From Streptomyces sp. NBC_01335 (GTDB taxonomy: Bacteria; Actinomycetota; Actinomycetes; Streptomycetales; Streptomycetaceae), in contig NZ_CP108370.1 in NCBI RefSeq assembly GCF_035953295.1, positions 4,803,001 to 4,867,000 of the forward strand: DNA of 64,000 bases, written 5' to 3'. Shown here piece by piece: positions 1 to 64,000 of the stretch (position 1 is its first letter; each line of letters starts with the position of its first letter). Both the position numbers and the translations under genes were made by a program. The notes under the pieces were generated by a model. It saw nothing but the letters and a program-made list of their open reading frames with translations. It had not been told where the DNA came from and did not search any database.

Positions 1-53
1 CGCATCCTTGACCTCAGGATCGATGGCGGCGTGCGGAAGAGAGGGCTTCAGGG

Positions 54-953
54 ATGAGTGCTGCACCGGTGTCCGGACATGGCTTCGTGGGGGGACGAGG
101 ACGTGGCTACCGCCCGGAGCAGGTGGATCGTTTCGTCGCCGCACTCTCGGCGGAGCGGGACGCGGCCCTGGACGAGCTCTCCCGGCTGACCGCCCGCGCG
201 GAGGAGCTGGCGGCCGAGTCGGCCCGGCTGACCGAGCAGGTCGCGGGCCTCGCCCCGCAGACGTACCAGGAGCTGAGCGAGCGCGCCCGGTCCATCCTCG
301 CCCTCACCGAGGAGGAGGCGACCGAGTCCGGCGCGGCCGCCCAGGAGGCCGCACAGGCGGTACGGGACGCGGCCGAGGCCGCCGGGCGCGAGGCGCGGGA
401 CGCCGCCCGCGCGTACGCCGGGAAGGTGCGGGCCCAGGCCGGGGAGGACGCCGAACGCGTCCTCGCCGAGGCCCGCCGGGCGGCGGCGGACCTCCTCGCG
501 CAGGCGGGCGATGACGCCGCGCGGATCCGTGCGGAGGGTGAGGAGCTGATGGCCCAGACCCGGGCCCGTACGTCCAGCGTCCTCACGCACCAGGAGCAGG
601 AGCACGCCGAGCGCCACAAGGCCGCAGAGGCCGAACTGCTCGCACATGAAACACAATTGACGGAGCGTCACGACGGATTGATGGCCCGCGCGGACGCCGT
701 CCTCGCGGCGGCGCGGCGCGGGCGCACGGAGGCCGAGGAGGCCGCGCGGCACGGCCAGGAGGACGCGGAGGCCCGCGCCGCCGAACTCTTCTCGGAGGCC
801 CGCGTGCGCGAGGAGCGGGTGGTCCGCGAGACCGAACGCATACTGCGTGAACACGAGGTGAGCCGCGACGAGTTGCACGCCCGCATGACGCACGTACGCA
901 ATTCGCTCGCCGCGCTCACGGGGCGGGTGACGGCTCCGCCGCCGGAGGGATGA
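54..953 (+). CDS. DivIVA-like coiled-coil protein (often named cellulose-binding protein)
   Basis: A 299-residue protein, almost wholly helical and rich in Ala, Glu and Arg, with no membrane segment. Residues 10-35 hold the [13 protein letters not shown] stretch that resembles the N-terminal head of DivIVA/Scy-type coiled-coil proteins; the rest alternates hydrophobic and charged residues as in a long coiled coil. Members of this family act as cytoskeletal or polarity scaffolds in actinobacterial hyphae; that role is inferred here. The ATG at 54 follows CAGGG. The gene ends 73 bp before valS on the same strand, so read-through into valS is possible. The name cellulose-binding protein is an annotation habit and no carbohydrate-binding domain is visible. 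Confidence 0.8.
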
Positions 954-1026
954 GGGGAAGGCGGGTCCGGCGGGCGGCCCCCGTGGGGCAGGGCGTCCGA
1001 AGGGCCCGGGTCATAGGATGGTCGTC

Positions 1027-3651
1027 GTGACCGACGAGACTCAGCAGCAGACAGCGCCCACCTCCGAACTGCCGACCCAGTACACGCCGGCCGAGGTAGA
1101 GGGGCCGCTGTACGAGCGCTGGGTGGAACGCGGGTACTTCGAGGTCGACGCGAAGAGCGAGAAGCCGCCGTACACGATCGTCATCCCGCCGCCGAACGTC
1201 ACTGGATCGCTCCACCTGGGCCACGCCTTCGAGCACACGCTGATCGACGCCCTCACCCGCCGCAAGCGGATGCAGGGGTACGAGTCGCTGTGGCAGCCCG
1301 GCATGGACCACGCCGGCATCGCCACCCAGAACGTCGTCGAGCGCGAGCTCGCCAAGGAGGGCAAGTCCCGCCACGACCTGGGACGCGAAGCCTTCGTCGA
1401 GCGCGTCTGGGAGTGGAAGGCCGAGTCCGGCGGCCAGATCGCCGGCCAGATGCGACGCCTCGGTGCGGGCCTGGCCTGGAGCCGGGACCGCTTCACCATG
1501 GACGAGGGCCTGTCCCGGGCCGTCCAGACCGTCTTCAAGAAGATGTTCGACGACGGCCTGATCTACCGCGCCGAGCGCATCATCAACTGGTGCCCGCGCT
1601 GTCTGACGGCCATCTCCGACATCGAGGTCGACTACCAGGACGACGACGGTGAGCTCGTCTCCATGGAGTACGGCGAGGGGGACGACACCATCGTCGTCGC
1701 CACGACCCGTGCCGAGACGATGCTCGGCGACACCGCCGTCGCCGTCCACCCCGACGACGAGCGCTACGCCCACCTGATCGGCAAGCGGATCAAGCTGCCG
1801 TTGACCGACCGCACGATCCCGGTGGTCGCCGACACCCACGTCGACCCGGAGTTCGGCACCGGAGCCGTCAAGGTCACGCCCGCCCACGACCCGAACGACT
1901 TCGCCATCGGCCAGCGCCACGACCTCGACTCGATCGAGGTCCTGGACGAACGCGGCATCATCACGGCGCACGGCCCGTTCGAGGGACTCGACCGCTTCGA
2001 GGCCCGCTCGGCCATCGTCGCCGCCCTGCGGGCCGAGGGCCGGATCGTCGCGGAGAAGCGCCCGTACGTCCACTCCGTCGGCCACTGCTCGCGCTGCAAG
2101 ACGACGCTGGAGCCCCGGCTGTCCCTCCAGTGGTGGGTGAAGGTCGAGACGCTCGCCGAGGCCGCCGGCGACGCGGTCCGCGACGGCCGCGTCGACATCC
2201 ACCCCGCAGAACTCTCGCAGCGGTACTTCGACTGGGTCGACAACCTCAACGACTGGTGCATCTCACGGCAGTTGTGGTGGGGGCACCGGATTCCCGTCTG
2301 GCACGGCCCGAACGGCGAGACCGTCTGCGTCGGCCCCGACGAGCAGCCGCCGACGGGTGAGGGCTGGACGCAGGACACCGACGTTCTCGACACGTGGTTC
2401 TCGTCCGGACTGTGGCCGTTCTCCACGATGGGCTGGCCGGAGCGGACGCCCGACCTGGAGAAGTTCTACCCGAACTCCGTCCTGGTCACCGGCTACGACC
2501 TGATGTTCTTCTGGGTCGCGCGGATGATGATGTTCGGCCTGTACGCGATGGACGGCGAGGTCCCCTTCCGCACCATCGCGTTCCACGGCATGGTCCGCGA
2601 CGAGTTCGGCAAGAAGATGTCGAAGTCGTTCGGGAACACGGTCAATCCGCTGGACTGGATGGACAAGTACGGCTCCGACGCGCTGCGTTTCACGCTCGCG
2701 CGGGGCGCCAACCCCGGTACGGACGTGCCGATCGGTGAGGACTGGGTCCAGGCGTCCCGCAACTTCGCCAACAAGATCTGGAACGCGACCCGGTTCGCGT
2801 TGATGAACGGCGCGACGGTCGAGGGTGAACTCCCCCCGGCGGAACAGCTGTCGGCCACCGACCGCTGGATCCTGTCCCGGCTGAACACGGTCGTGGCCGA
2901 GGCGGACGCCTACTACGACGACTACCAGTTCGCGAAACTCGCCGACTTCCTCTACCACTTCGCGTGGGACGAGGTCTTCGACTGGTACGTCGAGCTGTCC
3001 AAGACGACGTTCTTCGCGGGCGGCGACGCGGCCAAGGCCTCGGCGCGCGTGCTGGGCGAGGTCCTGGACGTGACGCTCCGGCTGCTGCACCCCATCGTCC
3101 CGTTCGTGACGGACACCCTGTGGACCACGCTCACCGGGCGCGAGTCCGTCGTGATCGCCGACTGGCCGGCGGACAGCGGATTCCGCGACGCCGGCGCCGA
3201 GGCGGAGATCGAGAGCCTCCAGCGGGTCATCACCGAGGTCCGCCGCTTCCGCTCGGACCAGGGCCTCCAGCCCGGCCAGAAGGTCCCGGCCCGCCTGGAC
3301 CTGTCGGGCACGCGGCTCGCCGCCCACGAGGCCGCCATCCGCCAGCTCCTGCGCCTGCAGCCGGAAGGCGACGGCTTCAACGCCACCGCGACGCTCCCGG
3401 TCGCCGGTGCCACGGTCGCGCTCGACCTGTCCGGCACGATCGACGTCGCGGCCGAGCACAAGCGGCTGACGAAGGACCTCGCGGGGGCCGAGAAGGAGAA
3501 GGCCCAGGCGCTCGGGAAGCTCGGCAACGAGGCGTTCATCGCGAAGGCCCCGGACAACGTGGTCGAGAAGATCCGTACCCGCCTGGCGAAGGCCGAGGAG
3601 GACATCGTCCGGCTGCGGAACCAGATCGGCAACCTGCCGCCGGCGCAGTAG
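1027..3651 (+). CDS. valS: Valyl-tRNA synthetase
   Basis: Class I aminoacyl-tRNA synthetase that charges tRNA-Val in the cytoplasm. The protein has 874 residues. The HIGH-type motif is HLGH near residue 62, inside [13 protein letters not shown]; the KMSKS motif (KKMSKSFGN) lies near residue 530. Between them are the CP1 editing domain and Cys pairs (WCPRC, CSRCK) of the Zn-binding regions. The C-terminal ~70 residues form the charged coiled coil typical of ValS. I chose the GTG at 1027 because AGGATGG sits just upstream; an in-frame ATG at 1018 would overlap that site. A perfect 16-bp hairpin follows the gene. Confidence 0.97.
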
Positions 3652-3684
3652 GCGTAGGCGTATTCGTTGTCGGAGTCGGCAGGT

Positions 3685-3721
3685 GGGGGAGCCCCGGACG
3701 CGTACCGTCCGGGGCTCCCCC
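3685..3721 (+). terminator. Intrinsic-type terminator after valS
   Basis: A perfect 16-bp inverted repeat (3685-3700 against 3706-3721) with a 5-base loop CGTAC, 34 bp after the valS stop. It has no T-tract, as is common for Streptomyces terminators. Confidence 0.85.
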
Positions 3722-3780
3722 ATGCGCCGGGCCGCGTGCTGGGATCACGCGGTGGTGCCACGCGCCGGGCTCATGGGTCG

Positions 3781-3816
3781 CCTCATGCCGCGTGCCTCAT
3801 GCCTCATGCCGCGTGC
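3781..3816. repeat. Short direct repeat CCTCATGCCGCGTGC
   Basis: Two perfect copies of the 15-mer at 3781-3795 and 3802-3816, separated by CTCATG, so the period is 21 bp. They lie in the gap between the valS terminator and the small membrane protein gene. Confidence 0.7.
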
Positions 3817-3934
3817 CCGCGCGCTCTGAGCCGAGCCGAACGGCACGTACGTGCCCCCCGGTTCGCGAACTCGCCGCCTGCCGTTGCGTTCTGATCACTT
3901 CCGCAGGCCCGGGGCCATCGTTGATGATGTCCGG

Positions 3935-4132
3935 GTGACCACCAACCGCGTCAGCGTTCTGATCTCGATCCTCGGCGTTCCTGTCAGCGTGATGCTGCTC
4001 TACGTCTCTGTTCAGGATTACCGCGCCGGGGCGTCGTCCTTCTGGATCTGGAGCAGCGCCGTGGTCCTCCTCGGCGCCCTGTACGCGCTCGTGAAGGACG
4101 TACGGCAGCTCCGCACCGGGCCGACCGCCTGA
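3935..4132 (+). CDS. Small membrane protein, unknown function
   Basis: A 65-residue protein with two hydrophobic helices (residues 6-25 and 36-52) joined by a short polar loop with YRAGASS, ending in a basic and polar tail. This suits a two-span inner-membrane protein with both ends in the cytoplasm. The GTG at 3935 (VTTNRVSVLIS) is preferred over upstream in-frame codons because coding-like composition begins there and the residues before it are Arg-rich and unlike a real N-terminus. I do not recognise the family. It is convergent with the MFS gene downstream. Confidence 0.55.
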   Translation: MTTNRVSVLISILGVPVSVMLLYVSVQDYRAGASSFWIWSSAVVLLGALYALVKDVRQLRTGPTA

Positions 4133-4465
4133 CGGGCGGCTCACTCCGCGGGGCCACGACCGGCGCGAGCGTCACTCCCGACCTCGGACCGATCCGCCCG
4201 CAACCCCGGCCTCTCCTGTCTCCCCGGCCTCTCCTGCGCCCCCGGCCTCTTCCTCCTCCTGCCTCGCCTGCCTCTCCGCAGAACCAACCACCAGGGTCCA
4301 ACATCCCTTTCCAGTACAGCTGTTGAGCTGCTCGGTCACGGGGAGCCCGTGGGGCCGTGAGCTCCTTCCCGGGGCGGCCGTGCCGGGTACGGTCCGTCCC
4401 GTCCCTGCGGTCCGCCTGAGTACGCCGACGTGCGTGCGGGTGCGGGCCTGACACCTACGACCTGG
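4133..4465. other. Non-coding gap with pyrimidine-rich direct repeats
   Basis: Convergent gap of 333 bp between the small membrane protein and the MFS permease. Between about 4201 and 4280 the + strand is C/T-rich and repeats CCCCGGCCTCTCCTG twice, with a third, changed copy. Such a C-rich, G-poor transcript could serve Rho; this is inference. I see no gene or RNA here. Confidence 0.5.
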
Positions 4466-5725
4466 TCATCCCGCCACCTCGACGGCAGCCCCCTGCTGAG
4501 GCCGGGTCCGTACGCCCCAGCGGGCGAGCGGGGGCCCGGCAGCGCCCAGCGCCGCGAAGAACAACGCCAGCAGCAGCCAGCCCGTCGTGCCGAGGCCGAG
4601 CACCACCGTGGTGAGGATCGCGGGGGCGAGAGCCTGGCCGGCGCTGAAGCCGAGGCCGAAGAGACCCTGGTACTGGCCCTGGGCATGGTCGGGGGCGAGA
4701 CCGAAGCCCAGGGCGAAGGCCGCCGAGGACTCCCAGACCTCCCCCAGGCTGTGGACGAAGATCGCCGCCAGGACCAGTCCCGCCGCCACCCAGACCGGGG
4801 TGAAGGCGGCCAGCGCCATCATCGGGCAGCTGACGAGGAAGAACAGCCCCGCCGTGCGGAACGCCCTGCCGCCGTCGTGCGGGGTTTCGATACGGGAGCC
4901 GATCCTGGTCTGCATCAGCACGCAGAAGGCGGCGTTGACGGCGAACAGTGCCGCCACCGTCCAGCGCGGCGCTTCGGTGTGTTCGGAGATCCAGATCGGC
5001 AGGAGCAGGGAGACCACCGGGTACTGCAGTCCCATGGCCCCGTAGAGGACGGTGAACGTCAGGAAGGGGCGGTCCGCGAAAGCGAGCCGGCGGCGTTGCT
5101 GCGGCGGTGCCGCCAGCACCGGATAACGGGGCAGGAAGAGCAGGAGCGCCGCGCACAGGGCGAAGCTCGCCGCGTTGCCGAGGATCAGCGCGACGTACGC
5201 GCCACGGGAGTCGGCTGCCAGCGCCAGGCCCGCACCCACCGTTCCGAGAATGACGCCCAGGTTGACGAAGGTGCGCAGCTTGGCCCGGAACAGGGCCGGG
5301 CGATCGCCCCCGACCCGGACCACCAGAGCGCCCCAGGCAGCCCCGCCCGCCGCCGCGGCGATCTGGTCGACCGTCGCGATGACCGTGAGCGCGGCCCAGC
5401 TCTCGACGAGGACGAGCGCTGCCATCGACATCGCCTGGACCGCGAGGGCCGACATCATGATGGTGCGCGCCCCGCGCCGGTCGGCGAGATGCCCACCGGG
5501 TATCCCCGCGCACAGACCGATCACTCCGGCGATGGTGAGCGCGGCGCCGACCCGCGCTGCCGGCAGGCCCACGACCTGGGTGAAGTAGAGCGCCGACGCC
5601 GCGTTGAACAGACCGTTGCCGACCCGGTTGGTGAAACTGGCGGCGATCAGGACGCGCTCCGGCCTGCTGCTCCCCGCCATGCGACGTATGCGGCCCATGC
5701 GTTTCGTCGGAGCACTCTTGATCAT
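4466..5725 (-). CDS. MFS transporter (efflux-type permease)
   Basis: A 419-residue protein with about 12 hydrophobic helices. The loop between helices 2 and 3 reads GGHLADRRGART, the MFS signature, so it is a proton-coupled permease of the major facilitator superfamily. The sequence LRTFVNLGVILGTVGAGLAL follows helix 4. No substrate can be assigned; the family contains many small-molecule exporters. The ATG at 5725 is the first of three close Met codons (5725, 5698, 5680) and none has a convincing ribosome site, so the start is uncertain. It lies 105 bp downstream of the NsdA-like regulator on the same strand. Confidence 0.85.
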   Translation of the reverse strand: MIKSAPTKRMGRIRRMAGSSRPERVLIAASFTNRVGNGLFNAASALYFTQVVGLPAARVGAALTIAGVIGLCAGIPGGHLADRRGARTIMMSALAVQAMSMAALVLVESWAALTVIATVDQIAAAAGGAAWGALVVRVGGDRPALFRAKLRTFVNLGVILGTVGAGLALAADSRGAYVALILGNAASFALCAALLLFLPRYPVLAAPPQQRRRLAFADRPFLTFTVLYGAMGLQYPVVSLLLPIWISEHTEAPRWTVAALFAVNAAFCVLMQTRIGSRIETPHDGGRAFRTAGLFFLVSCPMMALAAFTPVWVAAGLVLAAIFVHSLGEVWESSAAFALGFGLAPDHAQGQYQGLFGLGFSAGQALAPAILTTVVLGLGTTGWLLLALFFAALGAAGPPLARWGVRTRPQQGAAVEVAG

Positions 5726-5830
5726 GGGCGGAGGCTAGCAGCGGTCGCGGAACCCGCAGGAGTGGCACCGACACCGTGTGCCCACCTTGCGACACGGGCC
5801 CCGGCCATGACGCGACGGCCCGGGCGTCGA

Positions 5831-7228
5831 TCAGGCGGCGACCCCCAGCTCCGTACGGGCGCGGTGCGCGAACGCCCGGACGGCGGGTTCGCGGCGCCAC
5901 GGGGTCAGGGCCGCGCTGAACTCGCCTACGTAGTCCAGGGCGCGGGCGGACCGGACGCGGGCGAGGACGTCGACGGACCGGTTGCCGAGGGCGAGGCCCT
6001 GGTCGAGGTCGCGGGCCTGGAGGTGGGCGGTCGCCACGATGGCCAGGCGCATCCCGACGGAGCGGGTGAACGCGCCGGACGGCATGGCGGCGGCCCGCTG
6101 GTTCCACGCGAGGGCGGCCTTCGGGTTCCGCAGGTCGCGGAAGATCTCGGTGGCGTCGGCCGAGAGCCGCGCGTGGTGGTAGAAGTCGATCCAGGCCGGC
6201 TCGTCGCCGCTGTCCGTCTTCGCCCGTTCGAGGAGTCGCTCGGAGGCGGCCAGCGCGAGGGAGGCGGTCCGGGCGTCGTGCTCGCGGGCGTGGGCGCGAG
6301 CCTCGATGAGTTTGGTGAACGCCAGTACGCGCGGGGCGGCTTGACCCTTGGCTCGTTCGTAGGCGCCCTGCGCCATGTCGACGGCCTCGCCCGCGAACCC
6401 CCGCAGCAGCGACTGCATCGCCATCGTGGTCAGCACGTAGCAGCCCAGCTGCACGTCTCCGCCGGCCCGGGCCAGCCGGAGCGCCTGGATGAAGTGCCTC
6501 TGTGCGACGCCGTGTTCGCCGACGTCGAAGGCGGTCCAGCCGGCCAGCCGGGAGAGTTCGGCGGTGACGGAGAAGAGTTCACGGCCCACGTCGTCACTGA
6601 AGGCGCCCCGCAGTATCGGAGCCGCCCGTTCCCGGAGGCAGGCGGTGACCGAGTCTGCCTTCCAACTCCCGCCGCCGTACCTGGAGTCCCAGCGCCGGGC
6701 GTCCTCGGCGGCCTCGCGCAACTCCGCCAGGTCCGCCCTGCCGACCTGGCGACCGCCCCGGTGCCCGGAGGTGTCGTCGGCCGGGGTGACCAGCCAGCGG
6801 GTGACCGGGGTGGTGAACGCGGACACGGCGAAGCCGGAGGCGCCCGTGGTGAGGAAGTCGCGGCGGTTCACGGAGCTCCAGAACGAAGTGGCGGCGCGTA
6901 CGGCGTCATCGGGGTCCCTCGGGAAGTCCAGCCCCACGCCCGCGTCCGGTGTCCGCGCGTCGCCCATACCGATCTCGGCGAGGCCGACGGGCCGCCCGAG
7001 CCGCTCGCCGATCGCCTGGGCGAGGAGCTCGGGGACCGGCCACTTCGGCGTCATCCCGCGCCGGCACCAGTTCGCCACCGAGGTGTGGGAGTACTCCGTC
7101 GTCGTCCCCGCCTCCTGGGCGAGCTGGTTGATCCGGTGGGCCAGCGACTTGTGGCTCGCCCCGCACGCCTCGACGAGCCGGGCCAGCTCCGCGTTGGGCG
7201 GGCGGCTCCGGCGGACCCTCGATGTCAC
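5831..7228 (-). CDS. NsdA-like HTH/TPR transcriptional regulator
   Basis: A 465-residue protein of the Streptomyces family that includes NsdA, a repressor of differentiation and antibiotic production. Residues 1-85 form an HTH-like head (SVANWCRRGMTPKWPVPELL region). Residues ~115-145 contain NRRDFLTTGASGFAVSAF, which mimics a Tat signal but is internal. The remainder is helical with TPR-like pairs. The start is the GTG at 7226-7228: on the minus strand AGGAGG (7234-7239) precedes it by 5 nt. Divergent from the nucleotide-sugar dehydrogenase and followed by an MFS permease that it may control. Target and ligand are unknown. Confidence 0.8.
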   Translation of the reverse strand: MTSRVRRSRPPNAELARLVEACGASHKSLAHRINQLAQEAGTTTEYSHTSVANWCRRGMTPKWPVPELLAQAIGERLGRPVGLAEIGMGDARTPDAGVGLDFPRDPDDAVRAATSFWSSVNRRDFLTTGASGFAVSAFTTPVTRWLVTPADDTSGHRGGRQVGRADLAELREAAEDARRWDSRYGGGSWKADSVTACLRERAAPILRGAFSDDVGRELFSVTAELSRLAGWTAFDVGEHGVAQRHFIQALRLARAGGDVQLGCYVLTTMAMQSLLRGFAGEAVDMAQGAYERAKGQAAPRVLAFTKLIEARAHAREHDARTASLALAASERLLERAKTDSGDEPAWIDFYHHARLSADATEIFRDLRNPKAALAWNQRAAAMPSGAFTRSVGMRLAIVATAHLQARDLDQGLALGNRSVDVLARVRSARALDYVGEFSAALTPWRREPAVRAFAHRARTELGVAA

Positions 7229-7565
7229 TGCGTCCTCCTGAGTCGGTCTGCCTCCGGAGCGTGGTGCACACGAGGGCGGTACGGGCCCGGGCGCCGCTGC
7301 CGTAGGCGACTGCCGTGATGCGCGGCAACGGCCGGGTCGGGGTGCCCGGGCCACCGAGGGTAGGGCCTCCGGGCTCGCGCCGGGCGGTGCGCGCGAGTTG
7401 TGAGCCCCCGTGCGAGCCCTCCACCCCTCGCACGGCAGCCGCTGTGATGGGAGGCCCCGGCCCCGGCCGCGTGCCGTACGAGCCGTACGAGCCGTACGAG
7501 CCGTTCCGTACGAGCTGCACATGAGCCACGGCGTGCGGCGGACCCACCGAAAGGACACCCTGCTC
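7229..7565. promoter_or_regulatory. Divergent promoter region of the NsdA-like and dehydrogenase genes
   Basis: A 337-bp gap between two divergent genes, so it must hold promoters for both. I see no convincing -35/-10 pair. It contains the 9-bp GCCGTACGA array described separately. Confidence 0.45.
7473..7512. repeat. 9-bp tandem array GCCGTACGA
   Basis: Three perfect copies at 7473-7499 followed by one disrupted copy to about 7512. Each unit holds the palindrome CGTACG, so the array gives evenly spaced symmetric sites 55-95 bp upstream of the dehydrogenase start. Confidence 0.7.
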
Positions 7566-8885
7566 ATGAAGATGACCGTCGTCGGATGCGGCTACCTCGG
7601 CGCCACCCACGCCGCGTGCATGGCCGAACTCGGCCACGAGGTGCTGGGACTCGACTCCGACCCGGACAGGATCGCGCTCCTGGCCACCGGCAAGGCCCCT
7701 TTCTACGAGCGCGATCTCGACGGGCTGCTCGCCGAACACACCGCGAGCGGACGGCTGAAGTTCACCACCTCGGTCGAGGAGGCCGCCGCCTTCGCCGACC
7801 TGTACTTCGTCGGGGTCGGTACCCCGCAGCAGCCGGGCAGCGGCAGTTACGACCTCTCCCAGCTCTTCGGCGCCGTCCGCACGCTCGCCCCGCACCTCAC
7901 CGCCCCGGCGGTGATCGCCGTCAAGTCGACCGTCCCGGTCGGTACGGCCCCGCAGCTCGCCGAGCTCGTCCGGGCCACCGCCCCGGCCGGCGACCTCGTC
8001 GAGATCGCCTGGAACCCCGAGTTCCTCCGGGAGTCCAGCGCGATCGAGGACACCCTCCGCCCCGACCGGCTCGTCCTCGGCTTCGACACCCCCGGCACCC
8101 GGGCAGAGACCGTCCTGCGGCAGGCTTACGCCCCGGTCATCGCGTCGGGGACACCGATGATCGTCACCGACTGGGCCACCGCCGAACTCGCCAAGGGGGC
8201 CGCCAACTCGTTCCTCGCCGCCAAGATCTCCTTCATCAACGCGATGGCGGAGGTCTGCGAGAAGTCCGGCGCGAACGTCTCCGGACTCGCCGACATCCTC
8301 GGCCACGACGTCCGGATCGGGCGGCGCGGCATGCAGCCCGGCATCGGGTTCGGCGGCGGCTGCCTGCCCAAGGACCTCGGCGGCTTCATCGCCCGCGCCG
8401 AAGCGCTCGGCGCCGGGGAGGCGGTCGGCATGCTCCGTGAGGCCGAGTCGGTCAACGCCCGCCGCCGCCGACGCGTCGTGGACCTGGCCCGCGAGGAACT
8501 CGGTACCGACCTGCGGGGCAAGCGGATCACCGTCTGGGGCGCCGCCTTCAAAGCCGGGACCGACGACATCCGTGACTCGCCCGCCCTGGCCGTCGCCGGG
8601 GCCCTGCACGCCCTCGGCGCGCGGGTCACCGTCACCGACCCCCAGGCCCTCGACAACGCCCGCAAACTCCACCCCGAACTCGACTACGCCGAGGACCCGG
8701 CCGCCGCGGTCGACGGCGCCGACCTCCTCCTCCACCTCACCGAGTGGCCCGCCTTCGCCCACCTCGACCCCGGGCCGCTGGCCGCACGCGCCAGGACGCC
8801 GAAGGCCGTCGACGCCCGCGGCACCCTCGACACCGGCCGGTGGCGCGCGGCCGGCTGGACCGTCCGGGCCCCGGGCCGCCCCTGA
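7566..8885 (+). CDS. UDP-glucose/GDP-mannose dehydrogenase family protein
   Basis: A 439-residue NAD-dependent nucleotide-sugar 6-dehydrogenase, which oxidises UDP-glucose or a similar substrate to the uronic acid for glycan synthesis. The N-terminal Rossmann motif is VGCGYLGATHAA (residues 6-17). The central signature NPEFLRESSA and the catalytic-Cys motif GFGGGCLPKD are both present, followed by the C-terminal UDP-binding domain. The start at 7566 (MKMTVVGCG) is preceded by GAAAGGA; an ATG at 7572 is also possible. Substrate choice (UDP-Glc, UDP-GlcNAc or GDP-Man) cannot be told from sequence. No glycosyltransferase lies next to it. Confidence 0.9.
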   Translation: MKMTVVGCGYLGATHAACMAELGHEVLGLDSDPDRIALLATGKAPFYERDLDGLLAEHTASGRLKFTTSVEEAAAFADLYFVGVGTPQQPGSGSYDLSQLFGAVRTLAPHLTAPAVIAVKSTVPVGTAPQLAELVRATAPAGDLVEIAWNPEFLRESSAIEDTLRPDRLVLGFDTPGTRAETVLRQAYAPVIASGTPMIVTDWATAELAKGAANSFLAAKISFINAMAEVCEKSGANVSGLADILGHDVRIGRRGMQPGIGFGGGCLPKDLGGFIARAEALGAGEAVGMLREAESVNARRRRRVVDLAREELGTDLRGKRITVWGAAFKAGTDDIRDSPALAVAGALHALGARVTVTDPQALDNARKLHPELDYAEDPAAAVDGADLLLHLTEWPAFAHLDPGPLAARARTPKAVDARGTLDTGRWRAAGWTVRAPGRP

Positions 8886-8915
8886 TCCGGTACGGCCGCT
8901 GCCTCCGGCGCGCGC

Positions 8916-8946
8916 ACCCGACTTGATCGGGCACAGGATGTCGGGT
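8916..8946. promoter_or_regulatory. Inverted repeat ACCCGAC-N17-GTCGGGT
   Basis: Seven-base arms at 8916-8922 and 8940-8946, in the 116-bp gap before the AraC-type gene. This could be an operator for autoregulation or a weak terminator of the dehydrogenase gene. Confidence 0.35.
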
Positions 8947-9001
8947 CCGGTGTGATGGGCTCCGCCTAGCGTCGTGAGCGTCAAGAGGAGGGACACCGGA
9001 C

Positions 9002-9886
9002 ATGCTGGAGCGGCTGAACCAGGCCTTGGAGCACGTCGAGCTCCGTCTCGACCAGCCGATCGAGGTGGAGGAACTGGCCCGTATCGCGGCCACGTCGGAG
9101 TACCACCTGCGCCGGATGTTCTCCGCCCTGGCGGGGATGCCGCTGTCGGAGTACGTCCGGCGCCGCCGGCTCACCGTCGCGGGCGCGGAGGTGCTCGCGG
9201 GGCGGGAAACGCTGCTGGAGATCGCGGTGCGGTACGGCTACGGCTCCGGCGAGGCGTTCGCGCGGGCGTTCCGGGCCATGCACGGCATCGGCCCGGGCGA
9301 GGCCCGGCGTACCGGCGCCGCGCTCAACTCCCAGTCCCGGATGTCCTTCCGCCTCACCGTCGAAGGAAGCAGCAGCATGCGCTACCGCGTCGTGGCCAGA
9401 CCGGCCTTCACCGTCGTCGGGTTCAAGGCCCGGGTGCCCCTGGTCCACCTGGGGCCGAACCAGGCGATCATCGACTTCGTGCGCGGGATCGACCCGCGCG
9501 CACTGGAGCACCTGGGGAAGCTCTCCGACCAGGAGCCGGAAGGCATCGTCGCGGTCTGCGACGACCTCGACCCCAGCCGCGCCGAGGGCACCGAACTCGA
9601 CTACTACCAGGGTGTGATCACCTCCGCGACCGCCCCGGAGGGCACGACCACCCCCGAGGGCGCGACCGTCCTCGCCGTCCCGTCCGGCACCTGGGCGGTC
9701 TTCACCGCCTCCGGCCCGGCACCGCAGGCCATCCAGGAGCTCTGGCGGGACGTGTACACCGAGTGGTTCCCGTCGAACCCGTACCGCGGCCGCCCCGGAC
9801 CCGAGATCCTCCGCACCCGGATGTCCCCGGACCACTCCGAGGCCGAGGCCGAACTCTGGCTCCCGGTGGAGGGCGAGCGGGGCTGA
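9002..9886 (+). CDS. AraC-family regulator with GyrI-like ligand domain
   Basis: A 294-residue protein. Residues 1-105 carry the two AraC helix-turn-helix motifs (IEVEELARIAATSEYHLRRMFSAL and IAVRYGYGSGEAFARAFRAMHG). Residues ~125-294 are a GyrI-like/Rob-type domain that binds small hydrophobic or cationic drugs (EXALYDF-like fold; TWAVFTASGPAPQAIQELW region). Such proteins activate efflux or stress genes on ligand binding. ATG at 9002 follows GAGGAGGGA. No clear target gene is beside it, so it may act at a distance. Confidence 0.88.
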   Translation: MLERLNQALEHVELRLDQPIEVEELARIAATSEYHLRRMFSALAGMPLSEYVRRRRLTVAGAEVLAGRETLLEIAVRYGYGSGEAFARAFRAMHGIGPGEARRTGAALNSQSRMSFRLTVEGSSSMRYRVVARPAFTVVGFKARVPLVHLGPNQAIIDFVRGIDPRALEHLGKLSDQEPEGIVAVCDDLDPSRAEGTELDYYQGVITSATAPEGTTTPEGATVLAVPSGTWAVFTASGPAPQAIQELWRDVYTEWFPSNPYRGRPGPEILRTRMSPDHSEAEAELWLPVEGERG

Positions 9887-9958
9887 ATGCGGCTGAGCGG
9901 AGGGGCGGTGCCTCTCGGGGGCGTCACGCGCGAGGAGTTCGGCCGGCATGCGGTCGTC

Positions 9959-9988
9959 CCGGATGGCCGACCATGGTCGGCCATCCGG
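9959..9988. terminator. 30-bp perfect palindrome, probable terminator
   Basis: A perfect palindrome with no spacer (centre between 9973 and 9974), extended by imperfectly matched GGTCG/CGACC arms and followed by a T-rich stretch (CTGTTTCGCTCTTTGCC). It lies 72 bp after the AraC-type gene and 121 bp before the next. Termination is the simplest reading; an operator is possible. Confidence 0.6.
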
Positions 9989-10109
9989 ACGCGACCACTC
10001 CTGTTTCGCTCTTTGCCATAGCCGGCTTTCAGGTTCGTCCAACACGTCGTTCACCCGAATGGTCTAGTGAGGATCGAGTTGGGACGTGACGACCTCAGGA
10101 GTACGAGCC

Positions 10110-10841
10110 ATGGCAACGGATGCCCACGACGAACCGGTTCCGCCACCAGCGATACGCGGGCAACGTGTCCTCGATCTCCTGGACAAGGCGATCGACGCGC
10201 AGAGCCCGCTGGTGCGCAAGAACATCGCCCGGGCCCGCCAGCGGAACCCGGACGCGACGCCGGAGCAGGTGATCCGCAGTCTGGAGCGGATGTACGTCAG
10301 CGCCCTGACCGGGACGGGCGCCGCAGTCGGGGGAGCCGCAGCCGCGCCCGGCGTCGGCACGGGCGTCTCCCTCGCACTGTCGGCGGGTGAGGCGCTCTCC
10401 TCGCTTGAGATGAGCGCTCTCTTCGCGCTCTCGATCGCCGAAGTCCACGGAGTGCCCATCGACGAGCTCGAACGCCGTCGGACGATCGTGCTGGGAATCA
10501 TGCTCGGCGGAAGCGGCACCACCACCATCACCAAGGTCGCCGAGCGTACGGGGCAGCACTGGGGGCGCCAGGTCGTCGCCAAGGTGCCCGTCGAGACGTT
10601 GCGTCAGATCAACAAGATTCTCGGGAAGAACTTCATCACGAAGTACGGGACCAAGCAGGGAATCATCGTCCTCGGCCGGGTGGCACCGTTCGGCATCGGC
10701 GCCGTGATCGGTGGCGGCGCCAACGCGGGCCTCGCCGCTCTGGCCGTGCGGGCCGGGCGTCGTGCCTTCGGCCCGCCCCCGTCCTCGTGGCCCTCGCCGA
10801 CAGGCAGTCCACAGTCCGCCCCCGGCGACATGCTGGGCTGA
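10110..10841 (+). CDS. EcsC-like protein of unknown function
   Basis: A 243-residue protein. The first ~60 residues are polar and helical; residues ~70-110 and 130-150 are Gly/Ala-rich and hydrophobic, as is ~200-230 (GIGAVIGGGANAGLAALAVRAGRRAFGPPP). The overall pattern, ending in an aromatic-PP element, resembles EcsC family proteins, which often sit at the membrane and have no settled function. The ATG at 10110 has AGGAG (10097-10101) eight bases upstream, so I prefer it to the in-frame GTG at 10086. Confidence 0.6.
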   Translation: MATDAHDEPVPPPAIRGQRVLDLLDKAIDAQSPLVRKNIARARQRNPDATPEQVIRSLERMYVSALTGTGAAVGGAAAAPGVGTGVSLALSAGEALSSLEMSALFALSIAEVHGVPIDELERRRTIVLGIMLGGSGTTTITKVAERTGQHWGRQVVAKVPVETLRQINKILGKNFITKYGTKQGIIVLGRVAPFGIGAVIGGGANAGLAALAVRAGRRAFGPPPSSWPSPTGSPQSAPGDMLG

Positions 10842-10955
10842 GCCCACCCACAACCGGCGGTCCGGGCAGCCGGGGTGCCGAGGCGTCCCGGTGTATCGCG
10901 GGCATATCGAAATCCGCATACGCCGCCGCAACAGCCGGTCGCGTTCCCTGGGAGC

Positions 10956-11243
10956 ATGACCCGTCCCGCGCCCCTTTCCGCCCCGCCCGCCGAACCGCCG
11001 GCAGCCCCGCCCACCACCCAGCCCCGGCGCGGCACCGGCGGGATCGTGCTCCTGTGCGTGGCGCTCGGGGCGGGCTGTTCGGCGCTGGTCGAGACCGCGC
11101 AGTACGTCCTGCGGCTGGACCGGGTGTCCTCCGTGGACGACGTCCTGGTCAACACCGTCGGAGCCGTACTGGCCGGGCTGGCATCGCGCCGCTGGTGGCG
11201 TACCGGTCGTACCCGCCGTACCGGTCGTGCCGGCAACTCCTGA
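10956..11243 (+). CDS. Minimal VanZ-like protein
   Basis: A 95-residue protein: a Pro-rich N-terminus, one membrane segment (GIVLLCVALGAGCSALVETA), then ETAQYVLRLDRVSSVDDVLVN, which matches the conserved C-terminal half of VanZ-family proteins (E..Q....R..S.DDV..N..G). Full VanZ domains have four or five helices; here the first three are absent. So this is either a reduced family member or a remnant with a replaced N-terminus. ATG 10956 follows GGGAG. It is convergent with the MFS gene, with only 14 bp between stops. VanZ-like proteins have been tied to teicoplanin and lipoglycopeptide tolerance; no such role is shown here. Confidence 0.55.
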   Translation: MTRPAPLSAPPAEPPAAPPTTQPRRGTGGIVLLCVALGAGCSALVETAQYVLRLDRVSSVDDVLVNTVGAVLAGLASRRWWRTGRTRRTGRAGNS

Positions 11244-11257
11244 CCGGGGGGCGGTAC

Positions 11258-12598
11258 TCAGTCGGCCGGCAGCCCCGTGCGGTCGTTGCGGAGCGGTGCG
11301 GAGGCCAGACCCGCGAGCCCCGCGCCGATCAGCAGGACGGCCCCGGTGACGAGTACGGGCCCGGCGCCCGCGAGGTCCACCCCGGTGCCGAACACGTTGT
11401 TCATGAGGAGCAGGGCCAGGCTCTGTACGAGGACGAGAACCGCCTGCACGCGGGAGAGGTGGCTCTCCGGCGCCGACGCCAGGACCAGCGGCCCGATGTG
11501 GGCGGAGAACAGGCCGTTACCGGCCCCGATGACCAGGCCGGCCAACACCGCCACCGGTGCGCCGGGCGCGAGGGCCAGCACCAGCACCCCCGTACCGGCC
11601 AGCACGAGCGCGCCCGCCGACAGCAGACCCGGCCGTCCCAGCGGACCGCGCTTCACCACCGCCAGGGTGATCGCCACCATGCCCACGCCCTGCGCACCGA
11701 TCACCAGCCCCGCGCCCGACGCCCCCCACTCCCGTTCCCGCGCGAGCAGGGGAAGCAGCAGCGACAGCACGGGCAGCAGGAACCCGGCCGCGAACCCGGT
11801 GAGGCAGAGCGCCGGGCGCAGTATGGGATGGACGAAGGCGACCCGTATCCCGTCCATGGCTTCCTTGAGGATGTTGCCGGAGGGCTCCGGGGCTCGCACC
11901 GGAGCCTCGCGACGGGGGCGGACGGCCAGCAGGACGACCAGGGTGAGGGCGAACGTACCGGCGTCGACCAGGGCCGCACCGGCCAGCCCGGCGAGCCCGA
12001 CGAGTGCGCCGCCCAGCGGGCCGCCGCCCATGGCGATGACCTGGCCGCCGACCTGGCGCAGCGACAGCGCCCTCGGCAGCTGCTCCTCGTCCACGAGCCG
12101 ACGTGGCATGGACCCCGAGGCCGGCAGGTAGAAGGCGTCGACGACACCGATCGCGACGCCCGTCGCCATCAACAGCCACGGCGGAGTGCCCAGATGGAAG
12201 GCGACGGCCGCCAGCACGAGGGTGAAGGCGAGCATGGCCGCGTCGCCCGTGATCAGCACCCGGCGCGCGCTGACCCGGTCGCCGACCGCGCCCCCGACGA
12301 GGAGGAACAGGACCCGGGGGAGGGTGATCGCGCTGAGCGCGAGGCCCGCGACCCCGCCACCGTGCGCGCCGGCGGCCCAGCCGAGCGCGAAGTAGAGGAC
12401 CGAGTTGCCCACGAGCGAGGTCAGGATGCCGCCGAGCCACCACAGGTAGGAGCGGGGGAGCGGCGGGCGGTGCCCCGTACGCGGAGCCTCCTTGCCGTCC
12501 CGTGGGCGCGGCGCAGCGCCGTCCCGGGCACGCCGATCGCCCTCCCCTGCGGGCGCGGCATCGCCGACGGACGCGGAGGACTCAACCTCGGCCGACAT
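11258..12598 (-). CDS. MFS transporter (drug-efflux type)
   Basis: A 446-residue MFS permease with a ~48-residue charged N-terminal tail, then 12 helices. The helix 2-3 loop is GGAVGDRVSARRVL and helix 5 holds VGGQVIAMGGGPLGG, similar to the MFS_3/EmrB-like exporters. Likely substrate: an unknown small molecule. The tail has an Ala/Arg/Pro composition typical of Streptomyces. ATG 12598 is the first in-frame start after the divergent gap to the VOC gene; a start nearer the first helix is possible. Confidence 0.85.
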   Translation of the reverse strand: MSAEVESSASVGDAAPAGEGDRRARDGAAPRPRDGKEAPRTGHRPPLPRSYLWWLGGILTSLVGNSVLYFALGWAAGAHGGGVAGLALSAITLPRVLFLLVGGAVGDRVSARRVLITGDAAMLAFTLVLAAVAFHLGTPPWLLMATGVAIGVVDAFYLPASGSMPRRLVDEEQLPRALSLRQVGGQVIAMGGGPLGGALVGLAGLAGAALVDAGTFALTLVVLLAVRPRREAPVRAPEPSGNILKEAMDGIRVAFVHPILRPALCLTGFAAGFLLPVLSLLLPLLAREREWGASGAGLVIGAQGVGMVAITLAVVKRGPLGRPGLLSAGALVLAGTGVLVLALAPGAPVAVLAGLVIGAGNGLFSAHIGPLVLASAPESHLSRVQAVLVLVQSLALLLMNNVFGTGVDLAGAGPVLVTGAVLLIGAGLAGLASAPLRNDRTGLPAD

Positions 12599-12777
12599 CC
12601 GGGCCCCCGATCATCCGTTGCACGACGATGCCGATCACGCGAGCGACCCTCCCACACGGCACTGACAACCGGCCCTGCCAGCGGTTCTGCAACCGGTCCT
12701 GGCCCGCTCCTGCCATCCGGTCCTGCCCCCGGTCCCGCACCCGGTCCGACCTGGGCCGCCGTCGGCCGGCGGGGGCC

Positions 12778-12811
12778 GCCCGGGACGGCGGGGGCTGCCC
12801 GGGACGGCGGG
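12778..12811. repeat. Direct repeat GCCCGGGACGGCGGG
   Basis: Two perfect 15-bp copies (12778-12792 and 12797-12811) in the divergent gap between an MFS gene and the VOC gene, about 80 bp before the VOC start. The same gap repeats CCGGTCC several times. No clear promoter hexamers are seen. Confidence 0.6.
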
Positions 12812-12888
12812 AGGGTCCGGCCGGCCGGAACGCAGCAGGAGGTGTCGGGAAGGGGCCGCCCCGGGCCGGTCCCGTTACTGTGACGCCC

Positions 12889-13323
12889 ATGGAACAGCGC
12901 ATCAGTCTCGTCACCTTGGGCGTCACCGATCTCGCGCGTGCGCGGACCTTCTACGAGGCCCTCGGCTGGGAGGGGCAGACGGTCCAGGACACGGTCTTCT
13001 ACCAGGCGGGCGGCCTCGCGGTCGTGCTGTGGTCCCGTGCGAAGCTCGCGGCCGACTGCGGCCTCGAAGACCGGGGCCCGGGCGGTTTCGGCGGGATCGC
13101 GCTCGCGCAGAACCTCCGGTCGCCCGAGGAGGTCGACGCGCTGCTGGCCACGGCGGAGCGCGCCGGCGCCACCGTCACCCGCCCCGCCGCGACGACGTTC
13201 TACGGCGGCTACGCGGGCGTCTTCACCGACCCCGAAGGCCACGCCTGGGAGGTCGCGCACAACCCGGGGTTCACGCTCGCCGAGGACGGCTCGCTCGTCC
13301 TCCCCGACTTCGACGACGTCTGA
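12889..13323 (+). CDS. VOC (glyoxalase/bleomycin-resistance fold) protein
   Basis: A 144-residue protein of the vicinal oxygen chelate superfamily. It has two beta-alpha-beta-beta-beta halves: residues 3-60 (LVTLGVTDLARARTFYEALGW, DTVFYQAGGLAVVLW) and 75-135 (YAGVFTDPEGHAWEVAHNPG). The GYAGVFTDPEGHAWEVAHN element is typical of the family. Members bind a metal or small ligand; substrate unknown. ATG 12889 was chosen; a GTG nine bases upstream (12880) is in frame and cannot be ruled out. Confidence 0.85.
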   Translation: MEQRISLVTLGVTDLARARTFYEALGWEGQTVQDTVFYQAGGLAVVLWSRAKLAADCGLEDRGPGGFGGIALAQNLRSPEEVDALLATAERAGATVTRPAATTFYGGYAGVFTDPEGHAWEVAHNPGFTLAEDGSLVLPDFDDV

Positions 13324-13366
13324 CCCGGGCCCCCGGCCCCCGGCACGGCAGCCCTCGGCGCGCGGT

Positions 13367-14977
13367 TCACCGCCGCGTCGCCGGGGGCGCCCCGGCCAGG
13401 ATCCACGGCTCGACCTGCTCGTAGCGGCGGCGCTCCTCGGCGGCGGGGCGGCGGCCGAGGACCGTACCGAGCCAGCCCGCGAGGAAGCCGATCGGGATGG
13501 AGACGAGACCGGTCGTCGTGTACGGGAACCAGTTCGCGTCCACGTCCGGGAAGACCGCCCCCGGTGTCCCGGAGATCAGGTTGGTGCCCGTCATCAGCAC
13601 CACCACCCCGGTGGTGCCCACGATCAGGGTGCAGAGCAGCCCGGTGCGGGTGAACCGCCGCCAGAACAGGCTGTAGACGAGCGCCGGAGCCAGCGCCGAG
13701 GCACCGACGCAGAACGAGAAGATCGCCAGTGCCTGAACGTTCCAGTGCCGGGCGACGACCGCGAGCACCGTCGCGAGGATACCGACGCCGATCGCCGCGC
13801 CCTGGGCGGTCATGATCTCGGTACGGGGCGCGGGAGCCGGCCGGTCCCTGCCGGGCAGACCGTGCGCGAAGAGGTCGTGGGCGAGGGAGTTGGCGCAGGC
13901 CAGGGTCATCCCGGCGACCGAGGCGAGCAGCGTCAGGAAGATCGCCGTGGTCATCGTCGTGGCGATCAGCGCCCCGGTGCGGCCACCGCCCGCGACCACG
14001 CTGCTCACCTGGAGGATCGCGCTGCTGCCCTGGCTGCCGCCCGCCGAGACCGCGCCGTGGCCGACGAGGGCGGCGGCACCGAACCCGATCACCGTCAGGA
14101 ACACGCAGACGAGGACCACCGCCGACACCGCCCAGGAGAGCGAACGGCGCACCGCGCGGGCGCTGTTGACGCTGGCCATCCGCATGATGATGTGCGGCAG
14201 GCAGGCGGCGCCGAGCACCACGGTCAGCTCCGAGCTGATCATGTCGAGGTCGTCGCCGCCGAACTGCAGCCCCGCCCGCAGATACGCGTCCCCGGCCCCG
14301 CTGCGCCGCTGGGCGGCGGCGAGCAGGGCGCCGGTGTCCCAGTGGAAGCGGTCCAGGATCAGTACGGAGATGAGCAGCCCCGCCCCGAGGAGCGTCACGG
14401 TCTTCATGATCTGGATCAGGGCGGTGGAGCGCATGCCGCCGATCGCCGCGTAGCTGATCATCACGGCGCCGACGGCTGCGATCGCCCCGGTGCGGAACCC
14501 GGAGCTGTCGAACCCGAGGATGAACGCCAGGAGGTTGCCGCTGCCCGCCAGTTGGACCGCCATGAACGGTACGAGGGCGACGAGCGTGACCGTGCAGGCG
14601 GTGATGCGCACGGCGCGGCCGGGGGAGCGCCGGGCGAGTACGTCGCCCAGGGTGAACCGGCCCGCGTTGCGCAGGGGTTCGGCCAGCAGGAACATCAGCA
14701 GCACGAGCGAGAGGATCGTGCTCAGCACCAGGACCAGCCCGTCGTGCCCGGTGAGCGCGATGATGCCGGTGGTGCTGAGGACGGTGGCGGCGGAGAGGTA
14801 GTCCCCGGCGATGGCCAGGCCGTTGCGGAGCGGCGCGAGATTGCCGTACCCCGTGTAGAACTCCTCCAGGTTGTCCCGGCCCGGACCGGCCAGCACGCAG
14901 AGCAGCAGCACGATCGTGGCGACGGCGATGAACACCACGAGGGACATCGCCTGTGCGGAGTCGTCGAAACCGGTCAT
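13367..14977 (-). CDS. Sodium:solute symporter, cation acetate symporter type
   Basis: A 536-residue inner-membrane protein with about 13 helices, of the SSS family. Near the N-terminus it has FYTGYGNLAPLRNGLAIAGDYLSAATVL, close to the ActP/MctC acetate-pyruvate symporter pattern. It should import a monocarboxylate with Na+. Its ATG (14977-14975) overlaps the TGA of the DUF485 gene in ATGA, so the two are translationally coupled; this also decides the start over an ATG at 14992. DUF485 proteins commonly accompany this symporter. Confidence 0.88.
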   Translation of the reverse strand: MTGFDDSAQAMSLVVFIAVATIVLLLCVLAGPGRDNLEEFYTGYGNLAPLRNGLAIAGDYLSAATVLSTTGIIALTGHDGLVLVLSTILSLVLLMFLLAEPLRNAGRFTLGDVLARRSPGRAVRITACTVTLVALVPFMAVQLAGSGNLLAFILGFDSSGFRTGAIAAVGAVMISYAAIGGMRSTALIQIMKTVTLLGAGLLISVLILDRFHWDTGALLAAAQRRSGAGDAYLRAGLQFGGDDLDMISSELTVVLGAACLPHIIMRMASVNSARAVRRSLSWAVSAVVLVCVFLTVIGFGAAALVGHGAVSAGGSQGSSAILQVSSVVAGGGRTGALIATTMTTAIFLTLLASVAGMTLACANSLAHDLFAHGLPGRDRPAPAPRTEIMTAQGAAIGVGILATVLAVVARHWNVQALAIFSFCVGASALAPALVYSLFWRRFTRTGLLCTLIVGTTGVVVLMTGTNLISGTPGAVFPDVDANWFPYTTTGLVSIPIGFLAGWLGTVLGRRPAAEERRRYEQVEPWILAGAPPATRR

Positions 14978-15456
14978 CGGTCCGCTCCCCAACTGCTCGG
15001 CCGGACGGGGGAGTCGGTGTGCCGGGCGCGCTGGCGCAGCTCGGCGGCGAGCGGGTCCACGGTGCGGCGGGCGGTGCGCTCGTAGAGCACCAGGGAGAGG
15101 ACCGCGATGGGCAGTTGGACCAGTGCGAGGAGCAGTCCGATGGTGAGCCCGCCGAAGCCGGCGTCCCGGCCCATCAGCCCGGGGGCGTACGCGGAGAGCA
15201 GCAGGAACACCGTGAAGTAGCCGAGCGCGGTGACCGTGGAGACCCGGCGCAGCACCCGGTACGAGGTGCGCAGCTGCCGCAGGTCGCGGTGGCGCCCCGG
15301 CGCCTGTGAGCGGGCGCCGGCCGCCAGGGGGATGCGTGCCACCGGGGGCGCCGGTGGCGGGGAGCTCTGCCAGGGGAGCAGGTAGTCCCGCTGGAACGGC
15401 GGCGGTGGCGGCGGGAGCTCAAGGGGCTCGCGGGGCTCGTGGTGCGCGTGGGACAT
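14974..15456 (-). CDS. DUF485 membrane protein, symporter partner
   Basis: A 160-residue protein. The first ~55 residues are Pro-rich and polar (PLELPPPPPPF); residues ~65-135 are the DUF485 domain with two membrane segments (GYFTVFLLLSAYAPG and LTIGLLLALVQLPIAVL). DUF485 proteins are encoded with ActP-type acetate symporters and are thought to assist them. Start ATG 15456: on the minus strand AAGGAG lies 11 nt upstream. ATGA overlap with the symporter gene. Confidence 0.85.
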   Translation of the reverse strand: MSHAHHEPREPLELPPPPPPFQRDYLLPWQSSPPPAPPVARIPLAAGARSQAPGRHRDLRQLRTSYRVLRRVSTVTALGYFTVFLLLSAYAPGLMGRDAGFGGLTIGLLLALVQLPIAVLSLVLYERTARRTVDPLAAELRQRARHTDSPVRPSSWGADR

Positions 15457-15775
15457 GGGCGGTGCTGCTCCTTGCATGAGCCGGTACGAGGGGGACTGCA
15501 AGGCACGCGAACGGGACCGGGCCGTGTGGCCCGGTGGTCGCATCGTGGCGACACTGATCGCGGGGAGACAGCAGTTGGCGAAGAATGGCCGAACTGTGGC
15601 TGTAAATAGGCCAGTTGGCGACCTTGTGTGGATCGCCTGGTAGTGGATGACGAACGGCCGGGGCGGCGAACGGTCGGGACGGCGAACGGCCGGGGAGACG
15701 ATCGGCCGGGTCGGAGATGGACCGGGGAAGCGAGCGGCCGAATCGGCGCATGGCCCGGGTCGGAGATAGGCCGGT
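15457..15775. promoter_or_regulatory. Upstream region of the acetate-symporter operon with spaced direct repeats
   Basis: A 319-bp gap. An unusually A/T-rich patch at 15570-15635 holds two perfect copies of CAGTTGGCGA (15572-15581 and 15612-15621), 40 bp apart, which is about four helix turns and thus the same DNA face. This fits an activator or repressor site for the symporter operon. The remainder (15655-15775) repeats GGCGAACGG and CGGCCGGG with variations. No gene is seen. Confidence 0.5.
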
Positions 15776-17365
15776 TCAGCGCTCGGTCGGAACCCCGGCC
15801 GGCTCCTCGGCGACCGGGAAGCGCTTCGGGGCCACGACGAGGAGCACCAGCAGCGCCAGGGCCGCGGCGGCCGCCGCCCCCAGGTACACGTGGTCGACCG
15901 CCGCGTCCACCGCGCGGCGCAGGGTGTCGGCGGCGCGGGCGGTGAGCGCGCCCGGGTCCTCCAGTGCGTGCGAGACGGAGTCCAGGTCCCCGGGCAACCC
16001 CACCGCGGATGCGCCGTCGAGCCGGGAGGCCAGGGTGGCGTTGGCGACGGCGCCGAAGAGGGCGGCGCCCAGCGACTGGCCGAGCTGGCGGCAGAAGAGG
16101 ACGGAGGCCGTCGTCGTACCGCGCTCGGACCAGCCCACCGTCGACTGGACGCCCACGATCAGCGGGAGCTGGAAGAGCCCGAGCGAGGCGCCGAGCAGCA
16201 GCATGATCAGGACCGGCTGCCACACCGCCCCCGGATAGGGGAGCGCCGGGAACGCGAGCAGTGCCAGCAGCGCGCAGCCCATGCCGATCATCGCGGTGGA
16301 GCGGAAACCGATGCGCCCGTACACCCGGTTCGACAGGGCCGCCGTCACCGGCCAGCTCAGGGTCATCACGGAGAGCACGAATCCGGCGGGTATCGCCCCG
16401 AGGCCGAGCACGGACTGCGCGTAGGTCGGGAGGAACACGGTCGGCGCCACCATCAGCAGCCCCATCGCGCCCAGCGCCAGATTGACCGCCGCGATCGGGC
16501 GCCGCCGCCACACCCACCCCGGCACGATCGGGTCGGCGGCCCGCTGTTCCACCAGGACCGTCAGCGCGGCGAGCACGACGCTCGCCCCGAACAGGGTCAG
16601 CGACGGGGCCGAGACCCAGTCCCAGGCGACCCCGCCCTGGACGAGGGCGGTCAACAGCAGCGCGGTGGAGGCGAAGATGCCGAGCGCGCCCGCCCAGTCG
16701 ATCCGGGGCCGTACGGCGGGACGCGGGCGGGACGGCTCGTGGAAGTGGCGCACCACCAGCCAGAGCGCGAGGGCGCCCACCGGCAGGTTCACCAGGAAGA
16801 TCCAGCGCCAGTCCGCGTAGGTGGCGAGCAGCCCGCCCATCGCGGGCCCCGCCACGGACGAGGTCGCCCAGACCGTGGAGATCCTGGCCTGGATCTTCGG
16901 GCGCTCCTTGAGCGGGAAGAGGTCGGCCGCGATGGTCTGCACCGTGCCCTGGAGCGCCCCGCCGCCCAGCCCCTGGACGACCCGGAAGGCGATCAGCGCC
17001 GTCATGTTCCACGCCGAGGCGCAGAGCAGCGAACCCACCACGAACAGCACGATTCCGGCCACCAGGACCGGCTTGCGGCCGAAGGTGTCGGAGAGCTTCC
17101 CGTACACCGGCAGGGTGACGGTCACCGCCAGCAGGTAGCCGGAGAACAGCCACGAGAACACCGTGAACCCGCCGAGGTCGCCGACGATCTGCGGTACCGC
17201 CGTGGAGACGATCGTGCCGTCGACGGCGGCCAGCGCCATGGCCACCATGAGCGCCGCGACAACGGGCCTGGGGACGGGGGGAGTCGGCGGAGCCGACGGT
17301 CCGGGGGCGGTGTCGGGACCACGGCCCGCGTCGGTACCGCCGTCCGCGCTGCTGGTGGTGCCCAC
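15776..17365 (-). CDS. MFS transporter, EmrB/QacA (DHA2) family
   Basis: A 529-residue, 14-helix drug:proton antiporter. Motif A is YGKLSDTFGRKPVLVAG and motif C-like sequence is TSSVAGPAMGGLLATYADWRWIF, both typical of DHA2 exporters such as QacA and EmrB. Helix 1 carries VDGTIVSTAVPQIVGDLGG. Likely exports a hydrophobic or cationic compound. The GTG at 17365 has AAGGA exactly 6 nt upstream, better than the ATG two codons earlier (17371), which would touch the ribosome site. No TetR regulator lies alongside. Confidence 0.9.
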   Translation of the reverse strand: MGTTSSADGGTDAGRGPDTAPGPSAPPTPPVPRPVVAALMVAMALAAVDGTIVSTAVPQIVGDLGGFTVFSWLFSGYLLAVTVTLPVYGKLSDTFGRKPVLVAGIVLFVVGSLLCASAWNMTALIAFRVVQGLGGGALQGTVQTIAADLFPLKERPKIQARISTVWATSSVAGPAMGGLLATYADWRWIFLVNLPVGALALWLVVRHFHEPSRPRPAVRPRIDWAGALGIFASTALLLTALVQGGVAWDWVSAPSLTLFGASVVLAALTVLVEQRAADPIVPGWVWRRRPIAAVNLALGAMGLLMVAPTVFLPTYAQSVLGLGAIPAGFVLSVMTLSWPVTAALSNRVYGRIGFRSTAMIGMGCALLALLAFPALPYPGAVWQPVLIMLLLGASLGLFQLPLIVGVQSTVGWSERGTTTASVLFCRQLGQSLGAALFGAVANATLASRLDGASAVGLPGDLDSVSHALEDPGALTARAADTLRRAVDAAVDHVYLGAAAAAALALLVLLVVAPKRFPVAEEPAGVPTER

Positions 17366-17802
17366 AGACATTCCTTCCCCCTGCACGTATCTGCCGGTGG
17401 CCACTGTCTCATTCCGTACGGTGCGGGGGCAGGGCGCGCACGGGCGCACGGCCCGGAGCGGGCCCGGACGGAACGCCCCGGAGCAGGTTCGGAGCAGGGC
17501 GGCGGTGCCCGGCGGTGCCCGGCGGTGCCCGGCGGTGCCCGGCGGTGCCCCGTACGCCCTGGTGCCAGCCCCACCACGGGGTAGGGCCAGCCCCACCGCC
17601 TCCAGGACGAGGGTCGCACCGCCCGACCCCTAGGGGGATCTCCCCCCAGCGCCCAAGGGGACGCTCCTCCCCGTGGACGACGTGATCGGGGCACGTCATT
17701 CCCTAGCGTATTCATCAGGTCGCGGAGTGCGGCCGGTGGCGGTGGACGGGGGGTTCACCGCGTTCGCGGGGCGCGTACGCCCATCCTCTGAGGAGAAGAA
17801 TC
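17366..17802. promoter_or_regulatory. Divergent region upstream of MFS and ABC genes
   Basis: A 437-bp divergent gap that must contain both promoters. It holds the 10-bp repeat array at 17501-17550 and a GCCAGCCCCACC element repeated at about 17565 and 17587. No clear hexamer pair was found. Confidence 0.4.
17501..17550. repeat. Five perfect copies of GGCGGTGCCC
   Basis: A 10-bp unit repeated five times without a mismatch. The period is close to one helix turn, so every unit faces the same side of the DNA. It lies 136-185 bp upstream of the MFS start on the minus strand. Confidence 0.9.
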
Positions 17803-18591
17803 GTGACGACGGCTGTGACCAATTCCAGGCACGGGGGAGCCGGAGAACGGACCGCCGTGGCAGCACGGGCGCGCCAGGTGGTGAAGGCGTACGGCACGGG
17901 TGAGACCCGGGTCGTCGCCCTCGACCACGTCGACGTCGACATCGCACGCGGCGAGTTCACCGCGATCATGGGACCGTCGGGCTCCGGCAAGTCGACGCTG
18001 ATGCACTGCCTGGCCGGGCTCGACACGGTGACCTCCGGCGAGATCTTCCTCCACGAGACGATGATCACCGGCCTCAGGGACAAGAAGCTCACCCAACTGC
18101 GCCGCGACCGCATCGGGTTCATCTTCCAGGCGTTCAACCTGCTGCCGACGCTGAACGCGTTGGAGAACATCACGCTGTCGATGGACATCGCGGGCCGCAA
18201 GCCCGACGCCGCCTGGCTCCGGCAGGTCGTGGAGACCGTGGGCCTCGGCGACCGGCTGAAGCACCGGCCGACCCAGCTCTCCGGCGGCCAGCAGCAGCGC
18301 GTCGCGGTGGCCCGCGCCCTCGCCGCCCGGCCCGAGATCATCTTCGGCGACGAGCCGACCGGGAACCTCGACTCGCGGGCCGGCGCCGAGGTGCTGTCCT
18401 TCCTCCGCACCTCCGTGGACCAGCTGGGCCAGACCATCGTCATGGTCACCCACGACCCGGTCGCCGCCTCCTACGCGGACCGGGTGCTCTACCTCGCGGA
18501 CGGCAGGATCGTCGACGAGATGCGCAATCCCACGGCCGACCAGGTCCTCGACCGCATGAAGAACTTCGACACCCGCGGGCGGACGTCATGA
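17803..18591 (+). CDS. ABC transporter ATP-binding protein, MacB/LolD type
   Basis: A 262-residue ATPase. Walker A is GPSGSGKST (residues ~56-64), the Q-loop is FIFQAFNLLPT, the signature LSGGQQQRVAVARAL, Walker B IIFGDEPTGNLDS, and the H-loop VTHD. The family energises FtsX-type permeases that act mechanically on periplasmic partners or extrude lipids and peptides. GTG 17803 follows GAGGAGAA. Stop and start of the permease overlap in ATGA. It is a close paralogue of the ATPase at 58601-59371. Confidence 0.93.
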   Translation: MTTAVTNSRHGGAGERTAVAARARQVVKAYGTGETRVVALDHVDVDIARGEFTAIMGPSGSGKSTLMHCLAGLDTVTSGEIFLHETMITGLRDKKLTQLRRDRIGFIFQAFNLLPTLNALENITLSMDIAGRKPDAAWLRQVVETVGLGDRLKHRPTQLSGGQQQRVAVARALAARPEIIFGDEPTGNLDSRAGAEVLSFLRTSVDQLGQTIVMVTHDPVAASYADRVLYLADGRIVDEMRNPTADQVLDRMKNFDTRGRTS

Positions 18592-21170
18592 CCGTGTGGA
18601 AGACCTCGCTGCGCAACTTCCTCGCGCACAAGGGGCGGATGGCCCTCTCGGCCGTCGCCGTCCTCCTGTCGGTGGCCTTCGTCTGCGGCACCCTCGTCTT
18701 CACCGACACGATGAACACCACGTTCGACAAGCTCTTCGCCGTCTCCGCGCCGGACGTCTCGGTCGGCCTCGAGTCGGCCGAGGAGTCCGACGCCGTACCG
18801 GACTCCGGCAAGCCGGAGACCATGCCGGCCTCCCTCCTCGCGCAGGTCGAGAAGGCCGAGGGCGTCAAGGACGCCGAAGGCCAGGTCTCCACCCTCCAGG
18901 TGACGATCGTCGACAGCCACGACAAGAACCTCAGCCCGGAGACCGGCGCCCCGACCATCGCGGGCAACTGGACGCGCAACGAACTTCGTTCGATGAAGAT
19001 CAGCTCGGGCCACGCGCCGCGCGGACCCACCGAGATGATGATCGACTCCGGTACCGCCGACAAGCACGGCCTGAAGCTCGGCGACGAGCTGCGCACCATC
19101 ACCTCGGCCGGCGACCTCCGGGCGAAGATCACCGGCATCGCCGAGTTCACCGTCACCAACCCCGGTGCGGCGGTCGCCTACTTCGACACCGAGACCGCCC
19201 AGACGAAGCTGCTCGGCCGCCCCGACGCGTTCAGCATGATCAACGTCACCGCCGAACCCGGCGTCAGCGACGTCCAGTTGAAGGACAATGTCGCCGCCGC
19301 GCTCGGCGACACCTCGCGCTACACCCTGAAGACGCAGGCCGAATCCGCGGAGGACGGCAAGGACTCCATGGGGTCCTTCCTCAACGTGATGAAGTACGCG
19401 ATGCTCGGCTTCGCCGGAATCGCCTTCCTCGTCGGCATCTTCCTCATCGTCAACACCTTCTCCATGCTGGTCGCCCAGCGCACCCGCGAGCTCGGCCTGA
19501 TGCGCGCCATCGGCTCCAGCCGCCGCCAGGTCAACCGGTCGGTGCTGGTCGAAGCCCTCCTCCTCGGCATCGTCGGCTCGGTCCTCGGCGTCGTCGCGGG
19601 CGTCGGACTCGCCGTCGGGCTCATGCAGCTGATGGGCGCCGTCGGCATGGAGCTCTCCACCGACGACCTCACCATCGCCTGGACCACCCCGGTCGTCGGC
19701 CTCGCGCTCGGCATCGTCGTCACCGTGCTCGCCGCGTACGTACCGGCCCGGCGCGCCGGGAAGGTGTCGCCGATGGCCGCGCTGCGGGACGCCGGAACGC
19801 CCGCCGACGGCCGGGCCGGACGCGTCCGCGCCATCCTCGGCGCCCTCCTCACCGGTGCGGGCGCCGCCGCTCTCTGGGGTACCGCGCACACCGACGGGGC
19901 GAGCGCGGGGGCGCTCCTGCTCTGCGCCGGCGTGGTCCTCAGCCTCGTCGGGTTCATCGTGATCGGCCCGCTGCTCGCCGGAGTCGTCGTACGGCTGCTC
20001 AGCACGGTCCTGCTCCGCTTCTTCGGCCCGGTCGGTCGCATGGCCGAACGCAACGCCCTGCGCAACCCGCGCCGCACCGGCGCGACCGGCGCGGCCCTGA
20101 TGATCGGCCTCGCCCTGGTGGCCTGCCTCTCGGTCGTCGGCGCGTCGATGGTCGCCTCCCTCTCGGGCGAGCTCGACAAGTCGGTCGGCGCGGACTTCAT
20201 CGTGCAGAGCGCCGACGGTCAGCCGATCGTGCCCCAGGCCGCCAAGGCCATCGAGGCCGTCCCCGGCCTCGAACACGTCACCCACTACACCTACCTCAAC
20301 GCCGTCGTCACCTCCCCCGACGGCGGCAAGGACGACGACGGACTGGTCGCAGCCGACTCCAGCTACCAGCAGGACGTGCACCGCGAGGTCCTCTCCGGCG
20401 ACCTCGCCGCCGCCTACGAAGAGGACTCCGTCTCGGTCGGCGGGGAGTACGCCGAGAAGCACGGCGTCAAGGTCGGCGACACCCTCGACGTGGCGTTCAA
20501 GGCCGGCGGTACGGCGAAGCTCAAGGTCGCCGCCATCACCTCCGACGACACCGGCATCGACAGCGGGGTGAAGTACATCGGCCGCGCCACCGCCGCCAAG
20601 CACATCGCGGCCGACGAACTCCCGGACAACATGCTGATGTTCGCTCAGGCCGAGGACGGTCAGGAGAAGGCGGCCTACGCCGCGCTGAAGAAGGCCCTCG
20701 CGCCCTACCCGGTCTACCAGCCCCGCAACCAGGCCGACTTCAAGGAGGATCTCAAGGACCAGGTCGGGCAGTTGCTCAACATCGTCTACGGACTGCTCGC
20801 CCTCGCCATCGTCGTCGCGGTACTCGGCGTGGTGAACACCCTCGCCCTCTCCGTGGTCGAACGCACCCGTGAGATCGGCCTGTTGAGGGCGATCGGACTC
20901 TCCCGCCGGCAGCTTCGCCGGATGATCCGCCTGGAGTCGGTGGTCATCGCCCTCTTCGGCGCCCTGCTCGGCCTCGGCCTCGGCATGGGATGGGGCGCCT
21001 CCGCCCATCAACTCCTCGCGCTGGAGGGCATGGACACCCTGGCCATCCCCTGGCCGACGATCCTCACCGTCTTCGTCGCCTCCGCGTTCGTCGGCCTGTT
21101 CGCCGCCCTCGTACCGGCCTTCCGCGCGGGCCGGATGAACGTCCTGGCCGCCATCGCCACGGACGGCTGA
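18588..21170 (+). CDS. FtsX/MacB-like ABC permease
   Basis: An 860-residue membrane protein with a duplicated layout: an N-terminal helix (residues ~18-38), a large extracytoplasmic MacB-like domain (~40-255), three helices (~260-410), a second block of helices and extracytoplasmic domain (~420-730), and three last helices (~735-855). The motifs LVAQRTRELGLMRAIGSSRRQ and VVERTREIGLLRAIGLSRRQ mark the two FtsX domains. Works with the ATPase it overlaps by ATGA. Substrate unknown; such pairs often protect against peptide antibiotics or sort lipoproteins. Confidence 0.92.
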   Translation: MTVWKTSLRNFLAHKGRMALSAVAVLLSVAFVCGTLVFTDTMNTTFDKLFAVSAPDVSVGLESAEESDAVPDSGKPETMPASLLAQVEKAEGVKDAEGQVSTLQVTIVDSHDKNLSPETGAPTIAGNWTRNELRSMKISSGHAPRGPTEMMIDSGTADKHGLKLGDELRTITSAGDLRAKITGIAEFTVTNPGAAVAYFDTETAQTKLLGRPDAFSMINVTAEPGVSDVQLKDNVAAALGDTSRYTLKTQAESAEDGKDSMGSFLNVMKYAMLGFAGIAFLVGIFLIVNTFSMLVAQRTRELGLMRAIGSSRRQVNRSVLVEALLLGIVGSVLGVVAGVGLAVGLMQLMGAVGMELSTDDLTIAWTTPVVGLALGIVVTVLAAYVPARRAGKVSPMAALRDAGTPADGRAGRVRAILGALLTGAGAAALWGTAHTDGASAGALLLCAGVVLSLVGFIVIGPLLAGVVVRLLSTVLLRFFGPVGRMAERNALRNPRRTGATGAALMIGLALVACLSVVGASMVASLSGELDKSVGADFIVQSADGQPIVPQAAKAIEAVPGLEHVTHYTYLNAVVTSPDGGKDDDGLVAADSSYQQDVHREVLSGDLAAAYEEDSVSVGGEYAEKHGVKVGDTLDVAFKAGGTAKLKVAAITSDDTGIDSGVKYIGRATAAKHIAADELPDNMLMFAQAEDGQEKAAYAALKKALAPYPVYQPRNQADFKEDLKDQVGQLLNIVYGLLALAIVVAVLGVVNTLALSVVERTREIGLLRAIGLSRRQLRRMIRLESVVIALFGALLGLGLGMGWGASAHQLLALEGMDTLAIPWPTILTVFVASAFVGLFAALVPAFRAGRMNVLAAIATDG

Positions 21171-21796
21171 GGGCACCGAGTGCGACACGGAGTGTGACCG
21201 GCCCCGGGGCGTTCCTTCGAACGTTCCGGGGCCCGGTGCGTTCCTTCGAACATTCCGGGGCCCGGTGCGTGAGCGACCCGGCGCGGCCTCCGGCCGAACG
21301 ACGGCAGTGTTGAAGACGCGCCCGGCGACCGCGTCCGGCGCGGAGAATCCGGCCTCCCTCGACAGCGAGCTGCGCGCACGGGCAGGGAGCCCGCGGGGAA
21401 GCGCGGGGCTGCTCGCGGGGGCGCTGCTCCTCGATTCCCTGCCGGTCGCCGTCCCCGCGCCCCCCTGGCCGTCCGCACCCGCCCCCTCCGTCAGGGTGAA
21501 CCCGGCCCGACGCGGACCATCGGGGTGAACCCGGTACCGAGTCCCCGGCGGCTTCCCGGGTGCCCGCCGCGCCCCGCACCCACGGCCTGACCCGGAAACG
21601 GCCCGAACGCCCCCCCCGGACCACCGCCCGCCACCCCGTCCCGCACGCGACCACCTCCCGCGAGTCGTAGGGTGGAGACCCCGGCCCGTTCCACGTGTCG
21701 GGCCCTTCGCGTTGCGTCCCCTCACGGCGCGGCGCGCAGCTCCTGGCAGCAGCCGGCTGCCGGGAAGCCCGAAGCCACCCCGGACGGAAGCCCTCC
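21171..21796. other. Long gap before mfd
   Basis: 626 bp. The first 100 bp hold the repeated hairpin terminator described separately. From about 21270 to 21690 I find no convincing gene on either strand. The mfd promoter should lie in the last ~200 bp; GAGTCGTAGGGTGG near 21663 offers a TAGGGT -10-like element but no good -35. Confidence 0.45.
21200..21266 (+). terminator. Tandem-repeat hairpin terminator after the ABC operon
   Basis: A 29-bp unit occurs twice in tandem (21209-21237 and 21238-21266) with one mismatch. The first unit, with the bases before it, forms a 15-bp stem (21200-21214 against 21219-21233; two G-U pairs) with a CTTC loop. The second can form a similar, bulged hairpin. 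It lies 30 bp after the permease stop. Confidence 0.75.
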
Positions 21797-24700
21797 ATGA
21801 GCCTGCACGGTCTGCTGGATCTCGTCGCACGCGATCCCGCGCTCTCCGAAGCGGTGAAGGCCGCCACCGACGGTCACCGGATGCACGTCGACCTGGTGGG
21901 GCCGCCCGCCGCCCGCCCCTTCGCCGTGGCCTCGCTGGCCCGGGGGACGGGGCGTACGGTCCTCGCGGTCACCGCCACCGGCCGGGAGGCCGAGGACCTG
22001 GCCGCCGCGCTGCGCACCCTGCTGCCGGCGGACTCCGTCGCGGAGTACCCGTCCTGGGAGACCCTGCCGCACGAGCGGCTCTCACCGCGCTCGGACACCG
22101 TGGGGCGGCGCCTGGCCGTGCTGCGGCGCCTGGCGCACCCGCGCGCCGACGACCCGGAGACGGGGCCGGTGAGCGTGGTCGTGGCGCCCGTGCGTTCCGT
22201 ACTCCAGCCGCAGGTCAAGGGGCTCGGCGACCTGGAGCCCGTGGCGCTGCGGAGCGGTCAGAGCGCCGATCTGGGCGACGTCGTCCAGGCGCTCGCGGCA
22301 GCCGCGTACTCCCGGGTCGAACTGGTCGAGAAGCGCGGTGAGTTCGCGGTGCGCGGCGGCATCCTGGACGTGTTCCCGCCGACCGAGGAGCACCCGCTGC
22401 GGGTGGAGTTCTGGGGCGACGACGTCGAGGAGATCCGGTACTTCAAGGTCGCCGACCAGCGCTCCCTGGAGGTCGCCGAGCACGGGCTGTGGGCCGCGCC
22501 CTGCCGGGAGCTGCTCCTCACCGACGAGGTCCGCGAGCGCGCCGCCGTGCTGGCCGAGGCCCACCCGGAGCTGGGCGAGCTGCTGGGCAAGATCGCCGAG
22601 GGCATCGCGGTGGAGGGCATGGAGTCCCTGGCGCCGGTGCTCGTGGACGACATGGAGCTGCTGCTCGACGTCCTGCCGAAGGGCGCGATGACGCTGGTCT
22701 GCGACCCGGAACGGGTCCGTACCCGCGCCGCCGACCTCGTCGCCACCAGCCAGGAGTTCCTCCAGGCGTCCTGGGCGGCCACGGCGGGCGGCGGCGACGC
22801 CCCGATCGACGTGGGCGCGGCCTCGCTGTGGTCCATCGCGGACGTACGCGACCGGGCCCGCGAGCTCTCCATGATGTGGTGGTCCACCTCCCCGTTCGCC
22901 GCCGACGACGAGCTGGACGAGGACACCCTCAAGCTCGGGATGCGCGCCCCGGAGGCGTACCGCGGCGACACCGCACGCGCGCTCGCCGACACCAAGGGAT
23001 GGATCGCCGACGGCTGGCGCACGGTGTACGTCACCGAGGGCCAGGGGCTGGCCTCGCGCACCGTCGAGGTGCTCGGCGGCGAGGGCATCGCCGCCCGGCT
23101 CGACCCCGACCTGACGGAGATCTCGCCGTCCCTCGTCCACGTCTCCTGCGGCGCCATCGACCACGGGTTCATCGACGCCGCGCTGAAGCTCGCGGTGCTC
23201 ACCGAGACCGACCTCACCGGCCAGCGCACCGCCACCAAGGAACTCGGCCGGATGCCGGCCCGCCGCCGCAAGACCATCGACCCGCTGACGCTGGAGGCGG
23301 GCGACTACATCGTCCACGAGCAGCACGGCGTCGGCCGGTACATCGAGATGGTGCAGCGCACCGTGCAGGGCGCCACGCGCGAGTACCTGCTCGTCGAGTA
23401 CGCCGCCGCCAAGCGCGGCCAGCCCGGCGACCGGCTCTACATCCCGACCGACCAGCTGGAGCAGGTCACCAAGTACGTGGGCGGCGAGGCGCCGACCCTG
23501 CACCGGCTCGGCGGCGCCGACTGGACGAAGACCAAGCAGCGCGCCAAGAAGGCCGTCAAGGAGATCGCCGGCGACCTGATCAAGCTCTACAGCGCCCGCA
23601 TGGCCGCCCCCGGCCACGCCTTCGGCCCCGACACCCCCTGGCAGCGCGAACTGGAGGACGCCTTCCCGTACGCGGAGACGCCCGACCAGCTCTCCACGAT
23701 CGCCGAGGTCAAGGAGGACATGGAGAAGACGGTCCCGATGGACCGCCTGATCTGCGGCGACGTCGGCTACGGCAAGACGGAGATCGCGGTACGCGCCGCT
23801 TTCAAGGCCGTACAGGACGGCAAGCAGGTCGCCGTGCTCGTCCCCACGACTCTTCTCGTCCAGCAGCACTACGGCACGTTCACCGAGCGGTACTCGCAAT
23901 TCCCGGTCAACGTGCGGGCGTTGAGCCGCTTCCAGTCCGAGTCGGACTCGAAGGCCACCCTCGCCGGGCTGAAGGACGGCGCCGTGGACCTCGTCATCGG
24001 CACCCATCGGCTGTTCTCCTCCGAGACCAAGTTCAAGGACCTCGGCCTCGTCATCGTCGACGAGGAGCAGCGCTTCGGCGTCGAACACAAGGAGCAGCTG
24101 AAGAAGCTCCGCGCCAACGTCGACGTCCTCACCATGTCCGCCACCCCCATCCCCCGTACTCTCGAAATGGCCGTGACCGGCATCCGCGAGATGTCCACCA
24201 TCACGACCCCGCCCGAGGAGCGGCACCCCGTACTGACCTTCGTCGGCCCGTACGAGGAGAAGCAGATCGGCGCCGCCGTACGCCGCGAACTCCTGCGCGA
24301 GGGGCAGGTGTTCTACATCCACAACCGGGTCGAGTCCATCGACCGCGCCGCCGCCCGGCTGCGCGAGATCGTCCCCGAGGCCCGGATCGCCACAGCACAC
24401 GGCCAGATGTCCGAACAGGCCCTGGAACAGGTCGTGGTGGACTTCTGGGAGAAGAAGTTCGACGTCCTCGTCTCCACGACCATCGTCGAGTCCGGCATCG
24501 ACATCTCCAACGCCAACACCCTCATCGTCGAGCGCGGCGACAACTTCGGCCTCTCCCAACTCCACCAGCTGCGCGGCCGGGTGGGCCGGGGCCGCGACCG
24601 CGGATACGCCTACTTCCTCTACCCGCCGGAGAAGCCGCTCACCGAGACCGCCCACGAGCGCCTCGCCACCATCGCCCAGCACACCGAGATGGGCGCCGGC

Positions 24701-25327
24701 ATGTACGTCGCCATGAAGGACCTGGAGATCCGCGGCGCGGGCAACCTCCTCGGCGGTGAGCAGTCCGGCCACATCGCGGGCGTCGGCTTCGACCTCTACG
24801 TCCGCATGGTCGGCGAGGCCGTCGCCGACTACCGGGCGCAGATGGACGGCACGGTCGAGGAGGAGGCGCCGCTGGAGGTCAAGATCGAGCTCCCGGTCGA
24901 CGCCCACGTCCCCCACGACTACGCCCCCGGCGAGCGGCTGCGCCTCCAGGCGTACCGCGCCATCGCCTCCGCCAACTCGGAGGAGGACGTCCGCGCGGTC
25001 CGCGAGGAACTCACCGACCGCTACGGCAAGCTCCCCGAACCCGTCGAGAACCTCCTCCTCGTCGCCGGCCTGCGCATGCTGGCCCGCGCCTGCGGAGTCG
25101 GCGAGATCGTCCTCCAGGGCTCCAACATCCGCTTCGCCCCGGTGGAACTCCGCGAGTCGCAGGAGCTGCGGCTCAAGCGGCTCCACCCGAAGACCGTCAT
25201 CAAGGCCGCCACCCACCAGATCCTGGTCCCCCGCCCGACCACCGGCCGCATCGGCGGGAAGCCGGTCGTGGGGCGCGAACTGCTGGCGTGGACGGGGGAG
25301 TTCCTGACCACGATCCTGGGGTCGTAG
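21797..25327 (+). CDS. mfd: Transcription-repair coupling factor Mfd
   Basis: A 1176-residue DNA translocase that removes stalled RNA polymerase and recruits UvrA to lesions. Order of domains: UvrB-like N-terminus (1-~330), RNA-polymerase interaction domain with GDYIVHEQHGVGRY (~505-520), helicase lobe 1 with Walker A GDVGYGKTE (~655) and Walker B VDEEQRFG (~755), lobe 2, and the C-terminal TRCF domain. The ATG at 21797 (MSLHGLLDLV) matches the usual family N-terminus. Monocistronic by appearance. Confidence 0.97.
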   Translation: MSLHGLLDLVARDPALSEAVKAATDGHRMHVDLVGPPAARPFAVASLARGTGRTVLAVTATGREAEDLAAALRTLLPADSVAEYPSWETLPHERLSPRSDTVGRRLAVLRRLAHPRADDPETGPVSVVVAPVRSVLQPQVKGLGDLEPVALRSGQSADLGDVVQALAAAAYSRVELVEKRGEFAVRGGILDVFPPTEEHPLRVEFWGDDVEEIRYFKVADQRSLEVAEHGLWAAPCRELLLTDEVRERAAVLAEAHPELGELLGKIAEGIAVEGMESLAPVLVDDMELLLDVLPKGAMTLVCDPERVRTRAADLVATSQEFLQASWAATAGGGDAPIDVGAASLWSIADVRDRARELSMMWWSTSPFAADDELDEDTLKLGMRAPEAYRGDTARALADTKGWIADGWRTVYVTEGQGLASRTVEVLGGEGIAARLDPDLTEISPSLVHVSCGAIDHGFIDAALKLAVLTETDLTGQRTATKELGRMPARRRKTIDPLTLEAGDYIVHEQHGVGRYIEMVQRTVQGATREYLLVEYAAAKRGQPGDRLYIPTDQLEQVTKYVGGEAPTLHRLGGADWTKTKQRAKKAVKEIAGDLIKLYSARMAAPGHAFGPDTPWQRELEDAFPYAETPDQLSTIAEVKEDMEKTVPMDRLICGDVGYGKTEIAVRAAFKAVQDGKQVAVLVPTTLLVQQHYGTFTERYSQFPVNVRALSRFQSESDSKATLAGLKDGAVDLVIGTHRLFSSETKFKDLGLVIVDEEQRFGVEHKEQLKKLRANVDVLTMSATPIPRTLEMAVTGIREMSTITTPPEERHPVLTFVGPYEEKQIGAAVRRELLREGQVFYIHNRVESIDRAAARLREIVPEARIATAHGQMSEQALEQVVVDFWEKKFDVLVSTTIVESGIDISNANTLIVERGDNFGLSQLHQLRGRVGRGRDRGYAYFLYPPEKPLTETAHERLATIAQHTEMGAGMYVAMKDLEIRGAGNLLGGEQSGHIAGVGFDLYVRMVGEAVADYRAQMDGTVEEEAPLEVKIELPVDAHVPHDYAPGERLRLQAYRAIASANSEEDVRAVREELTDRYGKLPEPVENLLLVAGLRMLARACGVGEIVLQGSNIRFAPVELRESQELRLKRLHPKTVIKAATHQILVPRPTTGRIGGKPVVGRELLAWTGEFLTTILGS

Positions 25328-25414
25328 ATGTCGGCCACGGGTGGTGACGTGGGCAGCACATCGGCTCGGTATCTCACCCCGTCGGCGTGCGGTGCGGGTG
25401 ACGCGTGGGCCGCG

Positions 25415-25537
25415 GAGACCGCCGCCGACGGGCGCCGGGGCAGTCAGCGCGTGGTGCACGCGGGCGAGGTACCTGCCCCGGACGTGGTCGCCGATCATCT
25501 GGGTCTGCCCCGGAGTGACCTGGATCAAGATCGGGTG
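25415..25537 (-). pseudogene. Remnant of an MFS permease
   Basis: Read on the minus strand, this stretch gives ILIQVTPGQTQMIGDHVRG followed by RYLARVHHALTAPAPVGGGL. This matches the TQ...P..RGR....NAL...PLGG element of MFS exporters. No start, other helices or other family motifs survive around it, so it is a fragment at best. It lies directly after mfd and beside the 26-bp repeat array. Confidence 0.4.
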
Positions 25538-25557
25538 ACCGCATCCCTGAGGTTCCG

Positions 25558-25660
25558 CGGCTGAGGCGTGGCTCCCGGACGGGGCGGCTGAGGCGTCCTC
25601 CCGGACGGTGCGGCTGAGGCGTCCTCCCGGACGGGGCGGCTGAGGTGCGGCTCCCGGCCC
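25558..25660. repeat. 26-27 bp tandem repeat, about four copies
   Basis: Units start at 25558 (27 bp), 25585 (26), 25611 (26) and 25637 (partial, diverged); core CGGCTGAGGCGTCCTCCCGG. It sits between mfd and the Rieske gene, next to the MFS remnant. Confidence 0.85.
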
Positions 25661-25795
25661 GGTCACCCCGCCACCCGGTGTCAAAATCTGCATGTATGTA
25701 CCACGTTCGGGTGGGCTTCGGGGCGCCGCGGGGATCCCGGGGCGTGGTGGGCAGCCTTCAGGCGACCGCTGATCCTCGGCCCGAGAGGGTAATTC

Positions 25796-26911
25796 GTGGG
25801 ACTGCCTCGTCCGTACACCCGAGCCATCACTGAGGGACCGACCCCTGCCGACGTCGCGGGCGTGCCCGCCCTGCCGTACCCCAGCGGCTGGGCCGCGCTC
25901 GCCTTCGCCTCCGAACTGAAACCCGGCACCGTGCTGACCCGGCCGCTCGCCGGGGAGGACGTGGTGCTGTACCGGCTCCGGTCGGGGGCGTTACGGGCCA
26001 TCCGGCCGTACTGCCCCCACCTCGGCGCACACCTCGGACTGGCCCAGGTCGAGGGCGACGAACTCGTCTGCCCCTTCCACCAGTTCGCCTTCGGGCCCGA
26101 CGGCACCTGCGTCCGTACGGGATACGACACCCCGCCCCCGAGGTCGCCGCTGACGCGGCTGCCCGTGCACGAGGTGAACGGGGCCGTCTTCGTCTGGCGG
26201 CACCACGACGGCCGGGAGCCCGACTGGTTCGTCCCGCCGTGGCACGAGATCGGCCACCGCCCGGCCCGGGAGGCCGCGTGGGAGCTCGGCGGGAACGTCC
26301 AGGAGGTCATCGAGAACTCCGTGGACCTCGGCCACTTCGCCACCCTGCACGGCTGGGAGCGGGCGGAGATGGGCGGCCCGGTGGTGTACGAGGACGCCGG
26401 CTTCCACGTCTCCATGCGCGCCCACGAGTCGGCGCCGCTCCTCGGTGACTTCGTCGTCGAGATCGAAGTGGACGGGTACGGCCTCGGCTGCCTCCACGCC
26501 GACGTGTACACGGCCCGGTTCGGGCTGCGGATGTGCACGATGGTGCTGCCGACCGCCATCGGGCCGCACCGGATGCAGTTCCGGCAGCGCAACCGCATCG
26601 CCTTCACCGAGCCGTCCCGGCTGCCCGCCCCGCTCGCCCGGACCGTGAGCCGTACCGCCGCCCGGCTGCTGGACCGGGCGGTCTTCCGGTCGAGCTGCGA
26701 GTTCACCGCCGCGGACTTCCCTATCTGGAACCACAAGCAGTACCTCCAGCCCCCGAAGCTCGCCCACGGCGACGGCCCGATCGGCCCGTTCCGTCGGTGG
26801 GCCCGACGGTTCTACCCGCCGGTGGACGCGAACGTGGACGTGGACGGCGGTACGGCGGTCACCGCGTGGGGTGGGCGCGACGGCGAGGTGGCGCGCCGGT
26901 CGGGGGCTTGA
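25796..26911 (+). CDS. Rieske non-heme iron oxygenase (cholesterol 7-desaturase/KshA-like)
   Basis: A 371-residue oxygenase subunit. The [2Fe-2S] Rieske ligands are CPH (C-P-H-LGAH, residues ~71-74) and CPFH (~92). The mononuclear iron site is NSVDLGHFATLH (~173-185), giving D/H/H. The fold resembles steroid-acting enzymes such as KshA and DAF-36/Neverland, so a sterol or other cyclic lipid is a fair guess. No reductase or ferredoxin gene is adjacent. GTG 25796 follows GAGAGGG. Codon 66 (25991-25993) is TTA, so translation should need bldA tRNA in Streptomyces. Confidence 0.85.
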   Translation: MGLPRPYTRAITEGPTPADVAGVPALPYPSGWAALAFASELKPGTVLTRPLAGEDVVLYRLRSGALRAIRPYCPHLGAHLGLAQVEGDELVCPFHQFAFGPDGTCVRTGYDTPPPRSPLTRLPVHEVNGAVFVWRHHDGREPDWFVPPWHEIGHRPAREAAWELGGNVQEVIENSVDLGHFATLHGWERAEMGGPVVYEDAGFHVSMRAHESAPLLGDFVVEIEVDGYGLGCLHADVYTARFGLRMCTMVLPTAIGPHRMQFRQRNRIAFTEPSRLPAPLARTVSRTAARLLDRAVFRSSCEFTAADFPIWNHKQYLQPPKLAHGDGPIGPFRRWARRFYPPVDANVDVDGGTAVTAWGGRDGEVARRSGA

Positions 26912-27054
26912 GGGGCTCAGGGCCTGAGGCCCGAAACGGCTGCGACACGGCACCTTCATGCGAATGATCGATTCAGGTGTTTTCCTACCGAACATCCGCG
27001 TTGATCACGGGACGCCGGACGTGTTCCGGCGCCCCTCCCGTGAAGGACCTCCCC

Positions 27055-28851
27055 TTGAGCACATCCAGCACATCCGGCATATCCGGCGCGCCCAGCGCCT
27101 CCCGCAGGCGCTTTCTGACCGCCGCTGCCGTCACCGGCTTCGGGGCTTCTCTCCCCGCACTGCTGCCCGGCTCGGCCGCCGCCGCGACCCGCACCACCGA
27201 CCAGCTCGGCGATGCCACCCGCGACTACCTGGAAACCCAGCGCAAGGCCGGTCTGGCGGCGGTGAAGCGGGGCACCGCCCTACCCTTCCTCACCGGCACC
27301 CAGCTGGCCGCGATGCTGCTGGCCAGGGACATCACCAGCACCCAGGTGACCCGGGCGTTCCTGGCCCGGATCGACGCCCTCAACGGTGACGGCATGTTCT
27401 CGGTGCCCTCCCGCAACCCCGACATCCCCGTCTTCGGCGACAACGGCAAGCTCAACGCGTACGTGCGCACCACCTCCGAGCTGGCTCTCACCATCGCCAG
27501 GGCCGCCGACAAGGCCCTGGACGCGGCGGCCAGGGGTGGCGATCCCGTGCCGTTCGGCTGCGGAGTACCGGTGGCGCTGAAGGACATCTACGCGGTCAAG
27601 GACACCGAACTGACCATCGGCTGCCCGCTGGCGGCCGGGAACATCGCCACCGGCGACTCGGTGGTCGCCGAGCGACTGCGCGCCGCCCACATGCCGATCC
27701 TGGGGCTGACCCACACCGGCCCGTGGACCAACGACGACACGTGCCCGCAGACCGCCAACCCGTGGAACCGCGAACTCTGCGTCGGCGGCTCCTCCGGCGG
27801 CTCGGCCGCCGCGATCGCGTCCCGGCTCGCGGTCGTCGCGACCGGCTCGGACACCGGCAACTCCCTGCGCAACCCCGCGCAGAACGTAGGAGTCGGCTCC
27901 ATCAAGCCCAGCTACGGCCTGGTGCCCAAGCATGGTGTCACCGTGTCCAGCACCAGCCTGGACACCTGCGGCCCGATGGGCCGGTCGATGGCGGACGTGT
28001 CGATGCTGCTCGGCGTGATCGCCGGTCCCGACTCCCGCGATCCGCGCTCCGAGCAGGCACCCGGCTTCCCCAACGGCTTCCCGCTGGCGCCGCGCCCCGG
28101 CCGCAAGCCGTTCGCCGGGCTGCGGATCGGCTCCACCGTGGAGACCGAGACCTCACCGGCCCGCGACAGGTGGACGGCGGGGATACTCGCCCGACTGCGG
28201 GCCGCCGTCGCACAGTTCGAGGAGCTGGGCGCCGAGATCGTCCCGATCACCCCGCCCGCCTCCAACCTGGGCAACACCGCCTACTGGGCGGCCGCGGCCG
28301 TCGACCCGGTGACCGGCGCGAAGGTCTCGGCGAGCAGCACGTACGCCAACGCCGAGAACGCCTGGACGCTCGGCGGGACCTACGCCGTGACGGCGGAGGA
28401 GGACGAGGCGATCGAAGGTGCCGTGCGCACCCGGTTCCGCACCTCGCTCAGCACCATGGAGACCCAGAAGCAGCAGCTCCAGCAGCGTGCCGCCGCACTG
28501 ACGGCCGCAGACCTCTTCGGCGCCCACCGGGTGCGCCGGGAGTACTCCGAGATGTGGGCGAAGGTCTTCGAGGAGAACGACATCGTCGCCTGCCTCTGGC
28601 CGCAGAAGGTCCAGACCCCGCCGGCCCGGGCCAATGACAGCACCGGCAGTTTCTCGGGCGTCGAGTCCAGCCGCCCGAACACCACGGGCTGGCCCTGCCT
28701 GAACCTCCCGGTGGGCCGCGACACGGACACCGGTATCCCGGTCGGCATCGACATGGCCGCCCCGTACGGCGGCGACGCGATCATCCTGCAACTGGCGATC
28801 GACTACCAGGAGCACCACCCCTACCACCTCGACATACCGACGGACCTGTGA
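27055..28851 (+). CDS. Tat-exported amidase (amidase-signature family)
   Basis: A 598-residue hydrolase of amides. The start is read as TTG 27055, with AAGGA seven bases upstream. Residues ~15-45 form a Tat signal (SRRRFLTAAAVTGFGASLPA ... AAAA). The catalytic Lys is in GVPVALKDIY (~177), the cis-Ser in GGSSGGSAAA (~245), and the Ser nucleophile in GSDTGNSLRNPA (~269), where the usual GG(S/T) is GNS. It should act outside the membrane on an unknown amide. Its TGA overlaps the start of the next small gene. Confidence 0.88.
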   Translation: MSTSSTSGISGAPSASRRRFLTAAAVTGFGASLPALLPGSAAAATRTTDQLGDATRDYLETQRKAGLAAVKRGTALPFLTGTQLAAMLLARDITSTQVTRAFLARIDALNGDGMFSVPSRNPDIPVFGDNGKLNAYVRTTSELALTIARAADKALDAAARGGDPVPFGCGVPVALKDIYAVKDTELTIGCPLAAGNIATGDSVVAERLRAAHMPILGLTHTGPWTNDDTCPQTANPWNRELCVGGSSGGSAAAIASRLAVVATGSDTGNSLRNPAQNVGVGSIKPSYGLVPKHGVTVSSTSLDTCGPMGRSMADVSMLLGVIAGPDSRDPRSEQAPGFPNGFPLAPRPGRKPFAGLRIGSTVETETSPARDRWTAGILARLRAAVAQFEELGAEIVPITPPASNLGNTAYWAAAAVDPVTGAKVSASSTYANAENAWTLGGTYAVTAEEDEAIEGAVRTRFRTSLSTMETQKQQLQQRAAALTAADLFGAHRVRREYSEMWAKVFEENDIVACLWPQKVQTPPARANDSTGSFSGVESSRPNTTGWPCLNLPVGRDTDTGIPVGIDMAAPYGGDAIILQLAIDYQEHHPYHLDIPTDL

Positions 28852-29030
28852 TGACGATGACGACGACCGACCCCACCAACGCCCGGCTGCGCGACCTCGA
28901 CATCCCGGTGATCATGCCGCGCTTCGACCTCATCGAACTCCCCGCGTTCGAGGCCGCCGTGTCCACCGGCGACATCCCGGCCGCCACCTGTGCTCCGACT
29001 GGGAAGAAGAAGCACAGCGGTTCCCGCTGA
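28848..29030 (+). CDS. Small coupled gene of unknown function (60 codons)
   Basis: Begins GTG ATG ACG within the amidase stop (GTGATGA), so it is translationally coupled. Codons up to Thr-47 have G or C at nearly every third position, as in real Streptomyces genes; from the TGT codon at 28989 on this falls. The protein is acidic and amphipathic (RDLDIPVIMPRFDLIELPAFE) and ends ATCAPTGKKKHSGSR with one Cys. This shape recalls a leader plus short core of a modified peptide, but no modifying enzyme is near. It may also be the 5' remnant of a longer gene cut at about 28988. I do not recognise it. Confidence 0.45.
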   Translation: MMTMTTTDPTNARLRDLDIPVIMPRFDLIELPAFEAAVSTGDIPAATCAPTGKKKHSGSR

Positions 29031-29070
29031 ACCGCCGCCCGCTGAACCGCCGCCCGCTGAACCGTCGCCC
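29026..29070. repeat. 15-bp tandem repeat GCTGAACCGCCGCCC, three copies
   Basis: Copies at 29026-29040, 29041-29055 and 29056-29070 (the last with one change). Each contains TGA; the first supplies the stop of the small gene. Confidence 0.8.
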
Positions 29071-29131
29071 GGTGCGGCCCCGCCCGTCGGCGGGCCCGCA
29101 CCGGGCACTCGACGTCCCTTTCGGAACACGC

Positions 29132-29440
29132 CTAGAACGAACCCCGGTCCTCGCTCCGGGAGTCCCGTACGAGGTGCGGCGCGTAGACCCCGGAGCGTGC
29201 CGTACGCCGCCACGGGCGCGCCCGGCTCACCGCGAACTCGGCGCTCTCCGAGCCGGTGCCGAGATCGACGACCGCGACCGAGGAGCTGCCGTCCGGCTCG
29301 CACCTGCCGATCCACTCGCCCCCGGGCGGGACCACACCGGAGGGCGTGGTCCCGCCCGGCCGCGCGTGTACGGCGAAGCTCACCCAGTAGCCGTTGACGG
29401 CGGCGTGCGCCTGCGCCTCCACGGCGAAGACCGCCGACAA
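29132..29440 (-). pseudogene. C-terminal fragment of a carbon-nitrogen hydrolase (nitrilase family)
   Basis: About 100 codons on the minus strand. Residues EAQAHAAVNGYWVSFAVHA, TPSGVVPPGGEWIGR and SRARPWRRTARSGVYAPHL resemble the last third of Streptomyces carbon-nitrogen hydrolases. The N-terminal parts with the Glu, Lys and Cys catalytic residues are missing and the upstream frame does not continue the fold. No ribosome site. Reads as a broken gene. Confidence 0.5.
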
Positions 29441-29630
29441 AGGAGCCGCTGGGCACCCCGTGGCCGGAAGTCGTCGGTCCGGCTCCCGCCCGCCGAGAAC
29501 ACGCTCGGCGTCGGGCAGGTGCGAGGGTCACCGGGCCGCGCGAAGAGGCCCTGGACACGAGTTCGCGGGGGAGAGACACCGGAGACGAGTTCGCGGAGAG
29601 AGCCCGCGCAGAGGCGTGGACGGTCGGTGC

Positions 29631-29675
29631 GGGGGCCCGGGGCAAGCGGGGGCTGGAATGCGCACCCGGGCCCCC
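29631..29675 (+). terminator. Hairpin upstream of the DksA-like gene
   Basis: Perfect 11-bp arms (29631-29641 and 29665-29675, GGGGGCCCGGG and its complement) around a 23-base loop, ending 14 bp before the DksA-like ATG. So close to a start codon it may control that gene rather than end transcription. Confidence 0.5.
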
Positions 29676-29689
29676 GCGTTCCGTTACAT

Positions 29690-30145
29690 ATGGGAAGTAT
29701 ATCCACCCGTGTCCCCCTCCCCGAGCCCGACCCCGCACGCCCCAGCGACCGGCTGTCGGAGCGGCTCGGGCGGGAGGTCGTACGCATGCGGATCGCCGCC
29801 GAACGTGCCTCCACGAGCGGGCAGATCGAGGCGCTCCGACGCGACTTCGAGGGGATCGTCGAGGCGAACGCCCTGGTCGCCGTCGACGACGAGCACGACC
29901 CGGAGGGCTCCAGCACCGCGTTCGAGCGGGCCCACGTCGCCGCCCTCCTCGCCCGCGCCGACGAACACCTGGCCGAGCTGGACCGCGCGCTGGAGCGGCT
30001 GGACCGCGACGACTACGGCCGGTGCCGGAGCTGCGGCGAACCGATTCCGGCCGCCCGCCTGGAGGTGCGCCCCGAGGCGACCCTCTGCGTCGGCTGCGCG
30101 GAGGAGCGGGAGGGGTGGGCGGGGCGGGGGCGCCGCCGACGCTGA
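29690..30145 (+). CDS. DksA/TraR-type zinc-finger protein
   Basis: A 151-residue protein with an N-terminal helical hairpin (residues ~20-105, charged coiled coil including DDEHDPEGSSTAFERAHVAALL) and a C-terminal four-Cys zinc finger CRSCG ... CVGCA (~114-138). This is the DksA/TraR layout; members bind the RNA polymerase secondary channel and modulate initiation, often with ppGpp. Actinobacterial forms are less studied. ATG 29690 has no clear ribosome site and lies just after a hairpin, so the start may be wrong or the mRNA poorly translated. Confidence 0.8.
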   Translation: MGSISTRVPLPEPDPARPSDRLSERLGREVVRMRIAAERASTSGQIEALRRDFEGIVEANALVAVDDEHDPEGSSTAFERAHVAALLARADEHLAELDRALERLDRDDYGRCRSCGEPIPAARLEVRPEATLCVGCAEEREGWAGRGRRRR

Positions 30146-30178
30146 GGCACTCGCTGCGGAGTGGCGGCCGGGAGGTCG

Positions 30179-30220
30179 GCTGAGAGACCGTCACCCCGGC
30201 GTGCTGAGAGACCGTCACCC
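30179..30220. repeat. 18-bp direct repeat GCTGAGAGACCGTCACCC
   Basis: Two perfect copies (30179-30196 and 30203-30220), 24 bp apart, about 100-140 bp upstream of the HNH lipoprotein gene. Either a duplication scar or a paired protein-binding site. Confidence 0.7.
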
Positions 30221-30321
30221 AGCCGGTCGTCCGGCGACCCGCTCGTCATGAATGGCAGCCGACGGGGAAGACGTCCGTAGGATTCCCGGGTTCGGCTCTC
30301 TCCCCGTCAGGACGGCTGCCA

Positions 30322-31107
30322 GTGATATCTCTCCGTACGTACCGCGTGGCCCTGCCCGCCCTGAGCGCCTGCGCCGTACTCGCCCTCGCCGGGTGCGACC
30401 CCGACGACCTCGCCGTCCCGGCAGAGACCACCCCGGGCGCCGGGGCGAACGACGGCGGGCGGTCCACCGAAGGCTTCGGCGCGAGCCCTCTGGACAACCC
30501 CGACGGTACGAAGCCCGGCCTGGCTCCGCTGACCACCGACGCCGACCGGGCCGAGGCGCGGAAGGTCATCGAGAAGGTGCTCACCAAGGGGCGCGGTCCC
30601 AAGACCGGTTACGACCGCGACGAGTTCGGCTCCGCGTGGAAGGACACCGTGAACGGCATAGCGCTGGCCCGCAACGGCTGCGACACCCGCAACGACCTGC
30701 TCAAGCGGGACGGGCAGCAGGTGCGGTTCCGCAGCGGCTCCGACTGCGTGGTGGCCTCCCTGACGCTCAAGGACCCCTACACGGGCTCGACGATCGCGTG
30801 GACCAAGACGAAGGCCACGAAGATCCAGATCGACCACGTGATGCCCCTGTCCTACGACTGGCAGATGGGCGCCTCGCGCTGGAGCGACGCCAAACGCCAG
30901 CAGATCGCCAACGACCCGCTCAACCTCATCCCCGTCGACGGCCCGACCAACGGCTCCAAGAGCGACTCGGGCCCCGCCGCCTGGCTGCCGCCGTACAAGC
31001 CGATCCGCTGCTCGTACGCGCTCCGCTTCGCCCAGGTCTCGCTGAAGTACGCACTGCCGGTGACCACGGCCGACAAGGCGATGATGCTCAAGCAGTGCGG
31101 GGCCTGA
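30322..31107 (+). CDS. Secreted HNH endonuclease lipoprotein (DUF1524/GmrSD-like C-terminus)
   Basis: A 261-residue protein. Residues 1-25 are a lipoprotein signal with lipobox LALAGC, so it is anchored outside the membrane. After a ~50-residue disordered linker comes a nuclease domain: IDHVMPLSYDWQMGA (~175), then NDPLNLIPVDGPTNGSKSD, which are the DHV/N/N elements of DUF1524-type HNH enzymes. It should cut DNA or RNA at the cell surface, for nutrient recovery or defence; this is inferred. GTG 30322. Monocistronic. Confidence 0.85.
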   Translation: MISLRTYRVALPALSACAVLALAGCDPDDLAVPAETTPGAGANDGGRSTEGFGASPLDNPDGTKPGLAPLTTDADRAEARKVIEKVLTKGRGPKTGYDRDEFGSAWKDTVNGIALARNGCDTRNDLLKRDGQQVRFRSGSDCVVASLTLKDPYTGSTIAWTKTKATKIQIDHVMPLSYDWQMGASRWSDAKRQQIANDPLNLIPVDGPTNGSKSDSGPAAWLPPYKPIRCSYALRFAQVSLKYALPVTTADKAMMLKQCGA

Positions 31108-31183
31108 TCCCTCGGCCGCCGGCCACCACGAGCACACGGAACCGGCTCGGTCGCGGCCGGGTCGCATGCGTACGCTCCCTGGC

Positions 31184-32314
31184 GTGGACGACCGCATACA
31201 GAAGATCGTGACGGAACTGCCCGGCATGACGAGCGTGACCGACGTGTGGAAGACGGCTGACCGCAGCCTCGCGGGAGGGAAGCCCGCCTTCCTCGCGAGC
31301 CTCGGCATCGCCCTCACCGAGGCGTACGGCTCCGGGGCCGTGAGGGGTTGGCAGTACGACAGCGTCCTCGGTCACCTGCTCCGGTCGCTGGCCGTCACTC
31401 CGGGCCCGGGGAACGTCGCCGAAGCGCTGCGGCTGGCCGCCTCGGTCGAGGCGGCCGACCGGAAGGTGAGCCGCCGCATCGCCTCGATGCTGGCCTCCTG
31501 CCATCCGGCCGAGGAGCTGACCGTGGCCTTCACCGGGAAGGCGCCCGAGGAGTTGCGCGCCTGCCTGGTCCACGAACTGGTACTCAGGGGCGTCGCTGTC
31601 ATGGAGGTTCCGGCCATCGCGGCGTGGGCGGGGTCCCCGCACTGGCGGCGGCACCCGCTGCGGTGGCTGCCGTGGACGCTCTCCGATGTGGAGGGCGAGC
31701 CGGACATGCCCGGCTACAGCGTGCACGGGGGCAGCCACTCGCTGCCGTACGGCCCTACGGGAAGCCGACAGGCGACGGCCGGCAGCCGGTCGACGCCGCC
31801 CCGGGCCGAGGAGACCACGACCCGAGCCGTGGCCACCCGCATCGGTTCCGCCGTGGCGAACTGGGCCGAGGAGTCGAACGGGACCGTCGAGGCACGGGTC
31901 TTCGAACTGGCGCGTCCGATGGACGTCGGGTCGGTACCTGTCCTGCTGCCGGGCCTGGGGCTGGCGTGCCTGGCGACGAAGGGAAAGAAGAAGGCCTCTC
32001 TCTCCACGACCGCCTGCCCGCCGGACCACGCGTGGGCCGTACTCTTCGCGGCCGCGTCCACCGGAGGCGCCTACAACTCCGGTGGGTACGGCGCCTACGG
32101 GCGACTGGCCGCTTGGCACTCCCTGGCCGCCCTCGCGGGAGCCGCCGAGGACAGCACGGCGGAGGAGGCCGAGGCCCGGGTGAGGGCGTGCGGCTGGTAC
32201 TCCTTCGACGCCCGTACGGAGTGGTTCGAGGGAGTGGCCTGGGACGTCGGCCTCGCCGCCCTCTCACCGGACGGCTTGCGGTTGGCGGTGCTGGCGGCGA
32301 CGGACACCGACTGA
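31184..32314 (+). CDS. DUF6183-like protein, unknown function
   Basis: A 376-residue soluble protein with no signal or membrane segment. N-terminal helical repeats (residues 5-110) precede a more mixed region with LPGLGLACLATKGKKKASL and a C-terminal Ala/Gly-rich part (STGGAYNSGGYGAYGRLAAWHSL). The layout matches proteins I know as DUF6183, common in Streptomyces and without known role. GTG 31184 (VDDRIQKIVTELPG) is taken as start; an ATG at 31166 is in frame. Confidence 0.6.
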   Translation: MDDRIQKIVTELPGMTSVTDVWKTADRSLAGGKPAFLASLGIALTEAYGSGAVRGWQYDSVLGHLLRSLAVTPGPGNVAEALRLAASVEAADRKVSRRIASMLASCHPAEELTVAFTGKAPEELRACLVHELVLRGVAVMEVPAIAAWAGSPHWRRHPLRWLPWTLSDVEGEPDMPGYSVHGGSHSLPYGPTGSRQATAGSRSTPPRAEETTTRAVATRIGSAVANWAEESNGTVEARVFELARPMDVGSVPVLLPGLGLACLATKGKKKASLSTTACPPDHAWAVLFAAASTGGAYNSGGYGAYGRLAAWHSLAALAGAAEDSTAEEAEARVRACGWYSFDARTEWFEGVAWDVGLAALSPDGLRLAVLAATDTD

Positions 32315-32473
32315 GACGCCCGAGGCGTTGTCCCTGTCCTTACCAACGCCCCGGCCCGGCGCCCCCGTTCACCGTGTCCCGGACCACCGCGTCAGCCCAC
32401 CCCCGACATGAACGCGCACGCGCCGGGCGGCGCCGAGCCCCCCGACTCGACGCTGCCCGGCTCTCCCGGCGTA

Positions 32474-32512
32474 CCCCCCCAGGCCCCCCGGCCCCCCAGG
32501 CCCCCCGCCCCC
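32474..32512 (-). other. G-quadruplex-capable tract (minus strand)
   Basis: Five C-runs on the + strand (32474-32480, 32484-32489, 32492-32497, 32501-32506, 32508-32512) give G5-G7 runs with 1-3 base loops on the minus strand. The transcript of the lipoprotein gene passes through it about 70-110 nt after the stop. The gap 32315-32582 holds nothing else that I can name. Confidence 0.7.
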
Positions 32513-32582
32513 GAGTGCCCCCCGTCCGCCCCGGCGCCCCCCTCCGGCGCCGGGCCGCTCCAGGCGGCGCCCCGGAGCCGGC

Positions 32583-33329
32583 TCAGCCCAGGTCCACCAT
32601 GTCCTTCGCGGCCGGCTTCTCCGCCACGACGGGCTTGTCGAAGTCGGAGAAGGTCATGGTCATCGGCTCGTCGCCGCCCGTGGAGCTCACCTGGAGGAGC
32701 TGCGGGGTACTCCCGGTGGACACCAGGATCGAGTAGGTCTCCTCGCCGTCCTTCTCGGTCAGGCGGAACGCGGGAGCGCCCGCGAAGGTGGTCGGTCCCA
32801 CCTTCTTCGCCTCCGTGTCGCCGTCCTCGAAGTCCTTGAGGAGCGACTCCAGGTCACAGAACTCGAGCATGTCCTTCGTGTCCGGGTCCGAGGCCTTCTC
32901 GGTCATCCAGTGGTCGGCGACCGTGTCCACCGCGGCCTGGGTGTCCGCCTCGGACTCGCCCTCGGACTGCGCGCGCAGCATCGCCTCGTCGAGCTTCATG
33001 TAGACGGTCTGGTCGATCTTGATGACCGCCATCGAACCCTGGTCGCCCATGGCCATGGTGCCGGTGCACTTGCCGCCGCCGATGCTGGTCGAGAACTCGG
33101 CCTTCATGGGGCTGTCGGCCGACTTCATGTCGACGGAGAGGTGCAGGGAGGTCGCCTTGCGGATGTTCTTGAGCGCCGAGTTGACGACGTCGGGGCCCGA
33201 CTTGTCCGCGAAGGGTGCGACCTTCTTCGCGGGCGAGGCCGCGCCGCCCTCCTCGGCGCCGCAGGCGGCGAGGCTGAGGACGGAGAGGGTGCAGACGGCG
33301 GCAGCGGCGGTACGCGCGACTCGGCGCAT
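32583..33329 (-). CDS. Secreted lipoprotein, LppX/LprG-like fold
   Basis: A 248-residue protein. Signal peptide with lipobox SLAACG (cut before Cys-24) for membrane anchoring. The body reads as alternating strands (SLHLSVDMKSADSPMKAEFSTSI, MAVIKIDQTVYMKLDE, YSILVSTGSTPQLLQVSS), typical of the half-barrel LolA/LprG-like lipoproteins that carry lipids or sense envelope state. ATG 33329 has GGAG eight bases upstream on the minus strand. Divergent from the methylase-like gene with a shared A/T-rich promoter. Confidence 0.75.
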   Translation of the reverse strand: MRRVARTAAAAVCTLSVLSLAACGAEEGGAASPAKKVAPFADKSGPDVVNSALKNIRKATSLHLSVDMKSADSPMKAEFSTSIGGGKCTGTMAMGDQGSMAVIKIDQTVYMKLDEAMLRAQSEGESEADTQAAVDTVADHWMTEKASDPDTKDMLEFCDLESLLKDFEDGDTEAKKVGPTTFAGAPAFRLTEKDGEETYSILVSTGSTPQLLQVSSTGGDEPMTMTFSDFDKPVVAEKPAAKDMVDLG

Positions 33330-33648
33330 GGCGGTACTCCAGGAGAAGGAAGAAGCGGAGGGTGCAGGAAGCGGAGAGGAGGAACAGAGGCAGACGCCGC
33401 CCCGAGGCGTGCGGGCACGTCGGACGGCGCCCGGATGACAACGGGAGGAAGTGACTTGAGCACCGACGGCGTTCACCGGTGCGGGCACAGCTCCATCACA
33501 GCAGAGCTTGTGAACCGAGTCAACAATGAATTGTGTGAACACCTGACACTCGACTGTGTATCGATCGGTGCGGCGTGCGTCGGTATGCTCGCCTGCACAG
33601 CGCGAACGGTGGCGCGAACGGTGACGATTCGGACCAGGGAGAGAGCAA
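33330..33648. promoter_or_regulatory. Divergent promoter region with A/T-rich symmetric patch
   Basis: 319 bp between lipoprotein and methylase-like genes. The A/T-rich stretch 33505-33560 contains ACAAT-GA-ATTGT symmetry and TTGTGAACCGAGTCAACAA. It is the likely promoter and operator zone for both genes. Near 33615 CGCGAACGGTG is repeated twice. Confidence 0.45.
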
Positions 33649-35928
33649 GTGCCGGAGAACGCCTCTGAGGTGACCGCCGCCGGGATCGCCCGCCTGGCAG
33701 GAGTCGGACGGGCGGCCGTCAGCAACTGGCGCCGCCGCCACGCGGACTTCCCCAAGCCGGTCGGCGGTACGGAGACCAGCCCGTCCTTCGCGCTCGCCGA
33801 GGTGGAGGACTGGCTCCGGGGGCAGGGGAAGCTGGTCGAGGTGCCGCTCCGGGAGCGCGTCTGGCAGCAGCTCTCCGGACATCCGGCCGGTACGGTCGCC
33901 GCCCTGATCCACGTCGGCTGCGCCTTGTTGCTCGTACGTGACCGGCCCACCGCCTGGCTGGAGCTGGCGGCGGTCTCGGACGAGCGGGTCGCCCGACTGC
34001 TGCCCGAGGCCCTGGCGCCCGTACTCGACGCCCGGTTCGGGCCGCAGGTTCCGGGAGGGCGCGAGGAGGCCGGACCGGCTCGCCGCGAATCCGCCGCCCC
34101 GCCCCCCGTCCGGGCCGTCCAGGCGCCCGGGGCGGAGGCGCTGCTGTCGTCCGTACCGTTGCTGCGTGGGGCTGCCGCGCTGGCGGCGGAGTCCGGGGCC
34201 GGGCCGGCCTTCGAGTTCCTCTTCGGCCGCCAACTGGACGCCAATCCACGGCAGTACACGCTCACCCCGCCCGATCTGGCCGCGCTCATGGCCGACCTCG
34301 CCGTCCCGCCCGAGGGCCCCGGCCGCCGCCCGTCCCGGAAGACGCCCGCCCCCGCCGTGCTGGACCCCGCGTCCGGGACCGGGGCGCTGCTGCGCGCGGT
34401 CGGCCGGCCCGCCGCCCTGTACGCGCAGGAGGCCGACCCGGACCTCGCGGCGCTCACCGCCCTCCGCCTCGCCCTGGGAGCGGGCGGCGGTGCGGCCCCC
34501 GAGGCGCCGGAGCTCGCGGTGCGTACCGGCGACACCCTGCGCGCGGACGCCTTCCCGAAGCTGGCGGCCGACGTGGTGCTCTGCCACCCGCCGTTCAACG
34601 AACGCAACTGGGGCCACGACGAACTGGCCTACGACCCCCGGTGGGAGTACGGGTATCCGGCCCGCGCCGAGTCCGAACTCGCGTGGGTCCAGCACGCGTT
34701 GGCCCGGCTGCGCCCCGGCGGCACCGCGGTGCTGCTGATGCCCCCGGCCGCCGCCTCCCGCCGCTCCGGCCGCCGCATCCGCGCCGACCTGCTGCGCCGG
34801 GGCGCGCTGCGGGCCGTCGTCGCGCTGCCCGCCGGCGCGGCCCCGCCGTACGGCGTCCCGCTGCACCTGTGGGTTCTGCGCAGGCCGGACCACGGCGTGC
34901 AGCCCTCGCCCGAACTCCTCCTGGTGGACACGGCCGAGTCCACCGACCCCACGACGGGCGCGACCGGGGCGGCCGGTGGCATCGGCGGGCTCGTCGGCGG
35001 CCTCCCGGGAAGTGGCCGCGAGCGGATGGACTGGCCGCTCGTCCGCCGTACGGTGCTCGACGCCTGGCACGCCTTCGCCGCCGCCGGCCCCGGGCCCGAG
35101 GCCAACCCCGGCAACGCCCCCGCACCGGGGCCGCGCCGGGCCGTGCCCGTCATCGAACTCCTCGACGACGAGGTCGACCTCACCCCCGCCCGCCACCTGC
35201 CCCGTGCCGTCACCGGCAACGGGGCCGCCGAACTGGCCGACGTACGCAACCGGTTGACGGACGGTCTGCGGCTCACCCTCCGGCTGACCCCGCCGCCCGC
35301 CGACCCGACCGAGCCCGCGTCCCGGCCGTTCACCACCCTCGGCGAACTCGCCCGCGCGGGCGCCCTCCAGCTCAGCACCGGCGGCTCCGGCAGCACCAGC
35401 GGCACCAGTGGCTCCGGCAGCGCCCCCGGGCCCGTCCTCACCGAACACGACGTGCTCGGCAACACCCCGCCCAGCGGCCTCCCGGCCCCAGCGGCCACCC
35501 CCGGCACCACCCCCGGCCCCGCCGAGGACGCCGTCGTGCTCCGTGCCGGTGACGTCGTGGTCCCCGTGCTCGGCGGCGGCTCGGTCGTCCGGGTCGTGGA
35601 CGAGGCGGCCGCCGGGGCCGTGCTCGGCCGCAACCTCCAGTTGCTGCGCCCCGATCCGGCCGTGCTCGACCCCTGGTTCCTCGCGGGTTTCCTGCGCGGC
35701 ACCGCCAACAACCGCCGCGCCAGCAGCCACGCCTCCACCGCCTCGCGGCTCGACGCCCGCCGCATCCGGCTTCCCCGGCTCCCGCTGGACGAACAACGCC
35801 GGTACGGTGAGCAGTTCCGCGCCCTCGCCGCCTTCGAGGACGCACTGCGCACGGCGGGCCGACTCGGCGGACTGCTGGTCCAGGGCATGTACGACGGGCT
35901 CACGGACGGGACGGTCGCCCCGGAGTGA
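33649..35928 (+). CDS. HTH-fused N6-DNA-methylase-like protein with altered catalytic motif
   Basis: A 759-residue protein. Residues 5-60 are a winged HTH (AGIARLAGVGRAAVSNWRRR). Residues ~190-420 are a type I (HsdM-like) methylase core with SAM motif DPASGTGALL (~240). Motif IV, normally NPPF or DPPY, reads HPPF at 313-316 (CAC codon at 34585), so the residue that holds the target amino group is lost. Residues ~560-755 resemble an HsdS-type target-recognition half with NNRRASSHAS. No endonuclease is near. GTG 33649 follows GGGAGAGAG. It may bind DNA without methylating it. Confidence 0.82.
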   Translation: MPENASEVTAAGIARLAGVGRAAVSNWRRRHADFPKPVGGTETSPSFALAEVEDWLRGQGKLVEVPLRERVWQQLSGHPAGTVAALIHVGCALLLVRDRPTAWLELAAVSDERVARLLPEALAPVLDARFGPQVPGGREEAGPARRESAAPPPVRAVQAPGAEALLSSVPLLRGAAALAAESGAGPAFEFLFGRQLDANPRQYTLTPPDLAALMADLAVPPEGPGRRPSRKTPAPAVLDPASGTGALLRAVGRPAALYAQEADPDLAALTALRLALGAGGGAAPEAPELAVRTGDTLRADAFPKLAADVVLCHPPFNERNWGHDELAYDPRWEYGYPARAESELAWVQHALARLRPGGTAVLLMPPAAASRRSGRRIRADLLRRGALRAVVALPAGAAPPYGVPLHLWVLRRPDHGVQPSPELLLVDTAESTDPTTGATGAAGGIGGLVGGLPGSGRERMDWPLVRRTVLDAWHAFAAAGPGPEANPGNAPAPGPRRAVPVIELLDDEVDLTPARHLPRAVTGNGAAELADVRNRLTDGLRLTLRLTPPPADPTEPASRPFTTLGELARAGALQLSTGGSGSTSGTSGSGSAPGPVLTEHDVLGNTPPSGLPAPAATPGTTPGPAEDAVVLRAGDVVVPVLGGGSVVRVVDEAAAGAVLGRNLQLLRPDPAVLDPWFLAGFLRGTANNRRASSHASTASRLDARRIRLPRLPLDEQRRYGEQFRALAAFEDALRTAGRLGGLLVQGMYDGLTDGTVAPE

Positions 35929-36027
35929 GCTGAGCCGCATCCGTTGTGCACAACCGGGGAACGGCTGTCCGCGCGGGTGTATACGCTCGCACCACCACAT
36001 CCGCCCATCGCCTCCCGGGAGCGGCAC

Positions 36028-36723
36028 ATGCACGGCTACGGCTATCCGCCGGAGCTTCCCCCGGCGCGCCCTTCCCCGGCGACGCTGACGGTCCTGCGCG
36101 TGGTCTTCGTGGCACTGGCCGTGCTGAGTTGCGGCTTTCTGGCGTGGGCGGCGATGCTGCGGCTGGCCATCGTGACCAAGCGGCCGCGCGACTGGGCGCT
36201 GTTCGCCCTCTCCCTCGTCTTCACGGCTGGCCTCGCCGTCTTCTTCGACATGATCCCCAGCGACGAGGACAAGATGACGACCGAGCAGGCGTTCGCCCTG
36301 CTCGGCGGGATGCTCGGCCTCATGGGCGGCGTCGCCTGGTACTACCTCCACCAGGACATCCGGCACTTCGGCCCTCTGGGGCCCGGCGCCGTGGCCGCCC
36401 GCGCGCTCGCCGCCGCCGGTTACCCGACCGCCGGCCCCGCCGGCCCCACCGGCCCCACCGGCCCCGCCGGTCCCGTGCAGGGGTACGGCTACCCGTACGC
36501 CGCCCCCGTCCACCCGGCCCCGCCCTACGGCGCACCGCCCGTCCCGCACCACCCGCAGGGCCCCGCGCCCTACCGGCCCACCCCGCCGCAGCAGCAATCG
36601 CCGCTCCAGCCGCAGCCCACCCCGCCCCCGCAGCGACCCGGCCCGCCCCAGCGGCTCGACCAGGTCCGCGCCGAGCTGGACGAGCTGAGCGACTACCTCC
36701 GCAAGGAGGGCGAGGGCCGGTGA
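36028..36723 (+). CDS. Membrane protein with collagen-like and Pro-rich tail
   Basis: A 231-residue protein with three hydrophobic helices (residues ~20-45, 55-75 and 90-110), then a flexible tail with GPAGPTGPTGPAGP (collagen-like Gly-X-Y) and many PPP/Q runs, ending in a short charged helix DQVRAELDELSDYLRK. ATG 36028 has GGGAG six bases upstream. Its TGA overlaps the kinase start (GTGA), so it is made together with the kinase and may serve as its membrane partner. Confidence 0.7.
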   Translation: MHGYGYPPELPPARPSPATLTVLRVVFVALAVLSCGFLAWAAMLRLAIVTKRPRDWALFALSLVFTAGLAVFFDMIPSDEDKMTTEQAFALLGGMLGLMGGVAWYYLHQDIRHFGPLGPGAVAARALAAAGYPTAGPAGPTGPTGPAGPVQGYGYPYAAPVHPAPPYGAPPVPHHPQGPAPYRPTPPQQQSPLQPQPTPPPQRPGPPQRLDQVRAELDELSDYLRKEGEGR

Positions 36724-38282
36724 GCGGTCGCGTCGTCGCCGGGCGGTACGCACTCGCGGCGATCCTCGGCCAGGGCGGCATGGGCCAGGTCTGGACGGCG
36801 TACGACCAGCGGCTCGACCGCCGGGTCGCGGTGAAGCTGCTGCGCCCCGACCGGATGGGCGTGCCCGGCGGCCCCGAGGAGGCCGACGAGCTGCGCCGCA
36901 GGTTCGCCCGGGAGTGCCGGGTGACCGCGCAGGTCGACCACCCCGGACTGGTCACCGTCCACGACGCCGGGGGCGACGGCGACGACCTCTTCCTCGTCAT
37001 GCAGTACGTCGAGGGCTCCGACCTCGCCGACCACCTCGCCGAGCACGACCCCTACCCGTGGCCCTGGGCCGTCGCGGTCGCCGCCCAGCTCTGCGCGGTG
37101 CTCAGCGCCGTGCACGCGGTGCCGATCGTCCACCGCGACCTCAAGCCCCGCAACGTCATGGTCCGGCCCGACGGCACCGTCACCGTGCTCGACCTCGGCG
37201 TCGCCTCCGTACTCGACAACGACACCACCCGGCTCACCCACACCGGCTCCCCGATCGGCTCCCCGGCCTACATGGCGCCCGAGCAGGCGATGGGCGGCGC
37301 GGTCGGCCCGTACACCGACCTGTACGCACTCGGCGTGCTGCTGCACGAACTGCTCAGCGGGGACGTGCCGTTCTCCGGGTCCACCGCGCTCGGCGTGCTC
37401 CACCGCCACCTCTACGAACCGCCGCTGCCGGTCCGTCACCTCCGCGCCGACGTGCCCGAGCCGCTGGAGGCCCTCGTCCTGCGGCTGCTCGCCAAGGACC
37501 CGCAGGCCCGCCCCGGTTCCGCGCAGGAGGTGTACGAAGCCCTCGCCCCGCTGCTCCCCACGCGCGGGACGCCCGGCGGACCGCTCGACCCGACCCGCCC
37601 GTTCCTCCGCCCGCACGCCCCCTGGCCCGACCGGGCGACCGCACCGGCCCCCGCACCGGTCACCGGCTTCGGGCCGCCGACCGTACCCGCCGAACGACCG
37701 GCGTCCGGCCGGGCCGACGTGGCGCGCGCCGTCGACGACGTCAAGCGGCTCCTCGGCGAGGGCCGGATCACCCAGGCCGTCGACATCCTCGGCGCCATCC
37801 TGCCGACCGCCGCCGCCGAGCACGGCGAACACTCGCCCGTCGTCCGTATCCTCCGCAAGCAGTACGCGGCGACGCTGATGGACGACGGCCAGTACCGCCG
37901 CGCCCTGCCCGAACTCCGCCGCCTCACCGACGACCGCACCGCCGAGGCAGGACCCGGCGACCCGCAGACCCTCCAGTACCGCTACGACGCCGCCACCTGC
38001 CTGGAGCAGCTGGGCGAGACGGCCGCCGCGCTCAACGAGTACCGCGCGGTCCTCCCGTACTACGAGAACGTCTACGGGGCCGTCGCCGGCGACCCCGGCC
38101 GGGCCTTCGACATCCGCCACCGCATCGGGCTGCTGCTGCTCGCCGTCGGCGACCACACCGCAGGACGCGCCCAGCTCCAGGCCCTGCTGTACGACACCGA
38201 GCGCTCCTACGGCCCGCACCACCCGCTCCCCGCCGAGCTGCGCCGCCGGCTGACCCACCAACAGGACGTACGCGGCGGCTGA
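36720..38282 (+). CDS. Hanks-type Ser/Thr protein kinase with C-terminal TPR-like region
   Basis: A 520-residue kinase. Gly-rich loop LGQGGMGQVW (~14-23), catalytic Lys-39 (VAVKLL), HRDLKPRN (~138-145), DLG in place of DFG (158-160), APE in PAYMAPEQ. A Pro-rich linker (~285-330) leads to TPR-like helices (~335-515: AVDILGAILP, YRRALPELRRL, TAAALNEYRAVLPYYENVYG). It has no membrane segment, unlike PknB-type kinases. Start GTG 36720 overlaps the stop of the membrane protein gene. Targets unknown. Confidence 0.9.
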   Translation: MSGRVVAGRYALAAILGQGGMGQVWTAYDQRLDRRVAVKLLRPDRMGVPGGPEEADELRRRFARECRVTAQVDHPGLVTVHDAGGDGDDLFLVMQYVEGSDLADHLAEHDPYPWPWAVAVAAQLCAVLSAVHAVPIVHRDLKPRNVMVRPDGTVTVLDLGVASVLDNDTTRLTHTGSPIGSPAYMAPEQAMGGAVGPYTDLYALGVLLHELLSGDVPFSGSTALGVLHRHLYEPPLPVRHLRADVPEPLEALVLRLLAKDPQARPGSAQEVYEALAPLLPTRGTPGGPLDPTRPFLRPHAPWPDRATAPAPAPVTGFGPPTVPAERPASGRADVARAVDDVKRLLGEGRITQAVDILGAILPTAAAEHGEHSPVVRILRKQYAATLMDDGQYRRALPELRRLTDDRTAEAGPGDPQTLQYRYDAATCLEQLGETAAALNEYRAVLPYYENVYGAVAGDPGRAFDIRHRIGLLLLAVGDHTAGRAQLQALLYDTERSYGPHHPLPAELRRRLTHQQDVRGG

Positions 38283-38452
38283 CCACTTCGAAGCATCGAC
38301 CGCCGGGCACACGGACACCGCCCGCAAGCACCACATCCCCAACTCCTCCCGAATCGTTGGTCGAACCAGTGGCCCCCATGGCCGCCACTGCCTAACATCG
38401 ATCACCGCAAGGCTTTGTGCACTGATGCACAAACTCTCATCGGGAGGCTCCT

Positions 38453-39154
38453 TTGCACCGCCGTCGTCGCACCGCGCTCACCCTCTCCGCCGCGCTCCTC
38501 CTCTCCGCACCCGTCCTCACCGCCTGCGGTGGCGAGGCCCACCCCGGCGCCGCCGCGATCGTCGGAGGACAGCGGATCGAGGTCTCCACCCTCCAGGCGG
38601 ACGTCGCCGAGGTGCGCGCCGCCCAGGAGAGCTCGCCGCAGTCCGCCCAGTTGGTGAAGGGGTCCGGGCAGCTCCCGCGCGCCGCCCTGCACCGGCTGAT
38701 CTTCGGCCAGGTCCTGGACCGGGCGGCCGAGGACGCCGGGGTGACCGTCAGCCGCAAGGAGCTCCAGCAGGTGCACCAGGCGGCCGTCGCCCAGTACGGC
38801 GGCGAGGACGAGCTGGCCGCGACCCTCCTCCAGGAGCGCTGGATCTCCCCGGAGCAGATCGACGGCGACCTCCGCCAGGAGGTCCAGCTGCCGAAGCTGG
38901 CGGCGTCGCTCGGCGCGGACCTGCAGACCCAGGAGGGCACCCAGAAGGTGACGGCGGCGCTCACCAAGGCGTCGAAGTCGCTGCACATCGACGTCAACCC
39001 GCGCTACGGAGCCTGGGACGACCAGCAGATCCGCCTCGGCACCTACCAGTCCCCGTGGCTCGCCAAGGCCACCGGAACCGACACCGCCGCATCCGGCGGG
39101 GACGGTGCCGGAGCGGACGGTTCCGCGCAGCAGGAGACCGTCCCGGCGGGCTGA
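38453..39154 (+). CDS. SurA-N-like lipoprotein
   Basis: A 233-residue lipoprotein. Lipobox LTACG after a short basic signal. The mature part begins AAIVGGQRIEVSTLQADV, the SurA/PpiD N-terminal pattern, and is helical (LPRAALHRLIFGQVLDRAAEDAGV). A parvulin catalytic domain is not present, so it is a chaperone-like rather than an isomerase form. TTG 38453 has GGGAGG upstream at ideal distance. It sits 25 bp before mazG, matching the mazG-linked lipoprotein position of other actinobacteria (LpqU place in mycobacteria). Confidence 0.8.
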   Translation: MHRRRRTALTLSAALLLSAPVLTACGGEAHPGAAAIVGGQRIEVSTLQADVAEVRAAQESSPQSAQLVKGSGQLPRAALHRLIFGQVLDRAAEDAGVTVSRKELQQVHQAAVAQYGGEDELAATLLQERWISPEQIDGDLRQEVQLPKLAASLGADLQTQEGTQKVTAALTKASKSLHIDVNPRYGAWDDQQIRLGTYQSPWLAKATGTDTAASGGDGAGADGSAQQETVPAG

Positions 39155-39179
39155 CACACCGCCGGGGTAGGTTCGACGG

Positions 39180-40163
39180 GTGAACGCTGAAGCACCCGGC
39201 CGGGTCGTCCTCCTCACCGCCAGCCACCGAGTCGCTCCGGGACTGCTGTCCTGGCCCGCCTGGCAGACGCTGCGCACCGCCGACCGCGTGCTGTGCGGTA
39301 CCCCCGACCACGTGCAGCTGCCGTATCTGCGCGAGGCGGGCGTCACCGTCGAGAACACCGAGCCGACCGCCGAGGAACTGGTCGACGCCTGCGCCGGCGA
39401 CCGGACCGTGGTGGTGCTGGTCGGCGGGGAGGGCGACCAGCGGCTCACCGACGGGCTCGCCCGCCTCGGCGGCTCCGGCCGGGTGCGGATGCCGGACCTG
39501 GAGCTGCTCCCCGGCTCGTACGACCTGCCGGGCGCCCGGCTGCTCGACCTCGTCCAGGTCATGGACGTGATCCGGCGGGACTGCCCGTGGACCTCGCGGA
39601 TGACCCACCGGGGCCTCGCCAAGTACGCCATCGAGGAGACGTACGAACTGGTCGAGGCGATCGAGGACGGCGACCGCGACGAACTCCGCGAGGAGCTCGG
39701 GGACGTCCTGCTCCAGGTCGTCTTCCACGCGCGGATCTCCGAGGAGGACACGGAGGCCCCCTTCTCCGTCGACGACGTGGCGGGCGGGCTGGTGGAGAAG
39801 CTGATCCGCCGCCACCCGCACATCTTCGGCGACGCGACCGCCGCGACCCCCGACGACGTCCGCGCGCACTGGCTGCGCACCAAGGCGGTCGAGAAGCAAC
39901 GCGACTCGGTCACCGAGGGCATCCCGCTCGGTCAGCCCGCGCTGGCCCTCGCGGCGAAGCTCGCCGGCCGGGTCCGAGGGTCGGAGGTGGACGTCGCCCC
40001 GCCCACCGGCGACACCCTCGGCTACGAGCTGCTCGCCCTCGCCGTCCGCGCCGAGGCCGACGGCGTCGACCCCGAAGCCGCCCTGCGCGCGGCGGCCCGC
40101 GCCTACCGCGACGCGATCCTCGCGGCGGAGGGCGTCAGCACCCCGGACACCGTCGATGAGTGA
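39180..40163 (+). CDS. mazG: Nucleoside triphosphate pyrophosphohydrolase MazG
   Basis: A 327-residue protein that hydrolyses (d)NTPs to NMP and PPi, removing damaged nucleotides and lowering ppGpp. The MazG core lies at ~125-225: CPWTSRMTHRGLAKYAIEETYELVEAIEDGD, then DELREELGDVLLQVVFHARI, which has the EExxE ... ExxD metal ligands. The first ~120 residues are the extra N-terminal domain of actinobacterial MazG. GTG 39180. Its end overlaps the P450 start by 8 bp. Confidence 0.93.
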   Translation: MNAEAPGRVVLLTASHRVAPGLLSWPAWQTLRTADRVLCGTPDHVQLPYLREAGVTVENTEPTAEELVDACAGDRTVVVLVGGEGDQRLTDGLARLGGSGRVRMPDLELLPGSYDLPGARLLDLVQVMDVIRRDCPWTSRMTHRGLAKYAIEETYELVEAIEDGDRDELREELGDVLLQVVFHARISEEDTEAPFSVDDVAGGLVEKLIRRHPHIFGDATAATPDDVRAHWLRTKAVEKQRDSVTEGIPLGQPALALAAKLAGRVRGSEVDVAPPTGDTLGYELLALAVRAEADGVDPEAALRAAARAYRDAILAAEGVSTPDTVDE

Positions 40164-41598
40164 CCGGCCGGTGGACGAAGGCCCCGCAGAGCACGAGCCC
40201 GCGCGTGAGCCTGAGCACGAGCCCGCGCGCGAGCCCGCGCGCGAGCCCGCGCGCGAGCCGGAAGGCGTGCCCGACCGCCTGCCCACGCCCGAGCCCGGTG
40301 GCCCTGCCCCCGCCGGCTGCCCCGCGCACGGCGCGCCCGCCGCCCCCGAACTCTTCACCTGGGAGTTCGCCACCGACCCGTACCCGGCGTACGCCTGGCT
40401 CCGGGAGCACAGCCCGGTGCACCGCACCACGCTGCCCAGCGGGGTCGAGGCCTGGCTGGTCACCCGGTACGCCGACGCGCGGCAGGCGCTCGCCGACAAC
40501 CGGCTCTCCAAGAACCCGGTCCACCACGCCGGGTCGGCACACGCCAAGGGGAAGACCGGGATCCCGGGGGAGCGCAAGGCCGAGCTGATGACCCATCTGC
40601 TCAACATCGACCCGCCCGACCACACCCGGCTGCGCCGGCTCGTGTCGAAGGCGTTCACCCCGCGCCGGGTCGCGGAGTTCGCGCCCCGCGTGCAGGAGCT
40701 GACGGACCGGCTCATCGACCGGTTCGCGGCCGGGGGCACCGCCGACCTCATCCACGACTTCGCGTTCCCGCTCCCCATCTACGCCATCTGCGACCTGCTC
40801 GGAGTGCCCGAGGAGGACCAGGACGACTTCCGGGACTGGGCGGGGATGATGATCCGCCACGGCGGCGGACCGCGCGGCGGAGTGGCGCGCTCGGTGAAGC
40901 GGATGCGCGCCTACCTCGCCGAACTCATCCACCGCAAGCGGGAGAACCCGGGCGACGACCTGATCTCCGAACTCATCCGGACCAGCGACCACGGCGAGCA
41001 CCTCACGGAGAACGAGGCCGCCGCCATGGCCTTCATCCTTCTCTTCGCGGGTTTCGAAACCACCGTCAACCTCATCGGCAACGGCACCTACTCCCTGCTC
41101 CGCCACCCCGAGGAGCGCGCCCGCCTCGAAGCGTCCCTGGCGGCGGGGGAGGAGGAGCTGCTCGCCACCGGCATCGAGGAACTGCTCCGCTTCGACGGCC
41201 CGGTGGAGCTGGCCACCTGGCGGTACGCCACCGAACCACTGGCCATCGGCGGCGAGGAGATCGCGGCCGGCGACCCCGTACTCGTGGTGCTCGCCGCGGC
41301 CGACCGCGACCCCGCGCGCTTCGAGGACCCCGACCGGCTCGACCTCGCGCGGCGTGACAATCAGCACCTCGGCTACGGCCACGGCATCCACTACTGCGTG
41401 GGTGCGCCGCTCGCCCGGCTGGAAGGCCGGACCGCCCTCGCGACCCTGCTGAAGCGCCTTCCTGACCTGCGTCTTGCGGGGGAAACCGCCGATTTGCGGT
41501 GGCGTGGAGGGCTCATCATGCGTGGACTGCGCACCCTTCCGGTGGAGTTCACACCGAGGCCGGCGCTCGGCAAAAGTGACGCTCCGTCAACACTGTGA
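40156..41598 (+). CDS. Cytochrome P450, CYP107U1-like
   Basis: A 480-residue monooxygenase. I-helix AGFETT, ExxR motif EELLR, heme loop [18 protein letters not shown]. The first ~45 residues are an EPAREP repeat tail of low complexity. Position next to mazG and the rpf genes matches S. coelicolor CYP107U1, which has been reported as needed for sporulation and antibiotic production; orthology is inferred from position and fold. No ferredoxin is adjacent. The start ATG 40156 overlaps mazG. Confidence 0.88.
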
Positions 41599-41625
41599 TG
41601 TTCACGTGATCTGCGAGGCATCGAC

Positions 41626-41655
41626 TTGTGACACACGTTCGAGTCCCGCTAGGTT
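41626..41655 (+). promoter_or_regulatory. Candidate rpfC promoter
   Basis: TTGTGA (41626-41631) and TAGGTT (41650-41655) with an 18-bp spacer, about 45 bp upstream of the start codon region. Confidence 0.45.
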
Positions 41656-41704
41656 CACGGTTCGACGCATCAGTTCACCCGTCAGTCACACGGAAGGCAC
41701 TCCC

Positions 41705-42805
41705 ATGGGCTCCGCGAACGGCAGACACCGCCGCCCTCGCCAGGCACCCGCCATCGTCGTCGCAGCCGGCGTGACAGGCTCCGCCCTCGCGATTCCGCTC
41801 CTCGCCGCGGGCAGCGCCGGCGCCGCGGACGCGAACACCTGGGACAAGGTCGCCGAATGCGAGAGCGGCGGCACCTGGAGCGCCGACTTCGGCAACGGCT
41901 ACTACGGCGGACTGCAGTTCTCCCAGGAGACCTGGGCCGCCTACGGCGGTACGGACTACGCGCAGCGCGCGGACCTCGCCAGCCGCACCCAGCAGATAGC
42001 CGTGGCGGAGAAGGTGCTCGACGCCAAGGGCCCGCAGGCGTGGCCCGGGTGCGCGGTCATCTCCGGTCTCGCGCCCGTCGGCTCGCTCATCGGCGTCGAC
42101 CCGGGGTCCGTCTCCGCCGCCGACGCGGGCGCCTCGGCCGGCACGATCCCGGACGCGGACGGCGCGCCCGCCTCGACCGGCACCACGGAGTCGACGGGCA
42201 CCTCGGGCTCGACCGGCACCTCCGGCGCGACGGGCTCGACCGATTCGACGGGCTCGACCGGGAGCAGCGCCACGCCGGGCCCCGACGCCTCCGTCACCCC
42301 CTCGCCCTCCGGCTCGGCCACCCCGGGCAGCACCACGCCCGGCAAGAGCGGGGCGAAGGGCGGCGCGTCGGCCGGTACGACCGACGGCGCGACGGACGCG
42401 GCGACCGGCGACACCGCGACCGGCGGCAAGCACCGCGGGACACCCGACCCGGACGAGGCCGCCGCCGACGCCTCGCGCGACACCGGCCGGCACGCCTCGC
42501 GCGGCGACAGCGACGCACGCGACGACGCGGCGCTCGCCACGGACGGGACGTACACGGTGCAGTCCGGGGACAACCTCTGGGCGATCGCCGACGCGCAGCA
42601 CCTGTCGGACGGCTGGACCGAGCTCTATCAGGCCAACGAGGACGTGATCGGCTCCGACCCCGACCTGATCCTGCCCGGCCAGGAGCTCGACCTGTCCACG
42701 CAGACGGCCACCGGAACGTCGTCGTCCGCTTCTGCGGCGACCGGGACCGCTTCCGACACGCCGGAGACCGTGCCCGACACGACGGAGACCGCCCCCGTCA
42801 ACTGA
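41705..42805 (+). CDS. rpfC: Resuscitation-promoting factor RpfC-like, secreted
   Basis: A 366-residue secreted muralytic enzyme. Signal peptide (~1-38, ending AAGSAGA). The Rpf lysozyme/transglycosylase-like domain spans ~40-118: [16 protein letters not shown] with catalytic Glu-53, [15 protein letters not shown] long Ser/Thr/Gly linker ([12 protein letters not shown] repeats) leads to a C-terminal LysM ([16 protein letters not shown], ~280-330) that binds peptidoglycan. Rpf enzymes aid germination and growth. It precedes the second rpf gene, the order known in S. coelicolor (rpfC, rpfA). Confidence 0.88.
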
Positions 42806-42851
42806 TCAAATTCGGGAAAACCGCCCGAAAAGAGGGGCAGTTAAGGGGCCT

Positions 42852-42878
42852 ATGTCCACTTTTGCGAAAGTGAGACAT
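42852..42878 (+). terminator. Hairpin after rpfC
   Basis: 11-bp stem with one bulged base: 42852-42862 against 42867-42878, loop TGCG, followed by a T/C-rich run. 46 bp after the rpfC stop; likely terminator. Confidence 0.65.
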
Positions 42879-43060
42879 GGGTCTCTTCGCTGTTTCGGCG
42901 TGTCGCGGTCACGGGGGTTCGGGGATGTCCGCTTTGACCTGCGGAAACGGTTATTCAGGCGTGGCCAGTAAGGTCTGATTGTCTGATATGTCCATCATTG
43001 AATGTGGGGGTTCGCTCTGTTTACGGTCAGAGCCGCTCGCACCGCGGGCCCCGTCGACCG

Positions 43061-44021
<961 letters not shown>

Positions 44022-44075
44022 TCACGAACCTCTCCTCCCCGGAACAGGGGTGTCCGGCGGCACCTCTTTCCCACT

Positions 44076-44116
44076 CCCTGGCCCGGCGCGCACTCCCCCC
44101 GCACGCCGGGCCAGGG
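44076..44116 (+). terminator. Intrinsic terminator after rpfA
   Basis: 16-bp stem with one mismatch (44076-44091 against 44101-44116), loop ACTCCCCCC, followed by CCTTTT. Confidence 0.9.
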
Positions 44117-44236
44117 CCTTTTCCCGGAGCGCCCCGGCCTTCGGGCAGGGGAAGCCGATCCCTGAAGAGGGGAAGGAGGAGCCTCCTTCCCCGGGCGTAC
44201 GGCAGACCGCCGGGCTCCGTATCGCCACACGTTATG

Positions 44237-45657
<1,421 letters not shown>

Positions 45658-45684
45658 TCCACTGCCCGTGAGGGCACCAGCCTC

Positions 45685-45729
45685 CGTCCGTCCCCGCACT
45701 CGGTCCCGTACCGTGTGCGGGGACGGACG
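45685..45729 (+). terminator. Hairpin between eno and divIC
   Basis: Perfect 15-bp stem (45685-45699 against 45715-45729) with a 15-base loop, 27 bp after eno. Likely terminator or attenuator, as divIC starts only 23 bp later. Confidence 0.75.
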
Positions 45730-45751
45730 TGCGTGACGGGGAGGCATGAAC

Positions 45752-46243
45752 ATGGCCGTGAAGGACCGCGACCGGTTCTCCACCGCGACCAGGCTGCGGC
45801 TGCTCGGCGAGCAGACGGCGGCCCGCGTCTACCGCTCCCAGAACCGCCGCCAGGCCCACCGCTCCCGGCTCACCGGCCGCGCCGCGTTCCTGGCCCTGAT
45901 CGTCTGCACCCTGATCGTGGCGCTGGCGTACCCCATGCGGCAGTACGTCTCCCAGCGCGAGGAGATCGCCGACCAGGAGCGGACGCTCCAGGACGCCGGG
46001 AAGCGCGCCGAGGAGCTGCGGGACGAGAAGGCCCGCCTCCAGGACGACGCGTACATCCGCCGCCTCGCCCGCGAGCACCTCCACTACGTACTCCCCGGCG
46101 AGACCGGCTACACCGTGGTCGACCCCGGCGCGGCGGGCGACGACCGGGGCGAACCCGGCGCCGGCGGCCGGGCCTGGGACTCGAACCTCTGGGACGGCGT
46201 GGACAGCGCGGACGGCTCCGGCAGCGACTCCGACGGCGACTGA
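45752..46243 (+). CDS. divIC: FtsB/DivIC septum-formation initiator
   Basis: A 163-residue single-span membrane protein: basic cytoplasmic N-terminus (1-43), helix ~44-62 (AAFLALIVCTLIVALAYPM), then an external coiled coil (QREEIADQERTLQDAGKRAEELRDEKARLQDD) and RLAREHLHYVLPGETGY, the FtsB/DivIC signature. It joins FtsL and FtsQ to activate septal synthesis. ATG 45752 is seven bases after GGGGAGG; the ATG at 45746 is too close. Placed after eno as in mycobacteria. Confidence 0.9.
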   Translation: MAVKDRDRFSTATRLRLLGEQTAARVYRSQNRRQAHRSRLTGRAAFLALIVCTLIVALAYPMRQYVSQREEIADQERTLQDAGKRAEELRDEKARLQDDAYIRRLAREHLHYVLPGETGYTVVDPGAAGDDRGEPGAGGRAWDSNLWDGVDSADGSGSDSDGD

Positions 46244-46262
46244 GCCCCGCCCCGCGCGGCCG

Positions 46263-46293
46263 GGCACACTGGTCCGGCAGGCACACTGGTCCG
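46263..46293. repeat. 14-bp direct repeat GGCACACTGGTCCG
   Basis: Copies at 46263-46276 and 46280-46293, 17 bp apart, in the gap before the DUF501 gene. Confidence 0.7.
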
Positions 46294-46371
46294 TACGGAA
46301 CGGCGCCTTTCGGCGTACCCCGCGGCGCACCGCACTCCACAGCAGCACCTCCGAGCAGAACCAAGGCAGGC

Positions 46372-46917
46372 ATGGACACGCCCCCTCCGCAGACCGAATC
46401 CACTCCGCCCACCGACGCGGACATCGCCGCGTTCGAGCAGCAGCTCGGACGGCCGCCGCGCGGGCTGCGCGCCATCGCGCACCGCTGCCCCTGCGGCAAC
46501 CCGGACGTGGTGGAGACCCAGCCCCGTCTGGAGGACGGCACGCCGTTCCCGACGACGTACTACCTGACGTGCCCGCGTGCCGCCTCCGCGATCGGCACGC
46601 TGGAGGCGAACGGCGTCATGAAGGAGATGACCGAGCGTCTGGGCACCGACCCGGAGCTCGCCGCCTCCTACCGCGCCGCGCACGAGGACTACATCGCCCG
46701 CCGCGACGCCATCGAGGTCCTCGAAGGCTTCCCCAGCGCCGGCGGCATGCCGGACCGGGTGAAGTGCCTGCACGTCCTCGTCGGCCACTCGCTGGCCGCA
46801 GGACCCGGCGTGAACCCGCTCGGCGACGAAGCCATCGCCATGCTCCCCGAGTGGTGGGCCAAGGGCCCCTGCGTGACGCCGTGCACCCCCGAGAAGCCCG
46901 CCGAGGAGTCCGCGTGA
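46372..46917 (+). CDS. DUF501 family protein
   Basis: A 181-residue soluble protein. The conserved core is AIAHRCPCGNPDVVETQPRL (~33-52), then TTYYLTCP and a C-terminal VKCLHVLVGHSLAAG, with Cys and His that could bind a metal. DUF501 has no settled function; it is nearly always found between divIC and ppx in actinobacteria. ATG 46372 follows AAGGCAGG. Its TGA overlaps the ppx GTG. Confidence 0.88.
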   Translation: MDTPPPQTESTPPTDADIAAFEQQLGRPPRGLRAIAHRCPCGNPDVVETQPRLEDGTPFPTTYYLTCPRAASAIGTLEANGVMKEMTERLGTDPELAASYRAAHEDYIARRDAIEVLEGFPSAGGMPDRVKCLHVLVGHSLAAGPGVNPLGDEAIAMLPEWWAKGPCVTPCTPEKPAEESA

Positions 46918-47882
46918 CCACCACCCGGGTCGCGGCCGTCGACTGCGGCACCAACTCCATCCGGCTGCTCGTCGCCGACATCGACCCCGCCACCGGTGGC
47001 TTCACCGAGCTGGACCGCCGGATGCGGATCGTCCGCCTCGGCCAGGACGTCGACCGCACCGGCCGCCTCGCCCCCGAGGCCCTGGAGCGTACGTTCGCCG
47101 CCTGCCGCGAGTACGCCGGGGCCATCGAGGAGCTGGGCGCCGAGAAGATCCGCTTCGTCGCCACCTCCGCCTCCCGCGACGCCGAGAACAGCGCCGACTT
47201 CGTCCGCGGCGTCCACGAGATCCTGGGCGTCGAGCCCGAGGTGATCACCGGCGACCAGGAGGCCCAGCTCTCCTTCGACGGCGCCACCAAGGAGCTGCAC
47301 GGCGACAGCGGTCACGGCTTCGCCTCCCCGTATCTCGTGGTCGACATCGGCGGCGGCTCCACCGAGTTCGTCCTCGGCGACGAGACGGTCCGCGCCGCCC
47401 GCTCGGTCGACATCGGCTGCGTCCGTATGACGGAGCGCCACCTCGTCCAGGACGGCGCGAAGATCGACCCGCCGACCGAGGCCGGGATCGCCGCGATCCG
47501 CGCCGACATCGACGCGGCCCTCGACCTCGCCGCCGAGACCGTCCCGCTGACCGAGGCCACCACCCTCGTCGGCCTCGCCGGCACGGTCACCACCATCGCC
47601 GCCATCGCGCTGGACCTGAAGGAGTACGACTCCGAGGCCATCCACCACTCCCGGATCTCCCTCGCCCGCGTGGAGGAGATCACCACCCGCCTGCTCGCCT
47701 CCACCCACGCCGACCGCGCCGCGATCCCCGCGATGCACCCCGGCCGGGTCGACGTCATCGCCTCCGGAGCCCTGATCCTCCAGGCCCTGATGCGCCGGAC
47801 GGGGGCCCGGGAGATCGTGGTCAGCGAGCACGACATCCTGGACGGGATCGCCCTCGGTGCGGCGACGCTCGGCGGCGAATGA
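46914..47882 (+). CDS. ppx: Ppx/GppA exopolyphosphatase
   Basis: A 322-residue protein of the ASKHA fold. Phosphate-1 loop [16 protein letters not shown] (7-22), phosphate-2 [14 protein letters not shown] (~141), [10 protein letters not shown] (~221). It degrades polyphosphate or pppGpp, linking to the stringent response. Start GTG 46914 in GTGA overlap with DUF501, so coupled. Followed by a 13-bp hairpin. Confidence 0.92.
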
Positions 47883-47894
47883 TCTGCTGAGTGG

Positions 47895-47931
47895 GGCCGG
47901 GTTCGGGGGCATGGTGCTCCCGGGCCCGGCC
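47895..47931. terminator. Bidirectional hairpin between ppx and the toxin gene
   Basis: 13-bp stem with two G-U pairs (47895-47907 against 47919-47931), between convergent genes, so able to end both transcripts. Confidence 0.7.
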
Positions 47932-47937
47932 GCTGTC

Positions 47938-48207
47938 TCAGATGCTGCGGTAGACGTCGCGCCGGTCGCCGACCTTGACGACGAGGATCACCAGTTCGTC
48001 GTTCTCGATCTGGTAGGCGACCCGGTAGTTCCCGACCCGGAGACGGTAGAGACCTGAGGAGCCGACAAGTTTCTTGACGTCGGCGTCCTCGCGGTACGGG
48101 TCTTCGCCGAGCGCGGTCAGCGCGGCCAGGATGCGCATGGCGGCAGGCCGGTCGATGGCACGGAGTTGCCGCTGCGCCGTGGCGGTGAACCGGAACGCGT
48201 ACTTCAC
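47938..48207 (-). CDS. RelE/ParE-type toxin
   Basis: An 89-residue protein with the RelE fold: [23 protein letters not shown], then [41 protein letters not shown]. RelE toxins cut mRNA in the ribosome. GTG start in GTGA overlap with the antitoxin stop, so it is translated after it. Confidence 0.92.
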
Positions 48208-48476
48208 GCCGCGCCTTCGGAGTGTTCGGTGAACAGATCGGCCAGCAGCTCGGCCATGGTCACGGTCGGGCCGCCCTGGGCCAGGACCGCTTCCGCTTCC
48301 CGAGCCAGCAGGACGTCCGCGGCTTCCTCCAGCGCGTAGAAGTCGGAGATCGGGACCACAGCGGCAACGGGCTCCCCGTTGCGGGTGATCACCGTGGGCG
48401 TGCCCTCCTCGGCGCGATTGATGTGGTCCGCAAGGTGGGCGCGGGCTTCTCGCACGGTCGCGGTCGTCTCAGTCAT
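48204..48476 (-). CDS. Phd/YefM-type antitoxin
   Basis: A 90-residue protein: DNA-binding N-terminus ([42 protein letters not shown]) and a disordered C-terminus that binds the toxin. Antitoxin first, toxin second, overlapping. The operator GTGTAC-N10-GTACAC lies just upstream. Confidence 0.92.
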
Positions 48477-48483
48477 GAGAAAA

Positions 48484-48505
48484 GTGTACGCGTAACCGTG
48501 TACAC
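48484..48505. promoter_or_regulatory. Toxin-antitoxin operator GTGTAC-N10-GTACAC
   Basis: Perfect 6-bp arms at 48484-48489 and 48500-48505, starting 8 bp upstream of the antitoxin start. This is the expected place for autoregulation by the antitoxin or the complex. Confidence 0.7.
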
Positions 48506-48639
48506 ATGCCGAGTCGAGTGAAGCGCACTTTGGGAGCGATGCTCGACGGGATCGCCCTCTCGGCTGCCTGAGGGCGCTCTCCCAGGCAAGTCGTACGGGC
48601 CTGGTACAAGGCTTGTGCGCGCCTCGTACGCACGCGGAG

Positions 48640-48670
48640 GCGGCCCACCCCGGGGCTCGGGGTGGGCCGC
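48640..48670 (-). terminator. Terminator after the second antitoxin gene
   Basis: Perfect 12-bp stem (48640-48651 against 48659-48670), loop GGGGCTC, downstream of the minus-strand antitoxin gene. Confidence 0.75.
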
Positions 48671-48725
48671 TCGTGGGTGGGGGACGGGCCGGGGTGGCGC
48701 GCCGTCGAGAATCGGCGCGCTCGGT

Positions 48726-48995
48726 TCACGCGGTGCGCTCGGGGCGGTCGGCGAAGAGGTCCGCCGACAGTTCGGCGATGGTCACGGTCGGGCCGCCCCG
48801 GGCCAGTACCGCTTCCGCCTCCCGGGCCAGCCGTGCGTCGGCCGCTGCTTCCAGTGCTTCGAAGTCGGTGATCGACACGATGGCCGCGACGGGTACACCG
48901 TTGCGGGTGAGGACCGTGGGGTTCTCCCGCTCGGCGCGATCGATGCAACGCGCGAGGTGGACACGGGCTTCGCTCACGGTCACAGACGTCTTCAT
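48726..48995 (-). CDS. Orphan Phd/YefM-type antitoxin (second copy)
   Basis: An 89-residue paralogue of the antitoxin at 48204-48476 (VSEARVHLARCIDRAERENPTVLTRNGVPVAAIVSITDFEAL; GGPTVTIAELSADLFADRPERTA). No RelE gene follows; a terminator lies just after it. It lacks the GTGTAC operator. Either a toxin was lost, or it acts as an antidote to the neighbouring toxin. ATG 48995. Confidence 0.85.
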   Translation of the reverse strand: MKTSVTVSEARVHLARCIDRAERENPTVLTRNGVPVAAIVSITDFEALEAAADARLAREAEAVLARGGPTVTIAELSADLFADRPERTA

Positions 48996-49231
48996 CCTCG
49001 TCCCGTCCTCATCCTGGAGAGCTTGGGGACACCGGTCGCGCGTGTCGGAAGTGGCCCGGTGGGCTGGGGCCCTCGTCGTGGCCCCCGCCCACGCCCCCAG
49101 TCCGCACCGGTCCACCGGGGACGTGCGCGAGGGGATCGGGCGCGGGTCTGTGGCCGGGACGGCCGCTCTCGTGACGGTGCGTCCCAACTCGCCGTCGGGT
49201 GAAGGGCGTACGGCGATCGGTTCAGGGGGCC

Positions 49232-49801
49232 CTACCGCTGCTCCTGCCCCGGCTCCTCCGCCCCTCCGGCGGCTCCCGCCAGCAGCCCGAGCACCTGGCC
49301 GATCCGCTCGCGCGCCGCCGGATCGGTGAGGATGCCGTCCGCGCCGGCCGACCCAGGGCCCACCGGAATCCTCGCGCACGCCTCCTCCACGATCAGGGCG
49401 CCCGTGTAGCCCAGCACGCTCCGCAGGGTGGCCTCCGCGCCCTGGCCCCGGCCGGGGGCGGCGGCGTTCACCCAGGCCGCGGGCTTGTCGCAGATCTCCG
49501 TACCGCCGACCGTCCAGTCGAGCAGGTTCTTGAACGAGCCGGGCAGGGTGCCGGCGTACTCCGGAGTGCAGATCAGTACCGCCGCCGCCCCGGCGATCGC
49601 CGCGCGCAGTTCGGCCACGGGGGCCGGCAGCGGATCGGTGTCCTCGTCGGGGTTGAAGTGCGGAAGCTTCGCCAGGCCGTCGTAGCGGACCGTGCGCAGC
49701 GGCGGCGGCGCCACGGCCTGTGCGGTACGCAGTACGGACTCGTTGGAGGAACCGGCCCGCAGGCTTCCGGACAGCAGGAGGATCACAGGGGGTGTGGACA
49801 T
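49232..49801 (-). CDS. NADPH-dependent FMN reductase family protein
   Basis: A 189-residue flavodoxin-like protein. FMN phosphate loop LLSGSLRAGSSNESVLR (8-24), and TPEYAGTLPGSFKNLLDW (~79-96), the family signature. Reduces FMN or quinones or azo compounds with NADPH. ATG 49801. Divergent from the GH43-like gene. Confidence 0.9.
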   Translation of the reverse strand: MSTPPVILLLSGSLRAGSSNESVLRTAQAVAPPPLRTVRYDGLAKLPHFNPDEDTDPLPAPVAELRAAIAGAAAVLICTPEYAGTLPGSFKNLLDWTVGGTEICDKPAAWVNAAAPGRGQGAEATLRSVLGYTGALIVEEACARIPVGPGSAGADGILTDPAARERIGQVLGLLAGAAGGAEEPGQEQR

Positions 49802-50248
49802 CCGCCCACGCTACCGGCGGCCGGGCTTCGGAAGGCGTGTCCGACCGGCCGGGCCCTGAGCCAGGCCGGGAGCGGGTTCACCGTGCGGGGCATCCGGATT
49901 AAATCGTCGACCCCTTGACGTAGATCATCGGGGCTTCCCATGCTGGCTGTATGCCATCCGAGGTCAGTCCGCCGACTCGCTCCGAGCGAGGTGCGGCACC
50001 CCGTACGGGCGTGCCGTGCCACGGGTGGGCCGACTGTCCGGGTTCGCGCTGACCTCTCACGTTCCTTACCTGTAGCGGGCGTTGCCCTGCGGCTGCCGAC
50101 GGCCGCGGCACCGTCGCGCCTGTCCGCGTGCCGTGCCGCCGGGACGAACGCCCGGCAGTGGTCCCGTACTTGGGTCCGTCGAGCGGCGTCACTCGGCACG
50201 CGATGCCCGCGCCCGGCGCCCGTACCCACGACGAAGGAGAGCTGACCG
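49802..50248. promoter_or_regulatory. Divergent region between FMN reductase and GH43-like genes
   Basis: 447 bp. A/T-rich patch ATTAAATCG near 49900 and a TTGACG at 49915-49920 with CATGCT 18 bp on are a possible promoter for the GH43-like gene, leaving a leader of about 300 nt. No riboswitch class is recognised in it. Confidence 0.35.
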
Positions 50249-51613
50249 ATGACCAGCCACGAGAACCGAACGCCCGTCGGACGCCGGGCCCTGCTGGCCG
50301 GAGCCGCCGGAGTGGGGGCGGCGGTGGCCCTGCCCGCAGCGGCCGCACAAGCCGTACCGGCCGCGCAGGCCACCCCGTCCGCCCGTCCCGTACCGGAGGC
50401 GTCCGGTGGCCGGGGGCGGGGGCGGTACCCGGCGAACTGGCCCGGTGCCGCGCCCTACGGCGTCGCCGACACCCGCGAGGACCTCTGGCCGAGGGAGGAC
50501 AACTCCTTCGTGCTGCCCCTGGAGTTGCGGCCCCGCGACGAGGAGCTCGGGCGGGTGTGGATGCGCGACACCTACGTCAACTGCTTCGTCGTGGACGGCC
50601 GTCCGCTCTACGTCGCCACGGGCACCACCCGGGTGCCGGGCCTCGACGTCGCCGGGCCCTGGAACGACGGCATCTTCGTGTGGACCGCGCGCGACCTCAA
50701 GGGGCCCTGGAAGCTGGCGGACACGACCGGTATCCGCCCCGGCGCGGAGAAGGGCAAGGTGTGGTCGCCCGAGTTCGTGGAGGAGAACCGGCCCGGCCGC
50801 ACGGTCGTCGCCCCCTGGCAGGAGTACTGGTACGACGACCAGTTCGGCAAGCGCGGCGAAGCCTGGGCGCCGGAGGTGCACCGCTTCGGGGGCACGTGGT
50901 ACATCGTCGCCTGCATGGGCGACCACTCCAAGAAGGTCGGCTCGTTCCTGCTCGTCAGCGAGGGCGGCGTCGAGGGCCCGTACCGGCTGATCGAGGGCAA
51001 CCTCGACAAGCCGTTCGGGGACTCCTTCATCGGCGGGCCCGCCTTCATCGCGCCCGGCGCCTACCACCACATCGACGGCAGCCTCTACTCCGAAGGCGAC
51101 GACGCCTGGCTGGTGCTGCACAACAACCTGTACGCCAAGTTCCGTGACGACATGGAGGACATCGTCCCCGCGACGGGCCTCCCGGCGTTCCGCCAGACGC
51201 CCTACGCGCCCGAGCCGTACCTCGAAGGCGCCTACGTGTTCAAGTACGGCGGCAAGTACTACCTCCTCCAGGCCGCCTGGGACCGGACCTCGGTCAACGC
51301 CGACGGCACCACCCGCCAGGGGTACGACACCGCCGCCGCCGGACGCGTCCAGTACCAGTACGACGCCGTCGCCGCCGTCTCCGACACCTTCGAGGGGCCG
51401 TACTCGCAGCGCTGGACCGTCGGCGTCGGCGCCGGCCACAACAACTTCTTCGAGGACCACCGCGGGCAGCTGTGGGCGACCTTCTTCAGGAACCCCAACC
51501 TCGGCTACTGGTCCAACGCCTCCCGCCTCGGCGACGCCGCCGTGCCCGGGGTCGTCCAGGTGGAGTGGACCGGTCCCCAGGGCAACCGGCTGTACGTCCG
51601 GCGCCGCGACTGA
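50249..51613 (+). CDS. Tat-exported GH43-like glycoside hydrolase
   Basis: A 454-residue protein. Tat signal with GRRALLAGAAGVGAAVALPA (~11-30), then a five-bladed propeller: WMRDTYVNCFVVDGRPLYVATG, DGIFVWTARDLKGPWK, EAWAPEVHRFGGTWYIVACMG, EPYLEGAYVFKYGGKYYLLQAAW. The repeated W/Y-DLKGPW-type turns and the ElGA Glu suit GH43 enzymes on arabinan or xylan; substrate is not clear. ATG 50249. The last 22 bp are duplicated after the stop. Confidence 0.75.
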   Translation: MTSHENRTPVGRRALLAGAAGVGAAVALPAAAAQAVPAAQATPSARPVPEASGGRGRGRYPANWPGAAPYGVADTREDLWPREDNSFVLPLELRPRDEELGRVWMRDTYVNCFVVDGRPLYVATGTTRVPGLDVAGPWNDGIFVWTARDLKGPWKLADTTGIRPGAEKGKVWSPEFVEENRPGRTVVAPWQEYWYDDQFGKRGEAWAPEVHRFGGTWYIVACMGDHSKKVGSFLLVSEGGVEGPYRLIEGNLDKPFGDSFIGGPAFIAPGAYHHIDGSLYSEGDDAWLVLHNNLYAKFRDDMEDIVPATGLPAFRQTPYAPEPYLEGAYVFKYGGKYYLLQAAWDRTSVNADGTTRQGYDTAAAGRVQYQYDAVAAVSDTFEGPYSQRWTVGVGAGHNNFFEDHRGQLWATFFRNPNLGYWSNASRLGDAAVPGVVQVEWTGPQGNRLYVRRRD

Positions 51614-51635
51614 GCTGTACGTCCGGCGCCGCGAC
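51589..51635. repeat. 22-bp duplication across the GH43-like stop codon
   Basis: GCTGTACGTCCGGCGCCGCG(AC) at 51589-51610 and 51614-51635, separated by TGA, the stop codon. Confidence 0.9.
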
Positions 51636-51681
51636 CGAGGAGAGCGCGGATGGGTACGGCAACCCGCGCGGGCTGCCGTAC

Positions 51682-52032
51682 TCAGTACTTGCCGTCCCCG
51701 GCCCCGCCCTCTTCCCCGGCCCCGTTCTCTTCCCCGGCCCCGCCCTCTTCCTCGGCCCCGTCGTCCTCCTCCGCCGCCCCCGAGTGGTCCCCGAGGACGT
51801 CCGTCAGCAGCTCGGCCACGGTCGTGGTGGGGTCGACTCCGGACAGCACCGCCTCCATGTCGAGCACGTCGGCCGCCTCCTCCAGGGCCTCGAAGTCCGC
51901 GATCGGCACCACGGCGGCCACCGGGGTGCCGTCGCGTGTGATCACCGTGGGTTCGCCCTGCTCGGCGTGGTCGATGGGGGCGGCGGGGTTCGCGCGGGCC
52001 TCCTGGACCGTCACGGTTCTCCTTGTGGTCAT
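51682..52032 (-). CDS. Third Phd/YefM-type antitoxin, acidic tail
   Basis: A 116-residue protein. Residues 1-80 match the other two antitoxins ([44 protein letters not shown]). The remaining ~35 residues are an acidic repeat (EEGGAGEENGAGEEGGAG). No toxin gene adjoins it. ATG 52032; a palindrome GTGCGCAC lies at 52044-52051. Confidence 0.82.
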   Translation of the reverse strand: MTTRRTVTVQEARANPAAPIDHAEQGEPTVITRDGTPVAAVVPIADFEALEEAADVLDMEAVLSGVDPTTTVAELLTDVLGDHSGAAEEDDGAEEEGGAGEENGAGEEGGAGDGKY

Positions 52033-52269
52033 ATGTCCAGTGTGTGCGCACCCGGTGCGGGTCCGCGCGTCCGGCTGCCGACCCACTCGCCGGCCCGCCC
52101 GTCGGACCGGCCCGCGACCCCGCCCGGGACCCTCCCGGCGTGCAACCTCACCTCCCGGAATTCGCGCGCTCACATGCGGCCCGGCCTGCACTTCTGATGC
52201 TCGACGGGGTCTCCCGGTGGGCGGCGAGGGGGCCCGGAGGGGTCGTCCGGGAGGGCGTCGCGGCCACCT

Positions 52270-52287
52270 TCGTGAACTTCTTCACAA
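52270..52287. promoter_or_regulatory. Distal Rex-like operator
   Basis: TCGTGAACTTCTTCACAA matches the Rex consensus TTGTGAANNNNTTCACAA at 13 of 14 fixed positions. It is 321 bp upstream of the ndh start. Confidence 0.65.
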
Positions 52288-52555
52288 GGAATTCGGTCCG
52301 CACGGGCCAAGTTCTTCGCTCTCAGGGGTTCGAATGGGCCTGTGCGTACGTTTTGTGCGCTACGCGCGGGTGTCCCCCGCGCGGTGCGCGCGGGTTGGAC
52401 GGAGGGGGTGAAAAGGGGCGCGGAGGGTCGTCGTTCCGGCGCCGAGGGCCAGCTCACAGGCGGTGAACAACGTTCGCCGGGAGGTGGTGGTTCCCCTTGT
52501 TGACCATGACCTGGGTCACGTGGGCCGCGCAGTGTAGCAGAGGGGGCCCACAACC

Positions 52556-52573
52556 TTGTGAAGGGGCTCACGA
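52556..52573. promoter_or_regulatory. Proximal Rex-like operator of ndh
   Basis: TTGTGAAGGGGCTCACGA matches the Rex consensus at 12 of 14 fixed positions, 35 bp before the ndh start. ndh is a known Rex target in S. coelicolor. Confidence 0.7.
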
Positions 52574-52607
52574 GGTACCCCCCGGGGTGGGGTGGATACT
52601 CGATTGC

Positions 52608-53990
52608 ATGAGCACCACGGAGCGTCCCAGGATCCTCGTTGTAGGCGGTGGGTACGTAGGCCTGTACGCAGCTCGACGCATTCTCAAGAAGATGCGCTAC
52701 GGAGAGGCGACCGTCACGGTCGTCGACCCGCGCTCGTACATGACGTACCAGCCCTTCCTCCCCGAAGCTGCCGCAGGCAGCATCTCGCCTCGGCATGTCG
52801 TCGTCCCCTTGCGACGCGTGCTGCCCAAGGCTGAGGTTCTCACCGGTCGTGTGACGACCATCGACCAGGAGCGCAAGGTCGCCACGGTCGCGCCGATCGT
52901 CGGCGAGGCCTACGAGCTGCCCTTCGACTACCTCGTCATCGCGATGGGCGCGGTCTCCCGCACCTTCCCGATCCCCGGCCTCGCCGAGCAGGGCATCGGC
53001 ATGAAGGGCATCGAGGAGGCCATCGGCCTGCGCAACCACGTCCTGGAGCAGCTGGACAAGGCTGACTCCACGACCGACGAGGAGATCCGCCGCAAGGCGC
53101 TGACCTTCGTCTTCGTCGGCGGTGGCTTCGCCGGTGCGGAGACCGTCGGTGAGGTCGAGGACATGGCCCGGGACGCGGCCAAGTACTACACGAACGTCAA
53201 GCGCGAGGACATGCGCTTCGTTCTCGTCGACGCCGCCGACAAGATCCTTCCCGAGGTCGGCCCGAAGCTGGGCGCCTACGGCAAGGAGCACCTGGAGTCC
53301 CGCGGTGTGGAGATCTACCTCTCCACCTCCATGGACAGCTGCGTCGACGGCCACGTCGTGCTGAAGAACGGCCTTGAGGTCGACTCCAGCACCATCGTGT
53401 GGACCGCCGGTGTGAAGCCGAACCCGGCGCTCTCCCGCTTCGGTCTGCCGCTCGGCCCCCGCGGCCACGTGGACACCAGCGAGAAGCTCCAGGTCCAGGG
53501 CACCGACTACATCTGGGCCGCCGGCGACAACGCCCAGGTCCCGGACATGGTCGGCCGCCGCGCCGGCAACCCGAACGCCTGGTGCCCGCCGAACGCCCAG
53601 CACGCGCTGCGTCAGGCCAAGGTCCTCGGCGACAACGTGGTCTCCGGCATGCGGGGCTTCCCGCAGAAGGAGTACAGCCACGCCAACAAGGGTGCGGTCG
53701 CCGGTCTCGGCCTGCACAAGGGCGTCGCGATGATCGTCATGGGCAAGGTGAAGATCAAGCTCAAGGGCCGTCTCGCCTGGTACATGCACCGCGGCTACCA
53801 CGGCATGGCGATGCCGACGTTCAACCGCAAGATCCGCGTCTTCGCCGACTGGACCCTCGCGATGTTCCTCAAGCGCGAGGTCGTCTCCCTGGGTGCCATG
53901 GAGACGCCGCGCGAGGAGTTCTACGAGGCGGCCAAGCCGGCTCCGGCTCCCGCCGCCGCGAAGCCCGAGGGCGAGAAGGCCAAGGCCTGA
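52608..53990 (+). CDS. ndh: Type II NADH dehydrogenase (NDH-2)
   Basis: A 460-residue single-subunit flavoenzyme that passes electrons from NADH to menaquinone without pumping protons. FAD site VVGGGYVGLYAARR (9-22), NADH site FVGGGFAGAETV (~167), second FAD contact DYIWAAGDNAQ (~303). The C-terminal helix region (~385-430) anchors it to the membrane and the tail is KPAPAPAAAKPEGEKAKA. ATG 52608. Rex-like operators upstream point to control by NADH/NAD+. Confidence 0.95.
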   Translation: MSTTERPRILVVGGGYVGLYAARRILKKMRYGEATVTVVDPRSYMTYQPFLPEAAAGSISPRHVVVPLRRVLPKAEVLTGRVTTIDQERKVATVAPIVGEAYELPFDYLVIAMGAVSRTFPIPGLAEQGIGMKGIEEAIGLRNHVLEQLDKADSTTDEEIRRKALTFVFVGGGFAGAETVGEVEDMARDAAKYYTNVKREDMRFVLVDAADKILPEVGPKLGAYGKEHLESRGVEIYLSTSMDSCVDGHVVLKNGLEVDSSTIVWTAGVKPNPALSRFGLPLGPRGHVDTSEKLQVQGTDYIWAAGDNAQVPDMVGRRAGNPNAWCPPNAQHALRQAKVLGDNVVSGMRGFPQKEYSHANKGAVAGLGLHKGVAMIVMGKVKIKLKGRLAWYMHRGYHGMAMPTFNRKIRVFADWTLAMFLKREVVSLGAMETPREEFYEAAKPAPAPAAAKPEGEKAKA

Positions 53991-54432
53991 CCCCGGCGGC
54001 ACGCCCGCGAGGGCGCGTCGGCTCCGCCCACCGCGGAGCCTCCGGCACGTGCACGACATGCGTGACGTGCACGACTGCATGACCTTGTACGACCTGCAAG
54101 ACCTTGTACGACCTGTACGACCCGAAGGGGCCGTCCGCCATCCGTGGTGCGGGCGGCCCCTTCGGCGTGCGCGGGCGGGCTTCCGGGCGGGCTTGAGGTC
54201 GCGTACGTGCCCCGAGGGGAATCGCGACTCCGAAAGGGGTACCGACGACGACGGATACTTGGTGACTACATGTATTTTGCCCAAGCATTGCCCAGTAGCG
54301 GGATGACGGGTGCTGCGGCCAGAGTTGACGCATGTGTTACCTCGTCGTGGCGTTGCCGCGCACCGGCGGGGCGATGATGCATGTGTACGCATATGGGCAT
54401 TTTTGGGAAACACCACCACGGAGGTGTGCGCC
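53991..54432. other. Gap between ndh and cfa
   Basis: 442 bp. It holds repeats of TGTACGACCTG near 54080-54120, the ndh terminator, then A/T-rich DNA at 54250-54420, the likely cfa promoter. TTGACG at 54325-54330 has no clear -10 partner. No gene found. Confidence 0.5.
54123..54164 (+). terminator. Terminator after ndh
   Basis: 16-bp stem with one G-U pair (54123-54138 against 54149-54164), loop of 10 bases. Confidence 0.85.
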
Positions 54433-55740
54433 ATGGCAGACGCCGCGTCGCGGCTGACCGCTCTTCTCACGGATCTGCTCGGAGAACGTTTTCCGGTCCG
54501 CATCCGGGCCTGGGACGGCAGTGAGGCCGGACCGCCGGGTGCCCCCGCTCTCGTCATCCGCCACCGCCGCGCGCTGCGCCGACTGCTGTGGAAGCCGGGC
54601 GAGCTGGGGCTGGCCCGGGGCTGGGTGGCCGGCGAGATCGATGTCGAGGGCAATCTGTACGAGGTGCTCGACAGCATCGGCGCCCTCCTCTGGGAGCGGG
54701 GCGCCGACGCCAAGGAAACGGTCCACCCGCTGCGCGACCCGAAAGTCCGGGCCTTCGCGAAGGGCCTCGCCCAACTCGCGGGCCCCTACCCGCCGCCCGC
54801 CCCGCCCGCCGAGGAGATGCACCGCCGCCGCACCGGCCCGCTGCACACCCGGCGCCGGGACAAGGAGGCCATCAGTCACCACTACGACGTGGGCAACGAC
54901 TTCTACGAGCTGGTCCTCGGCCCGTCCATGGTCTACTCCTGCGCCTACTGGGAGGACGGCGGCACTCTGGAGGACGCCCAGCGCGACAAACTCGACCTGG
55001 TCTGCCGCAAGCTCGCCCTCAAGGAGGGCGACCGCCTGCTGGACGTCGGGTGCGGCTGGGGCTCCATGGCCATCCACGCGGCCCGCGAGTACGGGGCCGT
55101 CGTCACCGGCGTGACCCTCTCCGTCGAACAGGCCGCCTACGCCCGCAAGCGGGTCGCCGAGGAGGGGCTGACGGACCGCGTCGAGATCCGGGTGCAGGAC
55201 TACCGGGACGTGCGCGACGGGCCCTACGACGCGATCTCCTCCATCGGCATGGCCGAACACGTCGGCTCGGTCCGCTACCGCGAGTACGCCGATGACCTCT
55301 TCGCCCTCCTCAAGCCCGGCGGCCGGCTGCTCAACCACCAGATCGCCCGCCGTCCCGAGAAGGACGAAGAGGCTTACCAGATCGACGAGTTCATCGATTC
55401 CTATGTCTTCCCCGACGGTGAACTCGCCCCGGTGGGGCGGACGCTCGGGATTCTGGAGGAGGCGGGGTTCGAGGCCCGTGACGTCGAAGCGCTGCGCGAG
55501 CACTACGCGCTGACGCTGCGTCAGTGGGTCACGAACCTGGAGGACAACTGGACCGCCGCGGTCGCGGCCACCTCACCCGGGCGGGCCCGGGTCTGGCGGC
55601 TCTACATGGCGGCGTCCGCCCTCTCCTTCGAGCACAACAAGATCGGCGTCAACCAGATCCTCGCCGTCAGGCCGACGGACGCCGGACACTCCCGCATGCC
55701 CGCCCGCTCCCGCCGGTGGACGGCCTCCGCCACTGGCTGA
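54433..55740 (+). CDS. cfa: Cyclopropane-fatty-acyl-phospholipid synthase
   Basis: A 435-residue SAM-dependent enzyme that adds a methylene across cis double bonds of membrane lipid chains. Motifs: ISHHYDVGNDFYELVLGPSMVYSCAYW (~148-175) and SAM loop LLDVGCGWGSMAIHAA (~202), then GMAEHVGSVRY and VNQILAVRP at the C-terminus. ATG 54433 has GGAGGT seven bases upstream. Convergent with the second ABC permease, with a strong hairpin between. Confidence 0.95.
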   Translation: MADAASRLTALLTDLLGERFPVRIRAWDGSEAGPPGAPALVIRHRRALRRLLWKPGELGLARGWVAGEIDVEGNLYEVLDSIGALLWERGADAKETVHPLRDPKVRAFAKGLAQLAGPYPPPAPPAEEMHRRRTGPLHTRRRDKEAISHHYDVGNDFYELVLGPSMVYSCAYWEDGGTLEDAQRDKLDLVCRKLALKEGDRLLDVGCGWGSMAIHAAREYGAVVTGVTLSVEQAAYARKRVAEEGLTDRVEIRVQDYRDVRDGPYDAISSIGMAEHVGSVRYREYADDLFALLKPGGRLLNHQIARRPEKDEEAYQIDEFIDSYVFPDGELAPVGRTLGILEEAGFEARDVEALREHYALTLRQWVTNLEDNWTAAVAATSPGRARVWRLYMAASALSFEHNKIGVNQILAVRPTDAGHSRMPARSRRWTASATG

Positions 55741-55779
55741 CCCGCCCGGCGGCACGCCCTGCGGAAGGGGCTGTACGCA

Positions 55780-55825
55780 CCGGGGGCCGGAGACCGCGTC
55801 GAAAGCTGCGGTCTCCGGCCCCCGG
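55780..55825. terminator. Bidirectional terminator between cfa and the ABC permease
   Basis: Perfect 18-bp stem (55780-55797 against 55808-55825), loop GTCGAAAGCT, between convergent genes. Confidence 0.9.
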
Positions 55826-55869
55826 CTCCGTAACGGCGTCTCCTGACAGGACCCCGTGACGGCCCCCGG

Positions 55870-58401
55870 TCACTCCGTCTTGATCGCCGTCAGCATGTTC
55901 AGCCGCGCGGCGCTGCGGGCCGGCCAGAGCGAGGCGAGGACGCCGACCAGAGCGGCCAGCAGCAGGAAGATCCCGATGCGGCCCCACGGGATCACCAGCT
56001 CGTACTGGGGGAGCGCGGCGGCGATCGTACGGCCGATCGCCCACCCCAGGAACGTCCCGAGCAGGACGCCGACCACCGCGCCGAAGAGCGAGATCACCAC
56101 GGCCTCCAGCCGGATCATCCGCTTGACGCGCGCCCGGTCCAGGCCGATCGCCCGCAGCATCCCGATCTCCTGCTTGCGCTCGAACACCGACATCGCCAGG
56201 GTGTTGACCACCCCGAGCACCGCGATGAGCAGCGCCATCGCCAGCAGGCCGTACATGATGTTCAGCGCCAGGTTCACGAAGCCGCCGAACATGTCCCGCA
56301 TGTCCTGCCGGTCCATCACGCTCATCGCCGGGTTGTCGCCCAGCGCGTCCACGACGGCCTGCTCGTCGGCTGCGGAGGCGCCGCCGTCCGTCGTCAGCCA
56401 GATCTCCCGGATGTCGGCGGTCGCGGTGTGCGCGTTCGCGAGGTCCTCCGGGAGCAGGACGGGGGAGAGGAACTGGTTGGACTCGTAGACCGCGCCGATC
56501 GTCACCTCGCCCTTCTTCTCGTCCTCGAAGGTCACCGGCAGGGTCTCACCGGTCTTCCAGTGGTTGTTCCGGGCGGTGTCGTCGTCGACCGCGATCCGGC
56601 CGTCGGCGAGCGAGTCCAGCGAACCGGTGACCGTCTTGAGCGTGAAGAGCTTCTCCACGTCGCCCGGGGTGACACCGGACGCCGCGTGGCGCCTGCCGCC
56701 GACCGTGAGCCAGTTCGCCTGCTGCGGGGAGACGGCCCCGACGCCGTCGGCCTTCCGCAGTGCGGTCAGGGCGGACGAGTCCAGCGCGTCGCCGCTCGCC
56801 ATCGAGACCAGGTAGTCGGCCTTGATGTTGTCCGTCGTCATCCGGTCGACCGCCTGGCCGAGGGTGACGCCCAGGACCGAGATGCCGGTGACCAGGGTCA
56901 GTCCGATCGCCAGGGCCGAGGCGGTGGCACCCGTACGGCGCGGGTTGCGCACCGCGTTCTGCGCGGCCAGCTTCCCGGACACCCCGAACACCCGGGCCAG
57001 CAGCGGGCGTACGAGCGCGATCGCCGGCCGCGACAGCAGCGGGATCAGCACGATGATCCCGATCAGTGCCAGGAAGGCACCGGCCGCGATCAGCTTCCGG
57101 CCGTTGGTGTCCGCCGCTGCGGCACCGCCGACGATCCCGGCCGCCCCCAGCAGGGTGAGGGCACCGCCGATCGAGTTCCGTACGACCAGCGAACGGGTGC
57201 TCGCCACCGCGTGCACACTGCTCATCGCGGCCACCGGGGCGATCTTCGCGGCCCGGCGGGCGGGCAGCCAGGCGGCGAACACCGTGATCAGGACGCCCAC
57301 CGCGAACGCGGCGAGCACCGTGCCCGGGGCGACCACCAGCGGACCCGCCGGGATCTTCCCGCCGATCACGCCCATCGCCGACCGCAGCGCGGCGGCCAGA
57401 CCCGCACCCACCGCGAAGCCCACCGCCGAGGCGACGAGGCCCACCACGGCCGCCTCCATCAGCACCGACCGCTTCACCTGCCGGCGGGAGGCGCCGACGG
57501 CGCGCATCAGCGCCAGCTCCCGGGTGCGCTGGGCGATCAGCATGCTGAAGGTGTTGGCGATCAGGAAGACGCCGACGAAGAGCGCGATACCGGCGAAGAC
57601 CAGCAGGATCGTGTCGAGATTGCCCAGCCCGTCCTCGATCTGCTTCGCCTGCTCGTCGGCGAGTGCCTTCCCGGTACGGGCGTCGGCGCCCCGGGGCAGC
57701 AGGGACTTCACCTCGGCGAGCAGCGCGGTGTCGGAGGCGCCGGGGGCCGCGGCGACCGTGGCCTCCTGGAACTCACCGGCCCGCAGGAACAGCCGCTGCG
57801 CGGTGGCCTCCTGGAAGAGGACCAGGCTGCCGCCCGCGTTGACCGCGCCGTCCTCGGTGGTGAAGACGCCGGTGAGGGCGTACTCCTTCACCGGCCCGTT
57901 GGTCGCCACGCGCACCGTGTCGCCGACGTGGTAGCCGCCCTTGTCGGCTGAGGCCCGGTCCAGGGCGATCTGGCCGTCCTTCACCGGACCGTTGCCGGAG
58001 GTGAAGGTGTACGCGGGGTCCTTGCCGTCCTTGCCGGGGGCGAAGTTGCCGCCGTTGGTGGACCAGCCGTCGCCGATGAGCTTGCCGTCACGGTCGGCGG
58101 CGCCGGCGAATCCGGAGACCCGCCCGGTGACCCCGGCGACGCCGTCCAGCGACCGGATCTTCTCCAGGGTCGCCGCGTCGACGCCGTCGGTGGTGCGGCC
58201 GTCGTGGCGGCCCCCCGAGGTCGACACGGCCACGGCCACGTCGTCGTAACTCTTGGCGGACTGGTTGCGGAAGGCGTTGCCGAGGGTGTCGGTGAAGATC
58301 AGCGTGCCGGAGACGAAGGCGACGCCGAGCATGACCGCGAGCACGGTCATCAACAGCCTGGCCTTGTGCGCGAGCACATTGCGCAGGGCGGTACGGAACA
58401 T
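55870..58401 (-). CDS. FtsX/MacB-like ABC permease (second copy)
   Basis: An 843-residue paralogue of the permease at 18588-21170. It has the same layout: first helix (~18-38), extracytoplasmic domain, three helices with LIAQRTRELALMRAVGASRRQ, a middle block, a second extracytoplasmic domain and three final helices with VFERKQEIGMLRAIGLDRARV. ATG 58401 (MFRTALRNVLAHKARLLMTVLAVMLGVAF). Works with the ATPase at 58601-59371 and is likely co-transcribed with it across a 199-bp gap. Confidence 0.9.
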   Translation of the reverse strand: MFRTALRNVLAHKARLLMTVLAVMLGVAFVSGTLIFTDTLGNAFRNQSAKSYDDVAVAVSTSGGRHDGRTTDGVDAATLEKIRSLDGVAGVTGRVSGFAGAADRDGKLIGDGWSTNGGNFAPGKDGKDPAYTFTSGNGPVKDGQIALDRASADKGGYHVGDTVRVATNGPVKEYALTGVFTTEDGAVNAGGSLVLFQEATAQRLFLRAGEFQEATVAAAPGASDTALLAEVKSLLPRGADARTGKALADEQAKQIEDGLGNLDTILLVFAGIALFVGVFLIANTFSMLIAQRTRELALMRAVGASRRQVKRSVLMEAAVVGLVASAVGFAVGAGLAAALRSAMGVIGGKIPAGPLVVAPGTVLAAFAVGVLITVFAAWLPARRAAKIAPVAAMSSVHAVASTRSLVVRNSIGGALTLLGAAGIVGGAAAADTNGRKLIAAGAFLALIGIIVLIPLLSRPAIALVRPLLARVFGVSGKLAAQNAVRNPRRTGATASALAIGLTLVTGISVLGVTLGQAVDRMTTDNIKADYLVSMASGDALDSSALTALRKADGVGAVSPQQANWLTVGGRRHAASGVTPGDVEKLFTLKTVTGSLDSLADGRIAVDDDTARNNHWKTGETLPVTFEDEKKGEVTIGAVYESNQFLSPVLLPEDLANAHTATADIREIWLTTDGGASAADEQAVVDALGDNPAMSVMDRQDMRDMFGGFVNLALNIMYGLLAMALLIAVLGVVNTLAMSVFERKQEIGMLRAIGLDRARVKRMIRLEAVVISLFGAVVGVLLGTFLGWAIGRTIAAALPQYELVIPWGRIGIFLLLAALVGVLASLWPARSAARLNMLTAIKTE

Positions 58402-58524
58402 GTGTGTGTCCTGGGATGAGGTCCGGGAAGACCCGGGGAAGGGCGCGGCACGCCCGGGGGAGGGGGGCGGTACGGAGAAACGGGGCTGTACGGGGGCGCG
58501 GGCGGGGGCGCGGACGGGGGCCGG

Positions 58525-58545
58525 GGCCCGTACGGCGTACGGGCC
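58525..58545 (-). promoter_or_regulatory. Hairpin between ATPase and permease genes
   Basis: Perfect 9-bp arms GGCCCGTAC/GTACGGGCC around GGC, within the 199-bp gap. The first ABC pair has no gap at all (ATGA overlap). Could adjust the ATPase:permease ratio. Confidence 0.45.
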
Positions 58546-58600
58546 GGTGCGGGTACGGCAGAAGGGCCGTGACGGCGTGAGGGCCGCCGGCCCGCCCGGG

Positions 58601-59371
58601 TCAGCTGGTGCGGCCCTTGGCGTCGAACGCCTTCATCCGGTCCAGCACGCCGTCGGCCGTGGGCCGCGCCATCTCGTCGACGACCGCGCCGTCCGCGAGG
58701 AAGATCACCCGGTCCGCGTAGGAAGCGGCGACGGCGTCGTGGGTCACCATCACGACGGTCTGGCCCAGCTCGCGCACGGAGTTGCGCAGGAAGCCCAGGA
58801 CCTCCGCGCCGGACCGCGAGTCGAGGTTCCCGGTCGGCTCGTCACCGAAGATGATCTCGGGCTGCGAGGCCAGCGCGCGGGCCACCGCGACACGCTGCTG
58901 CTGGCCGCCGGAGAGCTGGGTCGGCCGGTGCTTCAGCCGGTCGGAGAGCCCGACCATGTCGATGACCTGCTGGAGCCAGGCGGCGTCCGGCTTGCGGCCC
59001 GCGATGTCCATCGGCAGCGTGATGTTCTCCAGCGCGGTCAGCGTCGGCAGCAGGTTGAACGCCTGGAAGATGAACCCGATCTTGTCCCGGCGGAGCTGGG
59101 TGAGCTGCTTGTCCTTGAGCGACCCGAGCTCGGTGTCACCGATGCGCACCGACCCGGAGCTGAAGGTGTCGAGCCCCGCCACGCAGTGCATCAGCGTGGA
59201 CTTGCCGGAGCCGGACGGGCCCATGATCGCGGTGAACTCGCCCTGCGGGAAGTCCACGGAGACCCGGTCCAGGGCGACCACCTGGGTCTCGCCCTGGCCG
59301 TAGACCTTCGACAGCTCCGTGGCGCGCGCGGCGACGCCGGTGGCACGGGGGACGGGGGGTGCGGTGGTCAC
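58601..59371 (-). CDS. ABC transporter ATP-binding protein, MacB/LolD type (second copy)
   Basis: A 256-residue ATPase very similar to the one at 17803-18591: identical Walker A GPSGSGKSTLMHC, FIFQAFNLLPTL, LSGGQQQRVAVARALA, DEPTGNLDSR and a near-identical tail ending FDAKGRTS. GTG 59371 has CAGGAG seven bases upstream on the minus strand, better than in-frame upstream starts. First gene of the operon. Confidence 0.92.
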   Translation of the reverse strand: MTTAPPVPRATGVAARATELSKVYGQGETQVVALDRVSVDFPQGEFTAIMGPSGSGKSTLMHCVAGLDTFSSGSVRIGDTELGSLKDKQLTQLRRDKIGFIFQAFNLLPTLTALENITLPMDIAGRKPDAAWLQQVIDMVGLSDRLKHRPTQLSGGQQQRVAVARALASQPEIIFGDEPTGNLDSRSGAEVLGFLRNSVRELGQTVVMVTHDAVAASYADRVIFLADGAVVDEMARPTADGVLDRMKAFDAKGRTS

Positions 59372-59623
59372 AGGGACGCTCCTGAGGGGACGGGGGTGGG
59401 GTGCTGCGGCCCCGGGACGGGTCCGGGACAGGACGCGGCGGTACCTCCGGGGCCCTCCCATCCTCCGCCCTCCCGGCGCCCCGGTCGTCAGTCCCCGTGC
59501 CCGTTCCGGTGGCACTCTTGAGTCGCACCGGGGTCGGACCCGCCTCCTCCTCCGGTATGACATCGGGCCGGCGGCGGCGTCCCACCAGGTCAGAGCGCGG
59601 CGGCCCGGCGGCGAACCACCAGG

Positions 59624-60694
59624 TCAGCGCGGCGGCGCCGTCGAGCCGCGCGGGACGAGACGGGCGGCGGCGTCCTCGCGGCCCTCGGCCGTGCCCTCGG
59701 CGACCAGCGTCAGCAGGGTGCGCGCGGCCAGCGCCCCGTACGCCGGGATGTCCCGGCTCAGCGCGGTCAGCGGCGGCCGGACCACCTGCGAGAGCTGCGA
59801 GTCGTCCCAGGCGACCAGCGAGAGGTCGGCGGGCACCTCAAGGCCCATCTCCTGGGCGACCGAGAGCCCCGCGACGGCCATGATGTCGTTGTCGTAGATG
59901 ATCGCGGTCGGCCGGTCCGGTGCGCTGACGAGACGGCGGGTCGCGTGCGCGCCCTCGTCCCCGGAGTAGTCGGTGTGCACCACCACCGGCGCGCCCAGGC
60001 CGAGTTCGGCGCACGCCCGGTGCTGCTCCCGGTCGCGGAGCCGGGTGTGCGTCAGCTCCGCGAGCCCGGCGACGCGGGCCACCCGGCGGTGGCCGAGCGC
60101 GTGCAGGTACGCCAGGGTGTCGCGGAGCGCCGCCGCGTCGTCGGACCAGACCGGCACCAGCGGACCGGCCGCCGAGGGGTGGCCGATCGCGACGGCCGGC
60201 AGGCCGAGCCCGGCGACGCCCGTGACGCGCGGGTCCGCTTCGCCCGGACACGGCTCGCGCAGATCGGCGAGGAACACCCCGTCCACCCGGCCCTCGCCCC
60301 ACCAGCGCCGGTACACCTCCAGCTCCTGCGCCGGACCGCTCACCACCTGGAGCAGCAACGCACAGCCTCCGGCGGAGAGTTCGCTCTCGATGCCGCTGAT
60401 CAGCTCCATGAAGAACGGTTCCACCCCCAGCATCCGGGCGGGGCGGGAGAGCGCCAGGCCGACCGTGTCCGCGCGGGCGCGGGTGAGCGCGCGGGCCGCG
60501 CTGTTGGGCTGCCAGCCGATCTCCTCGGCGATGGCCTTGATGGCGGCGCGGGTGGTGGGGGAGACCCCCGGACGGTCGTTGAGGGCGTAGGACACCGCGA
60601 CCTTGGAGACCCCGGCGCGCAGCGCGATGTCGGCGATCGTCGGGCGGTTCTTGGGCAATGGGACCTCGCTTAACCGGTTCACGTCGACCGGCAT
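59624..60694 (-). CDS. LacI-family transcriptional repressor
   Basis: A 356-residue regulator. HTH at ~17-40 (TIADIALRAGVSKVAVSYALNDRPGVS), hinge helix PNSAARALTRAR, then a sugar-binding periplasmic-protein-like domain. ATG 60694 is used; a TTG at 60658 with GAGG five bases upstream is an alternative. With the ATG, codon 8 (60673-60671) is TTA. Divergent from the binding-protein gene, with a TGGGAGCGCTCCC operator between, so it likely represses that importer and itself. Confidence 0.9.
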   Translation of the reverse strand: MPVDVNRLSEVPLPKNRPTIADIALRAGVSKVAVSYALNDRPGVSPTTRAAIKAIAEEIGWQPNSAARALTRARADTVGLALSRPARMLGVEPFFMELISGIESELSAGGCALLLQVVSGPAQELEVYRRWWGEGRVDGVFLADLREPCPGEADPRVTGVAGLGLPAVAIGHPSAAGPLVPVWSDDAAALRDTLAYLHALGHRRVARVAGLAELTHTRLRDREQHRACAELGLGAPVVVHTDYSGDEGAHATRRLVSAPDRPTAIIYDNDIMAVAGLSVAQEMGLEVPADLSLVAWDDSQLSQVVRPPLTALSRDIPAYGALAARTLLTLVAEGTAEGREDAAARLVPRGSTAPPR

Positions 60695-60804
60695 CGTAAC
60701 CCCTGGCCACCCCCCGTGCGACGCGTCCCCCGCCACCCTTGTGCGCCCTCGCATCCCCCTCCGCTCGGCTCGAACATACCGTCAACTCCCGTAGGCGGAA
60801 AGGG

Positions 60805-60818
60805 TGGGAGCGCTCCCG
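60805..60818. promoter_or_regulatory. LacI/CebR-like operator TGGGAGCGCTCCCG
   Basis: Perfect core palindrome GGGAGCGCTCCC (60806-60817), 13 of 14 bases as in the CebR box TGGGAGCGCTCCCA, which in Streptomyces controls cellobiose uptake. It ends 8 bp before the -35 box of the binding-protein gene. Confidence 0.85.
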
Positions 60819-60825
60819 CGAACCC

Positions 60826-60854
60826 TTGACACGCCCTCCGGGCCCCCATACCTT
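60826..60854 (+). promoter_or_regulatory. Promoter of the binding-protein gene
   Basis: TTGACA (60826-60831), 17-bp spacer, TACCTT (60849-60854): a near-consensus housekeeping promoter, about 60 bp upstream of the start. Confidence 0.75.
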
Positions 60855-60913
60855 CACGGCACTTACCCGGTTCAGTGACTCCGCTCGCAGGGACGGCGGG
60901 GAGAGGAAGGGCT

Positions 60914-62644
60914 ATGGGTACGGGTATCCGGGTGCGGATCGCCTGCGCACTCGCCGTGATCGCGCTCACCGCCACCGCGTGCACCGGAGGGAGCCCGGCG
61001 ACGGGCAAGGGTCCGGGCGGCGCGCAGGGCGGGTCGTTACCGCGCGACGAGACGCTCTACACCACCGGTACGCAGTGGGGGCCGCCGGCCAACTACAACC
61101 CGCTGCGCGACTGGGACCACGCGACCGGCACCAAGGGGCTGGTCTACGAGACGCTGTTCCACTTCGACCCGAACGCCGGAAAGCTGACCCCCTGGCTCGC
61201 CGAGTCCGGAGCCTGGAAGGACGCGAAGACCTACGAGGTGAAGCTGCGGCCGGGGATCACCTGGTCCGACGGCGAGCCGCTCACCGCCAAGGACGTCGCG
61301 TACTCCTACGGCCTCGGCAAGATCGAGGCCTCCTCCTTCCACTCCCTGTGGAGCTGGCTCTCCGGCGCCGAGGCGGTCGACGACACGACCGTCCGCTTCA
61401 CCTTCACGTCCGCCCACTACCAGGAGTGGGACTTCACCCTCTACGGCCGGCCGATCGTCCCCGAGCACGTGTGGAGCGGCCGCTCCGAGGAGGAGATCCT
61501 CAACGGGGTCAACGACAAGCCGGTCGGCACCGGGGCCTACACGCTCAAGAGCAAGTCCCAGGACCGGGTGGTCTGGCAGCGCCGCGACACCTGGTGGGGC
61601 ACGAAGGCGCTCGGCATGACGCCCGCGCCGCGCTACATCGTGGACGTCTCCAACCCGAGCAACGAGGTCGTCATCGGCCAGCTCGGCCAGGGCCAGCTCG
61701 ACCTGAGCAACAACTTCCTGCCCGGCGCCTCCTCGCTGGTCAAGGCCAAGAAGGTCGTCTCCTACTACGACCAGCCGCCCTACATGCTCTCCGCCAACAC
61801 CGCCTGGCTGGTGCCCAACACCACCCGCAAGCCGCTGGACGACGCCGCCTTCCGCAAGGCGCTCGCCGCCTCCGTGGACATCGACAAGATCGTGAAGGGC
61901 GTCTACGGCGACCTGGTGAAGAAGGCCGACCCGACCGGTCTGCTCCCGCAGTGGGACCAGTACATCGACAAGGGTGTGGTCGCCTCGGACGGGTTCTCGT
62001 ACGACACCGCGGGCGCGAAGAAGATCCTCGCGGACGCCGGGTACCGGGACACGAACGGCGACGGGCTGGTCGAGAACAAGGACGGGTCGAAGATCGCCCT
62101 CAAGCTGGCCGTGCCCACCGGCTGGACCGACTGGATGGAGGCCGCCAAGGTCGTCGCCGCCGGAGCGAAGGCCGCGGGCATCTCCGTGACCACGGAGTTC
62201 CCCGACCAGAACGCGCTCAACGAGCAGCGCGCCAAGGGGGACTTCGACCTCGTCCTCAACAACGACCGCCAGCTGTCCAACACCCCGTGGACGTACTACG
62301 AGTACATGTTCCAACTCCCCGTCCAGAGGCAGCAGAACACGGTGAACTTCGGACGGTACGAGAACCAGGAGGCGTGGAACCTGGTCCAGCAGCTCGGCCA
62401 GGTCCCGACCGACGACGCCGCCGGGATGAAGGCGGTGACGAGCAAGCTCCAGAAGATCCAGCTGGACGAGATGCCGCTCATCCCCCTCTGGTACAACGGC
62501 CTCTGGTCGCAGTCCACCACCGGCACCTGGACCAACTGGCCCTCGGACGCCCCGGGAGCACCCACCTACGCCCCGGCGCTCTGGCGCAACTGGCTGGAGA
62601 TGGGCGGCTTCGAGATGCTGACCCAGCTCAAGCCGGCGAAGTAG
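60914..62644 (+). CDS. ABC importer substrate-binding lipoprotein, family 5 (Opp/Dpp type)
   Basis: A 576-residue lipoprotein with lipobox TATAC (mature Cys ~24). SBP_bac_5 pattern: YNPLRDWDHATGTKGLVYETLF, YEVKLRPGITWSDGEPLTAKDVAYSY (~115), and a C-terminal LIPLWYNGLWSQ. Family members bind peptides, but some bind cellobiose or other oligosaccharides (Thermotoga Cbt). The LacI operator favours a sugar here. ATG 60914 follows GGAAGG. Codon 42 (61037-61039) is TTA. Confidence 0.9.
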   Translation: MGTGIRVRIACALAVIALTATACTGGSPATGKGPGGAQGGSLPRDETLYTTGTQWGPPANYNPLRDWDHATGTKGLVYETLFHFDPNAGKLTPWLAESGAWKDAKTYEVKLRPGITWSDGEPLTAKDVAYSYGLGKIEASSFHSLWSWLSGAEAVDDTTVRFTFTSAHYQEWDFTLYGRPIVPEHVWSGRSEEEILNGVNDKPVGTGAYTLKSKSQDRVVWQRRDTWWGTKALGMTPAPRYIVDVSNPSNEVVIGQLGQGQLDLSNNFLPGASSLVKAKKVVSYYDQPPYMLSANTAWLVPNTTRKPLDDAAFRKALAASVDIDKIVKGVYGDLVKKADPTGLLPQWDQYIDKGVVASDGFSYDTAGAKKILADAGYRDTNGDGLVENKDGSKIALKLAVPTGWTDWMEAAKVVAAGAKAAGISVTTEFPDQNALNEQRAKGDFDLVLNNDRQLSNTPWTYYEYMFQLPVQRQQNTVNFGRYENQEAWNLVQQLGQVPTDDAAGMKAVTSKLQKIQLDEMPLIPLWYNGLWSQSTTGTWTNWPSDAPGAPTYAPALWRNWLEMGGFEMLTQLKPAK

Positions 62645-62656
62645 CCGCAGGCCGGA

Positions 62657-62690
62657 CCGGTACGGGCGGGCCCTCCGCCACCCGTACCGG
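62657..62690 (+). terminator. Hairpin after the binding-protein gene
   Basis: Perfect 10-bp arms (62657-62666, 62681-62690), 12 bp after the stop. In an importer operon this more likely protects the upstream mRNA end or attenuates the permease genes than stops all transcription. Confidence 0.55.
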
Positions 62691-62807
62691 CCCGGTGGCC
62701 CGCGCGCCCACCCGCGTACCCCTCCGTACCGGCCCGGTGGCCCGCCCGCGCGCCCGCGGACCCCTCCGTACCGGCCCGGCGGCCCACGCCCACGCCCGCG
62801 TACCCCT
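62682..62807. repeat. 42-bp tandem repeat, three copies
   Basis: Units begin with CCGTACCGGCCCGG at 62682, 62724 and 62766, plus a partial copy at 62808. Each holds an ACCGGCCCGGT-type palindrome. The array fills the 295-bp gap between the binding-protein and permease genes. Confidence 0.85.
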
Positions 62808-62939
62808 CCGTGCCGCCGACCGGTGGCCCGCACCCACCCGCCCAGCCCTCGTGCCGCCCCGGCCCTCTGAACGCCCCGTCCCGCCGCGTACCGACCCACG
62901 GTGCCCGCACCCCGGCGGGGCACCTCGACGGGAGCTCCC

Positions 62940-63935
62940 TTGCGCCGCTACTTCGCCCGAAAACTCCTGGTCTACGCGCTGACCTTCGTCGTCGCCGTCA
63001 CCGTCAACTGGATGATCCCGCGCTTCATGCCGGGCGACCCGGTGGCCGCCATGGTCTCCCGCGCCCGCGTCTCCCAGCCGGAGGCGGCCGAGGCGATGCG
63101 CGCCTACTACAACAACCTCTTCGGCTTCGACCAGCCCGTCTGGCAGCAGTACCTGCACTTCTGGGGCGCCCTGTTCCAGGGCGACTTCGGGATCTCCGTC
63201 TGGGTGTTCCCGACCCCCGTCTCCGACGTGCTGCTCGACGCCCTCCCGTACACCCTGGGCCTGATGATCCCGGCGGTGCTGCTCAGCTGGATCGTCGGCA
63301 ACTGGGCCGGTGCGCTCGCCGCCCGCCGCAAGGTGCTCGACAACACCGTGCTCCCGGCGGGCTACCTGCTCACCGCGATGCCGTACATGTGGATCGCGGT
63401 GATCCTCGCCTGGGCCCTCGGCTCGAAGGCCGGCTGGTTCCCGATCTCCGGCGGCTACAGCCTGGACATCCAGCCCAGCTGGACCCTCGACTTCGTCCTC
63501 GACCTGGCGCACCACTGGGTGCTGCCGTTCCTCTCGCTCTTCCTCGTCGCGCTCGGCGGCTGGGCCATCGGCATGCGCAACATGATCATCTACGAGCTGG
63601 AGTCCGACTACTCCTCGTACCTCTCCGCCCTCGGCGCACCCCAGCGGCTCATCCGGCGCTACGCCTTCCGCAACGCCGTGCTCCCCCAGGTCACCGGACT
63701 CGCCCTGCAACTGGGCGTGCTGGTCGCCGGGGCGCTGGTCACCGAGATCGTCTTCGCCTATCCCGGACTCGGCTCGCTCATCCTCGCCGCCATCCAGAAC
63801 CAGGACTTCTTCCTGCTCCAGGGGGCGTTCCTCTTCATCGTCATCGGCGTGCTGATCGCCAACTTCGTCATCGACGTCGTGTACGTCCTCGTGGACCCCC
63901 GGACCCGTACCGGCATGGCAGGAGGCCAGTCATGA
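62940..63935 (+). CDS. ABC importer permease, DppB/OppB type
   Basis: A 331-residue inner-membrane permease with about six helices. N-terminal FARKLLVYALTFVVAVTVNWMIPRFMPGDPV is the DppB/OppB signature; the EAA-type loop is near SALGAPQRLIRRYAFRNAVLPQ. Read from TTG 62940, five bases after GGGAG. ATGA overlap with the next gene. Confidence 0.9.
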   Translation: MRRYFARKLLVYALTFVVAVTVNWMIPRFMPGDPVAAMVSRARVSQPEAAEAMRAYYNNLFGFDQPVWQQYLHFWGALFQGDFGISVWVFPTPVSDVLLDALPYTLGLMIPAVLLSWIVGNWAGALAARRKVLDNTVLPAGYLLTAMPYMWIAVILAWALGSKAGWFPISGGYSLDIQPSWTLDFVLDLAHHWVLPFLSLFLVALGGWAIGMRNMIIYELESDYSSYLSALGAPQRLIRRYAFRNAVLPQVTGLALQLGVLVAGALVTEIVFAYPGLGSLILAAIQNQDFFLLQGAFLFIVIGVLIANFVIDVVYVLVDPRTRTGMAGGQS

Positions 63936-64000
63936 GCGCACCGCCCGGACCGGCCGGGACCACCCCGGACGCCGCAGGTACCCCCCCGGAGGCTGTCGGT
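63932..64000 (+). CDS. Partial gene, likely second permease (DppC type)
   Basis: Starts ATG 63932 in ATGA overlap with the DppB-like gene and runs off the window after 23 codons (MSAPPGPAGTTPDAAG). Only the Pro/Ala-rich N-terminus is visible. Context predicts the second permease of the importer, with ATPases beyond the edge. Confidence 0.55.
   Translation, partial: MSAPPGPAGTTPDAAGTPPEAVG

Follow-up and report, generated by a model that had tools for sequence, protein, structure and literature searches.

Does a protein built like a DNA methylase, but with histidine at the first position of motif IV, still methylate DNA, or has it been kept in another role? The question is raised by a protein encoded at positions 33649–35928 of the window, that is, the whole stretch of 64,000 nt of Streptomyces sp. 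NBC_01335 (NZ_CP108370.1, GCF_035953295.1) analysed here, to whose positions the coordinates refer. As the first-pass annotation had read from the letters, an HTH, an HsdM-like core with an intact SAM motif and an HsdS-like half are fused in one chain with HPPF at motif IV, and this observation was confirmed (Table 1). The PF02384 fold and motif I of gamma N6-adenine methylases are both present. To our knowledge, the N6-adenine methylases characterised so far depend on N or D in motif IV, and the motif of active enzymes is written (N/D/S)PP(Y/F/W), its first letter varying among N, D and S; the protein instead reads HPPF. Its HTH part, which gave only weak, sub-threshold AlpA/HTH_17/MerR-like profile matches, is predicted from these and from the model to be a DNA-binding domain, fused to the methylase part as in M.SsoII. 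An antisense ORF (33520–36753, 1077 aa) was set aside by judgement as a high-GC shadow.

Table 1. Positions of the fusion protein, its parts and the associated features (window positions; contig positions for the paralogue).
Feature	Position	Strand	Remarks
HTH–HsdM-like–HsdS-like fusion, 759 aa, probable pseudo-methylase	33649..35928	+	sequence, profiles, predicted model
N-terminal helix-turn-helix part, residues 7–58	33667..33822	+	model and weak profiles
HsdM-like methyltransferase core, residues 185–435	34201..34953	+	PF02384 fold
Motif I DPASGTG, SAM-binding, retained, residues 239–245	34363..34383	+	
Motif IV HPPF in place of NPPF, residues 313–316	34585..34596	+	
HsdS-like C-terminal part, residues 560–759	35326..35925	+	one TRD and one long helix
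Operator-like element TGTGAACnnnGTCAAC / TGTGAACCGAGTCAAC	33509..33524	+	about 125 bp upstream of the start codon
Membrane protein W1, Pro-rich tail	36028..36723	+	sequence reading; translation start uncertain, reading frame open from 35944
Ser/Thr protein kinase W2 with TPR repeats	36720..38282	+	catalytic motifs present
Paralogue L093, motif IV NPPS	contig 6093542–6095704		own element copy, convergent kinase

In HsdM of type I R-M systems and in PacII M1 and M2 (7vru, 7vs4), motif IV is NPPF or NPPY, in contrast to the HPPF found here, and motif X of HsdM is GEFYTP, as against RQYTLTP. The chain further differs from HsdM by the HTH added in front and the TRD behind, and the HsdR of a type I R-M system was not found, no HSDR_N (PF04313) match being obtained at E 0.001 in the window's genome. 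A need for motif IV in methylation is indicated both by work on EcoKI, in which the motif was reportedly required, and by double pocket mutants of PacII. The latter, N276A/F279A in M1 and N285A/Y288A in M2, are described as reduced in methylation in the available part of the source (PMC9613975). Among the matches listed from open-licence literature, no test of an N-to-H change in motif IV was found. PADLOC model PDLC03037 ('MTase_I') matches the protein over its full length (residues 2–758) with 403 bits, as against 925 bits for L094, an R-M-linked member with NPPY. This model names a type I methylase, whereas an active enzyme of that kind is at odds with motif IV and the genome context. Methylome and defence surveys can thus list genes of this kind among the methylases; if they are regulators, such orphan 'methylases' would leave no mark.

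According to the first-pass annotation, a histidine fixed among homologues beside an intact SAM motif would support a changed function. Indeed, among the orthologues, for which the best 80 out of 527 confirmed relatives were taken (records named Streptomyces and one [Kitasatospora] papulosa), HPPF was found in 80 of 80, with CAC as the H codon in 69 and CAT in 11, and motif I was kept in the loci displayed. In 28 aligned HPPF orthologues, mean identity was 0.91 for the HTH (residues 6–58), which is the most conserved part of the protein, 0.78 for the core and 0.79 for the TRD. The QPP and DPPx clades likewise show a TRD identity equal to or above that of the core, unlike the kinase-linked DPPF clade (core 0.75, TRD 0.64); the corresponding values in the NPPY clade, mostly R-M-linked, are 0.81 for the HTH, 0.69 for the core and 0.53 for the TRD. 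A diverged relative in the same gene context (L145/L185) combines HPPY with a damaged motif I, DPACGSA.

Matches were also obtained in at least 26 of 41 relatives and, class-wide, in at least 47 of 148 genomes (other HsdM-like proteins counted in), the distant members having the same build. The first letter of motif IV in this actinobacterial family is N, H, D, Q, E, S, Y, A or G. Thus, 142 family sequences, a set weighted heavily to Streptomyces and containing one duplicate (L003) and one partial sequence (L124), comprise HPPF (93), NPPF (10), DPPF (7), NPPY (6), QPPS (4), EPPF (3), two each of NPPS, QPPT, SPPF, DPPA, DPPT and DPPV, and one each of DPPS, HPPY, NLPF, YPPT, EPPL, GPPS and APPF. 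On a quick tree with several long branches and 22 of 73 inner branches starred (76 rows and 211 columns, the motif being left out of the alignment, L003 and L124 dropped and every eighth core orthologue used), a minimum of 16 changes is seen at the first letter; exchanges between N and non-N number at least 8, both directions counted, and those between H and non-H 4. The motif X loop keeps its G in a form related to GEFYTP (SGAYxTP, GGKAHxTP) in the clade of L091–L095, L137, L138, L157 and L168, and is altered in most other members displayed, including NPPF members L097, L101, L103 and L132; since L101, L103 and L132 share the alteration, it is no clear mark of inactivity. Nearly all members (exceptions: L110, L111 and L142) have ELAW.QH where HsdM has ANFAW.QH or ANYAW.QH. 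Nor does the HTH–M–S build by itself mean a pseudo-enzyme, because it is family-wide and occurs also with NPPF or NPPY beside type I R-M genes.

These data can be weighed against the view that the protein is an active methylase with an unusual motif IV, in which H313 would replace N at the target amino group (m6A or m4C) and the HTH would be an autoregulator as in M.SsoII. Such an enzyme would be expected to retain the SAM motif, the fold and the TRD, as observed; the PP and F of motif IV are kept in 80 of 80 orthologue loci (best 80 of 527), the motif of known enzymes itself varies among N, D and S, and the 4 H/non-H changes on the tree are also expected from a tolerated active variant. In other lineages, however, N has given way to Q, E, Y, G or A and F to S, T, V, A or L, a pattern that fits loss better than tuning, and the PacII pocket mutants described above likewise speak against activity, so that we consider continued methylation unlikely.

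A DNA-binding role is suggested by the region upstream of the gene. The sequence TGTGAACCGAGTCAAC is common to the upstream regions of the orthologues, with exact GTGAACCGAGTCAAC in 69 of 80 (79 of the best 80 of 527 loci and the window). Of these 69, 43 extend to GTGAA-N14-TTCAY, with the consensus GTGAACC-N10-GGTTCAC; the window's own copy is without the second arm. The element score exceeded the 99% level of random windows from the same loci in all 80 orthologue loci (best 80 of 527). When up to two mismatches were allowed, the 16-mer occurred twice in the window's genome, before the gene itself and before the paralogue. Moreover, 10 genomes contained nine exact copies of TGTGAACnnnGTCAAC, all within about 150 bp before family genes (HPPF four, NPPF two, NPPS, QPPS and EPPL one each), for a chance expectation of 0.037 per genome of this composition. 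The exact form was absent from 3 of the 10, two of which (G063, G133) hold several family genes, and the exact 16-mer was absent from eight fetched loci where the family gene is gone or truncated and the neighbours are kept. With one mismatch allowed, every one of the 10 genomes had more matches to the element than to a reversed-pattern control (8 versus 3 in the window's genome, 15 versus 2 in G031), so that other targets or a coding-sequence bias may contribute. The site is therefore private to its own gene and relatives, in the manner of M.SsoII, as a sequence and for exact matches, with one-mismatch copies elsewhere.

Outside the core clade, at least 11 of 13 element positions matched within 250 bp upstream in 23 of 50 family genes, as compared with 13 of 1336 control genes (kinship uncorrected). 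All family loci were left out of this control, the 21 windows with 13/13 in an earlier control being most likely family genes of duplicate loci. Four control windows reached 12/13; three are promoter regions that a kinase or UvrD gene shares with the family gene beside it, and the fourth lies in L180. The remaining 27 of the 50 had fewer than 11 matches, with at most 8 in L135, L142, L143, L146, L156, L165, L187 and L111. Among the matches listed from open-licence literature, there was no paper on this family or element, and three exact element forms were unmatched.

The type of element appears to change together with the type of HTH. Where HTH residue 20 is G (32 non-core members), the TGTGAAC type (at least 11 matches) was found in 19 and the TGAAAGC type in none, and where it is T (13 members), the TGAAAGC type was found in 7, all of the NPPY/SPPF clade; the TGAAAGC pattern was derived from the same sequences that were scored, and clades are confounded. 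If these proteins are regulators, the G-type and T-type HTHs with their different elements make the switch from enzyme to regulator directly testable. Kinase genes convergent to the family gene, which have promoters of their own, also carry near-copies in three of four cases among 11 loci examined (12/13 in L104 and L167, 11/13 in L103), the kinase convergent to the paralogue having none, and the UvrD gene of L103 is preceded by a 12/13 copy. On account of these near-copies, the element may mark a small regulon in which the family gene is joined by the kinase or helicase gene beside it. A UvrD-type helicase adjoins L103 (5612–7762), L106, L107, L108, L156, L170 and L184.

Alternatively to an operator, the element could be part of a promoter. 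By our own reading, the minus strand of the Streptomyces consensus has TTGACT and, 17 bases on, TCTTAT; this promoter-like reading overlaps the element and lies in the intergenic region that the element has in common with a divergent 248-aa gene (32583–33329, minus strand), whose product is lipoprotein-like by eye and has no Pfam match. Beyond it lies a DUF6183 protein (31184–32314; PF19681, E 3e-144), found near the orthologue in 2 of 80 loci (best 80 of 527).

Given the short conserved DNA site before the gene and its relatives, a regulator role is probable. Collectively, we judge that the protein is probably a type I-like methylase that is no longer active and has been retained for autoregulation through DNA binding, similar in logic to M.SsoII. 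Its ancestor would have been a type I-like (HTH–M–S) DNA methylase in which the N-to-H change in motif IV most likely abolished base methylation, while the SAM motif was retained, as were the HTH and the half responsible for DNA recognition. The HTH would bind TGTGAACnnnGTCAAC upstream of its own gene, and the protein would in this way set its own level and that of the downstream membrane protein and Ser/Thr kinase. The computations show that H is fixed, that the element is conserved and in its exact form occurs only before family genes (10 genomes), that near-copies lie at 3 of 4 convergent kinases and that element type differs with HTH type; HTH binding to the element, repression, a single transcript for the three genes and lost catalysis are inferred, and the protein may also sense SAM. 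The earlier proposal of a non-methylating DNA-binding regulator has thus gained independent support in its DNA-binding regulatory part, from evidence that it had not foreseen: the upstream element, which is conserved and goes with this family of genes.

In M.SsoII, the N-terminal domain acts as a repressor of the enzyme's own gene; the 15-bp site concerned has been reported from SsoII-like systems alone, and regulation and methylation are mutually exclusive, as stated in the available part of the source (PMC6100179). The likeness to M.SsoII and M.Ecl18kI thus lies in an N-terminal DNA-binding domain on a methylase and a site in the own upstream region (available part of PMC6100179). Those enzymes are, however, of the m5C class with catalysis intact, whereas the present protein is HsdM/HsdS-like, has probably lost catalysis and is accompanied by no restriction gene that we found; being HsdM-like and not a C5-cytosine methylase, it is alike in logic only and not a member of that class. 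A wider scenario is conceivable, though doubtful, in which type I-like methylases of this actinobacterial family turned several times independently into self-regulating DNA-binding switches, the HTH holding an operator specific to the family, the dead M/S half reading SAM and its own target site (or the methylation placed there by others) and the switch controlling a Ser/Thr kinase.

The ORFs of W1 and W2 overlap at 36720–36723. W1 lies directly downstream in 70 of 80 and the kinase at +2 in 76 of 80 orthologue loci (best 80 of 527; some loci end early). A Ser/Thr kinase within 2 kb accompanies the core HPPF, HPPY, QPPx, APPF, GPPS, DPPS and YPPT members, most DPPF members, one DPPA member and four N members (L002, L101, the kinase of which is divergent, L103 and L168), and the membrane protein stands between gene and kinase in the HPPF and QPPx clades; all four HPPF members that do not belong to the core clade (L131, L136, L163, L165) lack a kinase neighbour. 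The tree has 70 family rows, of which two at contig ends were dropped; among the remaining 68, a kinase neighbour was found for 36 of the 52 with a non-N motif and for 4 of the 16 with N, the independent pairs on the tree being not significant. The linkage, though strong in raw counts, was not taken as proof of function, since these pairs are not significant and the kinase persists without the gene, and it was kept only as support. The orthologue, with HPPF or in one case HPPY, is present in at least 12 of the 33 genomes of the same genus, all 12 with the kinase, and 20 of the 33 have the kinase orthologue (a 21st match, in G014, is a 45% relative). In 8 of these 20, where the local region was checked, the intact gene is missing: seven retain nothing of it, and one keeps a C-terminal remnant (residues 646–759). 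The gene is therefore dispensable, and the kinase does not need it.

The kinase neighbour also invites the view of a defence sensor, in which the M/S half would bind its target sites on incoming DNA and the kinase would be the effector of a reduced MADS/Pgl-like module. The parts of MADS include MAD1 (HTH), MAD2 (methylase), MAD5 and MAD6 (kinase). The family has the same kinds of part, with weak to moderate profile matches, but fused in one chain: L097 matches the MAD1, MAD2 and MAD5 profiles along its length, the present protein matches MAD2 with 73 bits and the neighbouring kinase matches the MAD6 and PD-T4-6 models. Presence is patchy, too, in at least 12 of 33 same-genus genomes. These kinase models, however, match any such kinase, the kinase is retained in 8 of 20 genomes without the intact gene, and the MAD1–MAD8 set was not encountered; among the 10 nearby genes scanned, only the MAD2-like core and the MAD6-like kinase were seen, with no other MAD and no BREX model at E 1e-8. 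We accordingly regard a defence sensor as rather improbable. Elsewhere in the window, a 1210-aa protein (21695–25327) weakly matches a Cas3-like helicase model of PADLOC (E 1e-11).

Another possibility is that the protein is a pseudo-subunit of a heteromeric methylase, giving specificity to an active M partner as METTL14 does to METTL3. Some members do stand beside a potential partner. NPPY/NPPF members L091, L094, L095, L097, L130 and L137 and the NLPF member L138 precede HsdM and HsdR; the neighbours of L094 were confirmed by Pfam as HsdM_N plus N6_Mtase, Methylase_S, and HSDR_N plus helicase. The three EPPF members, the EPPL member and one of the two SPPF members also precede HsdM, with HsdR in all except EPPL, and the HsdM beside EPPF member L188 reads NPPF. 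The window's genome, in contrast, encodes two PF02384 proteins at E 1e-5, the HPPF protein and the NPPS paralogue at 6.09 Mb, and the orthologue is the sole PF02384 match (E 1e-8) in 2 of 8 other genomes (those of L029 and L083). As far as PF02384 was searched, the window's genome seems to be without an active partner, and these scans lower the partner model to a decidedly improbable one. The EPPF/EPPL members L186, L187, L188 and L109, which adjoin HsdM (with HsdR in three), may act within a type I R-M locus as a regulator or as a dead partner.

That the gene is a functionless, decaying leftover of an R-M system, as its loss from eight examined kinase loci (7 without trace, 1 with a C-terminal remnant) might suggest, is scarcely credible in view of HPPF in 80 of 80 orthologue loci (best 80 of 527), a TRD conserved among 28 aligned orthologues and a retained element. 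Searches with the protein gave no phage match at 1e-10 and one partial plasmid match at 1e-20, covering 17% of the query.

An orthologue of the dead-methylase regulator proposed here might be SroLm2 of S. roseosporus L30, an orphan of 838 aa. In the available part of the source (PMC9240718), a single m6A motif is reported for this strain and attributed to SroLm1, none being attributed to SroLm2, and deletion of SroLm2 slows growth on ISP4 and MM.
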